64,000 nt of DNA from the NCBI GenBank assembly GCA_902826685.1, contig CADEFT010000002.1, forward strand, positions 124,001 to 188,000, written 5' to 3'. Positions 1 to 64,000 of the stretch are shown here, in pieces (position 1 is the stretch's first letter; every line of letters starts with the position of its first letter). The notes under the pieces were generated by a model. It did not search any database and was not told the origin of the DNA. It was given only the letters and a program-made list of their open reading frames with translations. Made by a program: the position numbers and the translations under genes. The DNA comes from an uncultured Acidobacteriota bacterium (GTDB taxonomy: Bacteria; Acidobacteriota; Terriglobia; Bryobacterales; Bryobacteraceae).

Positions 1-7
1 GGCCGAT

Positions 8-838
8 GTGACAAAGCTTGGCGTCCTGCTGCGGGTGGGCATTTTTGCGTTCCTCGAAATCGCCGGCTTGTCGCTGCTCGGACCTATGCTGCTTCCGCTG
101 CTTGGCTACGTCGCCGCCGCGACGCTGGCCACATTCGGAGCGGCGGCCATCGCCAACGCAGTCGCCATCAGCGTGTATGAGCGGGGGAGTCTCGCCGACC
201 TCGGTCTGGCCTGGAACGCCGCCTCCCGCCGCAATCTTCTCCTTGGCCTTGGCGGGGGCATCGGCGCCGCAGTGGCCGTATGCGCGCCGCCGCTGCTGCT
301 TGGTTTGGCCACCTGGGAGCCGGCCGGCGAAGGCTGGGGCGGCCTCGGGAGCCTGGCCTTCGTTTTGGTATTGCTCCTGTTCGGAGCCATCGGGGAAGAA
401 CTGCTTTTCCGGGGCTATGGCTTTCAGGTGCTGCTCGGCGCCATCGGCCGGTTCGCCACCATTCTGCCGATGGCCGTGCTGTTCGGTCTGGCCCATTCGA
501 ACAATCAGAACGCCACCCGCGCCGGAATCGTCAACACCGTGCTGTGGGGCCTGCTGTTCTGCTTCGCCTATCTGCGCAGCCGCGATCTTTGGCTGCCCAT
601 CGGCATCCACTATGGCTGGAACGTTTCGCTGCCCCTGTTCGGCGCCAATCTGAGCGGATTTACAATGAAGGTGACGGGCTATTCGATGCGCTGGCGCATC
701 GGCGAGATCTGGAGCGGCGGCGACTATGGCCCCGAGGCCGGGTTGCTGACCACCGCGGCCGTGCTGGTGCTGTTCTGGTTGTTGTGGAAAGCTCCGGTGG
801 AGCGGCAGGTAGCGAGCCTCTACCGGCAGGAGGTGTAA
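8..838 (+). CDS. CPBP-family intramembrane glutamic endopeptidase (CAAX protease-like)
   Basis: A polytopic membrane protein of 276 residues or more. It shows the CPBP/Abi signature: an EELLFRG motif at about residues 130-136, a downstream FGLAHSNN segment carrying the catalytic histidine, and a third motif with H and N near residues 202-206 (HYGWN). The family cleaves within membranes; bacterial members are usually of unknown substrate. The listed start is a GTG at the very edge of the window, and the frame stays open upstream to base 2, so the true start may lie outside and the gene could be 5' truncated. It ends one base before the next gene, whose strong Shine-Dalgarno sits inside its last codons, so the two are probably cotranscribed. 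Confidence 0.8.
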   Translation: MTKLGVLLRVGIFAFLEIAGLSLLGPMLLPLLGYVAAATLATFGAAAIANAVAISVYERGSLADLGLAWNAASRRNLLLGLGGGIGAAVAVCAPPLLLGLATWEPAGEGWGGLGSLAFVLVLLLFGAIGEELLFRGYGFQVLLGAIGRFATILPMAVLFGLAHSNNQNATRAGIVNTVLWGLLFCFAYLRSRDLWLPIGIHYGWNVSLPLFGANLSGFTMKVTGYSMRWRIGEIWSGGDYGPEAGLLTTAAVLVLFWLLWKAPVERQVASLYRQEV

Positions 839-839
839 A

Positions 840-1616
840 GTGCGCCTTTGGATTTGCGCCGCCCTGGCGCTCGCCACGGTCGCGGAAGCGCGAAAGCTCA
901 CCGACGACGAACGCATCGAGATCCTGCGCGGCATGGGAGCCGAATACGCCACCCTCAAAACCCTGCTGCCGCGATCGAAGAAGGCCCTCACCATCGAATC
1001 GAGCGGCAAGTTCGACAAGCAGGAATGGGATCAGGCGGCCAAGGAAATGGGTCCGGCGGGCCGCACCGGCGACCTGATTCAGATCACCAAGGTCACCATC
1101 GAAGACGACAAGATCCTGCTGGAGATCAACGGCGGGCTGAAAAGCGGACGCAAATGGTATGAGCGGGTGGAAGTGGGCATGGGCTCACGCACCTCGCCCA
1201 TCGGAGGCAATGGCAATCCTACGCTTGGCAGCAACCTGGCCGTATTGTTTCCCAAGGGCGTTCCACCCATCTCGGCCGCCGAGCTTAAGAAGATCCTGCT
1301 GCCGGTCATGGATTTCGAGAAACGCTCCGCCACCGAGCAGTTCATCACCACCCTGCCGCCCGAGATTCAGAAAGCGGTAAAGGAACAGCGCGTGGTGGAG
1401 GGCATGGATCGCGACATGGTCATCACCGCCGTCGGCCGGCCCCGCACGCGTTCCCGCGAAACCCGCGACGGAATCGATTACGAGGATTGGGTATACGGCA
1501 ACCCGCCCGGGAAAATGACCTTCGTGACTTTCAAGGGGATGAAGGTGGTGAAGGTGAAGGATACCTATGCCGGACTTGGCGGCTCGGTGGCCGATCCGCT
1601 GCCGCCGCAGCGTTAG
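840..1616 (+). CDS. Secreted protein of unknown function
   Basis: 258 residues beginning with a short hydrophobic leader (MRLWICAALALATVAEA) that looks like a signal peptide with an AEA cleavage site. The GTG start is chosen because AGGAGG lies at the correct distance inside the end of the preceding gene. The mature part is hydrophilic, with no motif I recognise; the C-terminal third (DGIDYEDWVYGNPPG, then a strand-rich FVTFKGMKVVKVKD) looks like a small beta domain. It is probably translated together with the CPBP protease gene. No function is proposed. Confidence 0.75.
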   Translation: MRLWICAALALATVAEARKLTDDERIEILRGMGAEYATLKTLLPRSKKALTIESSGKFDKQEWDQAAKEMGPAGRTGDLIQITKVTIEDDKILLEINGGLKSGRKWYERVEVGMGSRTSPIGGNGNPTLGSNLAVLFPKGVPPISAAELKKILLPVMDFEKRSATEQFITTLPPEIQKAVKEQRVVEGMDRDMVITAVGRPRTRSRETRDGIDYEDWVYGNPPGKMTFVTFKGMKVVKVKDTYAGLGGSVADPLPPQR

Positions 1617-1844
1617 GGCGGTTTGTTGAAGCGTCCCCGTCAATAAAAACGGCAAATCCACAAGCACTTGGATGGCTTAGAAAGGCGCTGTGAATCGAAA
1701 CGAGCCGGGTTCCGCCTGGTCGGGGATGCGCAGTCAGATCGTGGCAGCTAAGGACCTCGGAGTCACGGATGCGGCAATCAGTTCCTCACATCGAAGTGAT
1801 CGGATCAATCAGGGGCCTGCACGAGGTCTTCCGTCCGTGCCGGC

Positions 1845-1880
1845 GCTTGATTCACACGTGTTGACACGTGTGAATCAAGC
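1845..1880. repeat. 36-bp near-perfect palindrome (17-bp arms, 2-nt centre)
   Basis: Arms 1845-1861 and 1864-1880 are exact reverse complements (GCTTGATTCACACGTGT and its complement) around a TG centre. It lies 16 bases beyond the stop of the minus-strand gene 1897-3843, where a terminator would sit, but no T-run follows on either strand. It could be a transcript-end hairpin, a protein-binding palindrome, or a boundary element of the low-GC segment. The whole 1617-1896 interval holds nothing else I can support. Confidence 0.8.
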
Positions 1881-1896
1881 ATCATTTAAACCAGTG

Positions 1897-3843
1897 CTAT
1901 TTCCTTTTGGAAGTACCTGCCGTATCGAGATGCCCACAATCGCCGACGACCAGAATGCGTTTCTTCCGATGGATATGGAAATAGAACCGGAAATACTTGT
2001 TGCCTGTTTGAAGTTTGACGTGAGGGGTTATGTCGATACTCTCACCGTCGAACTGCTCCGACCGTGACCGCATAAGTCTACTATCGCCCTTGGTTTGACT
2101 GCCCTCGTGGAACGACATCTCTATCCCTGAACGGGCTCTGAATTCCTTCTCAATATCGATCTGTTTTTCCGGGTCGAAAGCTAGAGCATAGAGCGTGTTG
2201 GCCATATGCCACAAGGCGGTCCAGACGGCATTCACCTTTGGGAAGTCGGATCTGCCCGCCGAGTCAAGTGCTCGTTGAGTGAAAACCACCCGATCTGGAA
2301 ACGCACTGGAGAAAAAGCGACAGCATTCGAGGATTGACTCAGGCAAATCACCCAACTCAGAAAACTTCTTTAGTCGATCTTCTGCCGCGGAGCGCATCTG
2401 TCGTTGAGCGAGCGCTTCTTCCCGTTGTTCTTTCTCTTGGTAGCGGAGTCCCTTTACTTCGTCTTCCCTCTCCTGAGTTTCAAGTTCCGCGAACTCCAAT
2501 CGCTCTGCCAGGGATGCCTTCTCGGCCTCGGCTGCGCGACACTTGTGGTCAAGTTCCTTGTTGATAGACTCCAGTAACTCCATCATTTCGGCCGGAGGTG
2601 CGGTAGCCAGTTTGTTCTTCAGACGGCTGAACTCTTGCTCCTGCTTCTTCAGACGAACGTCATCGATATTCGCAACCCCAGCCGCCGAGGACAGAATAAT
2701 CCGTCGTGCGAGTGATTGAACGATGATTCGAATAACTTCCTGAGCCCCATCTCTACGCACCTCATCGGCAGTAAAGTAACGGTGACGCCGGTAGTCATTC
2801 GGTCTATCGAACTGGACGCCCGGAAGATAGACTCGGATTCGTCCATTCCAGCACCAGTATTTTGGCGGAAGTCGACGTTCCGTTTCTTTGTCCAGCCAAT
2901 TCGATTCGGCGACGTAGACAGGCGCAAGGCCCGCAAGCTTCCAAGCTAGATCGTTGGAATCGAGTACCGCGTCCCCGGAGGCGAATTCACGAGAAACATA
3001 GATTAGAGGGCACCTGCGATTCTTGTCGCAGATGCGCTCGACGAGAAGCTCGGCGTCGTCCGGCGTGACCTCGTTCTCCCGAGCGGTAAGGGGCTGTGAG
3101 CCCGCATAGGTCACAAGTCCCGCAGCCTGAAACAGTTTCTTAACAAGGAGCGGCGAAGTCGGATCGGGTACCGCTGGTTCAGGTCCAAAGTGCCCCGGCA
3201 ATAAGTAGTGGGACACTTGCATAGAAAAGACCACCGACTCGCCTTTGGTCGACAAAGAAATGTCCGTGCGCCATTGGCGCTGGCTGGACCCTCTTTCGTC
3301 TCGGCCAATACCATCTGGGTGTTCGTATCGCATCGCCCAGAACTGATTACCCGCGTCGTCTTTCGCGCTGTCGACCTCGATCCTCACACGTTGCGAGAGT
3401 GGAGAAATCCATCGCCCGTTGTCACGGAACCAAGCCCCTCCCAGGCCCTTCGTGTCGCCTCTTTGCTTCGAAAGAACCCACCTCTGGGCTTCTTCTAAGA
3501 CCTGCGCCAACGGGGGGTGTTTGTCTTCCCGGGATATCTCGAATTCACAGCGGAAGTGCAGGCGCTGGTCCTGCACGACTGATGGCATTGCGGTTTGTGT
3601 AGTGCCTGCCTGCATGGCTTCTTCGACGGAGCTTGCATTATGATACGGTTGAAATCTTAATGCCAGAGGTCCTTTGAGGGGTGTGGCTCCAGAGATTCCC
3701 GTGATTGCCGTTCGTGTGAATTCCCTAACGAATGGATGGCAGAGAGGATGAGCGTGCGCACCAACCAAATGAAGGGGTTGGCTTGATCGGCCGTGACAGA
3801 AAACGGCTGCAAAAACTGAAAGAAAACCGGGCGTACCGCCCAC
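1897..3843 (-). CDS. Unknown multidomain protein with central coiled coil, probable foreign gene
   Basis: Up to 648 residues. The first 75 or so read like non-coding sequence (histidine/proline rich), so the true start may be the internal ATG at 3615 or 3588. The N-terminal half (about residues 95-400) is a globular region with LIYVSREFASG and KYWCWNGRIRVYLPG segments; residues about 410-500 are highly charged and predicted coiled coil (QEQEFSRLKNK, then KASLAERLEFAELETQERE); the C-terminal 60 residues form a compact basic domain (YFRFYFHIHRKKRILVVGDCGHLDT) whose shape recalls small RelE/HigB-like folds, though this is only a resemblance. GC content is visibly lower than that of the neighbours, and codon use differs. 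It stands alone between unrelated housekeeping genes. I do not recognise the family; a defence or mobile-element role is a guess. Confidence 0.65.
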   Translation of the reverse strand: MGGTPGFLSVFAAVFCHGRSSQPLHLVGAHAHPLCHPFVREFTRTAITGISGATPLKGPLALRFQPYHNASSVEEAMQAGTTQTAMPSVVQDQRLHFRCEFEISREDKHPPLAQVLEEAQRWVLSKQRGDTKGLGGAWFRDNGRWISPLSQRVRIEVDSAKDDAGNQFWAMRYEHPDGIGRDERGSSQRQWRTDISLSTKGESVVFSMQVSHYLLPGHFGPEPAVPDPTSPLLVKKLFQAAGLVTYAGSQPLTARENEVTPDDAELLVERICDKNRRCPLIYVSREFASGDAVLDSNDLAWKLAGLAPVYVAESNWLDKETERRLPPKYWCWNGRIRVYLPGVQFDRPNDYRRHRYFTADEVRRDGAQEVIRIIVQSLARRIILSSAAGVANIDDVRLKKQEQEFSRLKNKLATAPPAEMMELLESINKELDHKCRAAEAEKASLAERLEFAELETQEREDEVKGLRYQEKEQREEALAQRQMRSAAEDRLKKFSELGDLPESILECCRFFSSAFPDRVVFTQRALDSAGRSDFPKVNAVWTALWHMANTLYALAFDPEKQIDIEKEFRARSGIEMSFHEGSQTKGDSRLMRSRSEQFDGESIDITPHVKLQTGNKYFRFYFHIHRKKRILVVGDCGHLDTAGTSKRK

Positions 3844-3945
3844 ATTCCCACGCGATTCGAAAGCAGCGACCTCCCGCGCCCCTGTTTCTGCTATTCTAGT
3901 TTTTCCAATTGCACTCTCGCCTGCTTTAGGCCCCGTAAAGAGTGA

Positions 3946-5019
<1,074 letters not shown>

Positions 5020-5073
5020 CGGCCTTCCGCGTAAGTTCCTGAGACTCCCGCGCCCGAACCGGCACTAATTGGA

Positions 5074-5841
5074 GTGCAGTCACCGGCGCGGGAGGGTTCC
5101 ATTTCCACGGGCTTGGCCGAAGTCGACGCCATGCTCGGCTGCGGCGGTTTGCCGCGCGGCCGTATCGTCGAGCTTTTCGGCCCTCCGGGCTCTGGCAAAT
5201 CCACGCTGGGTCTGCTGTGGGGTGCGGCCGCGCAAAAGCAGGAACTGGCGGTTGTTTTCGTCGATGTGGAACATAGCCTCACCACGGCCTGGGCCGAATC
5301 CTGCGGCGTGAATCCCGGCGATCTGGTGGTCCTGCAACCCGGCAACGGGGAAGAAGCGCTGTCCATGACCGAATCGCTGCTGCGCACCTTCGGGGTCGAC
5401 CTGATCGTGGTGGATTCGGCCGCCGCGCTGATCCCGCGGGAGGAGGTGGACGCCGTCGAAGAGGCGCCGGCCGATGCCCACACCGAGCTGCTTTACCGCT
5501 ATTTGAGGCGCCTGCAAATGGCCGCACAGCGGGCCAATGCCTGCCTCCTGTTCCTGAACCAGACCCGTGCCGGCCAGGATAACGAGAATCGCACCGCCGG
5601 CGGCCGCGCGCTGGCGCTTTATTCCTCCATCCGCCTGCGCATCGGAGACGTGCTGCCCATTCGCGAGCGGGGCGAGACCGTCGGCCATCAACTGACACTC
5701 ACGGCGATCAAGAACAAACTGGCCGATCCGTTCCAGCAGGCAGTGGTCCAACTGCGCGGCTCATCGCTGACGGCGGTGGATCGCAAACCGGCGGCCAGGC
5801 AATACGCCGCGGCGGCCGCCCAAGGCTGGCGCTCGGCCTGA
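5074..5841 (+). CDS. Short RecA paralogue (RecA/RadA-type ATPase)
   Basis: 255 residues that align across the RecA ATPase core but lack the N-terminal helix region and the whole C-terminal domain of the roughly 350-residue recombinase. Seen: Walker A GPPGSGKST at 37-45 (standard RecA has GPESSGKTT), the catalytic glutamate E67 in VDVEHSL, Walker B VDLIVVDS at 108-115, and the allosteric glutamine Q163 in FLNQTR. The loop-1 and loop-2 DNA-binding regions are both shortened and altered. The start is a GTG with almost no spacing to a GGA, so initiation may be weak or leaderless. ImuA-type proteins are also short RecA relatives, but no imuB or dnaE2 is adjacent. It is probably not the cell's main RecA. 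It follows gap and lies 33 bases before the deiminase cassette; a functional link is not established. Confidence 0.8.
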   Translation: MQSPAREGSISTGLAEVDAMLGCGGLPRGRIVELFGPPGSGKSTLGLLWGAAAQKQELAVVFVDVEHSLTTAWAESCGVNPGDLVVLQPGNGEEALSMTESLLRTFGVDLIVVDSAAALIPREEVDAVEEAPADAHTELLYRYLRRLQMAAQRANACLLFLNQTRAGQDNENRTAGGRALALYSSIRLRIGDVLPIRERGETVGHQLTLTAIKNKLADPFQQAVVQLRGSSLTAVDRKPAARQYAAAAAQGWRSA

Positions 5842-5874
5842 AACGGCTGTCCTTGCCGTGACACTACCCTCATA

Positions 5875-6639
5875 GTGATCATCCGAGTCACGCAACAGGA
5901 AACGCTGCGGGAGGCGGGTGCGGACGCCTTCGAGGGCGAGATGGCCGATTATCTGGCCGGCTATGCGCCCAAGCTGTTTGAGCTGCGCGGCCGTGCGGTC
6001 TTCCAGGCCGTCGTGCGCACCGGCATCGGCCGCGCTCGCGAACTGGGCTTTACCTGCCGCGGCCCGATTCGCCTGGTCCTTGAATGCATGGTCACCTTCG
6101 GCGCCGGCTTTGATACGGACCCGCTCTATCCCGGCATCCGGGCGTCGCTCGCAATGCCGAAGGAATCGAACGAAATGGATCGCGCCGAAGCGGTTTACCA
6201 AAGCGTACGCCAATACTGGGCGGCCGTTGTCGGAAAGGACGGCTGCCTATTCCTGCCCGCCATCGGACGCTTGCGCGCGTTCGCCAATCGGCCCGTGGCG
6301 GCGCAGGGAATCGACGAGCTGCTCGGCGATTTCAAGGCGGCCTACCCGCAGCGCTTCGATCAGGCGACGGACGCGGGGATGAGGCGGTTGATCGATCGTG
6401 CCGCATCGGCTGTCGCGGCTACCGGGCTGCCGCGCTCCGGCGAGCCAGTCGCCGTCATGGCGGCGCTGATGTTCGGTTTCGGCCATGAAGTTCTAAACGA
6501 CCCGCTTTACCCCTGGGTGCGGGCCGCCCTGGAAGATCCACAGGTACCCGAGCCCGGCGATCGCGTCTTCCGTCTGCGCGACCGGGCGGTGGTTTATCTC
6601 GATCATGTAGCCAAATACTGGAGCCGCGATGCCCGATAA
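5875..6639 (+). CDS. Two-repeat protein resembling type VI secretion-associated small proteins
   Basis: 254 residues, GTG start, with no signal peptide. It contains an internal duplication: DPLYPGIRASL at 82-92 followed by a helix ending QYW, and DPLYPWVRAAL at 209-219 followed by a helix ending KYW, each preceded by a helical segment with a glycine-rich end (FGAGFDT and FGFGHEV). From memory, small proteins beginning with an IxxxQ...FExxM helix and carrying an FDTDPxxPW motif occur beside VgrG and effector genes in type VI secretion loci; I could not verify that by search. It overlaps the next gene, the arginine deiminase, by 11 bases, so the two are translationally coupled and likely work together, for example as adaptor, chaperone or immunity partner. 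Confidence 0.7.
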   Translation: MIIRVTQQETLREAGADAFEGEMADYLAGYAPKLFELRGRAVFQAVVRTGIGRARELGFTCRGPIRLVLECMVTFGAGFDTDPLYPGIRASLAMPKESNEMDRAEAVYQSVRQYWAAVVGKDGCLFLPAIGRLRAFANRPVAAQGIDELLGDFKAAYPQRFDQATDAGMRRLIDRAASAVAATGLPRSGEPVAVMAALMFGFGHEVLNDPLYPWVRAALEDPQVPEPGDRVFRLRDRAVVYLDHVAKYWSRDAR

Positions 6640-8446
6640 GGAACCGTCCAGTCCGTCCACCGGCCCCAGTCCCGGCTGCCGTCCGGGCGATCCGGTGCCG
6701 TGCCCGCTTGAGCCCGAATACCATCTGCATGTGGACGCCGATCGCGACGGCCGCGTGGACGACGACCACCGCGGCATCGGCTCCTGGACCTGGGGCATCG
6801 CCGGCAAGGGGGCCATTATTCTTGCCAACTGCGACGACGAGGACGGCACCCACAATCCCGACAACGAGGACAACAAGATCAACAACGCCCCCGATCCCGG
6901 CGACATCGCTCCGCTCGAGATCCGCCGGGTCGCGGGCAAGCCCGTGGCGCCGGGGAGTTGGACCGGGTTCCTCGAAGTCGATCCCGCCGATCAGCCGCGC
7001 ATTCGCATCTTCGACTCGCGTGCCGCCGGGGCGCCCGAGATCATCGGGCCGGCGACTACGCATTCCTACCAACTGCCTACGCTTGGCTTCCAGACCAGGG
7101 AGTTCGGCATGGAAGCCGCCGTGTATCCGGGTGCGGGATTCAGCGGGGAGATCGCCATTACGTTCCGCATCGTCGAGCCCGCCGGAACGCATTCGGAATC
7201 GGCCATGGTCCGCGTGGCGCCCTGGGTGCAATTCAACCACTGGGACCCGACCGAAGAGACCTATGTCGTCGAAACCGCCGACAACGCCGATTTCCGGGCC
7301 GACCTGGCACGAGAGGTGACCGGCGCCGGGTTTCCCGCTCCGCGCACTACCTCCAACTCGGACCGCTGGATGCAGGACGTGATGGAAATCGGTTACTCCT
7401 CGATGCCCAAGCCGGGCGCACCCGCGACATGGAGTACGCCCGTCGTTCTGCGCACCGCCAACGACCGCATGCGGATTCCCGAATGGGCTTCCGATCTTGA
7501 TCGCTATCCGAAGAGCGTCCTGCTCGGGCAGAACTACGGCTTCGTGCAGGCCCTGCCTCCGATGATCGGAAGTTCCCTCGATTCGTTCGGCAATCTGGAA
7601 TGCTCGCCGCCCTTCACCCACACCGTTCGTGGAAAGGAATATAAATTCGGCCGGATCGTGTATGGTGCCGACGCCGCCCGTCCCCTGCGTAACGTCCAGC
7701 CGGAAGTAGTGGACTTCCTCACGGCGCAGACCGTGCAGGAGCCGTTCTCGATCGATACCGGCTGGCTCGTGGTTGGCCACGTCGATGAAGTGGTGTCGTT
7801 CTGCCCGATGAAAAACGCGCCCAAGGGTTTCAAGGTGCTGTTGGCCAGCCCCGACAGCGCCATGAGGATCCTTCGCGGGTTGCAAGCGGCCGGCAGGGGG
7901 ACGGCGGGACTGTTCCGGAGTTCCAACGTCGTTCCGGCGGGCATCCGTTTCGGTCCCGGCTATACGCTGGCGAACCGCCGCGCCGACTACCCGTTCGATA
8001 CCGCCAATCTGATTCTGGGCGACGCCGCGTTCGTGCAGGTGCAAACCGATACACAGGCTCTGATCGACGGCATCAAAGTCACTCTTTCCACGGAACTGGA
8101 CTTGAACCCAACCGACTTCATCGACATTCCGGTGCTTTTCAAAGAGGACGGCCCGGGGCTGTACGTCGCCTATAATCCGGGATCGGTCAACATGCTGCAC
8201 CTGACCAAGGGCGATCATACGGTCCGCGTCTGCGTGCCGCGTCCCTTTGGGCCGGTCAACGACAATGTGGACCGCTTTGCCCGCGATATTCTGGATTCGC
8301 TGGGACCGGCGGCCACCACGGGCGTGGAGGTGAAGTTCATCGACGACTTCGTTACCTATCATGTGCTGTACGGCGAAATCCATTGCGGCACCAACAGCAA
8401 ACGCAAACCGCGCACCGACGCCTGGTGGTGGCATCATCAACCGTGA
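6629..8446 (+). CDS. Protein-arginine deiminase (vertebrate PAD-type, PAD_M plus PAD_C)
   Basis: 605 residues. The predicted activity is calcium-dependent conversion of peptidyl-arginine to citrulline. All catalytic residues of human PAD4 have counterparts: D250 in DRWMQD (PAD4 D350), H384 and D386 in VGHVDE (H471, D473), and C586 in HCGTN (C645). LDSFGNLE at 318-325, VNMLHL at 520-525 and the WW-containing C-terminus also match the animal enzymes. The middle domain carries the VDADRDGRVDDD calcium loop at 35-46 and SWTWG at 52-56. The N-terminal PAD_N domain is absent and is replaced by about 30 proline-rich residues. Calcium site 1 ligands are kept (Q249, E253, F320, L323, E324), but the site 2 glutamate is V251. 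There is no signal peptide, so the protein is cytoplasmic or exported by a leaderless route. It lies in a three-gene cassette. Confidence 0.92.
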   Translation: MPDKEPSSPSTGPSPGCRPGDPVPCPLEPEYHLHVDADRDGRVDDDHRGIGSWTWGIAGKGAIILANCDDEDGTHNPDNEDNKINNAPDPGDIAPLEIRRVAGKPVAPGSWTGFLEVDPADQPRIRIFDSRAAGAPEIIGPATTHSYQLPTLGFQTREFGMEAAVYPGAGFSGEIAITFRIVEPAGTHSESAMVRVAPWVQFNHWDPTEETYVVETADNADFRADLAREVTGAGFPAPRTTSNSDRWMQDVMEIGYSSMPKPGAPATWSTPVVLRTANDRMRIPEWASDLDRYPKSVLLGQNYGFVQALPPMIGSSLDSFGNLECSPPFTHTVRGKEYKFGRIVYGADAARPLRNVQPEVVDFLTAQTVQEPFSIDTGWLVVGHVDEVVSFCPMKNAPKGFKVLLASPDSAMRILRGLQAAGRGTAGLFRSSNVVPAGIRFGPGYTLANRRADYPFDTANLILGDAAFVQVQTDTQALIDGIKVTLSTELDLNPTDFIDIPVLFKEDGPGLYVAYNPGSVNMLHLTKGDHTVRVCVPRPFGPVNDNVDRFARDILDSLGPAATTGVEVKFIDDFVTYHVLYGEIHCGTNSKRKPRTDAWWWHHQP

Positions 8447-8451
8447 GACCC

Positions 8452-9063
8452 ATGACGAAATCGCCCGAACTGGACACACTCATTCGCTTGGAGGGAAGGC
8501 CCTACATCGAGCTGCGCGACCGCATTCTCGCCTCGAGCCAGTTGTTGCAGCCGATTCTCAACCAGCCCGAGGCCGGGGAAGCCTGGCAGGTGCGCATTCA
8601 TCGCGAGATCCTGCGCGGCTGGCTCGAACACCGCGACCTGTTTTTGCGGGTTCAAGCCGACCTCAACAACATCAACGTCGAAACCGAGCGGAAGAAGATC
8701 ACCGGCGTCAGTGGCGTCTGGACACGGTTTTCCGCGCTCGCCTCTCGCGTATACAAGGAACCGGTGCTGCCGCTTTGTTGGGAAGCGATCCTGAAGCTGC
8801 GCGGTTTTGTGCCGGAATGGCAGCTATTGACTTACCTGCACATGGTGTCGGTGTTGCCGCATCCGTTGTCGGTCGAGCCGGTGGCCGGGTTTATCGAGCG
8901 ATCCCAGGAGGCCGGTTCCGCCGATCTGGCCGGGCGGGTGCTCGAAGCGCTGCCCCGGGAGGCCGTGCTGGACGCCGTCGACGCGCGGCTGGCCCAACCG
9001 GCTCCCGCCGGGCAGCCCTTTCGCGCGATTCTCGACCGCACGAAGGCGCGTCTGCTCAAATAG
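8452..9063 (+). CDS. Unknown helical protein, third gene of the deiminase cassette
   Basis: 203 residues starting at an ATG five bases after the deiminase stop. I chose this start because the longer frame upstream lies inside the deiminase gene. The protein is soluble, with no signal peptide or membrane segment. The middle region (WTRFSALASRVYKEP) and the C-terminal half look all-helical. I do not recognise the family. Its tight spacing after the deiminase suggests a partner, immunity or loading function. A 9-bp inverted repeat just after the stop may end the transcript. Confidence 0.7.
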   Translation: MTKSPELDTLIRLEGRPYIELRDRILASSQLLQPILNQPEAGEAWQVRIHREILRGWLEHRDLFLRVQADLNNINVETERKKITGVSGVWTRFSALASRVYKEPVLPLCWEAILKLRGFVPEWQLLTYLHMVSVLPHPLSVEPVAGFIERSQEAGSADLAGRVLEALPREAVLDAVDARLAQPAPAGQPFRAILDRTKARLLK

Positions 9064-9066
9064 CAT

Positions 9067-9096
9067 CCAAAACATGCGGTAACAGGAATGTTTTGG
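9067..9096 (+). terminator. Inverted repeat at the end of the deiminase cassette
   Basis: CCAAAACAT at 9067-9075 and its exact complement at 9088-9096 flank a 12-nt loop, starting four bases after the stop of the 8452-9063 gene. There is no U-tract, so it is either a weak terminator or an mRNA 3' end stabiliser. Confidence 0.45.
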
Positions 9097-9178
9097 CGTG
9101 AAAGGGCCGTAAAACGGGCTTCTGGGCGCCTGGCAAAGTAAAAAAGCCTCAAAAATGGCCATTTTCGTGCATTCTCCC

Positions 9179-9208
9179 TTTACACTGGCGCGAACGATCG
9201 CTTATGAT
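9179..9208 (+). promoter_or_regulatory. Sigma70-type promoter for the HU gene
   Basis: TTTACA at 9179-9184, an 18-base spacer, then TATGAT at 9203-9208. The predicted start of transcription is near 9214-9216, which leaves a leader of about 134 bases before the HU ATG. The match is good by eye (5/6 and 5/6). Confidence 0.65.
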
Positions 9209-9213
9209 GAGGG

Positions 9214-9306
9214 TGCGTTGCGGCTGGCGATGGGTGCCGGCAAAGCCGCAAACGCCCGGTTTTGCAGGGTTTTCGGGCCGAACCGGGCCGGGCTTTGAGC
9301 AACGCA
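9214..9306 (+). ncRNA. Structured 5' leader of the HU gene, candidate regulatory RNA
   Basis: The transcript from the promoter above would begin with an 8-bp closing stem, 9214-9221 with 9299-9306 (TGCGTTGC and GCAACGCA). Inside are a hairpin 9223-9228 with 9236-9241 (GCTGGC/GCCGGC, 7-nt loop) and an extended arm made of 9242-9247 with 9291-9296 (AAAGCC/GGCTTT) and 9254-9262 with 9280-9288 (GCCCGGTTT/GAACCGGGC), capped by a 17-nt loop. A competing 8-bp pairing, 9218-9225 with 9244-9251 (TTGCGGCT/AGCCGCAA), would disrupt the closing stem, the hairpin and the AAAGCC arm, so two exclusive folds are possible. The HU Shine-Dalgarno (GGGAGGA, GGGAGA) lies 25-30 bases after the structure. I do not match it to a known riboswitch class. 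Confidence 0.5.
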
Positions 9307-9348
9307 TTTTCAATCCGTGACGACAAGTGGGAGGACGGGAGAACAGAC

Positions 9349-9648
9349 ATGGCTGATCGTATGACGCAGACTCAGATCGTAAAGGAACTCGCCGAAGGTG
9401 CGGGCATCGCCAGCAAGGTTGCCAAGCAGATCGTCGAGACCTATGCCGCTATTGCCGTGCGCGAAACCAAGAAGGCTGGCGTTTTCGTGCTGCCCGGCAT
9501 CGGACGGTTGGTTCGCGTGGAGCGCAAGGCGCGCACCGGACGCAACCCCGCCACCGGCGAATCCATCAAGATTCCAGCCAAGAAGGTCGTGAAGTTCCGC
9601 GTGGCCAAGAGCGTCAAAGACGCCATCGTGCCGCCGAAAAAGAAGTAA
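9349..9648 (+). CDS. hup: HU-family DNA-binding protein
   Basis: 99 residues. HU dimers bend and compact DNA in the nucleoid. The family signature is clear: GRLVRVERKARTGRNPATGE spans residues 60-79, and the DNA-binding beta arm is lysine and arginine rich. The N-terminus is slightly extended (MADRMTQTQ instead of a start at the helix), and the C-terminus ends in PPKKK. The ATG at 9349 is preceded by GGAGG and GGGAGA. A frame running from 9262 is rejected as the start because it lies in the structured leader. The gene is monocistronic: it has its own promoter, a long leader and an intrinsic terminator. Confidence 0.95.
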   Translation: MADRMTQTQIVKELAEGAGIASKVAKQIVETYAAIAVRETKKAGVFVLPGIGRLVRVERKARTGRNPATGESIKIPAKKVVKFRVAKSVKDAIVPPKKK

Positions 9649-9666
9649 CTTCGGTTATCCGCAAGA

Positions 9667-9708
9667 AGCAAAAAGCCCCGCGGCGGGATGCGCGGGGCTT
9701 TTGCTTTG
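9667..9708 (+). terminator. Intrinsic terminator after the HU gene
   Basis: An A-rich segment, stem GCCCCGCG at 9675-9682 with its complement CGCGGGGC at 9691-9698, then TTTTGCTTT. The A-rich and T-rich flanks extend the stem, so it could also serve the convergent tatA transcript. Confidence 0.85.
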
Positions 9709-9759
9709 GATATCCGTCGGAATGCGCCGCCACAAATTGCGGGCGGCTCAAGGAAGCCG

Positions 9760-9927
9760 CTATGCCTGCTTCGTGCCTTCGGGTTTTTCTTCGCCCTTCA
9801 GGGCATGCTTGAAGTTACGGATTCCCTCACCAAGGCCTTTCGCCACTTCCGGGATCTTCTTCCCACCGAAGAGAAGAACCGCAATTCCCAGAATGATGAG
9901 GAGCTCCATTGGGCCTAGAGATCGCAT
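9760..9927 (-). CDS. tatA: Twin-arginine translocase subunit TatA/E
   Basis: A 55-residue protein, [10 protein letters not shown] then [18 protein letters not shown], with one membrane helix, the FGGKKIPE hinge, an amphipathic helix ([15 protein letters not shown]) and a charged tail: the complete TatA/E architecture. TatA oligomers form the protein-conducting part of the Tat system, which exports folded proteins across the inner membrane. The ATG has a very good Shine-Dalgarno (AAAGGAGG, 5-base gap), and a sigma70-like promoter lies upstream. tatC is not in the window, so this is an orphan tatA. A 6-bp hairpin (GCGGCT/AGCCGC, 9743-9760) overlaps its stop codon. Several genes in the window have twin-arginine-like leaders (DUF1080 and sulfatase proteins). 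Confidence 0.93.
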
Positions 9928-9953
9928 CGGGGCCTCCTTTCCTTGCCACTACC

Positions 9954-9982
9954 ATTGTATGAATCGGCATTTCTCCGGTCAA
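9954..9982 (-). promoter_or_regulatory. Sigma70-type promoter for tatA
   Basis: On the minus strand TTGACC (9982-9977), a 17-base spacer, then TACAAT (9959-9954), 26 bases upstream of the tatA ATG. Five of six bases match the consensus in each hexamer. Confidence 0.7.
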
Positions 9983-10042
9983 GCCACCCTCCAGCCGCCT
10001 TCTTCCTAAAGAAAGTGTGCCACAACCGTCGATAGCCTCCAT

Positions 10043-11296
10043 ATGGCCGCTCTGGTGGCGCTCATCCTGTTGGCAATCGCGGTGGCGGCTGTCCTCGATG
10101 TGCAGTTTGCCAAATGGCAAGCCCGCCGGGCCGAACGGCTGCTGGCCGATGGGGGAGCCGCTTTGGAAGCCGGTGACCTCGACCGCGCCGTTCACTTGTT
10201 GCGCAAGGCGGCTTCACGCGCTTTCTGGATTCGCGGCGGTCCGCTGTTCTTTCTCACCCACTACAATTTGGCTAACGTTCTGGCGCGCCGGGGCGAACAT
10301 GCCGGTGCGGAAAAGGCCGCCCGCCGCGCCCTTCGGTCCATCTGCTCGCTGCCCGATAGCGAGCAACTGGGCTTCCACGGCAGCTACCCGGAAGTCCGCC
10401 ACTGCCTGGCGCTGTTTTCGGAAAGCCTGCTGCGGCAGGGCAAGCATGCCGAGGCCATCGCTTATCTGGAGACGGTTATCAAGCTTTGGCAGGAGGCCGA
10501 TGGCCCCGATAGCCTGCATGCCGGCTACTACTCACAGGAACTCGGCCTGGCTTGTATGCAACTTGGCTTGGCCGATCAGGGCATCGATCATCTGGCCCAG
10601 GCGGTCTCGGTGTCGCGCCTTCATTTCGGCGAGGACCATCCGGCATTCGCCACCGCGCTTCATCATTATGGCGCCGCGCTGACCGATACGGGCCGTGCCT
10701 ATGAAGCCGGCAAATCGCTCGAACAGTCTCTTGCGATCCGCACCGCTTTGTTCGGCGCAACCGACCCATCGGTGGCCGAAACCCTTGCCGCCCTCGGCTC
10801 GCTACGCCTTCACAACTGCGAATACGACGAAGCGGCGGAATGTTTTGGAAAAGCCCTGGGCATCGTTGAGCACGTCTTCGGATCCAATCATCCCGAACCC
10901 GCCTCCCTGCGCGGCAAGCTGGCCGAAACCCGCCGCCGCCAGGGACGGCTGGAGGAATCGGCGCAACTGGCCAACATGGCCCTGTTCGTTCTGGGCGAAT
11001 CGAAGGATCCATCCTACAGTGAAGCTCTGGAAACCATGGCCTGTGTCCGCGCCGATCAAGGCGGGCTCTCCGAAGCTGCGCAACTGCTCGAGCAATCGCG
11101 CCAGTGGATGAGCCGTTCGCCTGGCGGTCTCAGCCGTCGCGCCCGTCTTCTGCACAACGAAGCACGCCTGCGCCGCCGGATGGGCGAAGAGGCCAAGGCC
11201 GACGAACTCGCCTCGCTCGCTCTCGCCATTCGCGAGAGCCTTCGCGCCGCCGCCTCCGTCGACGAGGCCACGCGCATCGTGCCACCCACCGATTGA
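10043..11296 (+). CDS. Membrane-anchored tetratricopeptide repeat protein
   Basis: 417 residues. One N-terminal membrane helix (residues 2-19) is followed by a cytoplasmic or periplasmic array of TPRs of the kinesin-light-chain style, for example HLAQAVSVSRLHFGEDHP, SLEQSLAIRTALFGATDP and CFGKALGIVEHVFGSNHP, spaced about 42 residues apart. Such arrays mediate protein-protein contacts; the partner is unknown. It is divergent from tatA with 115 bases between them, and it precedes the sugar transporter by 46 bases without evident functional relation. Confidence 0.85.
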   Translation: MAALVALILLAIAVAAVLDVQFAKWQARRAERLLADGGAALEAGDLDRAVHLLRKAASRAFWIRGGPLFFLTHYNLANVLARRGEHAGAEKAARRALRSICSLPDSEQLGFHGSYPEVRHCLALFSESLLRQGKHAEAIAYLETVIKLWQEADGPDSLHAGYYSQELGLACMQLGLADQGIDHLAQAVSVSRLHFGEDHPAFATALHHYGAALTDTGRAYEAGKSLEQSLAIRTALFGATDPSVAETLAALGSLRLHNCEYDEAAECFGKALGIVEHVFGSNHPEPASLRGKLAETRRRQGRLEESAQLANMALFVLGESKDPSYSEALETMACVRADQGGLSEAAQLLEQSRQWMSRSPGGLSRRARLLHNEARLRRRMGEEAKADELASLALAIRESLRAAASVDEATRIVPPTD

Positions 11297-11342
11297 TCTG
11301 CCGCCGCCTAAGTGCGGTACCATCGATGCTTTCGACGCCCAC

Positions 11343-12842
11343 GTGAAGCTACTCGAAGCCGTCGATATCCATAAATCGTTTGGCGGTGTGCAGGCACTGC
11401 GCGGTGTCCATTTCGAACTGCGGGCGGGCGAAGTGCATGCCCTGGTCGGCGAGAATGGCGCCGGCAAATCCACCCTCATTCAAATCCTTACCGGCGCGCT
11501 TACCGCCGATTCGGGCCGCATCGAGCTCTCCGGCGTTTCGTTGACCGGCCTCACTCCCGCGCGGGCACAGGCTCTCGGCATCCGCTGCGTCTATCAACAC
11601 CCCGCGCTCTTCCCGCATCTTTCGGTTATGGAAAACATAGCCCTCTCGCTTGAGCCGCACCGCGCCACGGGCCGGGTCGATTGGGCCGCCCGTCGCGCGA
11701 CCGCCCTTGGTTTGCTCGAACGGCTCGGGCTGTCTATCGATCCGGGGCGCGAGATCTCAACGCTGAGCATGCCGGAACGGCAGTTGATCGAAATCGCCAA
11801 GGCGATTGGGGCGGAGGCGCGCGTGCTCATTCTCGATGAACCGACGGCCTGCCTGACGGCGCGCGAAACCGAATCCCTGTTCGCGGTCATCGGCCAGGCA
11901 AGCGCCCGCGGAGCCGGTGTCATCTATGTCTCCCATCGCCTGGAGGAACTGGCGCGCATCGCCGCCCGTGTCACCGTGCTCCGCGATGGAAAAACGGTGG
12001 CCACGCGCCCGATGGTCGAAACCACGCGCGCCGGGTTGATCCAACTGATGGTGGGCCGCGACATCGCCGCCGTCTATCCGAAAGGGGAATCGGCGCCCGG
12101 CGCCCCGGTGCTCGAATTGCGCGGCACAGGCTGCCGCGCGACCGGTTTACGAGGCATCGACCTGACCGTGCGCGCCGGTGAGATTGTCGGACTCGCCGGT
12201 CTGGCTGGTTCCGGACGCACGGAACTGGCCAACGTCATCTTCGGACTCACCCCCGCCGACTCCGGCGAAATGCGTCTGAAGGGCGGCGCCATGGTCATCG
12301 ATTCTCCGTGCCGTGCGCGCGAGTTCGGCATCGGCTATGTGCCCGAAGACCGGCGCCGTCTCGGCGTCATCGGCGCCATGCCCATCGCTCAAAACGTCAC
12401 TCTGCCGATCCTCGACCGGATCTCGCGCATGGGCTTGCTGGACAGGATTGGGGAAGACGGCGTCGCCGAAACCTACCGCGCGCAATTGGGGATCAAGGCC
12501 GAGTCCGTCCATGCGCCGGTGGACAGCCTTTCCGGAGGCAATCAGCAAAAGGTGGCGCTCGCCAAATGGCTGGCTTCGAAGCCGTGCCTGATGATTCTCG
12601 ATGAGCCGACGCAAGGCGTCGATGTCGGCGCCAAGGCAGAAGTGCATCGCCTCATTTCCGGGCTCGCCGAGGCCGGCCTGGCCGTGCTGCTGATCTCTTC
12701 GGATCTGCCGGAGATTCTCGGTATGAGCGACCGTATCGTCGTCCTCTCCGGCGGAACCATCGCCGGTGAGCTTCCACGTTCCGCCACGCAGGAGCAGGTA
12801 TTGGCGCTGGCCTTGGCGGCGCACGCCGGAGCCACGTCATGA
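11343..12842 (+). CDS. Sugar ABC transporter ATP-binding protein (RbsA/RhaT type, two NBDs)
   Basis: 499 residues with two fused nucleotide-binding domains, as usual for the CUT2 sugar importer family. The first NBD has Walker A GENGAGKST at about 38-46 and Walker B LILDEPT; the second has the ABC signature LSGGNQQKVALAKWL and LMILDEPTQGVD. The second Walker A is degenerate (GLAGSGRTE), as is typical for the second half of RbsA proteins. It powers import of a monosaccharide through the permeases encoded next. The start is GTG. It overlaps the next gene by four bases (ATGA), which indicates translational coupling. The substrate is likely rhamnose or AI-2-like, judged from the binding domain further on. 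Confidence 0.93.
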   Translation: MKLLEAVDIHKSFGGVQALRGVHFELRAGEVHALVGENGAGKSTLIQILTGALTADSGRIELSGVSLTGLTPARAQALGIRCVYQHPALFPHLSVMENIALSLEPHRATGRVDWAARRATALGLLERLGLSIDPGREISTLSMPERQLIEIAKAIGAEARVLILDEPTACLTARETESLFAVIGQASARGAGVIYVSHRLEELARIAARVTVLRDGKTVATRPMVETTRAGLIQLMVGRDIAAVYPKGESAPGAPVLELRGTGCRATGLRGIDLTVRAGEIVGLAGLAGSGRTELANVIFGLTPADSGEMRLKGGAMVIDSPCRAREFGIGYVPEDRRRLGVIGAMPIAQNVTLPILDRISRMGLLDRIGEDGVAETYRAQLGIKAESVHAPVDSLSGGNQQKVALAKWLASKPCLMILDEPTQGVDVGAKAEVHRLISGLAEAGLAVLLISSDLPEILGMSDRIVVLSGGTIAGELPRSATQEQVLALALAAHAGATS

Positions 12843-13765
12843 AGGCTGCCTCCCTCGCGCTGGCAGCCCTGCTGGCCGCGTTGGCCGTTTGGGCGCCGGG
12901 ATTCTACGCCGTCGAGAACCTTCGCGATCTGCTGGTCAACAATGCGCCCGCGCTGCTGGTGGCCATTGGAATGACGGTGGTGATTCTGGCTGGGCACATC
13001 GATATCTCGGTGGCCGCGCAGTTCGCCGTGGCCAGCGTGCTGTCGGCCGAACTCGCCAAAGCGGGACTTCCGGTGGGCTCGCTCGCTGTTGTGATCCCGA
13101 TTCTCGGCGCGGCGATGGGCGCCGTCAACGGGCTGCTGGCCGGCCGCGCGGCGATTCCTTCCATCGTCGCAACGCTCGCCACCATGGCGCTTTGGAAAGA
13201 AGGACTGCGCTGGGCCACGCAGGGTGCGTGGGTGCAGAATCTGCCATCGGGGTTCCAGTGGTTCGGCCTCGGGCAAACGGCGGGGCAGGCCGCGATACTG
13301 CTTTCGGCCGCGGCGGTGTTCGGCCTCACCGCGTGGGCTCTGCGCAATCTGCGCGCGGGGCGCGCGGTCTACGCCACCGGATCGAACTTCGAAGCGGCGC
13401 GTCTCGCCGGACTCCGGCCCGATTGGGTGGTGACCGGAGCGTTTGTCTTCTGCGGCGCGCTGACGGCGCTGGCGGCTTTACTCAACTCCGTGCGCTTTTC
13501 CGAAATCCCCTCGGGCGCCGGAACCGGCATCGAAATGAAGGCGATCGCCGCCGCCGTGGTTGGCGGATGCGCCATCTCCGGCGGGAGGGGCTCTGTGACC
13601 GGAACGCTGGTGGGCGCGCTTTTGCTTGGGGCCATCGGGACTGCGCTCACTTTCCTGCATGTGGACGCGGCCTGGGAAAAAGCGCTGCAGGGAATGATTA
13701 TTCTCGCTGCCATTATGGTTTCGGCAGCCCAATTCACTCCAAGGATCGCGCATGCCGCCCGGTGA
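12839..13765 (+). CDS. Sugar ABC transporter permease 1 (RbsC/RhaP-like)
   Basis: 308 residues, about eight hydrophobic segments, with the CUT2 permease features: the VGMTVVILAGHIDISV-like region near residues 44-60, a coupling segment (LRNLRAGRAVYATGSNFEAARLAG) and an IAAAVVGGCAISGGRGSV motif near the C-terminus. It overlaps the ATPase gene by four bases. Its last 14 bases contain a copy of the start of the second permease gene (an in-frame ATG at 13752), which shows that the two permease genes originally overlapped before a repeat insertion moved them apart. Confidence 0.9.
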   Translation: MKAASLALAALLAALAVWAPGFYAVENLRDLLVNNAPALLVAIGMTVVILAGHIDISVAAQFAVASVLSAELAKAGLPVGSLAVVIPILGAAMGAVNGLLAGRAAIPSIVATLATMALWKEGLRWATQGAWVQNLPSGFQWFGLGQTAGQAAILLSAAAVFGLTAWALRNLRAGRAVYATGSNFEAARLAGLRPDWVVTGAFVFCGALTALAALLNSVRFSEIPSGAGTGIEMKAIAAAVVGGCAISGGRGSVTGTLVGALLLGAIGTALTFLHVDAAWEKALQGMIILAAIMVSAAQFTPRIAHAAR

Positions 13766-14183
13766 AATCCGCCTGCTCGACGCCATCGCGGGCGGACGTG
13801 CTATCTCCCGCTTGCTCTGCGCCGCTACTCTCCAATCCACTCGAAGAATCCTGCTCGCCGGCATGCGAAGAGAGGCGATCGCTGCCATCGCGGGCGGAAG
13901 TGCCGTTTCTGGCTTGCTCTGCGCCGCCGTCCTCCAAGGCGCACGAAAGATCCTGGTCGCCGTACAACTGTCCTACGGCGGCAAGCGAAGGAAGACGATC
14001 GGCGCCATCGCGGGCGGACGTGCCACCTCCGGCTTGTTCGGAGCCGCCACTCTCCCATCCACTCGAAAGCTGGCCATCGAAGGCAAGCGAAGGAAAACGA
14101 TCGCCGCCAGCATCGTCGCGGCGGCCGAATTCACTCCAAGGATCGCCTATGCCCTCCGGTGAAATCCGCCTGCTCGCCGCGCT
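13736..14183. repeat. Degenerate tandem repeats flanked by a direct repeat, between the two permease genes
   Basis: A roughly 48-bp direct repeat (beginning CACTCCAAGGATCGC and running through the permease-2 start codon to CGCCTGCTCG) occurs at about 13736-13783 and again at about 14132-14179, with only a few mismatches. Between the copies are three imperfect units of about 105-119 bp starting near 13784, 13887 and 14006, each beginning GCCATCGCGGGCGGA. The units keep one frame open from 13752 to 14162, giving AIAGGRA-type repeats, but this frame looks accidental. The segment covers the gene-free interval 13766-14148. It has the look of a tandem-duplication or repeat-element insertion at the permease-2 start. 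Confidence 0.75.
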
Positions 14184-16059
14184 GCTGGCCGTCGAAGCCG
14201 TGCTGTTCGGTTTCGCCGCGCCCGGCTTTTTGACCACGGAGAACCTTGGCGAAATCGTACGCCTAAGCGTCGAACTCGGGCTGCTCTCGCTGGCCCTCAC
14301 CTGTGTCATCGTCACCGGCGGTATCGATCTTTCCGTGGGCTCGCTGCTGGGGCTGTGCGCGGTCGGCCTTGGTTGGCTGATCCAGGATGGCGGCGTCGCC
14401 TGGCCGCTCGCCGCGCTCCTTACCCTCGGCGCCGGCGCGCTCGCCGGAATGCTGAACGGCGCGCTCATCACGCGCTTCAAGGCCTTGCCGCTGATCGTCA
14501 CCCTTGGCACGTTCAGCCTGTTTCGAGGGCTGGCGGAAGGCATCACCGGTGGCGCCCGCAACTTCACGGGCTTCCCGGAGCCGTTCCTGTGGCTGGGCCA
14601 AGGGTATGTTCTTGGGTTCGTTCCCGCACAGGGCTTGCTGTTCCTTCCGGCCCTGGCGTGCTTTGCGGCGCTGCTGCATCGCACCATCGCCGGCCGCGCG
14701 TTCTACGCCATCGGACATTCGCCGGAAGCCGCCCGCATTTCCGCCATTCCCGTCGAGCGAAGGCTGCTCACGGTCTACACACTCAGCGGGCTGGCGGCGG
14801 CACTGGCGGCGGTGATTTACGTCGCGCGCGTCGGCCAGGCCAAATCCGATGCCGGGCTCGGCTATGAATTGCTGGCCATCACGGCCGTCGTTCTGGGAGG
14901 AACGTCGATCGCGGGCGGGAAGGGGACCATCGCCGGTTCCATGCTCGGACTGCTGGCCATCGCCGTCCTTCAAAACGGACTCCGTCTCGCCGCGCTCCCG
15001 GCGGAACTGGCCGGCATCCTGACCGGGCTCATCCTACTGGCCGTCATCGGCCTGGACCGCGCCGGGCGCTGGAAGCGAGCCGTCGCATGGGCCGCCATTG
15101 CGGCTTCCTTTTTGGCCGTGGCCGCCGCCACCTATAGCCGGCCGGGGCAAGCGCCGTCGCGCACCGTCGTCGCCATGATGCCGAAGGCAAAGGGCGACCC
15201 CTATTTCATCAGTTGCCTCAGGGGCGCGCAGGAAGCCGCCAAACAATTCGATGTGGAATTGCTTTGGGACGGACCCGCCGACCTCGACCCCGCGCGGCAG
15301 AACGAAATCGTCGAAAGCTGGATCACGCGCGGCGTCGACGTCATCGCCGTTAGCGTGGAAAATCGCGGAGGCCTTTCCACCGTGCTGCGGAAAGCGCGCT
15401 CGCGCGGCATCAAGGTGCTCACCTGGGATGCCGATGCCGACGCCGATGCCCGCGACTTCTTCATCAATCAGGCCACCGCCCAGGGCATCGGCGACACCAT
15501 TACCGATCAGGTGGCGCAGATGCTCGGCGGCGCGGGCGAGTTCGCCATTGTCACTGCCTCGCTCACCGCCGCCAATCAGAACGAATGGATGGGGTACATG
15601 CGGAAGCGGCTCGAGAAGTATCCCAACGTCAAGCTCGCCACCGTACGTCCTTCCGACGGCGACCGCGACCGCGCTTTCGCGGAAACGCAAACCATCCTGC
15701 GCGTCTATCCGCGCGTGAAGGTGGTGGCGGGCATCGCCGCCCCTGCCGTGCCGGGCGCGGCCGAAGCTGTCAAGCAATCCGGCCGGACGGACGTCGCAGT
15801 TACCGGACTCTCTCTGCCCAGTCTATGCAAGCCTTACGTCCAGGCCGGAGTCATCAGGTCCGTGGTGCTGTGGAACACCGGCGACCTGGGATATCTGACG
15901 GTCTTCGCCGCGCAGGCGCTCCATCGCGGCGGGTTGAAGACGGGCGATACCGGCATCGTTGCCGGGCGGCTCGGCCAAATCGAAATCCGCCAGGATCAGG
16001 TGATCCTCGGCCAGCCGTTTGTCTTCACGAAGGAGAACATCGACGGGTTCGATTTTTGA
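14149..16059 (+). CDS. Sugar permease fused to a rhamnose/AI-2-type substrate-binding protein
   Basis: 636 residues. Residues 1 to about 305 form a second CUT2 permease (IVTGGIDLSVGS at 54-65, GGTSIAGGKGT at 250-260). A further membrane helix at about 311-327 is followed by residues 338-636, a periplasmic sugar-binding domain of the RhaS/LsrB type (MMPKAKGDPYF, DGPADLDPARQNEIV, GIKVLTWDADADADARDF, TASLTAANQNEW, FTKENIDGFDF at the end). In typical systems the binding protein is a separate gene with its own signal peptide; here it is tethered to the permease. I chose the ATG at 14149 because it is the second copy of the duplicated permease start; a longer frame from 12766 is an artefact of the open repeat region. 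Confidence 0.88.
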   Translation: MPSGEIRLLAALLAVEAVLFGFAAPGFLTTENLGEIVRLSVELGLLSLALTCVIVTGGIDLSVGSLLGLCAVGLGWLIQDGGVAWPLAALLTLGAGALAGMLNGALITRFKALPLIVTLGTFSLFRGLAEGITGGARNFTGFPEPFLWLGQGYVLGFVPAQGLLFLPALACFAALLHRTIAGRAFYAIGHSPEAARISAIPVERRLLTVYTLSGLAAALAAVIYVARVGQAKSDAGLGYELLAITAVVLGGTSIAGGKGTIAGSMLGLLAIAVLQNGLRLAALPAELAGILTGLILLAVIGLDRAGRWKRAVAWAAIAASFLAVAAATYSRPGQAPSRTVVAMMPKAKGDPYFISCLRGAQEAAKQFDVELLWDGPADLDPARQNEIVESWITRGVDVIAVSVENRGGLSTVLRKARSRGIKVLTWDADADADARDFFINQATAQGIGDTITDQVAQMLGGAGEFAIVTASLTAANQNEWMGYMRKRLEKYPNVKLATVRPSDGDRDRAFAETQTILRVYPRVKVVAGIAAPAVPGAAEAVKQSGRTDVAVTGLSLPSLCKPYVQAGVIRSVVLWNTGDLGYLTVFAAQALHRGGLKTGDTGIVAGRLGQIEIRQDQVILGQPFVFTKENIDGFDF

Positions 16060-16085
16060 AGCCGCGCGGCCACCCATGTTAAGAT
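16056..16085 (+). promoter_or_regulatory. Candidate promoter for secG
   Basis: TTGAAG (16056-16061), an 18-base spacer and TAAGAT (16080-16085) with an upstream TG (extended -10). The -35 overlaps the stop codon of the transporter fusion gene. Confidence 0.5.
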
Positions 16086-16110
16086 AGCCAATGGGTTTTC
16101 GCCTGGAAGT

Positions 16111-16554
16111 ATGATTATTCTCCTGACTATCGTTCACGTCATCGTGTGCTTTTTCCTGGTGGTCGTTGTGCTGCTGCAAAGCGGCAAGGCGGCCGATCTC
16201 GCCGGAGCATTCGGTGGCATGGGTTCACAGACCGCGTTCGGACCTCGGGGCGCGGCGACCGTACTTTCCAAGGCGACGACGATCGCGGCGGGCCTGTTCA
16301 TGGTCACGTCGTTGACTTTGTCGGTGTTGGCGACGCGGCAGGGGACTTCGGGCTCCACGGTTCTCGAAAAAGTGGCAACGCCCGCTCCGGCGACGAAGAA
16401 GGATGCGCCCGCGGCGCCGGCCGGATCGGTGCCAATCCAGGTGACAACGCCTGGCGGCGGGACCAAGACCATCGACGTTCCGACACTGCCGCCGCAGACG
16501 GCTCCGGCCCAGCCCGCGCCCACGCAGCAACAGGCGCCGCCGGCAAAGAAGTAG
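16111..16554 (+). CDS. secG: Preprotein translocase subunit SecG
   Basis: 147 residues. It has two membrane helices (residues 2-22 and about 52-72) separated by the conserved [14 protein letters not shown] loop and [14 protein letters not shown] segment that define SecG, a small partner of SecYE that helps protein export. It is longer than most SecG proteins because of a C-terminal tail rich in proline, alanine and glutamine. It is preceded by a GGAAG Shine-Dalgarno and followed closely by tRNA-Leu, the common secG-tRNA-Leu arrangement. Confidence 0.95.
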
Positions 16555-16572
16555 CAAGGTTTGGTTGGCCAC

Positions 16573-16659
16573 GCGGAGGTGGCGGAATTGGCAGACGCAC
16601 TAGCTTGAGGTGCTAGCGGGAGCAATCTCGTGGGGGTTCAAGTCCCCCTCTCCGCACCA
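16573..16659 (+). tRNA. tRNA-Leu (anticodon GAG)
   Basis: 87 bases with an encoded CCA end. The acceptor stem is GCGGAGG with TCTCCGC (one G-T pair), the anticodon stem-loop is CTAGC-TTGAGGT-GCTAG with GAG at 16607-16609, the class II long variable arm is CGGGAGCAATCTCG, and the T arm is GGGGGTTCAAGTCCCCC. It reads CUC/CUU leucine codons. Confidence 0.97.
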
Positions 16660-16667
16660 TTTTCATT

Positions 16668-16700
16668 GCGCAGACCGTGTATAGGAAGCACGGTCTGCGC
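16668..16700 (+). terminator. Strong hairpin downstream of tRNA-Leu
   Basis: GCGCAGACCGTG (16668-16679) and its perfect 12-bp complement (16689-16700) surround a 9-nt loop, eight bases after the tRNA. No U-tract follows, so it is a hairpin consistent with transcript end formation rather than a classical terminator. Confidence 0.5.
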
Positions 16701-16792
16701 ACCTCCCAAATTCACGCCCAAAATCAACTTTCGTTTCCACTTCGACTGTACGGCACGCTACAATCGTAGGACTTTTCGAGGAGGAAACACTC

Positions 16793-17692
16793 ATGCATCC
16801 TGGTGGCAGCGGTCCGCCGCGAAAGCCCGTCCCGGTTTGTCCTATTGACGTCCCCCAAGGACCCAATTCCAATCAAAGGAGTTGGCAGCCTGCCCAGGCA
16901 CGATCCGCTCGCGGCGGCGTGCAAATCGGGGCCCAGGCGCCGCCGAATTACCAGGCTCCGCTGCCGCCACCCAAGTACGGGCTCAACGAATTCCATGAGA
17001 ACAGGGCCGTGCGCAAGGCGATGCTGCATTTCGCGATGGTGAATCCGCAGGACGACAGCGCCCGCTTCACCGTCGCAAAATCCGATGGTGGCGCCAATGA
17101 CCTGCAGGGAACGCCCGAGTTCAACCAACTCATGTTTCTCCGCATGATGGAACAGTACCGGGCAAAGCCCACCATGTTCAAGGCCGACATCATCAACGCG
17201 ACGTGCGTTTTCGAGAAGCGCAACGAGCAGCAGAAGAGCCGTTTTGCCATTGAGAAGCCGGATGGGATGTCGAAATCCATCAATGAACGGCATACGCAAA
17301 AGGCAAGACGGCATAAGGAGCACGTCAAGGCCGCCGAAACCAGGGAAATGAAGGAAGCCGTGGAAGCGGCCGATTTAGCGCCCGTGGACCTCTTCCGCCC
17401 ACTGGAGCAGCATGTTCTCGGTGCCCCCACGCTGGAGCGGTTCTTCCGCGAATTCAGCGCCGCCGACCGGGAACATCAGCTTGTGGCGATGGGGAAGTCA
17501 TTGGCGGGAAATCCGCCCGCCCAGGGGTGCCCGGAGAACTTCGCTCAAGCGCTCACCAGCACGGTGAATCTGCTCGATGGCAAGACCCGCCGGTTTAAGC
17601 TGCAGGGGAAAGGCGATCACCCGGAGGATGCCGAGGTGTGGGTGGAAAACTGCCAGTTCGATACGGTGGACCTGGGAATCAAGGACGAGTAG
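16793..17692 (+). CDS. Unknown soluble protein with proline-rich N-terminus
   Basis: 299 residues, ATG preceded by an excellent AGGAGG. The first 60 residues are proline- and glutamine-rich and probably disordered (PPRKPVPVCPIDVPQGP, APLPPPKYG); the rest is globular with a charged helical region (SINERHTQKARRHKEH). There is no signal peptide or membrane segment. The C-terminal 40 residues look beta-rich (TVNLLDGKTRRFKLQGKG). I do not recognise the family. It stands alone between tRNA-Leu and the isomerase gene. Confidence 0.7.
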   Translation: MHPGGSGPPRKPVPVCPIDVPQGPNSNQRSWQPAQARSARGGVQIGAQAPPNYQAPLPPPKYGLNEFHENRAVRKAMLHFAMVNPQDDSARFTVAKSDGGANDLQGTPEFNQLMFLRMMEQYRAKPTMFKADIINATCVFEKRNEQQKSRFAIEKPDGMSKSINERHTQKARRHKEHVKAAETREMKEAVEAADLAPVDLFRPLEQHVLGAPTLERFFREFSAADREHQLVAMGKSLAGNPPAQGCPENFAQALTSTVNLLDGKTRRFKLQGKGDHPEDAEVWVENCQFDTVDLGIKDE

Positions 17693-17738
17693 CCTTCCAG
17701 GGTTTCCGCGCTGTACGCCTCACCCGTTACTCTTAGAT

Positions 17739-18644
17739 ATGTCTCTCTCTCGCCGGGCCATCCTTGCCTCACCCGCTCTCGCGCTCGCGGCCGATTCCGG
17801 CGCCGCCGGGCGCATCCGGCTGGCTGCCTCTTCCTATAGCTGGTGGCACTTCAAGCCGCGCAAAGTGCCCATGGAAACGGTCATCGACGAGGCGGCGCGC
17901 ATCGGCTTTGAAGGTGTCGAGATCCTGCATCGCGGCATGACGGACGAATCGCCGGCTCATCTGCACAAGCTCAAGCGCCACGCCTTCCGCGCGGGGGTGG
18001 ATCTGGTTCTGTTCTCCATCCATCAGGATTTCGTTTCACCCTATGTCGATATGCGCGGGGAGGCGATTCGCCACACCATTCACTGCATCCACATGGCGGC
18101 GCGTATGGGGATCCCGTGCGTACGGCTGAATTCGGGCCGCTGGAAAACCATTCCGAATTTCAACGACCTCATGAAGGCCAACGGGCAGGAGCCGCCGATG
18201 GCGGGCTACGATCCCGAAGAAGCCTTCCGGTGGTGCATCGACGGCATCAACGAATGCCTGCCGGTGGCGGAAAAGGAAGGCATCCTGCTGGCGCTCGAGA
18301 ATCATTGGGGACTGACGACGCAACCGGCCGACCTGCTGAAGATCTACAAGGCCGTGAATCATCCCTGGCTCGGGCTTAACGTGGATACGGGGAATTTCCC
18401 TAACAACGTTTCGCCTTACGACGGCATCGAGATGCTGGCGCCGCATGCGGTCATGGTGCAGGCCAAGACCTATCACGGGGGCGGGGAATGGTACACGCTC
18501 GACCTCGACTACAAACGCATCGCGGGCATTCTGCGCAAGGCGGGCTACCACGGCTGGGTCTCGCTTGAGATGGAAGGCAAGGAAGACCCGGCGACGGCGG
18601 TGCCCAAGAGTTATCAGACGCTGAAAGCGGCGTTTCAGGCGTAG
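17739..18644 (+). CDS. Sugar phosphate isomerase/epimerase family protein (TIM barrel, exported)
   Basis: 301 residues. A twin-arginine-like leader ([18 protein letters not shown]) precedes an AP-endonuclease-2-like TIM barrel: [10 protein letters not shown], a middle [16 protein letters not shown] strand carrying a metal-binding glutamate and histidine, [12 protein letters not shown] with an aspartate, and [12 protein letters not shown] at the end. The fold is used for sugar isomerases and epimerases; the substrate is not evident. The stop is followed two bases later by the start of an outer-membrane receptor gene, so they form an operon, which suggests processing of a carbohydrate taken up by the receptor. 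Confidence 0.82.
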
Positions 18645-18646
18645 CG

Positions 18647-21130
18647 GTGCAACTGTTCCTGCTTATTGCCGCCGCCTTGTACGGCCAGCCAAAACCTTCC
18701 GACTTGAACCTGCTGGGACAAGCCGATACCTCGTCGGGCGAGAGCCGGCGCAATGAGAACATCCAGTTCAACCTGGTGGACAACAACGCGCTCAAGGAAC
18801 TCAACGTCCGGATGGGTACCGTCGTCACTTTGTTCAACGAATTCTCCGCCGAGCGCGGCTACTATGGCGCCGAATATGGCGTCGCGCCTTCCGCGCCGAT
18901 TCACGTGGGCTACGCCAAGCCGCGCGTCTGGCATGGAGAAGCGCGCTACAGCCATTTGAACAGCGTGTTTTCCGCCCGCACTTTTTTTCAGGTGGGCGAT
19001 GTGAAGCCGGCGCGCGAGAACGATTACGGATTCCGTTTCTCGCTGCCGGTGTGGCGCGGCGGGGCGCTTTCGATCGACGCGGGCCAGCGCAAGATACGCG
19101 GGCAGGTGAACGGCAACGTGCTGGTTCCTTCGCTCGACGAGCGGACTCCGCTGGCCACCGATCCGGCGGTGCGCGCCATCGTCGCCCGCTATTTGAACGC
19201 GTATCCGCTGGCGCTGCCCAACCGCACCGACATTAACCCGCGGGCGTTGAACACGAACTCGCCCCAGCGGATCGACGATACCAACGCGGCGCTGCGGCTC
19301 GACCAGAATCTCGGGCGGCGCGACAAACTGGTCGCGCAACACCTGTTCACCACGCAATTCGTCGCCGCGTTTCAATTCGTGGCCGGGCAGAATCCCGATA
19401 CTTCCACACGCTCGCAACGCGCGCGCCTCACCTGGACGCGCGATTGGAACGCGCGCAACCTCACCGATTTTTCGGCCGGCTACGATCGCTTGGGTTCGTT
19501 CCTCCGCCCTGAGCCTCGCGCGGTCGGACCGTTCATTTCGATTTCCGGGCTGACGTCGCTGGGGCCGGAAGGCAGCATTCCCATCAATCGCGCCCAAAAC
19601 CTGTTTCGTTACGCGGGACGGTGGCGGCGCCAGCAGGGAACTCACACGGTGACGGCGGGCTTTGGCGTTTTACGGCGTCAATGGAACGGCATCGAGACCG
19701 ACACCCATCGCGGCTTCTTTTCGTTCGCCCCCGATTTCGGCCGCGATGCGATCACCAACCTGCGGCTGGGCGTTCCGGCGCAGCACATCATCGCGCTTGG
19801 CGACGTCTATCGTGGATTTCGCAACTGGGAAATGCAGTTCTACGCCACCGATACCTGGAAGGCTACGGCCCGTCTCACGTTCACCTATGGGCTGCGCTAT
19901 CAACCGGCACCGAAGCCGAACGAAGTGAACGGCCGCAATGAGATTGCCTACGATTGCGACTGCAATAATCTGGCGCCGCAGTTCGGGTTCGCCTACCGGC
20001 TGCCGGAAAAGCTCGGCGTCTTCCGCGCCGCGTATTCGCTGCAGTATGGCGAGATCTATCCGGTGACGTTTCAACAGGTGCGATTCACTCCTCCCGGCAG
20101 CGTGAAGATCGTCATTCCGGCGCCGGACCTGGTGAATCCGTTCGCGGGCGCGGGCGCCGATCCGCGGCCCAACCTCTACCTGCTGGACAAAGACCTGACG
20201 CTGCCGTATGTGCACCTCTACAACGCGAGCTGGGAGCTGCCGGCCGGTCCGTTCCGGCTGCAGTTCGGCTATGTGGGCAGCCGGGCGCATAAACTCCTGC
20301 TGATGCTCTACGACAATCGCGGCCATCCGGTGCCGGGCCTGCCGCAGACCACGGCGACGCTGAATGCGCGCCGTCCGTATCCGCAATACGCCGAGTGGCG
20401 GCGCGTGGTGAACAACTCACGCGGGTATTTCGATGCGGCGCGCGTTTCCCTCGTACTGCCGCGCTGGCGGGGGCTGACCGTGGACGCCGCCTATTGGTTC
20501 AGCAAGGCGATCGACCTGGGGGCCGCCTATACCAACACGGCCTACGACGTGGATTCGCGCCTTTCCCGCGGGCAGTGGGAATATGAACAGCATCGCGACA
20601 TGAAGGGGCGGTCGAACTTCGATCAGCCGCACTCGGTGCTGTGGCGCGCTACGTATGAATACCGCAAGTTCCGGCTATCGGGCGTGGCGCTGCTCAAGTC
20701 GGGCACGCCGTTCACGGTGGTGAGCGGATCCGACGGGCCTGGATTTGGAAACGTCGATGGCAACGGCAACGACCGGCCGAACATCCTGGACCCATCGATT
20801 CTGGGCCGCACGGTGGGCGACCCGGATAACTCCAGGCAACTGCTGCCGCGGGCGGCGTTCCGCTACATGCAGCCGACCGACCACCGGGGCAACATCGGGC
20901 GCAACGTGTTCCGCAAGGGCTCCATCCGCAACGTGAACGCCGCGCTCGGGCGCATCTTCTCCATCCACAACGGCTATCAACTGGAGATGCGCGCGGAAAC
21001 GATCAACCTGAGCAATACGCCTCAGTTCGCCGAGCCGGGAGTCGAACTGGCCAATCCGAATTTCGGCCAGATCACTAACACGCTGAACGAAGGCCGCACG
21101 CTACGCGTTCACGCGGCCTTCCGCTGGTAG
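18647..21130 (+). CDS. Oar-like TonB-dependent outer-membrane receptor, N-terminally reduced
   Basis: 827 residues, GTG start, with a short signal peptide ([13 protein letters not shown]). The protein is mostly a large beta barrel with alternating aromatic strands ([34 protein letters not shown] end) and terminates in a strand ending FRW, as outer-membrane proteins do. Most acidobacterial relatives are near 1100 residues and start with a carboxypeptidase-regulatory domain plus plug; that domain is not seen here, and the plug region is short. It may take up a plant- or microbe-derived oligosaccharide, consistent with the isomerase gene immediately upstream. Confidence 0.8.
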
Positions 21131-21589
21131 CTACTTCTTCTTTCCGGCCGGTCCGCCGTGTTTTGCGATGACGGTGATCTCGATGCGGAAAGTGCCCACC
21201 AGCGCCGCTACGCCGACCGTGGTGCGTACCGGGCGCGGTTCGGGCATATTGGCCACGTATACCTTGTTCATACGCTCGAACAGGCTCATATCGGTGAGGT
21301 AGACGTTGCTCGATACCACGTCCGCCATGGTCATACCACCGGCCTTGAGAATCGCATTAATACTGTCGAAGGTCGCCTTCACTTCGTCTTCGAAGCTTTC
21401 AGGACGCTTGCCGTCGGCGCCGCGGCCCACCTGGCCTGAGACGTAGAGCGTATCGCCCGATTGGATGCCATGGCTGAAATTGGCGCTGGGCGCGATGCCC
21501 TGGGCCGTAACGGGCTTCTTTTGAAAGGCAAACAGTCCGCTGCCGAGAAGGACGAAAGCACTCACGCCGAGTAGGGTTCGGGAAAACAT
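21131..21589 (-). CDS. RidA/YjgF family protein with signal peptide
   Basis: 152 residues. An N-terminal hydrophobic leader (TLLGVSAFVLLGSGLFAF) precedes a complete RidA domain: FSHGIQSGDTLYVSGQVG, ESFEDEVKATFDSINAIL, NVYLTDM and PEPRPVRTTVGVAAL, where the arginine corresponds to the imine-binding residue of RidA. Cytoplasmic RidA hydrolyses reactive enamines; an exported member must act on something else or in the periplasm. It converges on the receptor gene, with its stop directly abutting that gene's stop. Confidence 0.87.
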   Translation of the reverse strand: MFSRTLLGVSAFVLLGSGLFAFQKKPVTAQGIAPSANFSHGIQSGDTLYVSGQVGRGADGKRPESFEDEVKATFDSINAILKAGGMTMADVVSSNVYLTDMSLFERMNKVYVANMPEPRPVRTTVGVAALVGTFRIEITVIAKHGGPAGKKK

Positions 21590-21755
21590 ACCTGGAATGA
21601 TACCCTAACCGATTCGCCTGAGTACGGGAATCGGGCCCGTCGCGTAGTACCACGCCGGAATCCACCGAAACGGCCATTGTTTGTACATCAGCGGCGTAGC
21701 ATTCTGATACTTCAAACGGAGCGGGACACATCTTCTCTCGTGTGTCTGGAGGAAC

Positions 21756-22112
21756 ATGTTTAGTGCATCGGAATCGACAAGAACGGCCAACGACCGGCGG
21801 GCTGCGGACCGCTTCCCGATTGAACGGGAAGTGCGGTTCAAGATCCTCAGCAAAAAGACCGGCGACGAGGCTGGCATAGGAAAGACGGTGAACATCAGCA
21901 GCAACGGCATCCTGTTCACCACCGATAAATTGCTGATCCCCGGCCGGCGCCTGGAGATCTCGGTGAGCTGGCCGGCGCAGCTCAATGACAAATGTTCGCT
22001 GAAGCTGGTGGCGCAGGGCCGCGTGGTGCGTTTCGAGCAAGGGCGCGCGGCCATGGAGATTCAGAAGCACGAGTTCCGCACCTCGCGGCTGGCGGCCGCG
22101 GCCGGAGCCTGA
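21756..22112 (+). CDS. PilZ-domain protein (putative c-di-GMP receptor)
   Basis: 118 residues, single PilZ domain. The cyclic-di-GMP motif RxxxR is present as RFPIER (about 19-24), followed by a second motif VNISSNGILF in which the usual DxSxxG is NxSxxG, so binding may be altered. Such stand-alone PilZ proteins bind c-di-GMP and regulate motility, polysaccharide synthesis or other outputs. A TGGAGG Shine-Dalgarno precedes the ATG. The gene stands 56 bases upstream of the NtrY-like kinase, with a promoter for the kinase in between. Confidence 0.87.
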   Translation: MFSASESTRTANDRRAADRFPIEREVRFKILSKKTGDEAGIGKTVNISSNGILFTTDKLLIPGRRLEISVSWPAQLNDKCSLKLVAQGRVVRFEQGRAAMEIQKHEFRTSRLAAAAGA

Positions 22113-22133
22113 ACGGCCGGAGAGTGGGACCCG

Positions 22134-22139
22134 TATAAT
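22134..22139 (+). promoter_or_regulatory. -10 element of the ntrYX promoter
   Basis: A perfect TATAAT 30 bases upstream of the ntrY-like ATG. The -35 region is weak (only a CTGAAC-like sequence at the right distance), so an activator may be needed. Confidence 0.45.
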
Positions 22140-22168
22140 CGGAGGGGAGAGCCAAGCGAACCCTTCAG

Positions 22169-24232
22169 ATGCGCAAGCTCCTCGTCTTCGGAACCGGCGT
22201 GGTCATTCTCGCCATCCTTTCGGCGCTGGTGGTGTGGCAAACCTCCTTCAACCTGGGCGAATTCGGGCCGGCGACGGAATTCCAAACCGTGGTGTTCTGG
22301 GCCACTTCCACGTTCATCTTTCTGCTGGCGGTGGCGCTGGGGTTCATGCTGGTACGCACCGGCCTGCGGCTATACCTGGAGCGGCAACGGAATCGCGAAG
22401 GGTCGCGCATCCGCACCCGCCTGATCGTCGGCGCCCTGGCGCTGAGCTTCGTCCCCGTCCTTTTCCTGGTCCTGTTTTCCATGGCGGTACTGAACCGCAA
22501 CATCGAAGCATGGTTCAGCCGCCCCGGCAATAACATCCGCTGGACGCTGATCGATGTGGGCGTGGCGATGGACCGTGAGGCGCAGGCGCGCGCAAGCGTC
22601 GTGGCCGACTGGCTGACGCTGCGTTCCCAGACGCCCGGTTTCGAAGGTTGGGAAAAAGCGTGCGCGGCGCACATGGTGGAGCAGGCCTGGCTCGAAAGCG
22701 CCAACGGGGAGCGCACCTACGTTTGCGGCCAGTTGAAAGCCGCCTCGCCGCGTACGGTGGAAGGCCACGGAAACGCGGGCAACACCAGGCTCGCCGTGCG
22801 TGTACTGATGCCAGTGGATTTCACCGGCAAGCAGCGCGAGATTGCGACGGCGGTGGCCGAGTACGACGCGCTGTTTACCCGTAAGAAAGACGTGCGGCAG
22901 CTTTACATGCTGCTGATCTCGGTCATCACTTTGTTTGTGCTGTTCATCGCCACCTGGATCGCGCGGCTGCTGGCGCAGCAGATCAGCGATCCGATCTCGG
23001 CGATTCTCGAAGCCGCGGGCGAAGTGCGCCGCGGCAACCTGGCGCATCGCATTCGAACGGGCGCGCTCGATGAACTGGGCACGCTGGTACGCGCCTTCAA
23101 CCAGATGACCGGCGATCTCGATTCGCACAGCCGCGAACTGGAACACAGGCGCCGGTTCACCGAAGCCATTCTCGAAAGCATCCCGACCGGCGTCATTTCA
23201 GTCGATCCGGACGGTTTGATCCAGAAGTTCAACCCGGCGGTGATGCGCATTTTCTCTTCGGTCAAAGCCGAAAATCTCAAGAGCATCGACGATCTGCTGC
23301 CGCGCGAGGAGGCCGCCGAGGTGCGCTACCTGATGAACCGCGCCCACCGTACGGGCATGGCCTCGCGCCAGATCGATTTTCATATCGGCGAGCGGCCGGT
23401 ACACCTGCTGGTGACGGTCACCGCACTCGAGGAAACGGGCAACTCGGGCTTCGTGGTGATGATCGAAGACACCGGCGAACTGCTGCGTGCACAGAAGGCC
23501 GAAGCGTGGCACGAAGTGGCGCGGCGCATCGCACACGAGATTCGCAATCCGCTGACTCCCATCGCCCTTTGCGCCGAGCGCGCCGTGCGCCACCTCGAGC
23601 GCGCCGCGATTCCCGCCGAGTCGACGCGCGTGCTGCGCGAATGCTGCACGACGATCCTGGGGGAAGTGGAATCGGTGAAAACGCTGGTGGACGAGTTTTC
23701 CCAGTTCGCCCGGTTTCCGGCGGCGCAGCCGGTGCCATGCGATCTCAATGAAATTGTCGAACAGGCGCTGGCCGTCTTTCAGGGCCGGCTGGGCGGCATC
23801 GATCTGCGCAAGAATCTCGGCTATGGACTGCCGCTGGTGAACGTGGATCGCGAGCAACTGAAGCGCGTGATCGTGAACCTGGTGGATAACGCCGCCGAGG
23901 CGATGCAGAAGTCGCCGCTGAAGCGCCTGATCATCCGCACCAGCGCGCTGCCTTCCGATGCGGTGGAACTGGTGGTGGCGGACACCGGCTGCGGCGTATC
24001 GGCGGGCGATAAGGAGAAGCTGTTTCTGCCTTATTTCTCGACCAAGGGCCGCGGCACGGGTCTGGGCCTGGCCATCGTCAGCCATATTCTGGCCGAGCAT
24101 CACGCCACCATCCGGGTCGAAGACAACCGGCCCGCCGGGGCGCGTTTCCTGGTAGAGATTCCGGCCATTACCGCCGCGCCTGCGATAGTGGAAGCTGAGC
24201 ATGAAGCAATATCGCGTTCTCGTCGTGGATGA
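22169..24232 (+). CDS. NtrY-like sensor histidine kinase
   Basis: 687 residues. Three N-terminal membrane helices (about 5-25, 45-68, 86-108), an extracytoplasmic loop, and a fourth helix (about 247-268) are followed by HAMP (DPISAILEAAGEVRRGNLAHR), a PAS domain, the dimerisation/phosphoacceptor box with H456 in RRIAHEIRNPLTPI, and an HATPase domain with N, G1 (ADTGCGV) and G2 (GRGTGLGLAI) boxes. This is the NtrY architecture. It phosphorylates the regulator encoded by the next gene, whose start it overlaps by 32 bases. In other bacteria NtrY/NtrX senses nitrogen or redox state and envelope conditions; the signal here is unknown. Confidence 0.9.
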   Translation: MRKLLVFGTGVVILAILSALVVWQTSFNLGEFGPATEFQTVVFWATSTFIFLLAVALGFMLVRTGLRLYLERQRNREGSRIRTRLIVGALALSFVPVLFLVLFSMAVLNRNIEAWFSRPGNNIRWTLIDVGVAMDREAQARASVVADWLTLRSQTPGFEGWEKACAAHMVEQAWLESANGERTYVCGQLKAASPRTVEGHGNAGNTRLAVRVLMPVDFTGKQREIATAVAEYDALFTRKKDVRQLYMLLISVITLFVLFIATWIARLLAQQISDPISAILEAAGEVRRGNLAHRIRTGALDELGTLVRAFNQMTGDLDSHSRELEHRRRFTEAILESIPTGVISVDPDGLIQKFNPAVMRIFSSVKAENLKSIDDLLPREEAAEVRYLMNRAHRTGMASRQIDFHIGERPVHLLVTVTALEETGNSGFVVMIEDTGELLRAQKAEAWHEVARRIAHEIRNPLTPIALCAERAVRHLERAAIPAESTRVLRECCTTILGEVESVKTLVDEFSQFARFPAAQPVPCDLNEIVEQALAVFQGRLGGIDLRKNLGYGLPLVNVDREQLKRVIVNLVDNAAEAMQKSPLKRLIIRTSALPSDAVELVVADTGCGVSAGDKEKLFLPYFSTKGRGTGLGLAIVSHILAEHHATIRVEDNRPAGARFLVEIPAITAAPAIVEAEHEAISRSRRG

Positions 24233-25571
24233 CGAGCCCGGCATCCGGAATTCTCTCTCGGGTGTCCTTGAAGACGAAGGCTACGCGGTGACGGCGGTGG
24301 AAACGGCCGAGCGCAGCCTGGAGGAAGTCCACAAACATCCCTACGACGTCGTGCTGATGGATATCTGGCTGCCCGGCGTGGACGGTCTGGAAGCACTGCA
24401 GCGCATCCAGGAAATGCCGTTCGACGACCGGCCCATGGTCATCATGATTTCCGGCCACGGCACGATTGAGACGGCGGTGCGGGCCACCAAGCTGGGCGCG
24501 TTCGATTTCATCGAAAAGCCGCTGACCATTCAGAAGATCACCGTGGTGGTGAAGAACGCCATCCAGCAGCGGCGGCTGGAAATGGAGGTGCAGCGGCTCA
24601 AGGAAGATCACGGCGCGGGCCCGGTGCTGATCGGCGAAAGCGTGCCGGTGAAAGCGCTGCGGCAGCAATTGAAGCTGATGGCGTCCACCAACGGCCGCGT
24701 GCTGATTTACGGCGAAAGCGGAACGGGCAAGGAACTGGTGGCGCGCAGCATTCACGCGTTGAGCCCGCGCGCGGCCGAAGCTTTCATCGAAGTCAATTGC
24801 GCCGCGATTCCGGAAGACCTCATTGAAAGCGAGTTGTTCGGCCACCGTCAGGGCAGCTTCCCGGCGGCGCAGCGGGACAAAGCCGGCAAGTTCGAGAAAG
24901 CCCACGGCGGCACGCTGTTCCTCGACGAAGTGGGCGACATGAGTCTGAAGACGCAATCGAAGGTGCTGCGCGTGCTCGAGGAACAGCGTTTCGAGCCGGT
25001 GGGGGCGAGCGAGTTCATCTGCATCGATACGCGCGTGATCGCCGCCACCAACAAAAATCTGGAAGTGGAGATCGAGCGCGGCAACTTCCGGGAGGATCTG
25101 TTTTACCGGCTGAACGTGATTCCGTTTCACGTGCCGCCGCTGCGCGAGCGCGCCGAAGACATCCCGCTGCTGGCCAATCATTTCGTGCGCGAGTTCACCA
25201 CCGCCTACGGCCGCAAACGCAAGGAATTGACGGCGGAAGCCTATCAGGTGCTGCAGGACTACCACTGGCCCGGCAATGTGAGGGAACTGCGGAACCTGAT
25301 GGAGCGCATCGTCATCATGAATCCGCAGGCGCGCATCGATGCGCGGCACATTCCGCTGAATCCTTCCAAGCGCAGCGTCTTCGAGCGGCCGATCGACTAT
25401 TTCAGCAGCCTGCAGGAAGTGCGCGAAGCGGCCGAGCGCGAGTTTATTCTAAAGAAACTCGAAGAATTGGGCTGGAACATTTCGCGCACCGCCGAGGCGC
25501 TGGGAATGGAGCGCAGCAATCTTTATCGAAAGATGAAGGCGCTCGGGATCACGCCGAAGGAAGGTGTGTAG
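24201..25571 (+). CDS. NtrX-like response regulator (AAA+ bEBP family) with altered GAFTGA loop
   Basis: 456 residues. The receiver domain has the phosphoacceptor D54 in VLMDIWLPG; the AAA+ domain has Walker A GESGTGKE at 171-178 and Walker B LFLDEV at 239-244; a Fis-type HTH ends the protein (ISRTAEALGMERSNLYRKM). The sigma54-contact loop, normally ELFGHxxGAFTGA, reads ELFGHRQGSFPAA (211-223), so the key threonine and glycine are missing. Regulators without GAFTGA usually cannot open sigma54 promoters; Rhodobacter capsulatus NtrC is a known case acting with sigma70. It overlaps the kinase gene by 32 bases and is followed by the amidohydrolase gene. Confidence 0.9.
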   Translation: MKQYRVLVVDDEPGIRNSLSGVLEDEGYAVTAVETAERSLEEVHKHPYDVVLMDIWLPGVDGLEALQRIQEMPFDDRPMVIMISGHGTIETAVRATKLGAFDFIEKPLTIQKITVVVKNAIQQRRLEMEVQRLKEDHGAGPVLIGESVPVKALRQQLKLMASTNGRVLIYGESGTGKELVARSIHALSPRAAEAFIEVNCAAIPEDLIESELFGHRQGSFPAAQRDKAGKFEKAHGGTLFLDEVGDMSLKTQSKVLRVLEEQRFEPVGASEFICIDTRVIAATNKNLEVEIERGNFREDLFYRLNVIPFHVPPLRERAEDIPLLANHFVREFTTAYGRKRKELTAEAYQVLQDYHWPGNVRELRNLMERIVIMNPQARIDARHIPLNPSKRSVFERPIDYFSSLQEVREAAEREFILKKLEELGWNISRTAEALGMERSNLYRKMKALGITPKEGV

Positions 25572-25574
25572 ATC

Positions 25575-27155
25575 TTGCTCGCCGCCCTGGTGTTTGTCAA
25601 CGGCGTGATCCTCACCATGGATGAACGGTCGACGGTGGCCGAAGCCGTGGCGATCGACCAGGGACGCATTGTGGCGGTGGGCATGAACGAGGCGATGCGC
25701 AAGGCGCTGCCTTCGGCCACGGTGGCCGATCTTCGCGGCCGGACGATGCTGCCGGGCTTTTATGCCGCGCACGATCACTTCCCGGTTTCGGGGTTTGTGG
25801 GCGACATGCAGGTGGATCTGAATAGTCCGCCCATGGGACGCATGGAGACGATCGCCCAGATCGTGGATGCGCTGAAGGCGAAAGCGGCAAAGGCGCGGCC
25901 AGGCGAATGGATTTTGGGCCGCGGCTACGACGATACGCTGCTGAGCGAGCGCCGCCACCCCACGCGCGCCGATCTCGACCGCGTTTCATCATCCAATCCC
26001 GTCTGGATCGTGCATACCTCCGGCCATTTCGGCGTGGCCAATTCGAAGGCGTTGGCGGTGGCAGGTGTGGTATCGGATACCGGCCTGATCGAGGAGACCC
26101 TCGATGCGGTGGCGAAGCACGTCCCCGATCCGACGCTCGAGCAGCGGATGCAGGCGGTGCGCCGCGCGGGAGCCGAGTACCTGGCGCGCGGTGTCACCAC
26201 CACCGTGATCGCGCACGGCAGCCGGGAAAGACTGATCGATTTGAAGACGGCGCTGGCGCGCGAGTTCCTGCCGCTGCGCGTCGTGCAGATGCTGAGCGAA
26301 GGCGGCACGATTCCCGAAACGGCCGCCGAAGCGGTGAAGTGGCGCAGTCCGGATGGGCGCGTGCGGGCGGGGGCGATCAAGATCGCGCAGGACGGCTCGC
26401 TTCAGGGCTACACAGGCTGGCTTACGGCACCGTATCATAACCGGCCCGTGCGCGGCTGGCAGGCACGGCCGCGCGCGGCCCTTGTGGAACTGGTGAAGAA
26501 GTATCACCGGGGCGGCCATCAGATCGCCATCCACGGCAATGGCGACGCGGCGATCGACGACATCCTGGAGGCGTTCGAGCAGGCGCAGCGCGAGTTTCCG
26601 CGGCCCGGCGCGCGCCACCGCATCGAGCATTGCCAGACCGCGCGCGAGGATCAACTGGCGCGCATGGCCCGGCTGGGTGTGACGCCGTCATTCTTCGTGG
26701 CGCACGTTTACTATTGGGGCGACCGGCACCACGAACTGTTCCTGGGGCCCGAGCGGGCGGCGCGCATCAGTCCACTGGCTTCGGCCGGGCGGCACGGGCT
26801 GCGCTATACGCTGCACAACGACACGCCGGTGACTCCGGTGGACCCGCTGCACCTGATCTGGTGCGCGGTGAACCGCCGGACGGCTGGCGGTGCGATTCTC
26901 GGCGAGGCCCAGAGGGTGAGCGTGGAACGGGCGCTGCGCGCGGTGACCATCGACGCCGCGTGGCAGAATTTCGAGGAGGCGGAGAAAGGATCGATCGAGG
27001 CCGGCAAGGCGGCCGACCTTGTGGTGCTCGATCGCAATCCTCTCACTGCGGCGGCCTCGGACTTACGGAGCATCCGCGTGATGCAAACCTACGTGGGCGG
27101 AGTCGCCTTACTGGGCGCCCAGATCGTAGAGCGCCCGCACCTCCGAAGCCGATAG
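25575..27155 (+). CDS. Amidohydrolase (YtcJ-like metal-dependent hydrolase)
   Basis: 526 residues. The N-terminal composite beta domain (ALVFVNGVILTMDE, IDQGRIVAVG, GRTMLPGFYAAHDHF) carries the first metal HxH motif, and the TIM barrel contains HSTSGHFG- and IHGNGDAAID-like segments with further ligands and RIEHCQTA. The C-terminus has the GSIEAGKAADLVVLDRNP signature that closes such enzymes. The substrate cannot be inferred. The start is a TTG four bases after the regulator stop, so it belongs to the ntrYX transcript. The last 48 bases overlap the convergent sugar-dehydrogenase gene. Confidence 0.85.
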   Translation: MLAALVFVNGVILTMDERSTVAEAVAIDQGRIVAVGMNEAMRKALPSATVADLRGRTMLPGFYAAHDHFPVSGFVGDMQVDLNSPPMGRMETIAQIVDALKAKAAKARPGEWILGRGYDDTLLSERRHPTRADLDRVSSSNPVWIVHTSGHFGVANSKALAVAGVVSDTGLIEETLDAVAKHVPDPTLEQRMQAVRRAGAEYLARGVTTTVIAHGSRERLIDLKTALAREFLPLRVVQMLSEGGTIPETAAEAVKWRSPDGRVRAGAIKIAQDGSLQGYTGWLTAPYHNRPVRGWQARPRAALVELVKKYHRGGHQIAIHGNGDAAIDDILEAFEQAQREFPRPGARHRIEHCQTAREDQLARMARLGVTPSFFVAHVYYWGDRHHELFLGPERAARISPLASAGRHGLRYTLHNDTPVTPVDPLHLIWCAVNRRTAGGAILGEAQRVSVERALRAVTIDAAWQNFEEAEKGSIEAGKAADLVVLDRNPLTAAASDLRSIRVMQTYVGGVALLGAQIVERPHLRSR

Positions 27156-30100
27156 CGCCCGGTCGTAGAGCCGCGCGTCGTCGACGCGGCCATTCAGGAG
27201 CAACTCGGCGTTGTCGGTGGCGGTGTCGTTCTGATTGCCTCCAACGATGACGGGCTTCGTGGTCGAAGAGAGATTGCTGGATTGCGAGATGGTGGCTGCC
27301 TGTGTGCCATTGACGTATAGCCGTATGATGGACCCGTCGTAGGTGCCCACGACGTGCAGCCAACTGAAGGGCCCAGCCAAGCCGGCGCGGGCCTCGCGTT
27401 CCCCGGCGGATGTTCTGACCCGGAAAGAATAGCGGTTGTCGGCAAAGCCGAGGAAGAACGAATTGTCGGTGCCGTTGCCGAACTGGCGGGTGACCACGCC
27501 CACGTTGCCGGAGTGGTAAGCATCCATGCGAACCCAGGCGGCGACGGTGATGGCGTTGGCGAACCGGCTGAGCGAGGGTGAGTTTGCGATGCGCACATGC
27601 GAGCGGCTGTAGCCAAGCAGGTTGACGGCGGCGCCCGAGCGGCCCGATGCCCAGCCGGTGTTGATGAGCCGTCCCGTGTTGCCGAAGCCGGAACTGTCGG
27701 CCGCGCTCGATCCCGATCCTTCATTGAATTTCCACCGGCCCACCAGCGTGCCGCCCGCGCCCACGGTGACGGCGGCGGCGCTTGAGGTCGTGGATGCGCC
27801 GCCGTTATCGGTGGCGCGCGCGGTCAGCGAGTAACTGCCCTGGCCCACGTTATTCCACGTGAATTGATAGGGCGCGGCAGTGGACTCGCCGAGCTTGGTG
27901 GAACCGTTGAAGAACTCCACTTTGGTCACGCTGCCGTTGGCATCCGAGGCGCTGGCCGTCAAGGCAATGGAGGCCGGAGCGGCGAAAGAGGCGCCGTTTG
28001 CGGGCGAAGTCAGCGAGACGGTGGGTGGGGTGTTGGAGGGCGGCGGCGGAGGAGGCGCTCCTCCGGCGAGCGTCTGAATCTCCGTTGCACTGAGCGCGCG
28101 CTTGTAGAGCCGCACTTCGTCGACGCGTCCGTCAAACAGCAGGTCGGCGAAACTCCCGGAGCTGTTGTTCTGATTGCCGCCGATCAGCAGCGGTTTCGAG
28201 GTGTCGACGGTGACGTTGCCGGTCTTGGACTGGGCTCCCACTTGTACACCATTCACATAGAGACGCATGTTGACGCCATCGTAGAGACCGGCCAGGTGAA
28301 CCCATTGCTGCAAGGGAAGAGCCGCCGAGGCCATCAGGGTCTGCGGGCCGGTGGCGGTACGCACCTGGAAGAAGGGCCGGCCGGACTCCAAGGCCAACAT
28401 CCATTGATCGTCGGAGCCGGAGCCATTCTGTCGCGAGGCCACCACCGCGAGCCCGCTTGGCGCGCCATGGCGGTAGGCGTAGGCGGCGATGGTGAACTGA
28501 TTGGCAATCGAGTTGAGCGACGCCGATGGAGGAACGCGGACATGCGAGACCGACTCTCCGTAGAGGTTGGCGGCGGTGCCGGTGATTCCGGCGATCCACC
28601 CCACCGACATCAACGTTCCCGTATTTCCGTTGCCGGAACTATCGGAGACGGCGGAGCCGGACCCCTCATCGAACTTCCAATGTCCGATGAGATCGGCGCC
28701 GCCGCCTCCTCCTCCGCAAGCGGTGCTATCGAAATTGGCCGTCAGCGTCACCGAGGCGCTGCCGATCAGCAGGCGCCTGGAAGCGGAGGCGCCGCCGTCG
28801 GACCAGTTGGCGAACACGCGACAGCCCTGCTGAGGCGAGGGGACCGACACATCCACCTGCGAGTTTACGATCGCGCTGGCGGTGAACGGAGCCGTCTGCA
28901 GCAGGCCGTCATAGACGATCTGCAAACCCTGCGGCGATGTATTGAACGTGTAATTGACGGTTTTGGGACGTATCTCGCGGCATACCTGCGCGCCGAGGCC
29001 GCTCGAATCGGCGACGTTGGCGCAGAGCACGATATAGGTGTTCTGCCCGTGGTCCGGATAGACGAACGTGCCGCCAGGCGCGGCCGACGGAAGACTGATG
29101 ACATCGATGTGCTGATGGGTGTTGTGGACCAGGGTGGCCGTCCAGCGGATGGAGTTGGAGAGCGACCCATCCTGCAGGTCGGTGGCGGAGGCGCTGAACG
29201 ATACCGTCTGGCCCACGGCGGCCAGCGTGCCCACGGCGGGCGCGGTCAGCGTAATCACCGGTGGACTGCCGACGATGATGGTGGTCTGGGCCGTGCTCGT
29301 GAGGCCGGTAGTGTCGGTCACCGTCAACTTCGCCGTGTAGGAGCCTGCCGCGGTGTAGGTATAGGAAGGGTTCGCCGAAGTGGAAGCGGCTCCGGCGGGG
29401 CCGAACGACCAGGCATAGGTGAGCGCCTGGCCGTCGGGATCGCTTGACGCGCTGCCGGTGAAATTCACGGTCAGGGGAACGGTGCCCGAAAGCGGCGAGG
29501 CCGAGACGCGCGCGACGGGAGCGCCGCCGCCGCTGTAGCGAAGCCGCCGAATGGCTCCGGTGCCGTCGCCGTAAGAGATGTAGTAGAGGTCGGAATCGCT
29601 GCCGGCGAACAGGCCCGTGGTGGCGGTAATATTTCCGAACGCGACGTCGGAGATCACGTTGCCGGAAGCGTCGAGCTTGGCGGCGCGCACGACGCCGGTA
29701 TTGTAGTCGGCATAGAACAGAGCGTTCCGGTAGGCCTCCGGATATACGGCGCCGGAGTAAACGGGCCCCAGGATGACAGCCGCGCCGGAGCCATTGTGGT
29801 TATAGGCAATGATCGGCTTTTCCACGGCGCTGGCGCCCTGCGCATAGAGCTGCTGGCAGCGGGTGCTGGTGGTGGCACTGGTGGCGTAGGAAGCCTGCTG
29901 CGCGCTGCCCAGAAAATCGCCCTCATAGCAGGGCCAGCCGAAGTTCTCGCCGCGGCCGGTATTGATCTCCTCCCAATCGTTCCAGCCCACGTCGCCAAAA
30001 TAGAAGGCGCCGGTGGTGGGATGCTGCGCGAACCGGAAGGCGTTGCGCACCCCGTAGCTATAGACTTTCGACCGGTTGGCGTTGGGATTTCCATTGTAGA

Positions 30101-30869
30101 AGGGGTTGTCGCTCAAACCGGCGCCGGTGGCGGCATCGATGCGCAGAATCTTGCCCGCCAGGCTGTCTAGGTCCTGTGCGCGGAGCGCGCGCGGGTCGGT
30201 AAGGCTAGCGGATGAGGCGTCGCCCACGCTCACGTACAACCGTCCGTCGATGCCGAACCGCACCGAGCCGATCGAATGCGCTTCGCTGTCGGCGGGGATG
30301 CAGTCCTCGATGTAGGTGTTGGTCCCGGCGGCCCCGGTCTGGCAGGAAACGTCGGTGAGGTTTTCGCCGTTCAGCGGATCGCCGATATTGGCCAGCGTGC
30401 TGTTCTTCCCGAGCAGCACGAGGCGGGAGGAGGCGGCCGTGAGGGCCACGTTGTAGCCTTGCGACGCATCGGCGGTGACGCGCATCAGGCGCGATACACG
30501 GGCGCCCAGTGTGTCGGGCGTCACCCCGGCCGGATCGTGCGTGTAGAGCAGGTACACATAAGGCTGCGAGGGAAAGCTTGGATGGACGGCGATGCCGAGC
30601 ATGCCGCGATCGCCGCGGGCGCCAACTTCAGACGACAGGTCGGCGAAGGGCTGCGACTGAAGAACGCCGTTCACCACCAGCCGCACGATGCCCGAGCGGG
30701 TGGAGATGAAAATCCTGTTGCCCGAGGCGAATGCGATATCGGTGGGCAGGGACAGACCGGAGACGATCGTTTCCGAAGAGAAGCCGCTTGGAAACGTGTC
30801 GGCAAGGCTGGGAGTGGTGAGCAGAAGGGATACTGCGAGTACTACAGTCTTCAAATTGTTGAAAAGCAT
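27108..30869 (-). CDS. Secreted PQQ-dependent sugar dehydrogenase-like protein with PKD, Ig-like and two LamG domains
   Basis: 1253 residues. A signal peptide (residues 1-23) leads into a six-bladed glucose/sorbosone dehydrogenase domain (about 30-450; GLSLPTDIAFASGNRIFIS, RGMLGIAVHPSF, HSIGSVRFGIDGRLYVSVGD, FGWPCYEGD). Next come a PKD domain (about 452-535), a further domain with a C-rich NFDSTACGGGGGG linker at about 710-725, a LamG concanavalin-like domain (about 725-930), an Ig-like domain (about 945-1030) and a second LamG domain ending RALSASEVRALYDLG. The layout suggests a large extracellular oxidase or lectin-like protein binding polysaccharide. The gene is monocistronic; a GGCATATGCC palindrome at 30943-30952 lies upstream. 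It overlaps the amidohydrolase gene by 48 bases, tail to tail. Confidence 0.85.
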   Translation of the reverse strand: MLFNNLKTVVLAVSLLLTTPSLADTFPSGFSSETIVSGLSLPTDIAFASGNRIFISTRSGIVRLVVNGVLQSQPFADLSSEVGARGDRGMLGIAVHPSFPSQPYVYLLYTHDPAGVTPDTLGARVSRLMRVTADASQGYNVALTAASSRLVLLGKNSTLANIGDPLNGENLTDVSCQTGAAGTNTYIEDCIPADSEAHSIGSVRFGIDGRLYVSVGDASSASLTDPRALRAQDLDSLAGKILRIDAATGAGLSDNPFYNGNPNANRSKVYSYGVRNAFRFAQHPTTGAFYFGDVGWNDWEEINTGRGENFGWPCYEGDFLGSAQQASYATSATTSTRCQQLYAQGASAVEKPIIAYNHNGSGAAVILGPVYSGAVYPEAYRNALFYADYNTGVVRAAKLDASGNVISDVAFGNITATTGLFAGSDSDLYYISYGDGTGAIRRLRYSGGGAPVARVSASPLSGTVPLTVNFTGSASSDPDGQALTYAWSFGPAGAASTSANPSYTYTAAGSYTAKLTVTDTTGLTSTAQTTIIVGSPPVITLTAPAVGTLAAVGQTVSFSASATDLQDGSLSNSIRWTATLVHNTHQHIDVISLPSAAPGGTFVYPDHGQNTYIVLCANVADSSGLGAQVCREIRPKTVNYTFNTSPQGLQIVYDGLLQTAPFTASAIVNSQVDVSVPSPQQGCRVFANWSDGGASASRRLLIGSASVTLTANFDSTACGGGGGGADLIGHWKFDEGSGSAVSDSSGNGNTGTLMSVGWIAGITGTAANLYGESVSHVRVPPSASLNSIANQFTIAAYAYRHGAPSGLAVVASRQNGSGSDDQWMLALESGRPFFQVRTATGPQTLMASAALPLQQWVHLAGLYDGVNMRLYVNGVQVGAQSKTGNVTVDTSKPLLIGGNQNNSSGSFADLLFDGRVDEVRLYKRALSATEIQTLAGGAPPPPPPSNTPPTVSLTSPANGASFAAPASIALTASASDANGSVTKVEFFNGSTKLGESTAAPYQFTWNNVGQGSYSLTARATDNGGASTTSSAAAVTVGAGGTLVGRWKFNEGSGSSAADSSGFGNTGRLINTGWASGRSGAAVNLLGYSRSHVRIANSPSLSRFANAITVAAWVRMDAYHSGNVGVVTRQFGNGTDNSFFLGFADNRYSFRVRTSAGEREARAGLAGPFSWLHVVGTYDGSIIRLYVNGTQAATISQSSNLSSTTKPVIVGGNQNDTATDNAELLLNGRVDDARLYDRALSASEVRALYDLGAQ

Positions 30870-30974
30870 GCAATGAAGTTGTGTATACTGCAGCTTACAG
30901 TTGTATGCGGCAATAGGACTAATTTACTACCAGGTACTGCTACGGCATATGCCGATGTGTCCGGAGCTTCGGTA

Positions 30975-32684
30975 CTAGCGAAACTCAATCGCCGTGATCA
31001 CGCCAACCGTGCCTGTCGCCGCGTCGGCCTTGCGCAGGTATTCCACCATCACCGGCACGGGCTTCTGAGTGCCGCAGCGGAATTCGAAGGTGACCGAAGA
31101 GAGGTTCTTCATCAGCACCTCTCCTGGATTCTCGACCCAGAGCGCTTTCGGGACGCCGCCGGCGGCCCGGACGTGGAACCGCGCCGAGCGGCCCTGGCAA
31201 TCGATGCGTTCGAGCACGCCTTCCAATCGCTCCTCGCCCTGGCGCGGGCGCCAGCTTTCCGGTACGATCACGGCGGGAGCGGCGGCCGGTGGGGGCGCGT
31301 TGCGCGGTCCGGCGGCGCGATCGAGAGCGGCCCGGGCCATCTGAGCCTGGTTGGCATCGGCGGCGGAATCGAGAGCGCGATTGGCGGCGAGTTCGGCCTG
31401 CGGGCGATTGCCCAGGGCGGCTTCCGACAGCGACAGCGCGTGCCAGAAATACGACTGCCGGGGCAGGACGGAGAGAGCCTGGCGGAACCGGGCGCAGGCG
31501 GCGGCGTGGCGGCCCTCGTGTGCGTCTTCGACGCCGAGCAGAAACTGGGCTTCGGCGAAATCGGCGTTCCAATCCACCACGCGTTCGATCAGACGGCGCA
31601 CCTCGGCGCGGGGCGCGCCGGAATCGCGGGTGAGCATGGCGTATTCAAACGCCACGGCAGCATCGCGGCTGCCGAGTTCGAGCGCTTTCTCGAAATGGCG
31701 GCGCGCCTGGTCGCGGTGATCGCGGCCGAGGGCGATGTAGCCGAGCGCAGATTCGCCCAGGGCCGTCGACGGGCGATTCCGCGCGAGCCGGGCATAGATC
31801 TTTTCGGCCTCCTTCGGACGGCCGCATTCGCGCGCGAGTTCGGCGTAGGCGGTGTCGCCGTCGAGCTCTTCGAGCTCGATGCGGCGGGGTACGGCGGAAG
31901 CGGTGTCGAGCGCGACCGGAATCTCGACCACCGGCAGCATAGTGCGCTCGATGTAGGACTTCAGGTCGCTTACCGCTTCCGATGCCGTTTTGCCATAGAG
32001 GCGCTGAAACGCCGCCGGTTGCGGTTCCCCCTGTTCGATGGCGGCGAGGAAAGACGGGAACGCCTGGCGGTAGCGTTCGTGCAGCCGCAGCATATGAACC
32101 ATGGCCCAGCTTTGGGCGTAGAACAGACCGGCGTGCGAAGACTGTGGCGCGGGGGCGGTCAGTTCGGCGGCGCTTAGCAAGGAACTGGTGGCGAGCAGGC
32201 GCAGATGGCCCGCCACCACACCGCCGAGTCTGACCTTGCCGTTACGCACTTCGAGCGTGGAATGAAATTCGGCGAGGCCTTCTTCCATCCATTTGGGCAG
32301 CGGACCGGAGGTGTGATGAAGCACCAGGTGAACGTATTCGTGGAAGACCACGCGTGTGCTGCCCGAGGCCGGCAGCACGATGGAGTCGCGCTCGGCCGCG
32401 CCTTGGTAGAAACCGCGAATGGTCTCGCCCGGCCGCATGCCGCGGAACCGGCCTTCGCTTAAAAGGAACACACGCACCGGCAGCGGCGTGGCGCGCAGGG
32501 AAGGGGCGAGTCCGGAGAAGACGCGCCTGGCGAGATCGAGCCGTTCGAGCGTTTCGCGGGCCGCCTGTTCGCCGCCGTCGGTGTATAGATCGAAGGGCCC
32601 CGAGGCCAGGCGTATCCACTTGGCGCCAAGTGGCAAAGCGAGCGCGAAAAGCATGCAGAATAGCCACGCCATTTTCCTTTTCAT
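30975..32684 (-). CDS. Secreted gluzincin-like metallopeptidase with TPRs
   Basis: 569 residues. A signal peptide (about 1-21) is followed by a peptidase domain with the zinc motif HEYVH at 115-119 and a downstream EEGLAEF at 135-141 that provides the third ligand, the MA-like arrangement. Residues about 280-450 are tetratricopeptide repeats (HFEKALELGSRDAAVAFEYA; FAEAQFLLGVEDAHEGRHAA), and the C-terminal 90 residues form a small beta domain after a PPPAAAPA linker. Peptidase-TPR proteins of this type are common in Acidobacteriota, with unknown substrates. It is divergent from rpoN, with 41 bases between the start codons. Confidence 0.82.
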   Translation of the reverse strand: MKRKMAWLFCMLFALALPLGAKWIRLASGPFDLYTDGGEQAARETLERLDLARRVFSGLAPSLRATPLPVRVFLLSEGRFRGMRPGETIRGFYQGAAERDSIVLPASGSTRVVFHEYVHLVLHHTSGPLPKWMEEGLAEFHSTLEVRNGKVRLGGVVAGHLRLLATSSLLSAAELTAPAPQSSHAGLFYAQSWAMVHMLRLHERYRQAFPSFLAAIEQGEPQPAAFQRLYGKTASEAVSDLKSYIERTMLPVVEIPVALDTASAVPRRIELEELDGDTAYAELARECGRPKEAEKIYARLARNRPSTALGESALGYIALGRDHRDQARRHFEKALELGSRDAAVAFEYAMLTRDSGAPRAEVRRLIERVVDWNADFAEAQFLLGVEDAHEGRHAAACARFRQALSVLPRQSYFWHALSLSEAALGNRPQAELAANRALDSAADANQAQMARAALDRAAGPRNAPPPAAAPAVIVPESWRPRQGEERLEGVLERIDCQGRSARFHVRAAGGVPKALWVENPGEVLMKNLSSVTFEFRCGTQKPVPVMVEYLRKADAATGTVGVITAIEFR

Positions 32685-32725
32685 TCTATGCGTTGGTCCA
32701 TGTCGCGCTGGTAGAATGGGGCAAG

Positions 32726-34318
32726 ATGAGCCTGCTTACACCGAAGCTGCAGTTGCGGGTTGCGCAGAAGCAAATCCTCACTCCTGGCCTTGTCCAGATG
32801 GTGACCGTTCTTCAACTGAACCGGCTGGAGTTGAAAGACATGATCTCGCAGGAAATGGCCAACAATCCATTTCTCGAAGAGACGGCCGAAGCCGGCGATG
32901 AACTGACCCCGCAGGAAGTGCAGACGCTGCTTGAAGCCGAGCGGCAGGCCGATCCGGCCGATGCGCAACTGGCGATGGAGCCGATGAAGGCGGCGGCGCA
33001 GACCGAAGGCTTCGACTTCAGCGAATCGGAGTATGAGCCGGCGGCGAGCCCGGGTACGGTGGAGGCGGCTACGGCGGCGGCACCCGTGGCGGCGGAGGAA
33101 GAACCGGCGGCGGCCCCGGCCACTTCCGATTCCTTCGACGAGATCGACTTTGGTTCCTATTTCGACGATTATCTGGATCCGGGTTACAAGAGTCCCGCGT
33201 CGGAATCGGTGGAAAAGCCGTCGTTTGAAACCTTCCTTTCCTCGCCCGTCACCCTTGCCAGCCATCTGGAGCAGCAGTTGGCCCTCATGGTCTTGAGCGA
33301 GAAGGTGCGCGACGCCACCGAGGTGATTGTCGGAAATCTGGATGAGAACGGCTATCTGATGGAGAGCCTGGAAGACATGGCCGCCTCGGGCGAGTATACG
33401 CTGGACGATCTGGCCGAGGCGCTCAAGGCCGTGCAGTCCTGCGACCCGGCCGGCGTGGGCGCGCGCGACCCCAAGGAATGCCTGCTGCTGCAACTGGAGA
33501 GCCGCAACGGCAAAGGTGGAGTGGCCTGGACCATCGTCGCCAATCACATGAAGCTGCTCGAGAACCGGCAGTTCAAGGAACTGGCCAAGGTGATGGCGCG
33601 TCCGGCTGAGCATATTCAGGTGGCGGTGAACGTGATTCGCCACCTCGACCCGCGCCCGGGCCTGCGCTATTCGAGCGAAGGCGCCAAGCAGGTGGAGCCG
33701 GACGTCTATATCTACAAAGACGCCGACGACTACATCATTCAGTTGAACGATGAGGATCTGCCGCAACTGCGATTGAATTCGCAGTATCGCAAGCTGATCG
33801 ACCGCGAGCAGGAGCCGAGCAAGGATGTGCGCACTTACATGAAAGAGCGCTACCAGTCGGCCTTGCAGTTGATGAAGAATATCGAGCAGCGCAAGCAGAC
33901 GATCTTCAAGGTCTGCCAGGCGATCATCGGGCGCCAGCGCGAGTTTCTCGAAAACGGCATCGATCAATTGAAGCCGATGATGATCAAGGATGTCGCCGAG
34001 GAGATCGGCGTACACGCCTCTACGGTCAGCCGCGCGGTGGCGAGCAAATATGCGCACACGCCGCAGGGCGTCTTCGAACTGCGCTTCTTTTTCTCGGAAG
34101 CCGTGCAGGGACCGTCGGGCAATGAGACTCCGCTTCTGATTTTGAAACGGAGGGTGAAGAAGATGATCGAAGAAGAGGATTCGGCTCACCCGTTGACCGA
34201 CGATCAGATCACCGACCGCCTGCAGGGCGAAGGCATCAAAGTAACACGGCGAACGGTGGCGAAATATCGCGAGGATATGAAAATTCCTTCCACCCATCAA
34301 CGGCGGCGGCGCGAGTAA
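32726..34318 (+). CDS. rpoN: RNA polymerase sigma-54 factor
   Basis: 530 residues. The N-terminal region I is glutamine- and leucine-rich (QKQILTPGLVQMVTVLQLN), region II is acidic (residues about 60-140), and region III contains the core-binding domain, HTH (ASTVSRAVASKYAHTPQG) and the RpoN box ARRTVAKYRE-type sequence (TRRTVAKYREDMKIP). RpoN directs RNA polymerase to -24/-12 promoters and needs AAA+ activators. I chose the ATG at 32726 because the longer frame from 32354 lies over the divergent metallopeptidase gene. The following hpf and rapZ genes are a conserved rpoN neighbourhood. A candidate -24/-12 site is noted upstream of the PEP-CTERM gene at 53937. Confidence 0.96.
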   Translation: MSLLTPKLQLRVAQKQILTPGLVQMVTVLQLNRLELKDMISQEMANNPFLEETAEAGDELTPQEVQTLLEAERQADPADAQLAMEPMKAAAQTEGFDFSESEYEPAASPGTVEAATAAAPVAAEEEPAAAPATSDSFDEIDFGSYFDDYLDPGYKSPASESVEKPSFETFLSSPVTLASHLEQQLALMVLSEKVRDATEVIVGNLDENGYLMESLEDMAASGEYTLDDLAEALKAVQSCDPAGVGARDPKECLLLQLESRNGKGGVAWTIVANHMKLLENRQFKELAKVMARPAEHIQVAVNVIRHLDPRPGLRYSSEGAKQVEPDVYIYKDADDYIIQLNDEDLPQLRLNSQYRKLIDREQEPSKDVRTYMKERYQSALQLMKNIEQRKQTIFKVCQAIIGRQREFLENGIDQLKPMMIKDVAEEIGVHASTVSRAVASKYAHTPQGVFELRFFFSEAVQGPSGNETPLLILKRRVKKMIEEEDSAHPLTDDQITDRLQGEGIKVTRRTVAKYREDMKIPSTHQRRRRE

Positions 34319-34377
34319 ATCACGCGGCCGGGCCCGTTGATCCGCTTCTTTTTCCAAGAGACATTTTGGAGGCTTTT

Positions 34378-34935
34378 ATGAAAGTGACTTACACCGGTAC
34401 TCCGGAGTTTCCGCCCGTGCAGCGGAAGAAACTGGAGACGAGAATGGCCCGGCTGAGTAAACTGCTCGACCGCGATGGAGAGAAAGGTCTGCACGTTGTG
34501 CTGACCACGCAGCGTCACATGCAGCGCGGCGAAATCACGGTCAACCTTCACGATCATCCGCTGGTCAGCCATGAATCGAATGGCGACGCGCTCACCGCCA
34601 TTCTGGGCGCCGCCGAGAAGATGGAAAAGCAGATCTTGAAGCTGAAGGCGAAGTGGCGCGACATCAAGCGTACGCCGAACGGCAGGATGCTCAACGAAGC
34701 GCCGCCGGCCGCCGCTGCCAAGTCCGTGGCGAAGAAGAAGAATGCCGTGACGCCGGCGGGCGGCCGGGTCTTCAAAGTCGACGCGTTGCGCAACCACAAG
34801 CCGATGACGGTGGAAGAAGCGGTGCTCGAAATGGACGGCGGCGGCCAATACACCGTGTATCGCGATGCCGCTACTGATAAAATAAGCGTTTTGATCCGCC
34901 GCAAAGACGGCCACTTCGACCTCATAGAATCCTGA
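34378..34935 (+). CDS. hpf: Ribosome hibernation promoting factor, long form
   Basis: 185 residues. The N-terminal RaiA/HPF domain (MKVTYTGTPEFPPVQRKKL, TRMARLSKLLDRDGEK, ITVNLHDH) is followed by a linker and a C-terminal dimerisation domain (KVDALRNHKPMTVEEAVLEM, QYTVYRDAAT), typical of long-form HPF, which forms 100S ribosome dimers in stationary phase. I set the start at the ATG at 34378 behind a GGAGG; a TTG twelve bases upstream is less likely. It overlaps rapZ by one base. Confidence 0.93.
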   Translation: MKVTYTGTPEFPPVQRKKLETRMARLSKLLDRDGEKGLHVVLTTQRHMQRGEITVNLHDHPLVSHESNGDALTAILGAAEKMEKQILKLKAKWRDIKRTPNGRMLNEAPPAAAAKSVAKKKNAVTPAGGRVFKVDALRNHKPMTVEEAVLEMDGGGQYTVYRDAATDKISVLIRRKDGHFDLIES

Positions 34936-35822
34936 TGGCCAAAGCACCGATTCCAAACCTTGCCGAAGCGCCGGAACTGATTGTTGTAACGGGCTTGAGC
35001 GGCTCGGGCAAGGGAACGGTGCTGAAGTGCCTCGAAGACATCGGCTATTACTCGGTGGACAACCTGCCCACCGAGTTGATCCCGATCTTCGCCGACCTGA
35101 CCAGGTCTTCGGCGGAAATCCGGCATGCGGCGCTGGGCGTCGATATCCGGGAAGGCGGACAACTGAACAAGTTTCCGGCGATCTACGCGGCGCTGCGCAA
35201 GAAACTGCGCGCGTCGCTCGTGTTTCTGGAAGCCGAGGATGCCACGCTGGTGCGCCGGTTCAGCGAAACGCGGCGGCCGCATCCGCTCGGCAAAAGCGAT
35301 TCGGTGACGAAAAGCGTGGGGCGTGAGCGTGGGCTGCTGACACCGATTCGCGATCTGGCCGATCACATCATCGACACCAGCCGCTTCAACGTGCATGAAC
35401 TGCGCGATGTGGTGGAGCACAAGTTTCGAGGCACGCGCGACGAATCGAAGATCATGATTTGCGTGACCAGCTTCGGGTTCCGCAATGGCGTGCCCGCCGA
35501 TAGCGACCTGGTCTTCGACGTGCGCTTCCTGCCGAACCCGAACTACATTCCGGAATTCAAGCCGCACTCGGGACGCCACCCGCGCGTGGCCCGCTACATC
35601 CGCTCTTTCCCGCAGACGCAGGAATTCATCTCGCGCATTTCCGATCTACTGGTCTATCTGCTGCCGCACTACATCCGCGAGGGCAAGAACTATCTCACGA
35701 TTTCTTTCGGCTGCACCGGCGGCCAGCATCGTTCCGTAATGATGACGCACGAGATCCGGAAGCTGCTGGCCAAGGCCGGTTACAAGGTCAAGGAAGTGCA
35801 CCGCGACATGGGGCGGCACTAA
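34935..35822 (+). CDS. rapZ: RNase adapter protein RapZ (P-loop)
   Basis: 295 residues. Walker A GLSGSGKG lies near residues 20-27, then YYSVDNLPTELI, a SFGFRNGVPADSDLVFDVRF segment, and the C-terminal GCTGGQHRSVMM signature. RapZ binds GlcN6P and controls GlmS expression in enterobacteria; in other bacteria its target is less certain. It lies in the conserved rpoN-hpf-rapZ order, with a TGATG overlap that couples translation to hpf. The ptsN gene that is often between them is absent here. Confidence 0.94.
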   Translation: MAKAPIPNLAEAPELIVVTGLSGSGKGTVLKCLEDIGYYSVDNLPTELIPIFADLTRSSAEIRHAALGVDIREGGQLNKFPAIYAALRKKLRASLVFLEAEDATLVRRFSETRRPHPLGKSDSVTKSVGRERGLLTPIRDLADHIIDTSRFNVHELRDVVEHKFRGTRDESKIMICVTSFGFRNGVPADSDLVFDVRFLPNPNYIPEFKPHSGRHPRVARYIRSFPQTQEFISRISDLLVYLLPHYIREGKNYLTISFGCTGGQHRSVMMTHEIRKLLAKAGYKVKEVHRDMGRH

Positions 35823-37316
35823 CTACTTGGCGGGCAGGCGGAACCGCACGGTGATAGAGGTGACGATCTCCACCGGCTGGCCGTTCAGCAGCGTCGGTTC
35901 GTAGCGCCAGCGCGAGACGGCGTCGCTTGCGGCCTTGACCAGGGACGGGTGCACCGACGTATTGGCGCTCCTCGGCGCCAGCACCGAGCCGTCGACGCCG
36001 ATAACGGCATCGAGTACCACGGTCCCTTCAATGCCCTGGTCCTGCAGTTCCTGCGGATAGACGGGCTTTTCCTGAACGATCAACCGCGAGGGCTGCACGT
36101 GGCCGCCCACGCGAATCCGCTGCGGCGCGCCGGTCGTCATGGCGGCCGGGGGACGCGCCCGGGCGCCGACGATTTCGAGATTTTCCTGAAGGCGGCCCAT
36201 GGGCAGCGTGACGTCGAGCGACCCCGTCGAGCCGCCGGCCACGGTCACCGGCACTTCGAACCGCGCAAATCCGGGGCGCAACACCTGCAGCGTGTAATCG
36301 CCGGCCGGCACCGATGGAAACAGGAACGCGCCATCCGCTCCGCTATAGGCGACCTCCTGCCCGTTCGCCTTCTTGAGGACAAGGGTGGCTTCGGGTACGC
36401 GCGCGCCGCTCGGATCCTGGACCACGCCGCGCAATCCGCCGCCCACCTGTGCCCTCACCTTGATGAGCGTCAGCGGAGCGAGCACCACCAGGCCCGCCGC
36501 GATCACGCCAATGGCCCCGGCCCGCCCGAGAGCCTTCCGGTTCCGTTTCAAATCGAGTAAAAATCGCATTCTCGCCTCCAATTCGTTTTGTTCCGCCATG
36601 GCCACACCCGGCGCGGGCCTTCCGGCCGCCGCGCGGGTCAAATCCAAAAGGTGTCCGGCATAGTTCACCGCGTTGACGCCGGAGCGCAGAAGCTCGTCGT
36701 CGCAGGCGCGCTCCCGTTCCGCGCGCATGCGACGCGCGGCGTACCACGCCAGGGGATGAAACCAATAAACGCAGCAGGCCGCCTGGGAAATCGACTGTGC
36801 CAGCCAATCGCGGCGGCGCACGTGGACTCTCTCGTGGCGCAGCACCAGGGCGAGCCGCTCCCCGGACCACGATGCGGCGTCCGATGGCAGGAGGATGACG
36901 GGGCGCCAGACGCCCCAGGTAAACGGGATCGGGGCGTGGGTCGAAATCCGCACCGGCACACCATCTTCCATCGCGAATGGGATGGCCCGATGGCTCAGCC
37001 GTGCCACGCGGGCGAGGCCGGCGAGAAATCGCGCCGCCGTCACTGCCGCGCCCAGCGCCCAGATCCACCGGATCCACGGCTTCGGCACCGGTGCGGGACT
37101 CGCATCAACCGCTTCCACGGCGGCAACGGCAACCGGAGCCGCGACGGAAATCGCGACCGATGGCGCTGGTTGCGGCAGCAGCGGTACAACAAGGGCCGCC
37201 ACCATCGCCGCGAGCCAGATGGCGTGCCGCAGGGCCGCCGACCGGTGGCGCAGCAGGGCGCCCATTAACGCCGCGGCTCCGAAGATCCAGGTGACTTTGA
37301 GGGCCGCTTCGATCAT
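35823..37316 (-). CDS. BlaR1-like M56 metallopeptidase with carboxypeptidase-regulatory and TonB C-terminal domains
   Basis: 497 residues. The N-terminus has about four membrane helices; the zinc motif HERVH is at 161-165, with RACDDELLRSG downstream as in M56 peptidases. After a further membrane helix (about 268-290), residues 300-370 form a carboxypeptidase-regulatory beta domain, and residues about 425-495 a TonB C-terminal domain (GIEGTVVLDAVIGVDGSV, RWRYEPTLLNGQPVE). The penicillin-sensor domain of staphylococcal BlaR1 is missing. It is coupled to blaI by a four-base overlap and so probably transduces a signal that leads to cleavage of BlaI. Confidence 0.85.
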   Translation of the reverse strand: MIEAALKVTWIFGAAALMGALLRHRSAALRHAIWLAAMVAALVVPLLPQPAPSVAISVAAPVAVAAVEAVDASPAPVPKPWIRWIWALGAAVTAARFLAGLARVARLSHRAIPFAMEDGVPVRISTHAPIPFTWGVWRPVILLPSDAASWSGERLALVLRHERVHVRRRDWLAQSISQAACCVYWFHPLAWYAARRMRAERERACDDELLRSGVNAVNYAGHLLDLTRAAAGRPAPGVAMAEQNELEARMRFLLDLKRNRKALGRAGAIGVIAAGLVVLAPLTLIKVRAQVGGGLRGVVQDPSGARVPEATLVLKKANGQEVAYSGADGAFLFPSVPAGDYTLQVLRPGFARFEVPVTVAGGSTGSLDVTLPMGRLQENLEIVGARARPPAAMTTGAPQRIRVGGHVQPSRLIVQEKPVYPQELQDQGIEGTVVLDAVIGVDGSVLAPRSANTSVHPSLVKAASDAVSRWRYEPTLLNGQPVEIVTSITVRFRLPAK

Positions 37317-37699
37317 TTGCCCTCCTCGCGGCGCGCCTGTTCGATGACGCCGGCGATCCGGTCCAATTCCTCCGGGCTCAAACGCGCCGCCGACCCGTCG
37401 AGCAGCGAAACCACCATTCGTTCCGGCGACCCGTCAAAGAAGGTGTCCATCAAATGGCGCATCGCCGATCGCTTGGCCGCCTCCGCTCTTACCACCGGCG
37501 AGTAGACGTACCGGCCGTCTTCTTCCTTGTGCCGGACGTGGCCCTTTTCTTCGAGGATGCGCAGCAGAGCCCGCACGGCCGAATAGCCCGGGGCCTGGGG
37601 TATCGCTTCCTGCACCGCCGCCGCCGTGGCTTTGCCAGCGCGGTAGAGCACGTCCATGATTTGCCGTTCCCGGCGAGAGAGGGTTTGCGATTCCGCCAT
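37313..37699 (-). CDS. blaI: BlaI/MecI/CopY-type transcriptional repressor
   Basis: 128 residues. A winged-helix DNA-binding domain (LSRRERQIMDVLYRAGKAT, SAVRALLRILEEKGHV, a YVYSPVV wing) precedes a short dimerisation tail (LMDTFFDGSPERMVVSLL). This is a full-length BlaI family protein. The start codon overlaps an operator-like array, consistent with autorepression. The downstream gene encodes the M56 protein that would relieve repression by proteolysis. Confidence 0.93.
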   Translation of the reverse strand: MAESQTLSRRERQIMDVLYRAGKATAAAVQEAIPQAPGYSAVRALLRILEEKGHVRHKEEDGRYVYSPVVRAEAAKRSAMRHLMDTFFDGSPERMVVSLLDGSAARLSPEELDRIAGVIEQARREEGK

Positions 37700-37757
37700 G
37701 CTAAATTCCTAGCACCACAATGCTAAGAAAGTAGCATCAAGCGGGAAGAAGTGTCAA
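37699..37757 (-). promoter_or_regulatory. blaI-blaR promoter with four phased operator half-sites
   Basis: On the minus strand TTGACA (37757-37752), an 18-base spacer and TACTTT (37733-37728). Four half-sites, TGCTA at 37699 and 37721 and TAGCA at 37710 and 37732, recur every 11 bp, making three overlapping 16-bp dyads (37699-37714, 37710-37725, 37721-37736) that cover the -10, the transcription start and the start codon. Confidence 0.7.
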
Positions 37758-37769
37758 GCGTTTTTCTGG

Positions 37770-39035
37770 TTACAAATTGCCAAGCTCTTTTTGGGCGGCC
37801 GGAGCCTGCCGCGGATCGAAGCGCGGATTCAGCTCAAGCGCGCGGGCGAACAGCTTGCGGCCTTCGGTCTTGTTGCCGAGCGCGAGTTCGATCATGCCCG
37901 CGTGGAAATAGAAAACCGGATCGGGCGTACCCGTCTTCAAGGCTTCGCGGCTCGCTTCGCGTGCCTTCTCGAATTGCTTGCTGCGATAGAGCACCCAAGC
38001 CATGGCGTCCCAGGTAAAGACGTCCTTGCGCACGGCGAGATCGGCTTTGACGAATTCCAGCGCCTCATTGAGATTGCGTTCCTGATCGGCGTAAATCAAT
38101 CCCAGGGTGCGGTTGGCTTTCTGATTGGCGGCGTGTTCGAGTTTCGCCGCCAGATCGACCAGGGCATTTTGCTTGGCCGCCTCGTCCGCATTGCGCGCCA
38201 GGGTGTAAAGATCGGCCAGCGCGCCGGCGTACTGCACCATGGGCACCATCGCCTGCGCCTTCTTGTAGCTTTCGATCGCCTCGCCGAGTTTCTCGCGCGC
38301 CGCGAGCACCGAGCCGAGACCCGCGTAGGCCGAATGCATCTTCGGGAAGACGGCGATGGCGGAGCGGAAAGAGCGCTCCGCCTCGTCGAGCTTGCCCACC
38401 TTGAATTGAACGCCGCCGAGTTCCACCAGGCACCAGGCCTTGTTTTCCGGGAATCCATCGGCGGTGCGTACGGCCTCTTCAAGCGCGGCGATGGCCTTGG
38501 TGGCGTCGCCGGTCACGAAGGCGTGCCAGCCGATGCGATGGGCGCTATGCATGCCCGGCTTGACCGACTGCATCCGTTCGAACGCCTTCAGCGCTTCCGC
38601 GTACTCGCCCATTTCCATCAGCGCGTCGCCGAGCGTGCCCCAGTTCTGCGGATCGCTAGGCGCCAGGGCGATCATCTGCCGCGCCCGCACCGCGACGGCG
38701 GGAAACTCGTGGCGGATCATGTCGACCAGGTTGCGCGTCCGCAGCGCCTCGTAATTTTTGGGATCGGCGGCGAGAGCCTTATCGGTGAGCTTCGACGCAC
38801 GCTCGACGTAGGAGCCGTCGCCGGTCTCCCGCGTCTTCTGCAGGAATACGGCGGCCAACTGCATGGCGCTGTGGATATCGCCCGGATCGGCGGCGAGAAG
38901 GCGCTCATAGTAGGCGATGCGGGCGTCGCTGTTCATACGCGCCGCCCCGCGGGTACGCTGCGCCCATAGTGCGGATTCCAGAGAAATTGCGCCGCACAGC
39001 AGCAGGATCAGGCGTTTGCTCATCACCTTCTTCAT
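37770..39035 (-). CDS. Secreted tetratricopeptide repeat protein
   Basis: 421 residues. The leader (SKRLILLLCGAISLESALWA) looks like a signal peptide. The mature protein is TPR-based: repeats such as NWGTLGDALMEMGEYAEALKA, FRSAIAVFPKMHSAYAGL and LGEAIESYKKAQAMVPMV recur at about 34-residue spacing. No catalytic motif is evident. An alternative start twelve bases downstream (39023) lacks a better ribosome site. It reads towards blaI on the same strand but is separated from it by the blaI promoter. Confidence 0.82.
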   Translation of the reverse strand: MKKVMSKRLILLLCGAISLESALWAQRTRGAARMNSDARIAYYERLLAADPGDIHSAMQLAAVFLQKTRETGDGSYVERASKLTDKALAADPKNYEALRTRNLVDMIRHEFPAVAVRARQMIALAPSDPQNWGTLGDALMEMGEYAEALKAFERMQSVKPGMHSAHRIGWHAFVTGDATKAIAALEEAVRTADGFPENKAWCLVELGGVQFKVGKLDEAERSFRSAIAVFPKMHSAYAGLGSVLAAREKLGEAIESYKKAQAMVPMVQYAGALADLYTLARNADEAAKQNALVDLAAKLEHAANQKANRTLGLIYADQERNLNEALEFVKADLAVRKDVFTWDAMAWVLYRSKQFEKAREASREALKTGTPDPVFYFHAGMIELALGNKTEGRKLFARALELNPRFDPRQAPAAQKELGNL

Positions 39036-39096
39036 ACGAAACCGCCCGCCGGATGGATTTCGCTTAGCAGCCCCGCCGGGGCCCGCCTCCAGACGA

Positions 39097-39168
39097 TCAG
39101 CCCCCGCCCATGAAGCGGCTGGCCAAAAACGCCGCCACCGCGATCAGAAACACCCAGAACATTTCCAT
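39097..39168 (-). CDS. Possible 23-residue single-helix membrane peptide
   Basis: A short frame, MEMFWVFLIAVAAFLASRF then MGGG, starting three bases after the stop of the amidohydrolase gene, whose final codons give a GGAG Shine-Dalgarno at the correct distance. It would form one membrane helix. The length is too small to be sure; conservation in relatives is needed. Confidence 0.3.
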   Translation of the reverse strand: MEMFWVFLIAVAAFLASRFMGGG

Positions 39169-39171
39169 GAT

Positions 39172-40278
39172 TTACTCCGGGAAGCCGGCCTTGCTCGACC
39201 CTGGAACCAGCTTCAACGCGTTTTTGTAGTAAACCTTCTTCAACACGTCGTCGGGCAGATCGAGCCCATACATCTTCCAGATGCCGTGATACTTGCGGTC
39301 GTGATCAAAATATTCGTCGGCCGTTTCGAGGGTGCGGAAATAGGTGCCGTACTCGTGCTTGCGCCAGGTGTCTTTCCCGAACAGGATGCGGTCCTGATAC
39401 TGGATAAAGAACTGGCGCGCAAATCGCGGCTGGCGGCCCAATTCCTCAAGAACGGCGCCGATCTCGGTGTACATGTTGGGCAGACGGTCCATCAGCTTGC
39501 CGAGGGCGCCCAGATCGATACCGAGCCAGCCGAGATGAGCGTTGATGAAATTGGTCTTGGGATGGCGGGCGAACAGGCGATGCTGTTCGGCCATCATCTC
39601 TTCCCATGGCGGATACTTTTCCATGGCGCGGTTGCGGCCCGGGTGGAGCTTCAACTCAAGCCACCGCTCATTGGATTTGTCCATCGGCAGGAACAGGCCC
39701 TTCGGCTCGGCGGTGTGGATGAGCACCGGAGCCTTGTACTTCGCGCAGACCTCGAACAGTTTGTCGAATCGCGGATCGTCCACGTGGATCCGTTTGCCAC
39801 TGGTATCGTTCAGATCCATGCCGAAATTCTTGAAGATCTTCAGGCCCTGCGCGCCGGCCTTGAAATCGTCTTCCAACTGCCTGGCGGCGCGATCGGCATA
39901 GTCGGGCGCGTCGATGTTGCTGAAATCGATGTTGGCGAAGACGAAGACGCGGCCGGGATGCCGCTTCTTCTGCCGTTCGATGTTGGCCTTGAGCCGCTCG
40001 CCGTAGCCTCCGCTCAGCATGGTCATGACGCGCATGTTGATGTCGTCCATGTCCTTGACGAGCTTGTCGAGATCCTCGCCCCCGAGGCGGTTCTGGTGAT
40101 TGTGAATATCGACGAACGGGAACTTCGCCCGGGTGACTTTGTGTTCCGGCACCACCAGCAACGACTTCGGCTCGAACTCGTCGATCGTCATGACGGGCGG
40201 GGCATTTTGGGCCAACGCCGGCAGGGCGGCACCCAGCAAGGCAAGCGCGAAACGCATATACCTCATCATAGGCGTCAA
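39172..40278 (-). CDS. Amidohydrolase-2-type metal-dependent hydrolase, exported
   Basis: 368 residues with a signal peptide (MRYMRFALALLGAALPALA). The TIM-barrel core shows FVDIHNHQNRLGG (HxH first metal pair), a HTAEPKGLF segment with a conserved histidine, NAHLGWLG, and a late FGKDTWRKHEYG aspartate strand. This is the amidohydrolase-2 pattern, used by decarboxylases and lactonases; no substrate is suggested by the neighbours. It is coupled by an ATGA overlap to the beta-CASP nuclease gene upstream. Confidence 0.83.
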   Translation of the reverse strand: MTPMMRYMRFALALLGAALPALAQNAPPVMTIDEFEPKSLLVVPEHKVTRAKFPFVDIHNHQNRLGGEDLDKLVKDMDDINMRVMTMLSGGYGERLKANIERQKKRHPGRVFVFANIDFSNIDAPDYADRAARQLEDDFKAGAQGLKIFKNFGMDLNDTSGKRIHVDDPRFDKLFEVCAKYKAPVLIHTAEPKGLFLPMDKSNERWLELKLHPGRNRAMEKYPPWEEMMAEQHRLFARHPKTNFINAHLGWLGIDLGALGKLMDRLPNMYTEIGAVLEELGRQPRFARQFFIQYQDRILFGKDTWRKHEYGTYFRTLETADEYFDHDRKYHGIWKMYGLDLPDDVLKKVYYKNALKLVPGSSKAGFPE

Positions 40279-41693
40279 TCCAGAAGGAAGCTATCGCCGC
40301 GGCCGGGAATCTCCACCGCCAGCCCATGGGCGCTTTCGATGGCGGCCTGGAGCGCCTGCTGCTGCAGCGGCTCGCCGTGGACCAGGAAGACCTTCTTGAG
40401 CCCGGGCACCAGCGGTTTCATCCAGGCGAGTAATTCCTGCCGGTCGGCGTGGCCGGAGAGCTCGTTGATCTTCACGACTTCGGCGCGCAGGCGGCGCGGC
40501 TCGCCGAAGATGTTGACCAGCGGCTGCTGCTCGACGATCTTGCGCCCGAGTGTGCCTTCGGCCTGGAAGCCGGTAATAAGGATGGTGTTGCGCCCATCCT
40601 CGATGTTGTTCCAGAGATGGTGCAGAATGCGGCCGGCCTCGCACATGCCGGAGGCGGAAATGATGAGACAGGGGCCGCGCAAATCGTTCAGGGCTTTCGA
40701 CTGCTGCACGTCGCGGATATAGCGCAGCATGCGGAAGCCGAACGCATCGGAAGTGCGATCGAGCAGGGCGCGGGTTTCCGGGTCGTAGCATTCCTCGTGT
40801 TTGCGGAAAACCTCGGTGACGTTCACCGCCAGCGGGCTATCGACGAAGATGGGAATGCTCGGAATGCGCCCGGCCAGGGCGAGGTCGTGGAGCAACAGCA
40901 CCAGTTGCTGCGTGCGTCCGACGGCGAAGGCGGGAGCGATAATCTTGCCTCCCCGGGCGGCGGTGCGGTTCACGGTGTCGGCCAGCTTCCCGGCGGCCTG
41001 TTCGAGCGGCTCATGGATGCGATTGCCGTAGGTGCTTTCCATGATGAGGTAGTCGACCGGCGGCAGCGGCTCGGGGTCGCGAATGATGGGTAGGCCCACG
41101 CGCCCGACATCGCCCGAAAAGCCGAGGCGAACGGGGCCGCGGGCGGTCGCCGCTTCCACATAGACGGAAGTGGATCCCAGCATGTGACCGGCTTCCACCA
41201 GCCGGAATTTCAGATTCTTGTTCAGCACGGTGTCGGTGTGGGTTTCGACGGTACGGAAATGCGGCAGGGCGCGCTCGGCGTCTTCCATGGTGTAGAGCGG
41301 CTTGATGGCACCTGTATCTTCGCCATCCTCGCCGATCGACCGGCGGCGGTTGCGGCGCTTGTTGATAAACTCGGCGTCTTTTTCCTGCAGGAAGCCGCTG
41401 TCTTTCAACATCGGGTCGCACAGATCGGCGGTGGCGGCGGTGGAGTAGATATGCCCCCGGTAGCCCTGCTTGACCAGTTGCGGCAGGTTGCCGCTGTGGT
41501 CGATGTGGGCGTGAGAGAGAATCACGGAACTGATTTCGCGCGGGTGGGCCGGGAAATTGCGGTTGCGCTCTTCGGCTTCCTTGCGCCGGCCTTGATACAG
41601 CCCGCAATCGAGCACCAGTCTGTGCCCTTCGGCTTCCACCAGATGCATCGACCCGGTGACGGTCTTCGCGGCGCCCCAGAAAGTCAGTTTCAT
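40275..41693 (-). CDS. MBL-fold beta-CASP RNA-processing exonuclease family protein
   Basis: 472 residues. The metallo-beta-lactamase zinc motif HAHIDH is at residues 61-66; other ligands follow in EAGHMLGST and FSGDVGR; the beta-CASP domain has motif A (YLIMESTYGNR), and a C-terminal part with SGHADRQELLAW and VFLVHGEP. Bacterial relatives process RNA (RNase J-like or CPSF-73-like); whether this one is a nuclease is inferred. I chose the ATG at 41693: the upstream frame extends into the divergent peptidase gene. Confidence 0.88.
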   Translation of the reverse strand: MKLTFWGAAKTVTGSMHLVEAEGHRLVLDCGLYQGRRKEAEERNRNFPAHPREISSVILSHAHIDHSGNLPQLVKQGYRGHIYSTAATADLCDPMLKDSGFLQEKDAEFINKRRNRRRSIGEDGEDTGAIKPLYTMEDAERALPHFRTVETHTDTVLNKNLKFRLVEAGHMLGSTSVYVEAATARGPVRLGFSGDVGRVGLPIIRDPEPLPPVDYLIMESTYGNRIHEPLEQAAGKLADTVNRTAARGGKIIAPAFAVGRTQQLVLLLHDLALAGRIPSIPIFVDSPLAVNVTEVFRKHEECYDPETRALLDRTSDAFGFRMLRYIRDVQQSKALNDLRGPCLIISASGMCEAGRILHHLWNNIEDGRNTILITGFQAEGTLGRKIVEQQPLVNIFGEPRRLRAEVVKINELSGHADRQELLAWMKPLVPGLKKVFLVHGEPLQQQALQAAIESAHGLAVEIPGRGDSFLLD

Positions 41694-41705
41694 ATGGCCA
41701 ACCAG

Positions 41706-41733
41706 CCAGTATAGCGGCCGGCGGCTATACTGG
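41706..41733. promoter_or_regulatory. Symmetric divergent promoter dyad
   Basis: CCAGTATAGC (41706-41715) and its exact complement GCTATACTGG (41724-41733) flank an 8-bp GC centre. The arms contain TATACT on each strand: plus strand 41726-41731 in front of the DPP-IV gene and minus strand 41713-41708 in front of the nuclease gene, 14 bases from its ATG. No clear -35 boxes are seen. Confidence 0.6.
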
Positions 41734-41739
41734 TGCCAA

Positions 41740-43869
41740 ATGTTCCCGACCATGCTCTGGAGCGTGCTGTTGAGCGCGCAACCCGCGAAGCTTCCGGTGA
41801 CGATCGAGGCCGTTACCAGCCAGCCGGCCGCCTTCCGGCTGGAGCCCGTCTGGTCGCCCGATGGCAAGCGGTTCGCCTATACGCAGAATGGAAAGCTGCA
41901 CGTGTACGAGGCCGCCCGCCGCGAAGACCGCGCGATCCTCGATTGGAAGACGCTTGAGGACGCGGCCGTCAAGGTTCCGCCCGCCGCGCGGTTCGATTGG
42001 GAGAATCGCCGCGTCACCGAGCAGCCCATTCAATGGGCGCCCGATAATCGCAGCCTGCTGGCCTACGCGGGGGGCGATGTCTTCCTGCTGCGGCTCGAGG
42101 CCGGCGGCTGGACGCAGCTTACCGCCACCGCCGAAGCCGAGCGCGATCCCAAGCTGTCGCCCGATGGGAAGCAATTGGCCTACCGTCTTCATCACGATCT
42201 GTACACAATGAACCTCGCCGGGGAGCGCAAATCGAGACGGCTGACCAGGGACGGCTCGGCGACGCTGCTCAACGGGGAGTTGGACTGGGTGTATCCGGAG
42301 GAACTGGAACTGGGCACGGCCTACTGGTGGTCGCCCGATTCGAAGTCCATCGCGTATCTGCAACTCGATACAAGCCGGGAATTGATCCATCCGCATGTGG
42401 ACCTGCTGGAGTTATTCGCGCGCGCCGAACCCCAGCGGTATCCCAAGGCGGGCACGCCGAATCCGGAGGTGCGGCTGGGCGTGATTGCCGCCTCGGGCGG
42501 CGACACGAAGTGGATGGATCTGGGCGAACTTCGCGACCGCCTGCTCGGCCGGGTGTATTGGACTCCGGATTCTTCGGCGTTGTTCGCGCTGCGGCTCAAT
42601 CGCGTTCAGACCGAAGCGCAATTGCTGTCGGCGGACGTGCGCACGGGCGCCTCGCGAACGGTGATCGAGGAAAAGGATCCGCACTGGTTCAATATCGGCG
42701 ATGAGTTCCGGTGGCTGGCCAAGCGGAAGCAGTTCCTGTGGTCGAGCGAGCGCTCCGGATCGCGCCACCTTTACCTTTACGGCATGGACGGCCGCGAGGC
42801 CGCGCAACTGACGTCCGGGGATTGGGAGGTGACCGAGGTCGTGCAGGCCGACGAGGCCGGCGGCCGGGTGATGTTTCTATCCACCGAGCAGAGCCCGCTC
42901 GAACGGCAGGTCTATTCGGTGAGCCTCGCGGGTGGCGAACGGCGGCGGTTGACTCAGGAGAAGGGAACGCACACGGCCAGCTTCAGCCCTGGCGGCGAGT
43001 ATTGGGTGGATGTCTTTTCAAGCGCCGGCGAACCGGCGCGCGCGGTTTTGCGCGACGCGGCCGGCAATCAAGTGGCGGCGATCGCCCAGGCCAAGCCGGT
43101 GGAGTACGACTTGCGGCCCACCGAGTTTCTCACGTTCAAAGGCAAGGACGGAACCCTGTTTCACGCCCGGATGCTCAAGCCCGCCGGCTTCGACGGGTCG
43201 AAGAAATATCCGGTGATCGTGATGATTTACGGCGGTCCACATGCGCAGACGGTGCGCGATCAGTGGGCGGGTGTGACGTGGGACCAGGCGCTGGCCCAGC
43301 GCGGCTTCGTGATCTGGCAGATGGACAACCGCGGCTCGGGGGGACGCGGGCACAAATGGGAATCGGCGATCGCCCGTCACTTTGGCCGTCAGGAGTTGGA
43401 GGATCAGAAGGAAGGCGTCGCGCACCTGGTGTCGCTCGGGTTCGTGGATCCCAAGCGGGTCGGGATTACCGGCTGGAGCTATGGCGGCTACATGACGCTG
43501 ACGGCGCTACTGCATGCGCCGGACGTTTTCAAGGCCGGCATTTCCGGAGCCCCTGTGACCGACTGGCGCCACTACGACACGATCTACACCGAGCGCTACA
43601 TGGGCCTGCCTGGTGAGAATCCCGAGGGCTACCGCGACAGCTCGCCGGTGAACTTCGCGGGCAATCTCAAAGGTAAGCTCATGCTGGTGCACAACTACGG
43701 GGACGACAACGTTCTCTACCAGCACAACCTGCAGATGCAGGTGGCGCTTCAGAAGGCGGGCAAGCAATACGAACTGCTGGTGTATCCGCAGAAGGCACAC
43801 GCCGTCACCGCCCCCTTTATCCGCCATTTGCGGGAGGCCATGACGCTGTTCTTCGAGCGGAACCTTTAG
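41740..43869 (+). CDS. Prolyl oligopeptidase family S9B (DPP-IV-like) serine peptidase
   Basis: 709 residues. A short leader (MFPTMLWSVLLSAQPAK) precedes an eight-bladed beta-propeller region (residues about 40-460) and a C-terminal alpha/beta hydrolase domain. The triad is visible: S580 in TGWSYGGYM, D655 in YGDDNV and H687 in PQKAHAV. The propeller contains the glutamate pair typical for dipeptidyl peptidases (DWVYPEELELG). The start is predicted two bases from the transcription start (leaderless) or at 41752. It should remove N-terminal dipeptides from peptides in the envelope. Confidence 0.93.
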   Translation: MFPTMLWSVLLSAQPAKLPVTIEAVTSQPAAFRLEPVWSPDGKRFAYTQNGKLHVYEAARREDRAILDWKTLEDAAVKVPPAARFDWENRRVTEQPIQWAPDNRSLLAYAGGDVFLLRLEAGGWTQLTATAEAERDPKLSPDGKQLAYRLHHDLYTMNLAGERKSRRLTRDGSATLLNGELDWVYPEELELGTAYWWSPDSKSIAYLQLDTSRELIHPHVDLLELFARAEPQRYPKAGTPNPEVRLGVIAASGGDTKWMDLGELRDRLLGRVYWTPDSSALFALRLNRVQTEAQLLSADVRTGASRTVIEEKDPHWFNIGDEFRWLAKRKQFLWSSERSGSRHLYLYGMDGREAAQLTSGDWEVTEVVQADEAGGRVMFLSTEQSPLERQVYSVSLAGGERRRLTQEKGTHTASFSPGGEYWVDVFSSAGEPARAVLRDAAGNQVAAIAQAKPVEYDLRPTEFLTFKGKDGTLFHARMLKPAGFDGSKKYPVIVMIYGGPHAQTVRDQWAGVTWDQALAQRGFVIWQMDNRGSGGRGHKWESAIARHFGRQELEDQKEGVAHLVSLGFVDPKRVGITGWSYGGYMTLTALLHAPDVFKAGISGAPVTDWRHYDTIYTERYMGLPGENPEGYRDSSPVNFAGNLKGKLMLVHNYGDDNVLYQHNLQMQVALQKAGKQYELLVYPQKAHAVTAPFIRHLREAMTLFFERNL

Positions 43870-43870
43870 A

Positions 43871-43894
43871 GGGGCGGACAACGTGGTCTGCCCC
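43871..43894. terminator. Convergent hairpin between the peptidase and the small protein gene
   Basis: GGGGCGGAC (43871-43879) and GTCTGCCCC (43886-43894) form a 9-bp stem with one G-T pair and a 6-nt loop between two convergent genes. There is no U-tract. Confidence 0.5.
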
Positions 43895-43906
43895 AGGTTA
43901 ACGGGT

Positions 43907-44254
43907 TTAGGTTCCCGGCGGCTTCGAAGGCGGAATCTCGCCTCCCGCTTCCGGATTGGCCTTCGGGTCCCATGACGACGCCTCACCCTTGACACAGAGG
44001 AAAGGGTAAAGCTTACCGCGGCCCAGGCGCTTCACTTTCAAGCTGACCGGTGTCTCGCCCTTGACGAAGAACGCCACCACCGATCCGATTTTGTCAGGGA
44101 AGAAAGGACAGTCCTTGGCAAACTCCAGCCGGACGTTTCCATACTTGCTGACGAACTTCACCGAGTCCCCGATCTTGATTTTCGCGGCGTTTTTGGACCA
44201 CGTCGTCAAGACCTTCGACCCCGACACCTCGAGCGAACAGGTGTATACGGCCAT
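43907..44254 (-). CDS. Small beta-rich protein of unknown function
   Basis: 115 residues, ATG preceded by GAGGAG. The sequence is strand-rich (IKIGDSVKFVSKYGNVRLEF, VVAFFVKGETPVSLKVK) with a cysteine pair, which suggests a compact beta sandwich of cupredoxin-like style. There is no signal peptide. It lies 24 bases after the stop of the Ser/Thr kinase gene on the same strand and is probably cotranscribed with it. No function is evident. Confidence 0.7.
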   Translation of the reverse strand: MAVYTCSLEVSGSKVLTTWSKNAAKIKIGDSVKFVSKYGNVRLEFAKDCPFFPDKIGSVVAFFVKGETPVSLKVKRLGRGKLYPFLCVKGEASSWDPKANPEAGGEIPPSKPPGT

Positions 44255-44278
44255 CTGATGTCTCCTCGAATACGATTA

Positions 44279-46951
44279 TCAGTTCCCTGTGGAACCTAAT
44301 TGTATAAAGCGAGGATTGGCCTGAAGGTCCGACAAATCGGGATCCCGTTTCAGTTTTTCGATGAGCGCACGGGGCGCCGATTCCACCAGCCGGAGGGATT
44401 CGAGGCGGTTGCCGAGGCATTCGCTGGTGTGGATGGCCCGCATCCGCACGACATAATGCCGCGGTGCCTGCCCCATCGCCTGGCCGATTTCCTGTACGGC
44501 GCGGGCGTTGTCGCCGAGCCGGGCGCTAATGTATCCCACCATCGCCCTGGCCACCGCCGAACTTGGGTTCGCCGCCAGGTCCTGCGTGGCGAGCGTCAAC
44601 GCCTTTGCATAGGTTTGTTTGGCGGCCGCGAGATCGTTGGTGCGGCGGTAGGAATCGGCGAGGTTGGTGAGGCCAAAAGTGGACTCCGAACCGGGCTGCA
44701 ACGCCTGCCTGAAATAGTCCACTGCTTCGTGGTGGCGTTTCTGATAGGACTTGATCATGCCAAGTCCCATCAGGGAGTTCCCCTCACGGTTCAGACGGAT
44801 GGCCTCGAGAAACGCCTTTTCGGCTTCGTCGAAGGAGCCGGATTCGAGCATGGACCGGCCAAGGCTGTAGAAGCCGTCCCGCACCGAGGGCGCCAGTTGG
44901 GTGGCTCTCAGGTAGTGCTGGCGCGCCTCGGCCGGGTCGCCCTGGTCGAAGTAGTGGTTGCCGAGGTCGATGTAGGTCTTGAAATAATCGGGCTGGAGAG
45001 AGAGCGCTTTCCGGAAATTTCGTACCGCTTCCACCGGTTGGGCCATGTCTTCGTACACATTGCCCAGCCGGCGGAAGATCTCGCTGTTGTTGGGATTGAG
45101 TTCCGCGGCTCTCTGGTAGTCCTTCACGGCGTCGAGGTGGTGGCCGGCCGTTGCTTTTACCAATCCGGAGAGAATGAGCACTTCACTCACGTCCGGATTG
45201 AGCGATTGCGCCTTGCGAACCGAATTGTTGGCCCGGTCGAGCCAGGCGCGGTCGTTGGTCTTGCGGTATTTGAGCACATGCGCTTCGGCGAGGGCGGCAT
45301 GGGGTAGCGGCGACGACGGATCCTTGGCCGCCGCGCTTTCGAGGAACGCGATGGCCTCATCGGCTTTGTCGAGGCTCAATCGCAACAACTCGATTCCCTG
45401 CATGTAGTCGGAATAGGCGGGCTGCGCGATGGTGCCCGCTTCGCCGGAAGGCTTCAGATTCAACGCGCCGCTCACCGCCCCCACCAGCGCCGTGGGCAGA
45501 CTGCCGATTTCGGCCAGCGCATAGTCGTTGGAGAAATCCTTGACGCTGTGACGGACTTCGCGCTCCCACAACTGCGCCTGTACCGCATATCGCCCGCCGG
45601 ATTGTTTGAGCGTACCCGCCAGAATGTGAGTGGCTCCCAGGGCGGCCGCCGCTTTTTCGGGCGTCTGGTTGCGGTTGGCGGCCGATTCCCGGGCCGGTAT
45701 CACCACCAGGTTATTGCCGTGGCCCGCCAGCCGCGCCAACCGTTCGGAGATGTCGATCATGACGCCACGCGCGACCACAGCTTCATCGGGACCCGATTGG
45801 AGGTCGAGCACGGCGATACGCACCGGCGGACCGGCCGGCGCGGTCTTTCCCGCCTGCCAAAGCCAACCACCGGCGACCAATGTTAAGAGAGCGGCCAGCG
45901 CACCCAGCCAACTGAGCATGGTCGTCGACTGGCGCGGTTCCAGCATCCGGGCGACTTCGGCCGCCGATGACGGCCGCTTGGCCGGATCCGGGTCGAGACA
46001 CTGGGCCGTGACCCGATCCCAAACCGGTGACAGGCCTTTGACGATCTTGCTGGGCGGGACAGGAGCGGAGTCGAACCGGCGTACGCCCTCGTTATCCGGA
46101 AACGGCCGTTGCGCCGTGACCATCTCATAGAGAATCACGCCCAGCCCATAGATGTCGGATTCGATGGAGAGCGGGGAACCCCTCCAGCGCTCCGGCGCGA
46201 CGAAATCCGGCGTTCCCCGCACGCCCGACTGGGTGGTGCCAATGCTGCCCGGCGCGCCAACCTTTTGGGCCAGGCCGAAATCGGTAATCACCGCGCGCGT
46301 CCCGCGGGAATCCTTCGCCAGGATGATGTTGCCCGGCTTCAAGTCGCCATGTACGACTTTCTGGAGATGGGCTTCGTGCAGCCCATGGCAGATTTGTTGT
46401 GCGATCTCGCGAGCTTCCTTGCCGGGAAGAGCGCCAGACTTCATCCGTTCCGCCAGCGTGCCGCCGGAGAGAAATTCCATGGTCAGGAATTCGACCTCGC
46501 CGGAGGGAGAATTGGCGGTCTCGATGCCGTGCAGCCGGCAAACATTGCGATGGTTTACCTTCATCGCAATCCGCAGCTCCGGAGGAAGGCGGCGGCGGAA
46601 TCCCGGTTTCGGACACTTTACCGCGATGTGGTCTTCGAGCTTGCGGTCATTGGCTTCGTACACCACGGCCATGCCGCCTTCGGCCACCTCGCGTACGATC
46701 TCATACCGGCTGTTTATCAGGTCGCCAGGCTTGAAAGGTCTCACCGTTTCCGTTCTGGGTACCAGCGGTTCCAGGAGAAAGCCCTGCATCTTCCGCTCCC
46801 AATCGAGACGCTCGGAAACTTCAGTCAATAGCTCACTGTCGTCCTCGCACGCCTTCCGCAAATAAGACTCCCGATCCTCGGGAGGGACGGAAAGCGCCAG
46901 TTCCATCAGCCCCATCAACCGCTCGTCGCGTTCGTCGCCAGTTGCCTTCAT
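44279..46951 (-). CDS. Serine/threonine-protein kinase with TPRs (transmembrane, non-RD)
   Basis: 890 residues from the internal ATG at 46951; a longer frame to 47140 exists, but its first 63 residues are arginine-rich and unlike protein. The cytoplasmic kinase domain (about 80-330) has a glycine loop, the ATP lysine in HIAVKCPK, the catalytic loop VHGDLKPGN (HGD instead of HRD, so a non-RD kinase) and DFGLA. A membrane helix (SWLGALAALLTLVAGGWLW) follows at about residues 350-370; the rest is a periplasmic part with a FlgO-like domain and about eight TPRs (KDYQRAAELNPNNSEIFRRL, NFRKALSLQPDYFKTYIDL). This Acidobacteria-style receptor kinase senses signals through its TPR region. Confidence 0.87.
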   Translation of the reverse strand: MKATGDERDERLMGLMELALSVPPEDRESYLRKACEDDSELLTEVSERLDWERKMQGFLLEPLVPRTETVRPFKPGDLINSRYEIVREVAEGGMAVVYEANDRKLEDHIAVKCPKPGFRRRLPPELRIAMKVNHRNVCRLHGIETANSPSGEVEFLTMEFLSGGTLAERMKSGALPGKEAREIAQQICHGLHEAHLQKVVHGDLKPGNIILAKDSRGTRAVITDFGLAQKVGAPGSIGTTQSGVRGTPDFVAPERWRGSPLSIESDIYGLGVILYEMVTAQRPFPDNEGVRRFDSAPVPPSKIVKGLSPVWDRVTAQCLDPDPAKRPSSAAEVARMLEPRQSTTMLSWLGALAALLTLVAGGWLWQAGKTAPAGPPVRIAVLDLQSGPDEAVVARGVMIDISERLARLAGHGNNLVVIPARESAANRNQTPEKAAAALGATHILAGTLKQSGGRYAVQAQLWEREVRHSVKDFSNDYALAEIGSLPTALVGAVSGALNLKPSGEAGTIAQPAYSDYMQGIELLRLSLDKADEAIAFLESAAAKDPSSPLPHAALAEAHVLKYRKTNDRAWLDRANNSVRKAQSLNPDVSEVLILSGLVKATAGHHLDAVKDYQRAAELNPNNSEIFRRLGNVYEDMAQPVEAVRNFRKALSLQPDYFKTYIDLGNHYFDQGDPAEARQHYLRATQLAPSVRDGFYSLGRSMLESGSFDEAEKAFLEAIRLNREGNSLMGLGMIKSYQKRHHEAVDYFRQALQPGSESTFGLTNLADSYRRTNDLAAAKQTYAKALTLATQDLAANPSSAVARAMVGYISARLGDNARAVQEIGQAMGQAPRHYVVRMRAIHTSECLGNRLESLRLVESAPRALIEKLKRDPDLSDLQANPRFIQLGSTGN

Positions 46952-47359
46952 CAATGTCTCGCTTCCATCGGCCACGCCGCGCATCGCGCCGCATACGGCC
47001 GGCACGTCCGGGCGAGCTCTCATTCGCTGAAATAACCATCGGCGAGCATCTTTCGATCGCCGCCGCAAGGCGCGGACCTCAATGCCCACCCTGGCGGCGT
47101 TTGTGCCACTGGGGGGCCGGGAAAGTACTTCTGTTACCACCTGGGGGAGAAGCGGGTGGCTGGCGTGTCATTCGAGCATCGGACCGTTGAGGCCCCGGAC
47201 CGCGATCCAGTCCGGCGCTTCGATCGTGACTGCGGCGGGACTTTTCATCCTCACGTCGGTATCTTCCGGCAGCGCACGACGCATGAGCCCTCTACAAAAG
47301 GTAGCGAGGCTATTTTGCAGTTTCCGACAAAAATAATCCCCCCGGCGGCAAGGATTTCC
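46952..47359. other. Intergenic region upstream of the kinase gene
   Basis: This 408-bp stretch has no confident gene. On the minus strand it holds a 38-residue frame at 47284-47168 (MRRALPEDTDVRMK start, ends PMLE, with TGA at 47168) preceded only by an AGAGGG sequence, and the beginning of a longer kinase frame. The kinase promoter should lie here but I see no clear -35/-10 pair. Confidence 0.4.
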
Positions 47360-48493
47360 CTAAATCTGCTTAATCTTGAGCTGCCGGAACTCGGACCAAG
47401 TGCCCTCGTGATGGGCCTGCAGCTCAATCAACCCCTCCGTGGTGTTTTCGAGCCGGTCGTATTCCAGCACATTTTCGCCATTGATTCTGACGATAATCGA
47501 GGGTCCTTTTACGATTAATTGGCAGAGCCACCACTGCTCATCCACTATGCGGGGATAGATGGCGCGCTTCAGATGATAGAGAGAACCCGTTGGAAAATGA
47601 GCACCTTCGACGTTGTGAAGCTGAATTTCGTAGTTTCGCCCCGCCCGCGTTCCACCCCCAGAAGAGCGGAAAAGGATACCCCCGTTCTGCCATTTACTGG
47701 TGCGAATATAGGAGTGTAATTCAAAATCACGATACGGTTTAGCGAAGGCGATATGTCCTAGGCCTTCCAGGCGTAACGTATCGCCAATCGCTTCTACGCG
47801 GGGCTTGCCTTCGGTCGTTTTCCACTGCGCCAGGTCGGCGGCGGTTTCAAACATGGGCTCCCATTTCTCGCGGCCCGGCAGTTCCTGAATTTGCAGGTTG
47901 CGGAAGCGAATGGGATAGCTCAGAGACTGCAGGCCGACATAGCCGCGCCGCAGCCGGTAGCGCAGGTCCGGATGTTGATCGAGATCGAGATCCTGCACCA
48001 GGCCGCCATTGATCCAGACCTGCAGGCCGGGCCAATCGATACGGGCGCGAATCGTGTTCCATTCGCCCTGATTTTTGACGTTGACCAGCTTGGGCGCCAC
48101 CAGCGGGAAGATGGCGCCGCAGGAATTGGACGTCGGCTTCTCTTCCTTTTGATGAAAGAGCTTGATTTCAAGGCCCGTCCAGCCGTTGCGGCCGTATTCG
48201 GGCGCGTGCAGAAACAGGCCCGAGTCCATCCAGCCCTTGAGGTAGAACTCGCCCCGGAAATCGAAGTTCTCGAAAATCCGGTCATAGCGCAGCCAGGCCG
48301 GAAAGTTGGCGCTGGGGTGAACCGCGATGGCGCCATCGGCGGCATGGAAGGCGGTGGCGGGGCCGTCCCGCACCGTCCATCCCTTTAGCGACTTGCCATC
48401 GAATAGCGATTGGAACCCAGGTTCGCCCGCCGCCCGGAGCGAAGCCGCCCCCGCGCAGGCGGCCAGAAACTGACGGCGCGGGAGGTTGGCCAT
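47360..48493 (-). CDS. DUF1080 family (3-keto-disaccharide hydrolase-type) protein, exported
   Basis: 377 residues. A twin-arginine-like leader (LPRRQFLAACAGAASLRAAG) precedes two DUF1080-type concanavalin-like domains: first at about residues 25-205 (GFQSLFDGKSLKGWTVRDG, EFYLKGWMDSGLFLH), second at about 215-375 (HSYIRTSKWQNGGILFRSS, IIVRINGENVLEYD). These domains are found in carbohydrate-active proteins of Acidobacteria and Planctomycetes. It follows the 120-residue gene by three bases and belongs to the tsaD transcript. Confidence 0.88.
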   Translation of the reverse strand: MANLPRRQFLAACAGAASLRAAGEPGFQSLFDGKSLKGWTVRDGPATAFHAADGAIAVHPSANFPAWLRYDRIFENFDFRGEFYLKGWMDSGLFLHAPEYGRNGWTGLEIKLFHQKEEKPTSNSCGAIFPLVAPKLVNVKNQGEWNTIRARIDWPGLQVWINGGLVQDLDLDQHPDLRYRLRRGYVGLQSLSYPIRFRNLQIQELPGREKWEPMFETAADLAQWKTTEGKPRVEAIGDTLRLEGLGHIAFAKPYRDFELHSYIRTSKWQNGGILFRSSGGGTRAGRNYEIQLHNVEGAHFPTGSLYHLKRAIYPRIVDEQWWLCQLIVKGPSIIVRINGENVLEYDRLENTTEGLIELQAHHEGTWSEFRQLKIKQI

Positions 48494-48496
48494 TCT

Positions 48497-48859
48497 TTAC
48501 CTCGCCGCCCCCGCGACCTGCCGGGCGTAGGATTGAAGCTCAGGCTCGGAGGGCGTGAGGATCGTCTTTTCCGAATCTTCCCAGGTCTCGACCATATTGC
48601 GCAGATGCTGGGCCGACAGCCGGATGCACCAGGCGTCGGTCAGCGGGCGGCCCGACTTCTTGGCCAGGTCGAGCAGCAGCGGATGCATCAGCGCCACGAC
48701 GCGTTCCAGTTCGGTTCCATCATCGGCGGTGAGATTCCATTTCACGTCCACCGAATCGCTGTGGCGAATCGAGATCGCCGTCTGCAGCCACGCCAGATTG
48801 GCGGTCCACTTGCGGCCAAACGGGTCACCCGCTTCGAATCTCCTGGGGTTCTCTAGCAT
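48497..48859 (-). CDS. Unknown soluble protein between tsaD and DUF1080 genes
   Basis: 120 residues, ATG start 12 bases after the tsaD stop. No signal peptide or membrane segment; the sequence looks alpha/beta (SIRHSDSVDVKWNLTADDG, LERVVALMHPLLLDLAKK). I do not recognise it. Its spacing indicates cotranscription with tsaD and the DUF1080 gene. Confidence 0.7.
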   Translation of the reverse strand: MLENPRRFEAGDPFGRKWTANLAWLQTAISIRHSDSVDVKWNLTADDGTELERVVALMHPLLLDLAKKSGRPLTDAWCIRLSAQHLRNMVETWEDSEKTILTPSEPELQSYARQVAGAAR

Positions 48860-48871
48860 CTCAAACAGAGT

Positions 48872-49978
48872 TTAACCGATGTGGGAGCGCTCTTGTAGCG
48901 GCAGGCTCGCGTGCGCCCGGATGGCGAAACCGGCAAAGTCGCGCCGGTCGAGTTTGCGAAACGCCGCCGCGGCGATCATGGCGGCGTTATCGGTGGAAAG
49001 CGATGGCCGCGGGAAGAAGACCGGATACGGCAGTCGCATCTCCGCGGCCGACTGGCGCAGCCCGCGATTGCACGCCACTCCGCCAGTGACGATCAACGAA
49101 CGGGCGCCGGTTTCCTCGCCCGCCGCCGCCGCGCGCCGCAGCAGTTCCCCGATGACGGCGTGCTGGAACGAGGCGATCAGGTCGAGCGTGGCGTGCGGCG
49201 TGGCTTCGATCCACATCCGTTCGGAAGGCTGGGCGTGCTCGCGCGCCAGTTTGCGCCGCGCCTGAATCTCCTCTTCCATGCCGCGCGCCTGCACCCAGCG
49301 CAGCACCGCCGTCTTCAAGCCGCTGAAGCTGAAATCGTGTCCGGAGCCCTTGATCCTGGCGAAGGTGAATTTGACGGCGCGCGGGTCGCCGTGGGGAGCC
49401 AGTTGATCGAGGACGGGGCCGCCGGGATAGGGAAAGCCCAGCAACTTGGCGACTTTATCGTAAGCCTCGCCCGCCGCGTCGTCGCGCGTCTTTCCGAGCA
49501 ACCGGTAGCGGAAATCTTCGCTGACCTCGAACAGGTGCGTATGGCCGCCGCTGGCGACCAGCGCCAGGGCCGGAAACTCGATGGCGCCGCCGGCTTCCAT
49601 CACGACGGCATGAATGTGGCCTTCGATGTGATTGACGGCGATCAGCGGCAGGCCGGTCGCCAGGCAAATCGCCTTCGCATACGTGATGCCCACCAGAAGG
49701 GAGCCCACCAGGCCCGGTCCCTGGGTCACGGCCACGCCGTGCAGGTCGCCATGGCGGCAGCCGGCCTGATCGAGCGCCTGGCGCACGACGGGCACGATGG
49801 CCCGCAGGTGTTCTCGCGAGGCGAGCTCAGGTACGACGCCGCCGTACTTGCCATGCACATCGAGCTGAGACGCCACCACAGACGACAGCACCCGGGTGCC
49901 GTCGGCGACCACCGCCGCCGCCGTTTCATCGCACGACGATTCGATTCCGAGGATGAGACGCGTTTCCAGAAATTGCAT
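48872..49978 (-). CDS. tsaD: tRNA N6-threonylcarbamoyladenosine synthesis protein TsaD (Kae1 family)
   Basis: 368 residues, somewhat longer than usual. The ATPase signature GIESSCDET is at about residues 11-19, the metal-binding HIEGH (HxxxH) in the middle, and SGGHTHLF and [11 protein letters not shown] later. TsaD transfers threonylcarbamoyl to A37 of ANN-decoding tRNAs, working with TsaB/TsaC/TsaE. I chose the ATG at 49978; the longer frame upstream runs into the repeat array and is arginine/proline-rich noise. The next genes downstream (48859, 48493) are close. Confidence 0.95.
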
Positions 49979-50785
49979 TATGCCACCATGGCTCACGGAA
50001 GCGGCGAGCCTGTGGCCCGGTGTCTCGCGTCGCGTTGGGTGCTCCGGTCCGCGAGAAGTTGCGCGACGCCACCATGGCTCACGGAAGCGCCGAGCCTGGC
50101 GGCCCGGGCTCTGCGTCACGAGATCGCCTGGTGCGTGCCCGAGGCTATGGGAAGTTGCACGACGGCACCATGGGAACCCGGAAGCGATGGGCCTGGCGGC
50201 CCGGTCGTTGGCGTGGCGAGGTTGCCGGGTGCGTGCTCCAGGTCGTGATCGGACGATGCCATCAGGGGTGCCTGGAAGCGGCGCGCCTGCAACCCGGTCT
50301 GTGGCGTCGCGAGATCGCCGCGTGCGCGCTCCGGGCCGTGGGAAATTGCACGGTGGCACCAGGGGTACTCGGAAGCGGCGCGCCCTGCAACCCGGTCTGT
50401 GGCGTCGCGAGATTGCCGGGTGCGCGCTCAAGGTCGTGATTGGACGATGCCATCAGGGGTGCCTGGAAGCGGCGCGCCTGCAACCCGGTCTGTGGCGTCG
50501 CGAGATCGCCGCGTGCTTCGGGACATGGGAAATTGCACGATGGCACCAGGGGTACTCGGAAGCGGCGCGCCTGGTGGCCCGGTCTCTGCGTCACGAGATT
50601 GCCGAGTGCGTGCTCCGGCCTTGGGAGATCGCACGCTGCCGCCATAGCGCTGGGAACCCGTCTCTGCGCAGCGAGATCGCCGGGTGCGCACTCCGCGGCT
50701 TGGGAAATTGCACGAGGCCACCATAGGCCCCCGGAACCGGCGACCACCCGGCGAGATCGTATGCCACCATGGACATTCCGCATCC
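49979..50785. repeat. Tandem repeat array between tsaD and queA start codons
   Basis: Nine imperfect units of about 94-97 bp begin near 49997, 50083, 50180, 50274, 50371, 50465, 50558, 50652 and 50733. Core features are GGAAGCGGCGCGCC, CCGGTCTGTGGCGTCGCGAGAT and GCGTGCGCGCTCC. Two linker types, GATGCCATCAGGGGTGCCT and TGGCACCAGGGGTACTC, alternate, so 50274-50464 and 50465 onward are copies of a 191-bp two-unit block. TATGCCACCATGG lies at both ends (49979-49991 and 50760-50772). The array fills the whole divergent intergenic space, so both promoters must lie within or across it. Long frames on either strand encode arginine/proline repeats and look non-coding. Confidence 0.85.
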
Positions 50786-51799
50786 ATGAAGGTCAGCGAA
50801 TTCGATTTTCATTTGCCCGAAAGCAGCATCGCGCAGCAGCCGCTTGAGGACCGCTCGGGCTCGCGCCTGCTGGTTGTGGACCGTGCCGCCGGTTCGTGGA
50901 GCGACCGGCGGTTCACCGATCTGCCTGAATACCTCGGTCCCGGCGATTGCCTGGTGCTGAACGATTCAAAGGTCATTCCCGCGCGACTTTACGGCGAGCG
51001 GGAAGGCGGGGGCCAGGTGGAAGTGTTGCTCGAACGTTCGCTGACGGCCGATGGCCTGGTCTGGCGAACATTGGCCAAGCCCGGCCGTAAGCTGCCCGTC
51101 GGCCAGCGCCTTCGATTTTCACCCCGGCTGGCGGCGGAAATTGTGGGGCGCGGCGAATTCGGGGAGCGGACGTTGCGCTTCGATCCGGTGGCGGATTTTT
51201 TCGCCGCGATCGGCGAGGTGGGGCACATGCCTCTTCCGCCCTACATTCGCCGCGACGATACCGCCCGAGATCGCGCGCGCTACCAGACGGTATTTGCCCG
51301 GGCCGCCGGTTCCGCCGCCGCGCCGACCGCGGGGTTGCACTTTACTCCGGAAATCCTCGAGCGGTGCTTGGGAGCCGGAGCCGCGATCGCGCGCGTCACG
51401 CTGCATGTGGGACTGGGGACGTTTCAGCCGATCCGCGAGGAAATGGTGGACCGGGTGAAGCTGCACGCCGAGGCCTATGCCATCGATCCGGTGGAGGCGG
51501 AACGCATCCGGGCCGCCGGCCGGGTGATCGGAGTCGGCACCACCAGCGTGCGCACGGTGGAATCCGCCGCCGCGACCGGGTGGACGCGCGTGGCGGGCGA
51601 TACCAGTCTGTTCATCCATCCGGGCTATGAATTTCTCCGCATCGGCGCCATGCTCACCAACTTTCATCTGCCGCAATCGAGCCTGCTCATGCTCGTCTGC
51701 GCGCTGGGCGGCAGGGACCTGATCCTGGCCGCCTACCGGCATGCGGTCGAGGCCGGCTACCGTTTCTATTCCTACGGTGACTGCATGCTGATCGTTTAA
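50786..51799 (+). CDS. queA: S-adenosylmethionine:tRNA ribosyltransferase-isomerase
   Basis: 337 residues, normal length for QueA, which makes epoxyqueuosine at tRNA position 34. Seen: FDFHLPESSIAQQPLEDRSG at the start, CLVLNDSKVIPARLYGE, LPPYIRRDD, RYQTVFARAAGSAAAPTAGLH (an established signature region) and the C-terminal LTNFHLPQSSLLMLV. The ATG at 50786 lies just after the repeat array; a longer upstream frame is rejected. Its stop overlaps that of the sulfatase gene by four bases, tail to tail. Confidence 0.96.
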   Translation: MKVSEFDFHLPESSIAQQPLEDRSGSRLLVVDRAAGSWSDRRFTDLPEYLGPGDCLVLNDSKVIPARLYGEREGGGQVEVLLERSLTADGLVWRTLAKPGRKLPVGQRLRFSPRLAAEIVGRGEFGERTLRFDPVADFFAAIGEVGHMPLPPYIRRDDTARDRARYQTVFARAAGSAAAPTAGLHFTPEILERCLGAGAAIARVTLHVGLGTFQPIREEMVDRVKLHAEAYAIDPVEAERIRAAGRVIGVGTTSVRTVESAAATGWTRVAGDTSLFIHPGYEFLRIGAMLTNFHLPQSSLLMLVCALGGRDLILAAYRHAVEAGYRFYSYGDCMLIV

Positions 51800-53214
51800 G
51801 GGGTGAGGGGCAGAGGGAGATAGTCGTAGTCGAGAATCATCTTCTCCTGCAGTGCCAGCTTCAACTCGCGCTCGACTGGCGCCAGTTCGGCGCGGCCGGC
51901 GAGATTGTCCATCTCATCGGGGTCTTTCTCGAGGTCGTAGAGCTCGAAGACCGGGCGCGCGTGCGGGAAGTAGGTGCGGCTGAAACGCGGCGCCAGGCGG
52001 CCCCAGGCGTTTTCGTCCGACATCTGGCGCCAACTGGCTTCGTTGTAGCTGTCCACCGGCGAGTATTGCTGCTGCGGCGTGCAGTTGTAGATGAGCTTGT
52101 GGCGGCTTGAGCGGGCCATGCGCGAGAGGTCGAAGGTGTGCGTCGTACAGCTTTCCGAATAGGGCCGGCTTCCGTGCGTGACCCGCTGGCCGAAGACATG
52201 GCGGCGCGGGGTGTGCGGCCTTCCGAGCAGCAGGTTCAGGAAACTGATGCCCGACATGCCAGGTGCGGGTTTCAATCCCGCCGCGTCGAGGATGGTGGGT
52301 GTGTAATCTTCACCCGAGATCAGCGCGTCCGACACCGCACCTGGCTTGATCCGGCCGGGCCAGCGCATCAGGAACGGGACGTTGAGTCCGGGATCGTAGA
52401 GCGTGCCTTTGCCGTGCGGGAACGGGAAGCCGTTGTCGCCGGCGAACAGGACCAGGGTATTGTCGAGCCCGGCGCGCTTCTGAACGGTGTCGAGCACCAG
52501 TTGGAACTCGCCGTCCATGCGCTGTACTTCGTCGTAATAGCGGCGCAGATCCTCGCGGACGCCGGGCAGATCCGGCAGGAAACTGGGCACGCGCAGTTTT
52601 CGCGCATCGATGCCGCCTGGAACGTTGTCCCAGGGAAAGTGCGGATCGTCGAAATTCACCCAGAGGAAGAAGGGCTTGTCCGCCGGGCGCTTGTCGAAAA
52701 ATTCGTTGACGCGGGTTTCCGTCATCGCGCGCGGCGAAGCGCGATCGAGGAAATCGACACGGCTGGAGAAGGTTTGCAGCTTATTTTTTTCGAAGACGCC
52801 GCGCGAGTTGGGTCCCGGTGCGCCATCGAGGTGGAACTGGCGGCGGCAGACGCCGGTGAAGTAGCCGGCCTGGGAACGCAGAACCTCGGGCAGGGTGACG
52901 ACGTCGGGCGGGAGTGGAGACGTGAACCGGCCCATGCGGGCGCTGACCGGGCTGCGTCCCGTCAGGTAGGCCGTGCGCGACGGTACGCATTGGGGCGCTG
53001 AGCAGAAGAAACGTGTGAAGCGCATTCCCTCGCTCGCAAAGCGGTCGAGGTGCGGCGTCTGAATGGTCGGATTGCCGTAACATCCGGTGAACTCCGCCGT
53101 ATGGTCGTCGGAAAGGATCAGCAGGATATTGGGCCGCGCGGAATTCTGCGGTTGTGCGGCCACTGGCAGCGCGGCGGCGGCCGAGGTAAAGGCGCGACGG
53201 GAGATCTTGGGCAT
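51796..53214 (-). CDS. Type I sulfatase, exported
   Basis: 472 residues. A twin-arginine-like leader (KISRRAFTSAAAALPVAA) precedes a sulfatase domain: PNILLILSDDHTAEFTG with metal-binding aspartates and the formylglycine motif CVPSR with C76. Further SDALISGEDYTPTILDAAG and FVDLFPTIL-like features (YTPTILDAAGL) complete the family pattern. A formylglycine-generating enzyme is needed elsewhere. It would hydrolyse a sulfate ester, likely on polysaccharide. It is convergent with queA. Confidence 0.92.
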   Translation of the reverse strand: MPKISRRAFTSAAAALPVAAQPQNSARPNILLILSDDHTAEFTGCYGNPTIQTPHLDRFASEGMRFTRFFCSAPQCVPSRTAYLTGRSPVSARMGRFTSPLPPDVVTLPEVLRSQAGYFTGVCRRQFHLDGAPGPNSRGVFEKNKLQTFSSRVDFLDRASPRAMTETRVNEFFDKRPADKPFFLWVNFDDPHFPWDNVPGGIDARKLRVPSFLPDLPGVREDLRRYYDEVQRMDGEFQLVLDTVQKRAGLDNTLVLFAGDNGFPFPHGKGTLYDPGLNVPFLMRWPGRIKPGAVSDALISGEDYTPTILDAAGLKPAPGMSGISFLNLLLGRPHTPRRHVFGQRVTHGSRPYSESCTTHTFDLSRMARSSRHKLIYNCTPQQQYSPVDSYNEASWRQMSDENAWGRLAPRFSRTYFPHARPVFELYDLEKDPDEMDNLAGRAELAPVERELKLALQEKMILDYDYLPLPLTP

Positions 53215-53271
53215 CGTGAGCTTCCGGAATGCAGTTTACTCCAAACCGGAAGCCTTCACGAGATCCCGGCG

Positions 53272-53937
53272 TTAACCGGTCACACCGGCGTGGCGGCGCA
53301 TGGCCCGGAACAGGACGGCGGCCGAAACGCAGGCCAGCAGCATCAGGTCCGCCGATTCTGGAACCGAGAACAACTGCACGTTGTCGAAGTTACCTTGTCC
53401 GCTGGTGTTGCTCAACTGGATCGTGATGGCCTGTCCCACGTCGGCCGGAAGGGCGGCATAGGTAACCGCGTAGGTGCTCCAGCCGCCTTCATCGGGCGTG
53501 ATCCCGGTGGCCATGTACGTGTTGCCGTTGATCACCAGGTGGGCGACGGCTCCGAAGGCCATATCCTTGCGATTGCCCAGATCGATCTGCAGCGTGTAAG
53601 TCCGGCCCAACTCGACCACGGGAGAGACGGTTTGCGAAATCGTTCCGCTGGCGATCCAGGCATGGGTCGGCCCGAGCGAAAGCGTCTCGAAATGCGCGTT
53701 GTATCCAGGCTGGAACTGGCCGGAAGTGCCGCTGCTGCTCCAGCCGGGAATGGCTCCTACGCTGTAAAAGCAACCGGGGTTGCCGCAGCCGGCGGTGTTG
53801 ACCAGTCCGCCGGGAGGCAGAGTTTCAAAGGAAGCGTTCGCGACCGGAACCACATCGGCCCACGCTGTTGGGAGGAAGCAGACCAGCAAGGCCCAGACCG
53901 CCAGTGCCGCTTGCCGGTTTTTGAGAAGGCTTTTCAT
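53272..53937 (-). CDS. PEP-CTERM sorting domain protein
   Basis: 221 residues. A signal peptide (about 1-28) is followed by a beta-rich extracellular domain (FETLPPGGL, TYTLQIDLGNRKDMAFG, ITIQLSNTSGQGNFDNVQLF; DUF642/carbohydrate-binding-like) and a C-terminal PEP-CTERM anchor: VPESADLMLLACVSAAVL with basic residues RAMRRHAG. The motif is PES rather than PEP. Exosortase cleaves such tails and transfers the protein across the envelope; the exosortase gene is 4.5 kb away. I chose the internal ATG at 53937. Confidence 0.85.
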   Translation of the reverse strand: MKSLLKNRQAALAVWALLVCFLPTAWADVVPVANASFETLPPGGLVNTAGCGNPGCFYSVGAIPGWSSSGTSGQFQPGYNAHFETLSLGPTHAWIASGTISQTVSPVVELGRTYTLQIDLGNRKDMAFGAVAHLVINGNTYMATGITPDEGGWSTYAVTYAALPADVGQAITIQLSNTSGQGNFDNVQLFSVPESADLMLLACVSAAVLFRAMRRHAGVTG

Positions 53938-53950
53938 TGCACTCTTAGAA

Positions 53951-53966
53951 TGCAATCCGGAGGCCA
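53951..53966 (-). promoter_or_regulatory. Candidate sigma54 (-24/-12) promoter for the PEP-CTERM gene
   Basis: TGGCCTCCGGATTGCA on the minus strand matches TGGC-N7-TTGC with the 10-base GG-GC spacing. The predicted start of transcription falls only about three bases before the ATG, which is unusually short, so the call is tentative. Confidence 0.4.
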
Positions 53967-54086
53967 AACATCCGGTCGCGCCGCCACGCGGCAAGTGGTT
54001 CCTTTTCTTTCGTTCCAGGCAGGAGCCGCTCCGCCGCGCGCACTGGAATGTGCAAACCGTTGCACAAAAGCGGCGGACCGGGGCCG

Positions 54087-55625
54087 TCAGCGGAAGGTCA
54101 CCGATCCGTTCATGGTGCGGCTGGCAATGGCATCGCCCAACGCGGCGGCGCTCACGCTTCCGCTGATTGAGACGCCGGCCACCGCGCCCGGCGCCGCGGC
54201 GGCGGGGACACGGAAGTCGACAAAGGCCGCGATGCCGTTACTCATCGCCGCGAGATTGGGCCCGGTCAGCAGGCATGTCATCGAGTTTGCCGAGTAGCCC
54301 GAACAATAGACGCTTTTGCCCGCCGCCAGCGCCGCCGGGCCCGGCCTCACTTCGATCGATTGAAAGGCACCCGGCGGATAGGTGAGGGTCCACTGGGCGG
54401 CGGCGCTCGAACTGGCCACGTTGAACAGGAAAAGGTTGACGCTGGCCACTTCGCCGGGCCGCGCCGAACCGGTGGATAGCGCGATCAGCGTATGGGCGGA
54501 CGAGGCGGCGCTCCTTGGCGGCTCCACCGTATCGAGCGCCGCGGCGGAACAGCCAGCACGATCGGGCGCTCCGTACTCGAAGGCGCCCATATCGGCGGCA
54601 CCCACCGTCGTGCGCGGGACCCCGCACAGCGGATGCGCGTACTCGAACAACGAATCCAACCCGGCCGGCAAAGCGACGGCCGTGTTGATGGCGCCGGATA
54701 TCGAACGCAGCCGGTAGTCGTGCGCGGCCGCGTCCACGAAATCCGCCTCGCCGGCGAAATTGGATTCCGGCGCTACGGCATTGGCGCCGGCGAAGATGTT
54801 GTTGCGGATCACGCTGCGCGGGGTGGCTTGGGTTAGAGCACACTCCGTGCCGTTGTTGACGAAGGTATTGGAGATCGCGTACAACCCGGTGGCGCCCGCA
54901 TCGACGACGCAGCCCTCCAGCGACTCTTCGGAACGCTGCACCACGTTGCCGATCAGGAAGGCGCGTCCGGCGGGAACCGCGACAGGCGCGGCCGCGGCAC
55001 CCGATTCCTGTGTCAGGCGGTTGTACAGCAGGTGGCTTTCGGCCGCGCGCGACCGCACCAGGTGGCCCTGGGCCGCATGGTGGGAATAGGAGAACCGCAG
55101 AACGAATCGCGCCACCGGGCCGATGTCGATATTGTGCCCGGCGCCATGGCGCGCAAACTCCGTGTTTTCGACCACGATCTCCGAGTCGGCGCCGCCCGAT
55201 ACGGCCAGGCCGGCGCGGTTGCCGTGCAGATAGGAGTTGCGCAGGGTGAACCGGCCATTGGGCGTGGCCAGAATCGCCGTGCCATCGGTTGCGCCATGAA
55301 ACTCGAAGCCGTCGATGGTAACGTCGCGCGCCGCGACGACCCAGATGGCATTGCCGTTGGCTTCATAGCCGTTTCCGGAGGCTTCGATGCGCGCCCGCGC
55401 CGCCCCGGTCGAGCGGATGGTGAGACCGGGCGCTGTGATGACGCAGTAGTCGTCCGGCCAGGAGGCGCCGGCTTCGGCTTCGACCACATCGCCGGCCTGG
55501 GCGGCCTGGATGGCGGCGCAGGGGGAGGGGTAGGCGCGGCCGGGGCCGGCGGCCAGATTGGCTGCGGTTGCGCTTAGCGATACGAATAGAAACACGAACA
55601 GCGAACGGAGGATTGCAATGGGCAC
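54087..55625 (-). CDS. Secreted right-handed beta-helix protein with C-terminal cohesin-like domain
   Basis: 512 residues, GTG start and signal peptide (FVFLFVSLSATA). Residues about 70-330 are parallel beta-helix repeats (VTIDGFEFHGATDGTAI, FTLRNSYLHGNRAGLAVSG, YAISNTFVNNGTEC). Residues about 385-512 resemble a cohesin/Ig-like sandwich (GSARPGEVASVNLFLFNVAS; IAAFVDFRVPAAAAPG). No sorting signal is present. Such helices bind or cleave polysaccharides. It lies between the exosortase operon and the PEP-CTERM gene with its own promoter region, where CATTGCAAT occurs twice. Confidence 0.8.
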   Translation of the reverse strand: MPIAILRSLFVFLFVSLSATAANLAAGPGRAYPSPCAAIQAAQAGDVVEAEAGASWPDDYCVITAPGLTIRSTGAARARIEASGNGYEANGNAIWVVAARDVTIDGFEFHGATDGTAILATPNGRFTLRNSYLHGNRAGLAVSGGADSEIVVENTEFARHGAGHNIDIGPVARFVLRFSYSHHAAQGHLVRSRAAESHLLYNRLTQESGAAAAPVAVPAGRAFLIGNVVQRSEESLEGCVVDAGATGLYAISNTFVNNGTECALTQATPRSVIRNNIFAGANAVAPESNFAGEADFVDAAAHDYRLRSISGAINTAVALPAGLDSLFEYAHPLCGVPRTTVGAADMGAFEYGAPDRAGCSAAALDTVEPPRSAASSAHTLIALSTGSARPGEVASVNLFLFNVASSSAAAQWTLTYPPGAFQSIEVRPGPAALAAGKSVYCSGYSANSMTCLLTGPNLAAMSNGIAAFVDFRVPAAAAPGAVAGVSISGSVSAAALGDAIASRTMNGSVTFR

Positions 55626-55652
55626 GCTGTTCTGATCGGCATTGCAATGTGA

Positions 55653-55674
55653 AATGAGTTAAGCAAAACTCATT
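55653..55674 (-). terminator. Terminator-like hairpin at the end of the exosortase operon
   Basis: AATGAGTT (55653-55660) and AACTCATT (55667-55674) form a perfect 8-bp stem with a 6-nt loop, overlapping the stop of the VanZ gene; TTTC follows on the minus strand. Confidence 0.6.
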
Positions 55675-56026
55675 AGCCAGGCATCCATTGTTCTCGTAAT
55701 ACCGTGGCCGTAATTACACCGAGAACGAGTCCGGCCGTATTGTCGAAGACGTCCGCCCAATCAAACGCCCGGCCGACGAAGGGCTGAATGCATTCGATGG
55801 CCACTCCGGCGAGCAGCGCCAGTCCAAACGTGATCGCCCGCCGCCGCGTCGATTCGAAGGCTTGCAGGCCGGTGAGCGCCGCGTAGCAGGCCATGTGCAG
55901 AACCCGGTCGTGCGAATCGCGGAACTGCGCGAGGGCGCTGTCGGACCTGGGCGTCAGGGAGCCGATGACCGTTCCGGCGACCACCGCCCACCAAAGCCAG
56001 GAGGCGATGGATCGGGCACGGCTCAC
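55673..56026 (-). CDS. VanZ-like membrane protein
   Basis: 117 residues with about four membrane segments (WLWWAVVAGTVIGSLTP, LHMACYAALTGLQAFES, FGLALLAGVAIECIQPF, FDNTAGLVLGVITATVL), an arrangement seen in VanZ-family proteins, with conserved DRVLHMACYA and ADVFDNTAG. The GTG at 56026 overlaps the stop of the upstream micro gene (GTGA), so translation is coupled. VanZ-like proteins occur in PEP-CTERM loci; their exact role is unclear. The frame extends further upstream to 56170, but that part overlaps other genes. Confidence 0.8.
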   Translation of the reverse strand: MSRARSIASWLWWAVVAGTVIGSLTPRSDSALAQFRDSHDRVLHMACYAALTGLQAFESTRRRAITFGLALLAGVAIECIQPFVGRAFDWADVFDNTAGLVLGVITATVLREQWMPG

Positions 56027-56187
56027 AGGGGGATCCTGAGCTTTTTCCGCTTCACGGCCAGCAGCGCCAGTCCCGCCAGCCAGCACAGCCGGATATCGAT
56101 GGCACTCGGTTCCGGCAGAATGACGGGACCGTCGGCTCCATGCGTCAGGGCCGCCGCGGCGGTGAACCACAGTATTAATTTCTTCAT
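56023..56187 (-). CDS. 54-residue micro-protein consisting of signal peptide plus PEP-CTERM anchor
   Basis: The product has an N-terminal signal (MKKLILWFTAAAALTHGADG), almost no mature domain (GPVILPEP), and then a complete PEP-CTERM tail: PEPSAIDIRLCWLAGLALL then the basic AVKRKKLR. The ATG at 56187 has GGAG nine bases upstream; the longer frame is discounted because it runs antisense-like through the TPR gene. It sits between the TPR lipoprotein and VanZ genes, with an overlap into VanZ, inside the exosortase operon. A dedicated exosortase substrate or locus-specific anchor is the simplest reading. Confidence 0.7.
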   Translation of the reverse strand: MKKLILWFTAAAALTHGADGPVILPEPSAIDIRLCWLAGLALLAVKRKKLRIPL

Positions 56188-56215
56188 CTTGGTTTCTCCG
56201 GGCATTAGGGGGATT

Positions 56216-58477
56216 TTAGCGAAGTCCGGCCAGGGTGGTGCGCGCCTGCGCCGCGTCTTCCCGATCGAGGTCGAGTCCGATGGCGGTCTCGAGATGGCCC
56301 CGGCCGCGATCCTTTTGGCCCGCGGCCACCAGCGCCATGCCGAGGTGATACTGATAGGTTCCCGAGCCGGGCGCTTTCCGCACCGCTTCCTCCAGGTGGC
56401 GGACCGCGCTGCGGTAGAGCCCCTTGCGGTACTCAATCCAGCCGAGCGTGTCAGCGGCATGGACCAGGCCGGGTGAGATCTCGCGCGCCCGCTGCGCCAG
56501 GGCCATCGCGCCGTCGAGATTGCCGCCGCCGCCGGCGCTCGCCACCGCCAGGTTGTTGGCGATCACGGCGGAGTTGGGATCGATGGCCAGGCCTTGTTGG
56601 AAATGCCGGCGCGCGGCCTCGACATCGCCTTTTTTGAGCAGCGCCGTTCCGAGCAGGGCATGGATCCCCGAAGACCGGGGCTCGAGGCGCAGCGCCTCCC
56701 GGTAGTGGCCGATGGCTTCGTCCGGGCGGCCCTGTTCCTGGTAAACGCCGCCCAGTTGCAGGTGGGCCTGAGCGTTCTGGGGCGCCAGTTCGAGCGTGCG
56801 CCGCAGGGCCGCTTCCGCCCGTGGATAATCGCGAAGCTGACGGCCGAGCGTACCGAGAAGCAATTGAGCGCTGGAGTCGTCCGGATTGGCGGCGGCGTGC
56901 TCCCGCAGCCGGGCGAAGGCCTGGGCGGACTGGCCGCTGGCGGTCCACATGGCGGCCAGTTCGGCCAGCGCGGGCGTGTAGCGCGGCTCCAGTTTGAGCG
57001 CGGTTTCGAATTCCCGTTCGGCCTCGCGCCACTTGCGTTCGGCGGCGTGGCTCACGCCGAACATCATCGCCACGGCGGGATCGCGAGGCATGGCGGCGCG
57101 CAGCGCGGCCAGATGTTGGCGCGCGCCCTCAAAATCGCGCTGGCGCAGCAGTGCCGAAGCGAGCAGAGAGCGCACGGGGCCGTTGCCGGGGAACGTTCGT
57201 AAAGCGGCTTCGGCCACCTCACGGGCCGAGGAAATCTCATCCAGGCTGAGGTGGAGCTCGGCCAGGCTCAACCGCGCCGGCAGGAATCCGCCGTCCAGCC
57301 GCATGGCCTCCTGAAATTCGACTTTCGCCTGCGCCGTTTGCATGGCACGCACATAGGCGATGGCCAGAAAGTGATGGACCTGAGCGGAGTCGCGCGCCTG
57401 CGCGGCCTGGCGCCGCAACTCGGCGATCGCTTCCTCGCGCTGTCCTTGAGCGAGCAGAATCCGCCCGCGGGCGATGCCGGCGGCGACATCCCTGGGCTTG
57501 TCGCCGAGGATCTCCTGGTTCCAGCGGACGGCCTCGGCGACTTGGCCGGCTCCCAGATGCTGTTCGACCAGCCGCGCCTTCAACTCGTGGCTCGAGGGGG
57601 AGAGGGTAACGCCACGCTTGTACTCGGCAATGGCGCGTTCGCGCTGTGCGCGCGCGGCGAAGAAATCGCCGATGGCCATGGCGGCTTCCGGTTTCGGCAC
57701 ACGTTCCCGCAGGGTGGTGAGCAACTGGTCGAGCCGCGCGGTTTGAGAGGCGGCGGCCAGCAGATCGGCCCGCGCCATGTACAGGCGAATCGCCTCCGGA
57801 TTGGCTTCGATGCCTTTGTCGAGTTCCTGTCCAGCCAACTCGCTCTGGCCGGCGCGCACGTGAAAATCGGCCAGCGCCAGATAGACCTGCGTCTGTTTCG
57901 GATCGAGGCGGGCGGCCTTTTGCAGATTGAGCTTCGCTTCCTCAGAACGGCCGGCGGCCGCCTGGCTGACGCCCAGATTGAGAAACGACGACGCCTCCCG
58001 CGGGGCCAGTCCGGCCACTTTCTCAAACACCTCCAGCGCCTTCTCGGTTTGATTCCGGCCGCTGAACGAGGCTCCGAGAATCTGCTGCGCGGCGACGTTG
58101 GACGCATCGCGCCCCACAACGAAGGCCGCCTGCTCTTCGGCTTTCTGGAAATCGCCCGCGTTCAGATAGAGCCGCCCCAGGTGCAGACGCGCATCGGTGC
58201 GGCCCGGGTCGATGGCCACCGCCTGCATAAGGGCCGCGTAGGCCTCGCGCGGCTGCCGGTTGGCGAGATAAGCTTCGGCCAGATTCTGCAGGACTTCGAC
58301 GTTCTTACGGTCGTGCTCCAGCGCGTTGCGGTATTCGACGATCGCCGCCTTGAAGTCGGACTTGCGGGCGTGTGCCTGGCCGCTTTTGAGGTATTGCTGT
58401 TTGAGCGCGTCCGCATCTTTCGAGCAGGCGCAGACGAAACACGCGAGGACGAAGCAGAGTGCTTGTTTGAACGGCAT
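56216..58477 (-). CDS. TPR lipoprotein of the PEP-CTERM/exosortase system (PrsT-like)
   Basis: 753 residues. The leader ends in a lipobox-like CFVLACFVCACS, so it is probably a lipoprotein. About 20 tetratricopeptide repeats follow without another domain (for example FKAAIVEYRNALEHDRKNVEV, YPRAEAALRRTLELAPQNAQ, VEAARRHFQQGLAIDPNSAV). PrsT-type TPR lipoproteins are a standard part of PEP-CTERM exopolysaccharide loci. The start at 58477 lies behind GGAGG; the upstream frame overlaps the exosortase gene. It begins one base after the exosortase stop. Confidence 0.88.
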   Translation of the reverse strand: MPFKQALCFVLACFVCACSKDADALKQQYLKSGQAHARKSDFKAAIVEYRNALEHDRKNVEVLQNLAEAYLANRQPREAYAALMQAVAIDPGRTDARLHLGRLYLNAGDFQKAEEQAAFVVGRDASNVAAQQILGASFSGRNQTEKALEVFEKVAGLAPREASSFLNLGVSQAAAGRSEEAKLNLQKAARLDPKQTQVYLALADFHVRAGQSELAGQELDKGIEANPEAIRLYMARADLLAAASQTARLDQLLTTLRERVPKPEAAMAIGDFFAARAQRERAIAEYKRGVTLSPSSHELKARLVEQHLGAGQVAEAVRWNQEILGDKPRDVAAGIARGRILLAQGQREEAIAELRRQAAQARDSAQVHHFLAIAYVRAMQTAQAKVEFQEAMRLDGGFLPARLSLAELHLSLDEISSAREVAEAALRTFPGNGPVRSLLASALLRQRDFEGARQHLAALRAAMPRDPAVAMMFGVSHAAERKWREAEREFETALKLEPRYTPALAELAAMWTASGQSAQAFARLREHAAANPDDSSAQLLLGTLGRQLRDYPRAEAALRRTLELAPQNAQAHLQLGGVYQEQGRPDEAIGHYREALRLEPRSSGIHALLGTALLKKGDVEAARRHFQQGLAIDPNSAVIANNLAVASAGGGGNLDGAMALAQRAREISPGLVHAADTLGWIEYRKGLYRSAVRHLEEAVRKAPGSGTYQYHLGMALVAAGQKDRGRGHLETAIGLDLDREDAAQARTTLAGLR

Positions 58478-58478
58478 G

Positions 58479-59333
58479 TCAGGAACCTCCGGAAACGGGC
58501 AGGTGGGATGCGGTGCGCTCGGCCCGGCGCAAAATCCACAGCACCGGCGCGATGAGGGCGACGGCGACCAGTGAGAACACGGTGCCTCCGTAGGAATGGT
58601 GCAGCGTTCCATGCAGGATTCCCTCGTCCACATAGACCGCCATCGACGACAGGAACACGATGCGCACGGCGTTCTTGAGGATGGCCGCCAGCGCGGTGGC
58701 GAGCACCAGCGCCAATCGCGCCGAGGGCGAACGCAGCAGGAAGTATCCCGCCAGCAGGCCGGTGATGACCAGCGCCACCGTCGAGCGGATACCGCTGCAT
58801 TGTTCGGCTACCTCGACCGTCAGACCGGGCAGCGCGAGCGTATTGCCCTGCCGGAACACCGGCACTCCGAGCAGCCGGAACAACTCGTGCGAGAAGGCGG
58901 CCGAAACCGATTGCAGAATGGCGGAGATCCGGTCCATCAGCGCCACCGGCGGCGGGATGGCGAGCAGCAGGAGCAGGACGGAAAAGCCGGCGGTCTTCAG
59001 AGCGGCGCGGCCGTAGCAGATCAGAAAGGCACCGGTCCAGACCGCAACCAGGGCCGAGATCTGGATGGTCAGGGAGCTTGAGGCGGTGGCCACGCGCAAT
59101 CCGGCCGAACCCATCAGGAACGCGACCGCCAGCGGCGGCGCCAACCGCGGGAAGCGCCCGCTGCGGTCGAATTGGAGAGAGACGACCGCCGCCGCCAGCA
59201 AGGGCATGAAGGCGGTATGGCTATAGCGGTCGTCGGCCTGGGCCAGACGCAATAGACCGGCGGCGGGCGCGGCATAGAGGATCAGCGAGACCAGCAGGAG
59301 CGCGGCGAACGGCAGGTGCGAGTGCATCTTCAT
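58479..59333 (-). CDS. Exosortase (membrane transpeptidase-like sorting enzyme)
   Basis: 284 residues with about eight membrane helices. The catalytic set is present: C179 in EQCSGIRS, R224 in KNAVRIVF and H245/H246 in LHHSYGGTVF. It cleaves proteins with PEP-CTERM anchors during their transit to the surface. The ATG at 59333 (with a second at 59327) overlaps the stop of the deacetylase gene. The longer frame to 59939 is an artefact. Which exosortase subtype it is cannot be said without models. Confidence 0.94.
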   Translation of the reverse strand: MKMHSHLPFAALLLVSLILYAAPAAGLLRLAQADDRYSHTAFMPLLAAAVVSLQFDRSGRFPRLAPPLAVAFLMGSAGLRVATASSSLTIQISALVAVWTGAFLICYGRAALKTAGFSVLLLLLAIPPPVALMDRISAILQSVSAAFSHELFRLLGVPVFRQGNTLALPGLTVEVAEQCSGIRSTVALVITGLLAGYFLLRSPSARLALVLATALAAILKNAVRIVFLSSMAVYVDEGILHGTLHHSYGGTVFSLVAVALIAPVLWILRRAERTASHLPVSGGS

Positions 59334-60388
59334 GCCACCTGGTGGCCGCGGCTGGCGGCCATGGCCTTTTCTCCACCCGCCGGAGCGTAGTCGTTCAGCC
59401 ACCCGGCGGCATTCGCACTCTGGCAGCGGGCGCAAAGCGCCGTGTTCGGCGCCAGGCGGGAGGGTCCGGCGGGCGAAGCCAGGCCGCGCCAGAATTCGGC
59501 TACTTCCGCGGGTTTGGCATACCAGACTTCCGTCCCGTAGCGTTCCTGCACCGCGTCGAGAAAGCCGGAATAGAACGAGGCCGGATAGCGGTTGTGGCGG
59601 GAACCGCCGAAACTCATGAAGTCGGGATGGGCCTTCACCAGCGCCATGCCGCCGTGGCGTGCGATCGAGTCCAGCTTGCGCAGCCACAGGGCGTTGCTTG
59701 GCTCCTTCAGCAGCACAAACAAGGTGAAGTCCTGCGGCAGCGTGTAGGGCATCTCGAGGAAGCCCGCGCGCCCGGCGCCCGGCGACTCGACCCAGTAGGG
59801 AAAGAGGCGGCCCGCCTGGCATTGCTGCGGCTCGAAGGGATCGGCGTCGTAGCTGGACAGCGAATACTCGATGTCCAGTTCGGCGAGCCAGCGCGGATCG
59901 TGCAGCATGGAGGCCGAACTGAATCCGCGCGCCCCCCAATCCCGCAGGGCGGCGTTGATGGGCCCCCGCCGGCGCTCAAACGTAGCGCGGTCGCGGAAGT
60001 CTTTTCCATCGTGATAGAGCCCGTGGACGACGATTTCGAATCCACGCGCGGCCAGATCCAGGCGAAGACGGTCCGGCGTGCGGTAGCGGCGCGGCACGAA
60101 GCCAAAAGCGGAACGCAGGCCGCGATCCTCTTCGAGCCGCGCCAGGCGCTCGCATTGCGCCACGCCGGCCTCCGTCTCGACATCGTGCGTCAACACCAGC
60201 GCGAAACGCTTCCCGCGCGGCCATCCCGGCCAGAAAGGCGGAGCCGGGGCCGCCGTCTGGCAATCGGGCCAGCCACTGGCCGTCGAGCGGCGCTTGACGC
60301 GGGCATGCCAGCTTCTGAGCAGGATCTGAAGCTGGCGCGGAAGAAACGGCCTGACCGTGTAGTAGGAATCGCTGAGCAAGGGGTGCAT
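59330..60388 (-). CDS. Polysaccharide deacetylase-like protein
   Basis: 352 residues. The NodB-type fold is indicated by LVLTHDVETE (metal aspartate), GFEIVVHGLYHDGKDF (metal histidines HxxxH) and a later MALVKAHPDFMSFGG. It would deacetylate N-acetyl sugars of the polymer. Deacetylases are usual in exosortase-associated EPS loci. The ATGA overlap couples it to the exosortase gene, and it starts 15 bases after the FemAB gene. Confidence 0.85.
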   Translation of the reverse strand: MHPLLSDSYYTVRPFLPRQLQILLRSWHARVKRRSTASGWPDCQTAAPAPPFWPGWPRGKRFALVLTHDVETEAGVAQCERLARLEEDRGLRSAFGFVPRRYRTPDRLRLDLAARGFEIVVHGLYHDGKDFRDRATFERRRGPINAALRDWGARGFSSASMLHDPRWLAELDIEYSLSSYDADPFEPQQCQAGRLFPYWVESPGAGRAGFLEMPYTLPQDFTLFVLLKEPSNALWLRKLDSIARHGGMALVKAHPDFMSFGGSRHNRYPASFYSGFLDAVQERYGTEVWYAKPAEVAEFWRGLASPAGPSRLAPNTALCARCQSANAAGWLNDYAPAGGEKAMAASRGHQVA

Positions 60389-60403
60389 GAAGGAGCGCTC
60401 GAT

Positions 60404-61444
60404 TCAGCCCGCATGCCGGTACAGAACATGACCCAAGGCTTGAAGAATCGGAACGGGCATTCGTTTGAGGAGACCGGCGGCGATGCCCGCTTCGCCGCGG
60501 CCGGTGGTGGTTTCGCACCCGGCGGACTCGCATAGCCCGATCCGCCGGTAGTCGAGAGTAGATTCCGCCGCGCCCCAGCTGCGCTTGAAACGCAGCAGGC
60601 CGGTATGGCCGGAATCGGTGCGGCCGAAGGAAAGCTCCCGGGCGCCTAAGCGGCGCAGGTGCACGATGGCTTCCCACATCAGCAGGCTGTTGGCGCGCAA
60701 ATGCTGAACGCTTGGATCGGAAGCCCCGAATTTGAAAATGGCGTTTCCGTTGGCATGCAGAAAAACGCCGCCCGCCACCGGACGTCCGCCGTGGTTGGCC
60801 AACAGAACGAATCCGCGCCCCCGTGCGATCGCATGGCGGTGCAGGGAAAGGAAAAACCGGCGCGGCTGCGGCGGTACGCCCTGACGCTTGCGGGTCTGGC
60901 AGTGCAGTTCGTAGTAGGAGCGTATGGCTTGCTCGGTCTGGAGCCGCTCAATCGCCACGCCTTCGCGGCGCGCCTTGCGCACGTTGCGGCGCTGCGCGCT
61001 TTCGATGTTCCGGAACTGCTCGTCTTCGCTGCCTTTGAGTGCGAGCCGGTGCGCCAGGTACCGCTCGACGGCGACCGCGCCCGGGATGGCCTCCGCTCCG
61101 CCGCGCAGTTCGAGGTACTTCCAGCCGCACCGTTTTCCCAGCGCGCGCATGGGATCGAGCAGCCCTTCGAGACCGGCTCCCTCGGAAACGAGCGGCCGGC
61201 ACTCGTCGGAGAAGGGAAGGCTCACGCCCCGCCGCCCGGTCAGGATGCTCGCAACCTCCATCATCGGCAGCAGGCCGCGCAATTGGCCGGCCTGTTTCCA
61301 CACCAGGTTCCGGGCACGGTAGCCGTAGCACTCGCTGAGCACCTGAAACCATTCGACGCCGTGGAAAAAAGAGGCTTCGGGCCAAGCCGAGACCCACTGA
61401 TTCCAGCGCGGCTCGGACAGCGGATCAACGAGTTCGAGGGTCAT
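60404..61444 (-). CDS. FemAB-like acyltransferase of the XrtA/PEP-CTERM type
   Basis: 346 residues of a GNAT fold. Seen: a start at FFHGVEWFQVLSECYGYRA, the charged arginine-rich NIESAQRRNVRKARREGV region and a second half with RGFVLLANHGGRPVAGGVF and SFGRTDSGHTGLLRFKRSWG. Proteins of this family occur regularly beside exosortases and may transfer an amino acid to a sugar. It overlaps the glycosyltransferase gene by 20 bases. Confidence 0.85.
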   Translation of the reverse strand: MTLELVDPLSEPRWNQWVSAWPEASFFHGVEWFQVLSECYGYRARNLVWKQAGQLRGLLPMMEVASILTGRRGVSLPFSDECRPLVSEGAGLEGLLDPMRALGKRCGWKYLELRGGAEAIPGAVAVERYLAHRLALKGSEDEQFRNIESAQRRNVRKARREGVAIERLQTEQAIRSYYELHCQTRKRQGVPPQPRRFFLSLHRHAIARGRGFVLLANHGGRPVAGGVFLHANGNAIFKFGASDPSVQHLRANSLLMWEAIVHLRRLGARELSFGRTDSGHTGLLRFKRSWGAAESTLDYRRIGLCESAGCETTTGRGEAGIAAGLLKRMPVPILQALGHVLYRHAG

Positions 61445-62645
61445 GCTCCAATGCCTCGGCCGAAGGGGCCGCCGGTGGCGCCGGCGAGGCGAGCGCGGTC
61501 GCCAGACGGCGGTAGGCGGCCACCGTGCCTTCCCAGGCGCTTTCGCGCAGAAACCGCGCCGCGTTGGTCCGCAGCGCGAGTGCGAGTTCGGGATCGCGAG
61601 CCACCGCGAGCATCGCCTCCGCCAGCGCCCGCGGATCGTCGTTGTCGTAGAAGCGGATCACCGAATCGTCGTAGAACAGCGAGTCGATGCGCGTGCGGCT
61701 GGCTACCACGGGCACGCCGACGGCCATGAACTCGGCGATCTTGGTGCTGGCGGCCTCACTGCCGAAGGCGCATTTCGATCGCTTCGGCACGATGGCCAGA
61801 TCGGCCTGGCCCATGACGGAGGCGATTTCCGACACCGGAACCGGCGCCAGCCAGCGCACCGAATCCCCGACGCCCAATTCCCGCGCCAGCCGCTTCAGGT
61901 CTCTCTTCTCCGGTCCCTCTCCCTGAATCCAGAGCTCAGAGCCGGGAAGCTCGGCGTGAAATTTGGCGAAGGCTTCGAGCGCGATATCGAGCCCCTGGTG
62001 CCAGTGCAGCGAACCCGGATAGTGAATCGTGAACCGGCCCTGGCGGGGCTTCCGCGCCGACAAAGGAAATAGCTCCGGGTCCGGGTAATACCAAATCGAC
62101 GTGCACTTTGACCGGGCCGCTGAGCGCCCGGCCACCCGTTCGAGCCAGATCGGGTTGGCCACGATCACGTGATCGGCGAATCCGGCCGCCGCTTTCTCAA
62201 ACTGAAGAAGCAGGCGGAAGAGAGCCGAGTTCGAACGCAATTGAAACTTGCTGGCGAACAATTCCGGCGAAAGATCGCGCAGGTCGAGCAGCACCGGAGT
62301 GCGCAGTAATTTCGGCCCAATGGCCGCCAGCATCAGAACGTCGGGCACCGTTTGGACGTGAACCAGATCGTAGCCATGCCGCAGGCATCGCCATGCGGCG
62401 AGCGCCGCCGCCTGTACGATAAACAGCGCCAGGCGGAACAGGTATCCGGCGAAACGGAACCGCTCCCTGGAGCGAGTGGCGATGCGGAACACGCGCACGC
62501 CATCGACCGTTTCCACGCGCGCGCGCCCTTTGGCCCGCAGGCAGATGACGTCCACCTGGTCGCCCCGGCCCGCCAGCGCCCTGGCAAACTGCAGCATATG
62601 CGAGTTGCCGTCGTAGAAGCGATAGGCGATGAGACAGACTCTCAT
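61425..62645 (-). CDS. Group 1 glycosyltransferase (GT4-like)
   Basis: 406 residues. An N-terminal Rossmann domain (MRVCLIAYRFYDGNSHM) and a C-terminal nucleotide-sugar-binding domain with YPGSLHWHQGLDIALEAF and the E-x7-E motif in SEAASTKIAEFMAVGVPVV. It would add a sugar to the lipid-linked exopolysaccharide repeat unit. The ATG at 62645 overlaps the upstream gene by four bases (ATGA). The longer frame to 63272 is an artefact over the glycosidase-like gene. Confidence 0.92.
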   Translation of the reverse strand: MRVCLIAYRFYDGNSHMLQFARALAGRGDQVDVICLRAKGRARVETVDGVRVFRIATRSRERFRFAGYLFRLALFIVQAAALAAWRCLRHGYDLVHVQTVPDVLMLAAIGPKLLRTPVLLDLRDLSPELFASKFQLRSNSALFRLLLQFEKAAAGFADHVIVANPIWLERVAGRSAARSKCTSIWYYPDPELFPLSARKPRQGRFTIHYPGSLHWHQGLDIALEAFAKFHAELPGSELWIQGEGPEKRDLKRLARELGVGDSVRWLAPVPVSEIASVMGQADLAIVPKRSKCAFGSEAASTKIAEFMAVGVPVVASRTRIDSLFYDDSVIRFYDNDDPRALAEAMLAVARDPELALALRTNAARFLRESAWEGTVAAYRRLATALASPAPPAAPSAEALEHDPRTR

Positions 62646-64000
62646 CCGTTCACCCGCACAGTCAGGTTGGAGGGTGGCGCGGGCGCCGCGCTCGACGGCC
62701 GCGGGATGCGGTAGATGTGCACGCCGCAGGCGGCGAATTGATCGGCGATCAGGCCGTTGACCACCGGCACCGTGCGGTTTTCCCCGTACACCTCGGCCTG
62801 CGTGGTACCGAGATCCGATACGGTAAGCAGAGCCGTCACCGGCGGGTCGAACTGCTCGCCGATATCGCTCAGGCGCGCGGCGAAGACATAGATGGAATGC
62901 GCGTCTTCCTTCACCATCGCGTCGACGCGATTGCGGGCCGCGGTATTGGCGCTTGAGACCGTGCGCGCCGTCTCGCTCAGAATCACGTCCTTGAGCGCGG
63001 TGGCGGTGGCCGCAAATCGCGCCATCACCTCCCGGCGAGGCGTGTCGATGTAGGCCAGCGGCCCCCACCACGAGATCCCCTTCATGCCGTGAATCACCGC
63101 CAGCCAGGCTTCCATGTTCACCTGGGCGGGCGTGGGTCCATAGCCGCCCGTGCACACCGGCGGATTGGGGCAGGGTTGAATGCCGCCTTCGATGAACGTA
63201 TACCAGGGCACCAGATCGTAGGTGTAGCGGCGCAGCCTGCCGAGTTGCTCCACCCATTGGGTGACATTCCATAGCCCCCTCGCCTGGTAGATCAGCGGAT
63301 ACATGTCGAAGGCGAACACGTCGGCCACCAGCGGCCGGGAGTTGGGCACGATCGGGTAATGCCAGCCCGAGCGCCTGTTCCTGACGTTGCTGGCGGGGTA
63401 TCCGGCCAGGTTGAGCATCACCGGATGATGGGCGTCGTTTTGATGCGTGGCCTCCATCAGCTCGATCATCCGCTCGGGCGGAACGTGTCCAGGCACCGGG
63501 CCGAGGTCGGGCTCATCCTTCCAGGTCCACATGAATTTGCTGGGATGGGTGGCGAGCGCCTTCACGTAGTCGATGACGATGGCCACGGCGCTCGAGCCGT
63601 TGGCGGCATAAACGCCTTCCCCGCGCCCGGTGAAGTTGTCGTTCGGGCCGATGGCCGGCGCGCCGTTGAGCGAATCGAGAAACGAGCGGTAATTGTCCTT
63701 GTGATAGGCGTAGCCGTTGACATAACCCGCCACCCATCCGTAAGTGTTCACGGCGTTCGATTGCAGCCAGCTTTGCCACTTGGTGACGCCATCTTCAAAC
63801 GGCGAGAGGGAGAAGAACTTGCTTCCCCCGCGCCAGATGTTGTTGTGCTCATCGATTGAAACGGCGGGTATCCCGGCCATGTATTTGGTCACGCTGGTGG
63901 CGTAGGCCGCTTTCTCGGCGCCGGCGGCGGTGGAAAGGCTGACATACAGGGAATGATTGCCGCGCCCCAATTCGCCGATCCGTACCGCGAACCTCTCCCG
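62642..64000 (-). CDS. Glycoside hydrolase-like protein, 5' truncated by the window edge
   Basis: At least 452 residues; the frame runs off the right edge without a stop, so the first part is missing. The visible sequence has a TIM-barrel style: WTWKDEPDLGP, FAFDMYPLIYQARGL, GMKGISWWGPLAYIDTP, with acidic residues at strand ends, then a small beta domain near the C-terminus (FDPPVTALLTVSDLG). I can only say it is a glycoside hydrolase-like protein; the family is not recognised. It is coupled to the glycosyltransferase by an ATGA overlap. Confidence 0.65.
   Translation of the reverse strand, partial: RERFAVRIGELGRGNHSLYVSLSTAAGAEKAAYATSVTKYMAGIPAVSIDEHNNIWRGGSKFFSLSPFEDGVTKWQSWLQSNAVNTYGWVAGYVNGYAYHKDNYRSFLDSLNGAPAIGPNDNFTGRGEGVYAANGSSAVAIVIDYVKALATHPSKFMWTWKDEPDLGPVPGHVPPERMIELMEATHQNDAHHPVMLNLAGYPASNVRNRRSGWHYPIVPNSRPLVADVFAFDMYPLIYQARGLWNVTQWVEQLGRLRRYTYDLVPWYTFIEGGIQPCPNPPVCTGGYGPTPAQVNMEAWLAVIHGMKGISWWGPLAYIDTPRREVMARFAATATALKDVILSETARTVSSANTAARNRVDAMVKEDAHSIYVFAARLSDIGEQFDPPVTALLTVSDLGTTQAEVYGENRTVPVVNGLIADQFAACGVHIYRIPRPSSAAPAPPSNLTVRVNG

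Follow-up and report, generated by a model that had tools for sequence, protein, structure and literature searches.

A two-domain protein-arginine deiminase in a predicted type VI secretion cargo cassette

The window analysed here, a stretch of 64 kb, carries a cassette of three + strand open reading frames that we call gene A (5875-6639), PAD (6629-8446) and gene C (8452-9063). There is a strong case that this cassette is a cargo set of the type VI secretion system (T6SS), in which gene A would encode the adaptor, PAD (a protein-arginine deiminase) the injected effector, and gene C the immunity protein. Support comes from the catalytic residues of PAD, the pairing of PAD with gene C, the tie between gene A and T6SS, the match of gene A to an adaptor lobe, the lack of that lobe in the DUF4123 proteins retrieved from genomes with gene A, and the T6SS genes of the host genome. 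As a kind, the T6SS adaptor-effector-immunity cassette is already known. The original prediction had offered two options for the locus: an effector-adaptor-immunity set, which the comparative evidence (the T6SS tie of gene A and the gene order in relatives) supports, and a stand-alone citrullination module, which fits poorly.

The cassette and its deiminase

All three open reading frames were confirmed at the positions claimed for them. Gene A (254 aa, GTG start) overlaps PAD (605 aa, ATG start) by 11 bases, and 5 bases separate PAD from gene C (203 aa, ATG start). A short RecA-like gene (5074-5841) flanks the cassette on one side and an HU gene on the other. The RecA-like gene lies on the same + strand (255 aa; PF00154, 188 bits) and stops 33 bases upstream of gene A; the two may share a common transcript. 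A search for near matches among 72,556 plasmid records returned no close match that would indicate a plasmid origin. Genes A and C have no convincing family in NCBIfam, PADLOC, Pfam or PHROGs, the PADLOC result leading us to reject a defence-system reading, and no relative in the PDB by sequence; the SAKe matches from that PDB search covered only 26-27 residues and were discounted.

PAD matches PF03068 (294 bits, cut-off 25) and PF08527 (PAD_M; 80 bits, cut-off 24.8), aligns with the PDB sequence of human PAD4 (E about 1e-73), and is the only PF03068 match in the host genome. A Pro/Ser/Gly-rich N-terminal tail (MPDKEPSSPSTGPSPG...; 6629-6718), a weak candidate for a recognition tail, precedes the PAD_M (middle) domain (residues 33-182; 6725-7174) and the catalytic domain (residues 189-600; 7193-8428). 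The full catalytic set originally read from the sequence is present: D250 (7376-7378), H384 (7778-7780), D386 (7784-7786) and C586 (8384-8386), all on the + strand, are unchanged in 27 of 27 aligned PADs, that of the window included. We take these four residues to be the equivalents of PAD4 D350, H471, D473 and C645. PAD is thus predicted to form protein citrulline, a chemistry best known in animals.

The enzyme had been described as vertebrate-type, and here the identity stands but the type does not. Pfam detects no PAD_N domain at E <= 1, and the alignment with PAD4 places an asparagine where PAD4 has its calcium-switch aspartate, a switch position that follows PMC8826395. PAD is therefore a two-domain enzyme, having neither the PAD_N domain nor the calcium-switch Asp of the three-domain PADIs of animals and cyanobacteria. 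According to PMC8826395, two-domain PADIs occur in bacteria and fungi; PAD, like them, consists of PAD_M and PAD_C, lacks PAD_N and has lost the calcium-switch residue. The main text of that paper uses neither the word 'secretion' nor the word 'toxin', whereas the PADs compared here include one clade linked to both T6SS and gene C.

Gene A, a duplicated lobe that travels with T6SS

Gene A is predicted to be a T6SS cargo adaptor composed of two tandem copies of an adaptor C-terminal helical lobe. Unit 1 (about residues 4-114; 5884-6216, + strand; unit profile E 3.8e-37) is the part aligned to the C-terminal lobe of Tap3, and unit 2 (about residues 140-254; 6292-6636, + strand; E 2.7e-35) carries a conserved DPLYPWV motif. 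The repeat noticed originally is a genuine duplication, as the two halves align with an hhalign probability of 99.5 (E 1.4e-22), compared with 0.2 for a reversed control. Relatives of gene A are proteins of one or two units. The model of gene A shows a helical-lobe fold that matches the adaptor C-terminal lobe, and an N-terminal DUF4123 domain is absent from the protein (no Pfam family at E <= 1). The C-lobe is missing, in turn, from the DUF4123 proteins fetched from genomes with gene A. Tap3 was not recovered by sequence with a DUF4123 protein as query, and profile comparison gave no kinship between genes A and C.

We also considered whether gene A is a Tvp accessory protein, and dropped this identity because the Tvp proteins belong to different families. 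Tvp accessory complexes are likewise multi-protein sets near VgrG and PAAR, but they are built on DUF2169, DUF6484, DUF3540 or PRK06147 (PMC13373197), whereas gene A matches no Pfam or NCBIfam family.

The link between gene A and T6SS, at first drawn from motif shapes, is borne out by where the gene occurs: a sheath gene is present in 11 of 11 genomes with gene A in a phylum sample, and in all 10 PAD genomes that carry a relative of gene A. The phylum sample comprises 396 genomes from the same phylum as the window that were not chosen for PAD, 60 of which have the sheath gene VipB, so that its presence in all 11 has p 4e-10; six of the 11 belong to one genus and the 11 fall in six genera. Counted by genus, the sheath gene is found in 6 of 6 gene A genera versus 37 of 211 (p 2e-5). 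Among PAD genomes the corresponding figures are 10 of 10 versus 26 of 51 for VipB, the 51 being drawn from about 85 PAD genomes with most cyanobacterial and some other genomes left out. Both gene A searches scored part of the first-look candidates (at most 52 per PAD genome and at most six per phylum-sample genome).

Gene A is also physically close to T6SS genes. In 9 of the 11 gene A genomes of the phylum sample, some 11-17 kb separate it from the sheath gene. Eight loci were fetched from the ten gene A genomes other than the host (all but G149 and G173), and with our own profiles seven read VgrG-DUF4123-[PAAR]-gene A; the genes downstream are of unknown kind and are candidate effectors by position alone. 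In the eighth (L188) gene A, placed here by the phylum-sample search, adjoins DUF4123 and PAAR. PAD is absent from all ten genomes, so that gene A is not tied to PAD alone.

These occurrences bear on two findings that the original prediction had named as telling against it, namely homologues of the three genes living independently elsewhere and a housekeeping role for the first gene. On the former, gene C is never found away from PAD in 51 genomes, whereas gene A also occurs apart from it. On the latter, gene A is no housekeeping family, because away from PAD it sits in T6SS loci. Gene A is thus a general T6SS part and not a PAD-only partner, which refines the earlier reading and does not refute it.

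The lobe also occurs in fused form. An 871 aa protein of genome G401 (L171 4695-7307, contig C50) joins two DUF4123 stretches and one gene A unit to a part that resembles FHA below cut-off; the gene downstream encodes a protein of 627 aa without a Pfam family. The fused unit spans 57 residues and went unreported in the gene A survey of PAD genomes, so the apparent absence of a separate gene A from G401 is a weak result. By eye, the N-terminus of a database PAD, P0039 (MFKVRKEQKEAFAAAA), resembles the opening helix of gene A family proteins, fused to a PAD. A proline-rich tail as a shared feature of the proteins encoded behind gene A is only a lead: 17 of 18 loci gave an open reading frame, of which at least two (L011, L012) are in the wrong frame.

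Gene C and the deiminase loci

Gene C encodes a predicted immunity protein with a possible HEAT-like helical fold. In 51 genomes all 11 gene C matches adjoin a PAD and none lies elsewhere. A word search of the protein database returned no relative of gene C, and we ascribe this to the limits of word searching because the genes next to PAD in the fetched loci are clear relatives. Signal-like N-termini are present in 6 of the 11 relatives, as judged on hydrophobicity rather than by a signal peptide program and from simple open reading frame choices with some misplaced starts; the gene C of the window has no hydrophobic signal-like N-terminus. On this comparative evidence, gene C probably neutralises PAD as an immunity protein. 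The periplasm, the compartment richer in calcium, is suggested as a possible target by the relatives with signal-like starts, and the gene C of the window would remain cytosolic.

We compared 88 PAD loci, among them one gene fetched twice (L008, L010), and built a PAD tree that omits five as too short or broken (L007, L008, L010, L028, L073). Gene A is directly upstream of PAD in eight of the 88 (L001, which is the window, and L011, L012, L013, L014, L018, L020 and L028). PADs of the gene C clade adjoin VgrG, DUF4123 or PAAR in 7 of 11 loci, versus none of the 77 other PAD loci, 12 of them below 8 kb, in the flanks fetched; the zero is partly a matter of sensitivity, because the T6SS-marker profiles were built from few gene C-clade loci and the host genome.

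In the relatives, gene A follows VgrG, DUF4123 or PAAR, and the gene after it is PAD or some other candidate effector. Locus L020 reads VgrG-DUF4123-gene A-PAD-gene C, and four Nannocystis loci read PAAR-DUF4123-gene A-PAD-gene C. Locus L018 has the longer order VgrG-DUF4123-gene A unit-two other genes-DUF4280 (a weak PAAR match)-gene A unit-PAD-gene C, and its contig also carries sheath genes, at distances from PAD of about 6.6 and 15.5 kb. Other layouts in the gene C clade are PAD directly after VgrG (L017) and fusions of PAD with OmpA/peptidoglycan-binding parts (L015, the same as P0031) or with PAAR (P0109). Just outside the clade falls P0093, a PAD with PF13665, which we take to be the PAAR-like DUF4150.

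The same loci could be read with the roles exchanged, gene C serving as chaperone to PAD or activating it, and gene A forming a structural part of the spike or acting as a second immunity protein. The target of gene A in loci like L182-L184 could be VgrG or PAAR rather than cargo, and in Tap3 the other lobe makes much of the effector contact (PMC12909789). We regard this exchange as unlikely, since a periplasmic chaperone, as the six signal-like relatives of gene C would imply, would not load a cytosolic effector, since the candidate effector genes that follow gene A are of several kinds, and since the gene A model matches a lobe described as contacting the effector.

Three further observations concern neighbouring genes and other PADs. 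Two other genes of locus L018 (3520-3975, 7157-8218), beside its VgrG and gene A units, may encode further effectors: one product is an AvrRpt2-like protease of papain fold (PF12385, 27 bits), the other matches M66 peptidase weakly and below cut-off. Several PADs of another clade in Myxococcota (L061-L086) are followed by a short-overlap gene with a hydrophobic start and no gene C profile match, perhaps a second family of PAD partners. PADs of Methanophagales archaea (L035, L046, L049) group in the tree with those of Vibrio, Paenibacillus and actinobacteria.

Proposed delivery from a dispersed cassette and its significance

The cassette is an orphan in its genome. That no PAAR, VgrG or sheath genes lie nearby, as first reported, is upheld at the sensitivity of our own small profiles, because those for VgrG, PAAR, Hcp, TssC, TssF and DUF4123 matched nothing in the 64 kb window. 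The host does encode a T6SS on other contigs, judged by its sheath, Hcp, baseplate, ATPase, VgrG and PAAR genes, and the adjacency to VgrG, PAAR or adaptor genes that is seen in relatives is missing from the window. Contig C1 carries TssB, TssC, Hcp, ImpE, TssE, TssF and a ClpV-like ATPase. The sole VgrG match, on contig C21, is accompanied by a short DUF4123 gene (198 aa) and a PAAR gene, with no apparent cargo gene right after the PAAR in a simple list of open reading frames; contig C15 has another, weaker match to DUF4123. Relatives of gene A occupy four places in the genome: the PAD cassette, C4, C22 and C28 (weak, E 1.2e-4). Dispersed gene A places together with a single VgrG-DUF4123-PAAR set fit one spike serving several cassettes.

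On C22 (G000:C22:63454-63774; L118 9449-13113) a single-unit gene A is followed by genes for proteins of 775 aa and 319 aa, the latter with a lipoprotein-like start and neither with a Pfam family; judged by its layout, the set is likely a second effector-immunity cassette. Away from C1, contig C46 encodes a diverged fused VipB/VipA-like sheath protein (G000:C46:31422-32243; L136 9384-10769; 166 and 31 bits), and a match in G349 has a similar score.

Could the cassette be a relic, which arrived with a T6SS island, lost its VgrG part and is no longer delivered in this genome? Such a history would suit the scatter over contigs C2 (cassette), C1 and C46 (sheath genes) and C21 (the sole VgrG match). 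It is nevertheless improbable, given that the three open reading frames are intact and tightly spaced with the catalytic residues in place, and that three more dispersed gene A matches (one weak) and a VgrG-DUF4123-PAAR set free of apparent cargo are what one expects if cassettes share one spike. Still poorer is the prospect that PAD acts on the cell's own proteins with genes A and C as its regulators or substrates and no link to secretion, a very improbable reading to which the markerless window and the 77 markerless PAD loci lend some colour, but which sits badly with the T6SS markers beside 7 of 11 gene C-clade PADs, the sheath gene in every genome where gene A was found and the signal-like starts of 6 of 11 gene C relatives.

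We favour a cargo set that would work as follows. Gene A would bind PAD, perhaps through the proline-rich N-terminal tail of PAD, and would supply the cargo-binding helical lobe absent from the host's short DUF4123 protein. DUF4123 would dock gene A on the genome's only VgrG, which is encoded with its PAAR at another place. The spike would carry PAD into a neighbouring cell, where it would deiminate protein arginines to citrulline, and gene C would bind PAD and protect sister cells or the producer. More broadly, we lean modestly towards the view that protein citrullination serves some bacteria as a weapon. On this view the PAD clade would form a family of T6SS effectors paired with an immunity family of its own, and would be loaded by an adaptor split between two genes, one for the docking half (a short DUF4123 protein) and one for the cargo-binding half (gene A, with one or two lobes).

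Comparison with known systems brings out what would be new. Tap3-Tke5-Tki5 of Pseudomonas putida comprises a DUF4123 adaptor, an effector and an immunity protein (PMC12909789); gene A differs from Tap3 in lacking the DUF4123 lobe and having two copies of the C-lobe, and Tke5 is a MIX-domain pore former whereas the effector here is a deiminase. The Tla1-Tle1-Tli1a genes of P. aeruginosa likewise encode effector, adaptor and immunity protein away from the T6SS core, and the helical C-domain of Tla1 contacts the effector (PMC13133936). However, Tla1 is a single two-domain protein beside its VgrG, whereas in the present case each lobe would be a protein of its own, encoded at its own locus. The PAAR-PAD, PF13665-PAD and OmpA/peptidoglycan-binding-PAD fusions (P0109, P0093, P0007 and others) have the same PAD domains but carry the extra part in one protein, whereas gene A is separate. 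In the titles and opening lines of abstracts of the openly licensed PMC literature we found no T6SS role described for such PADs, nor did we meet a deiminase effector, the gene C family or a split, duplicated adaptor lobe in that literature.

If the split adaptor is real, many dispersed cargo cassettes could share one spike, each with its own lobe, which would account for the delivery to the spike of orphan effectors that lack a neighbouring DUF4123 gene. The gene A unit would also offer a sequence tag by which unknown T6SS effectors can be found. Gene C would supply a naturally occurring protein that inhibits a PAD, a matter of interest since human PADs are targets for drugs. If PADs are injected effectors, this role would give a reason for their patchy scatter among bacteria, and citrullination would become part of interbacterial warfare.
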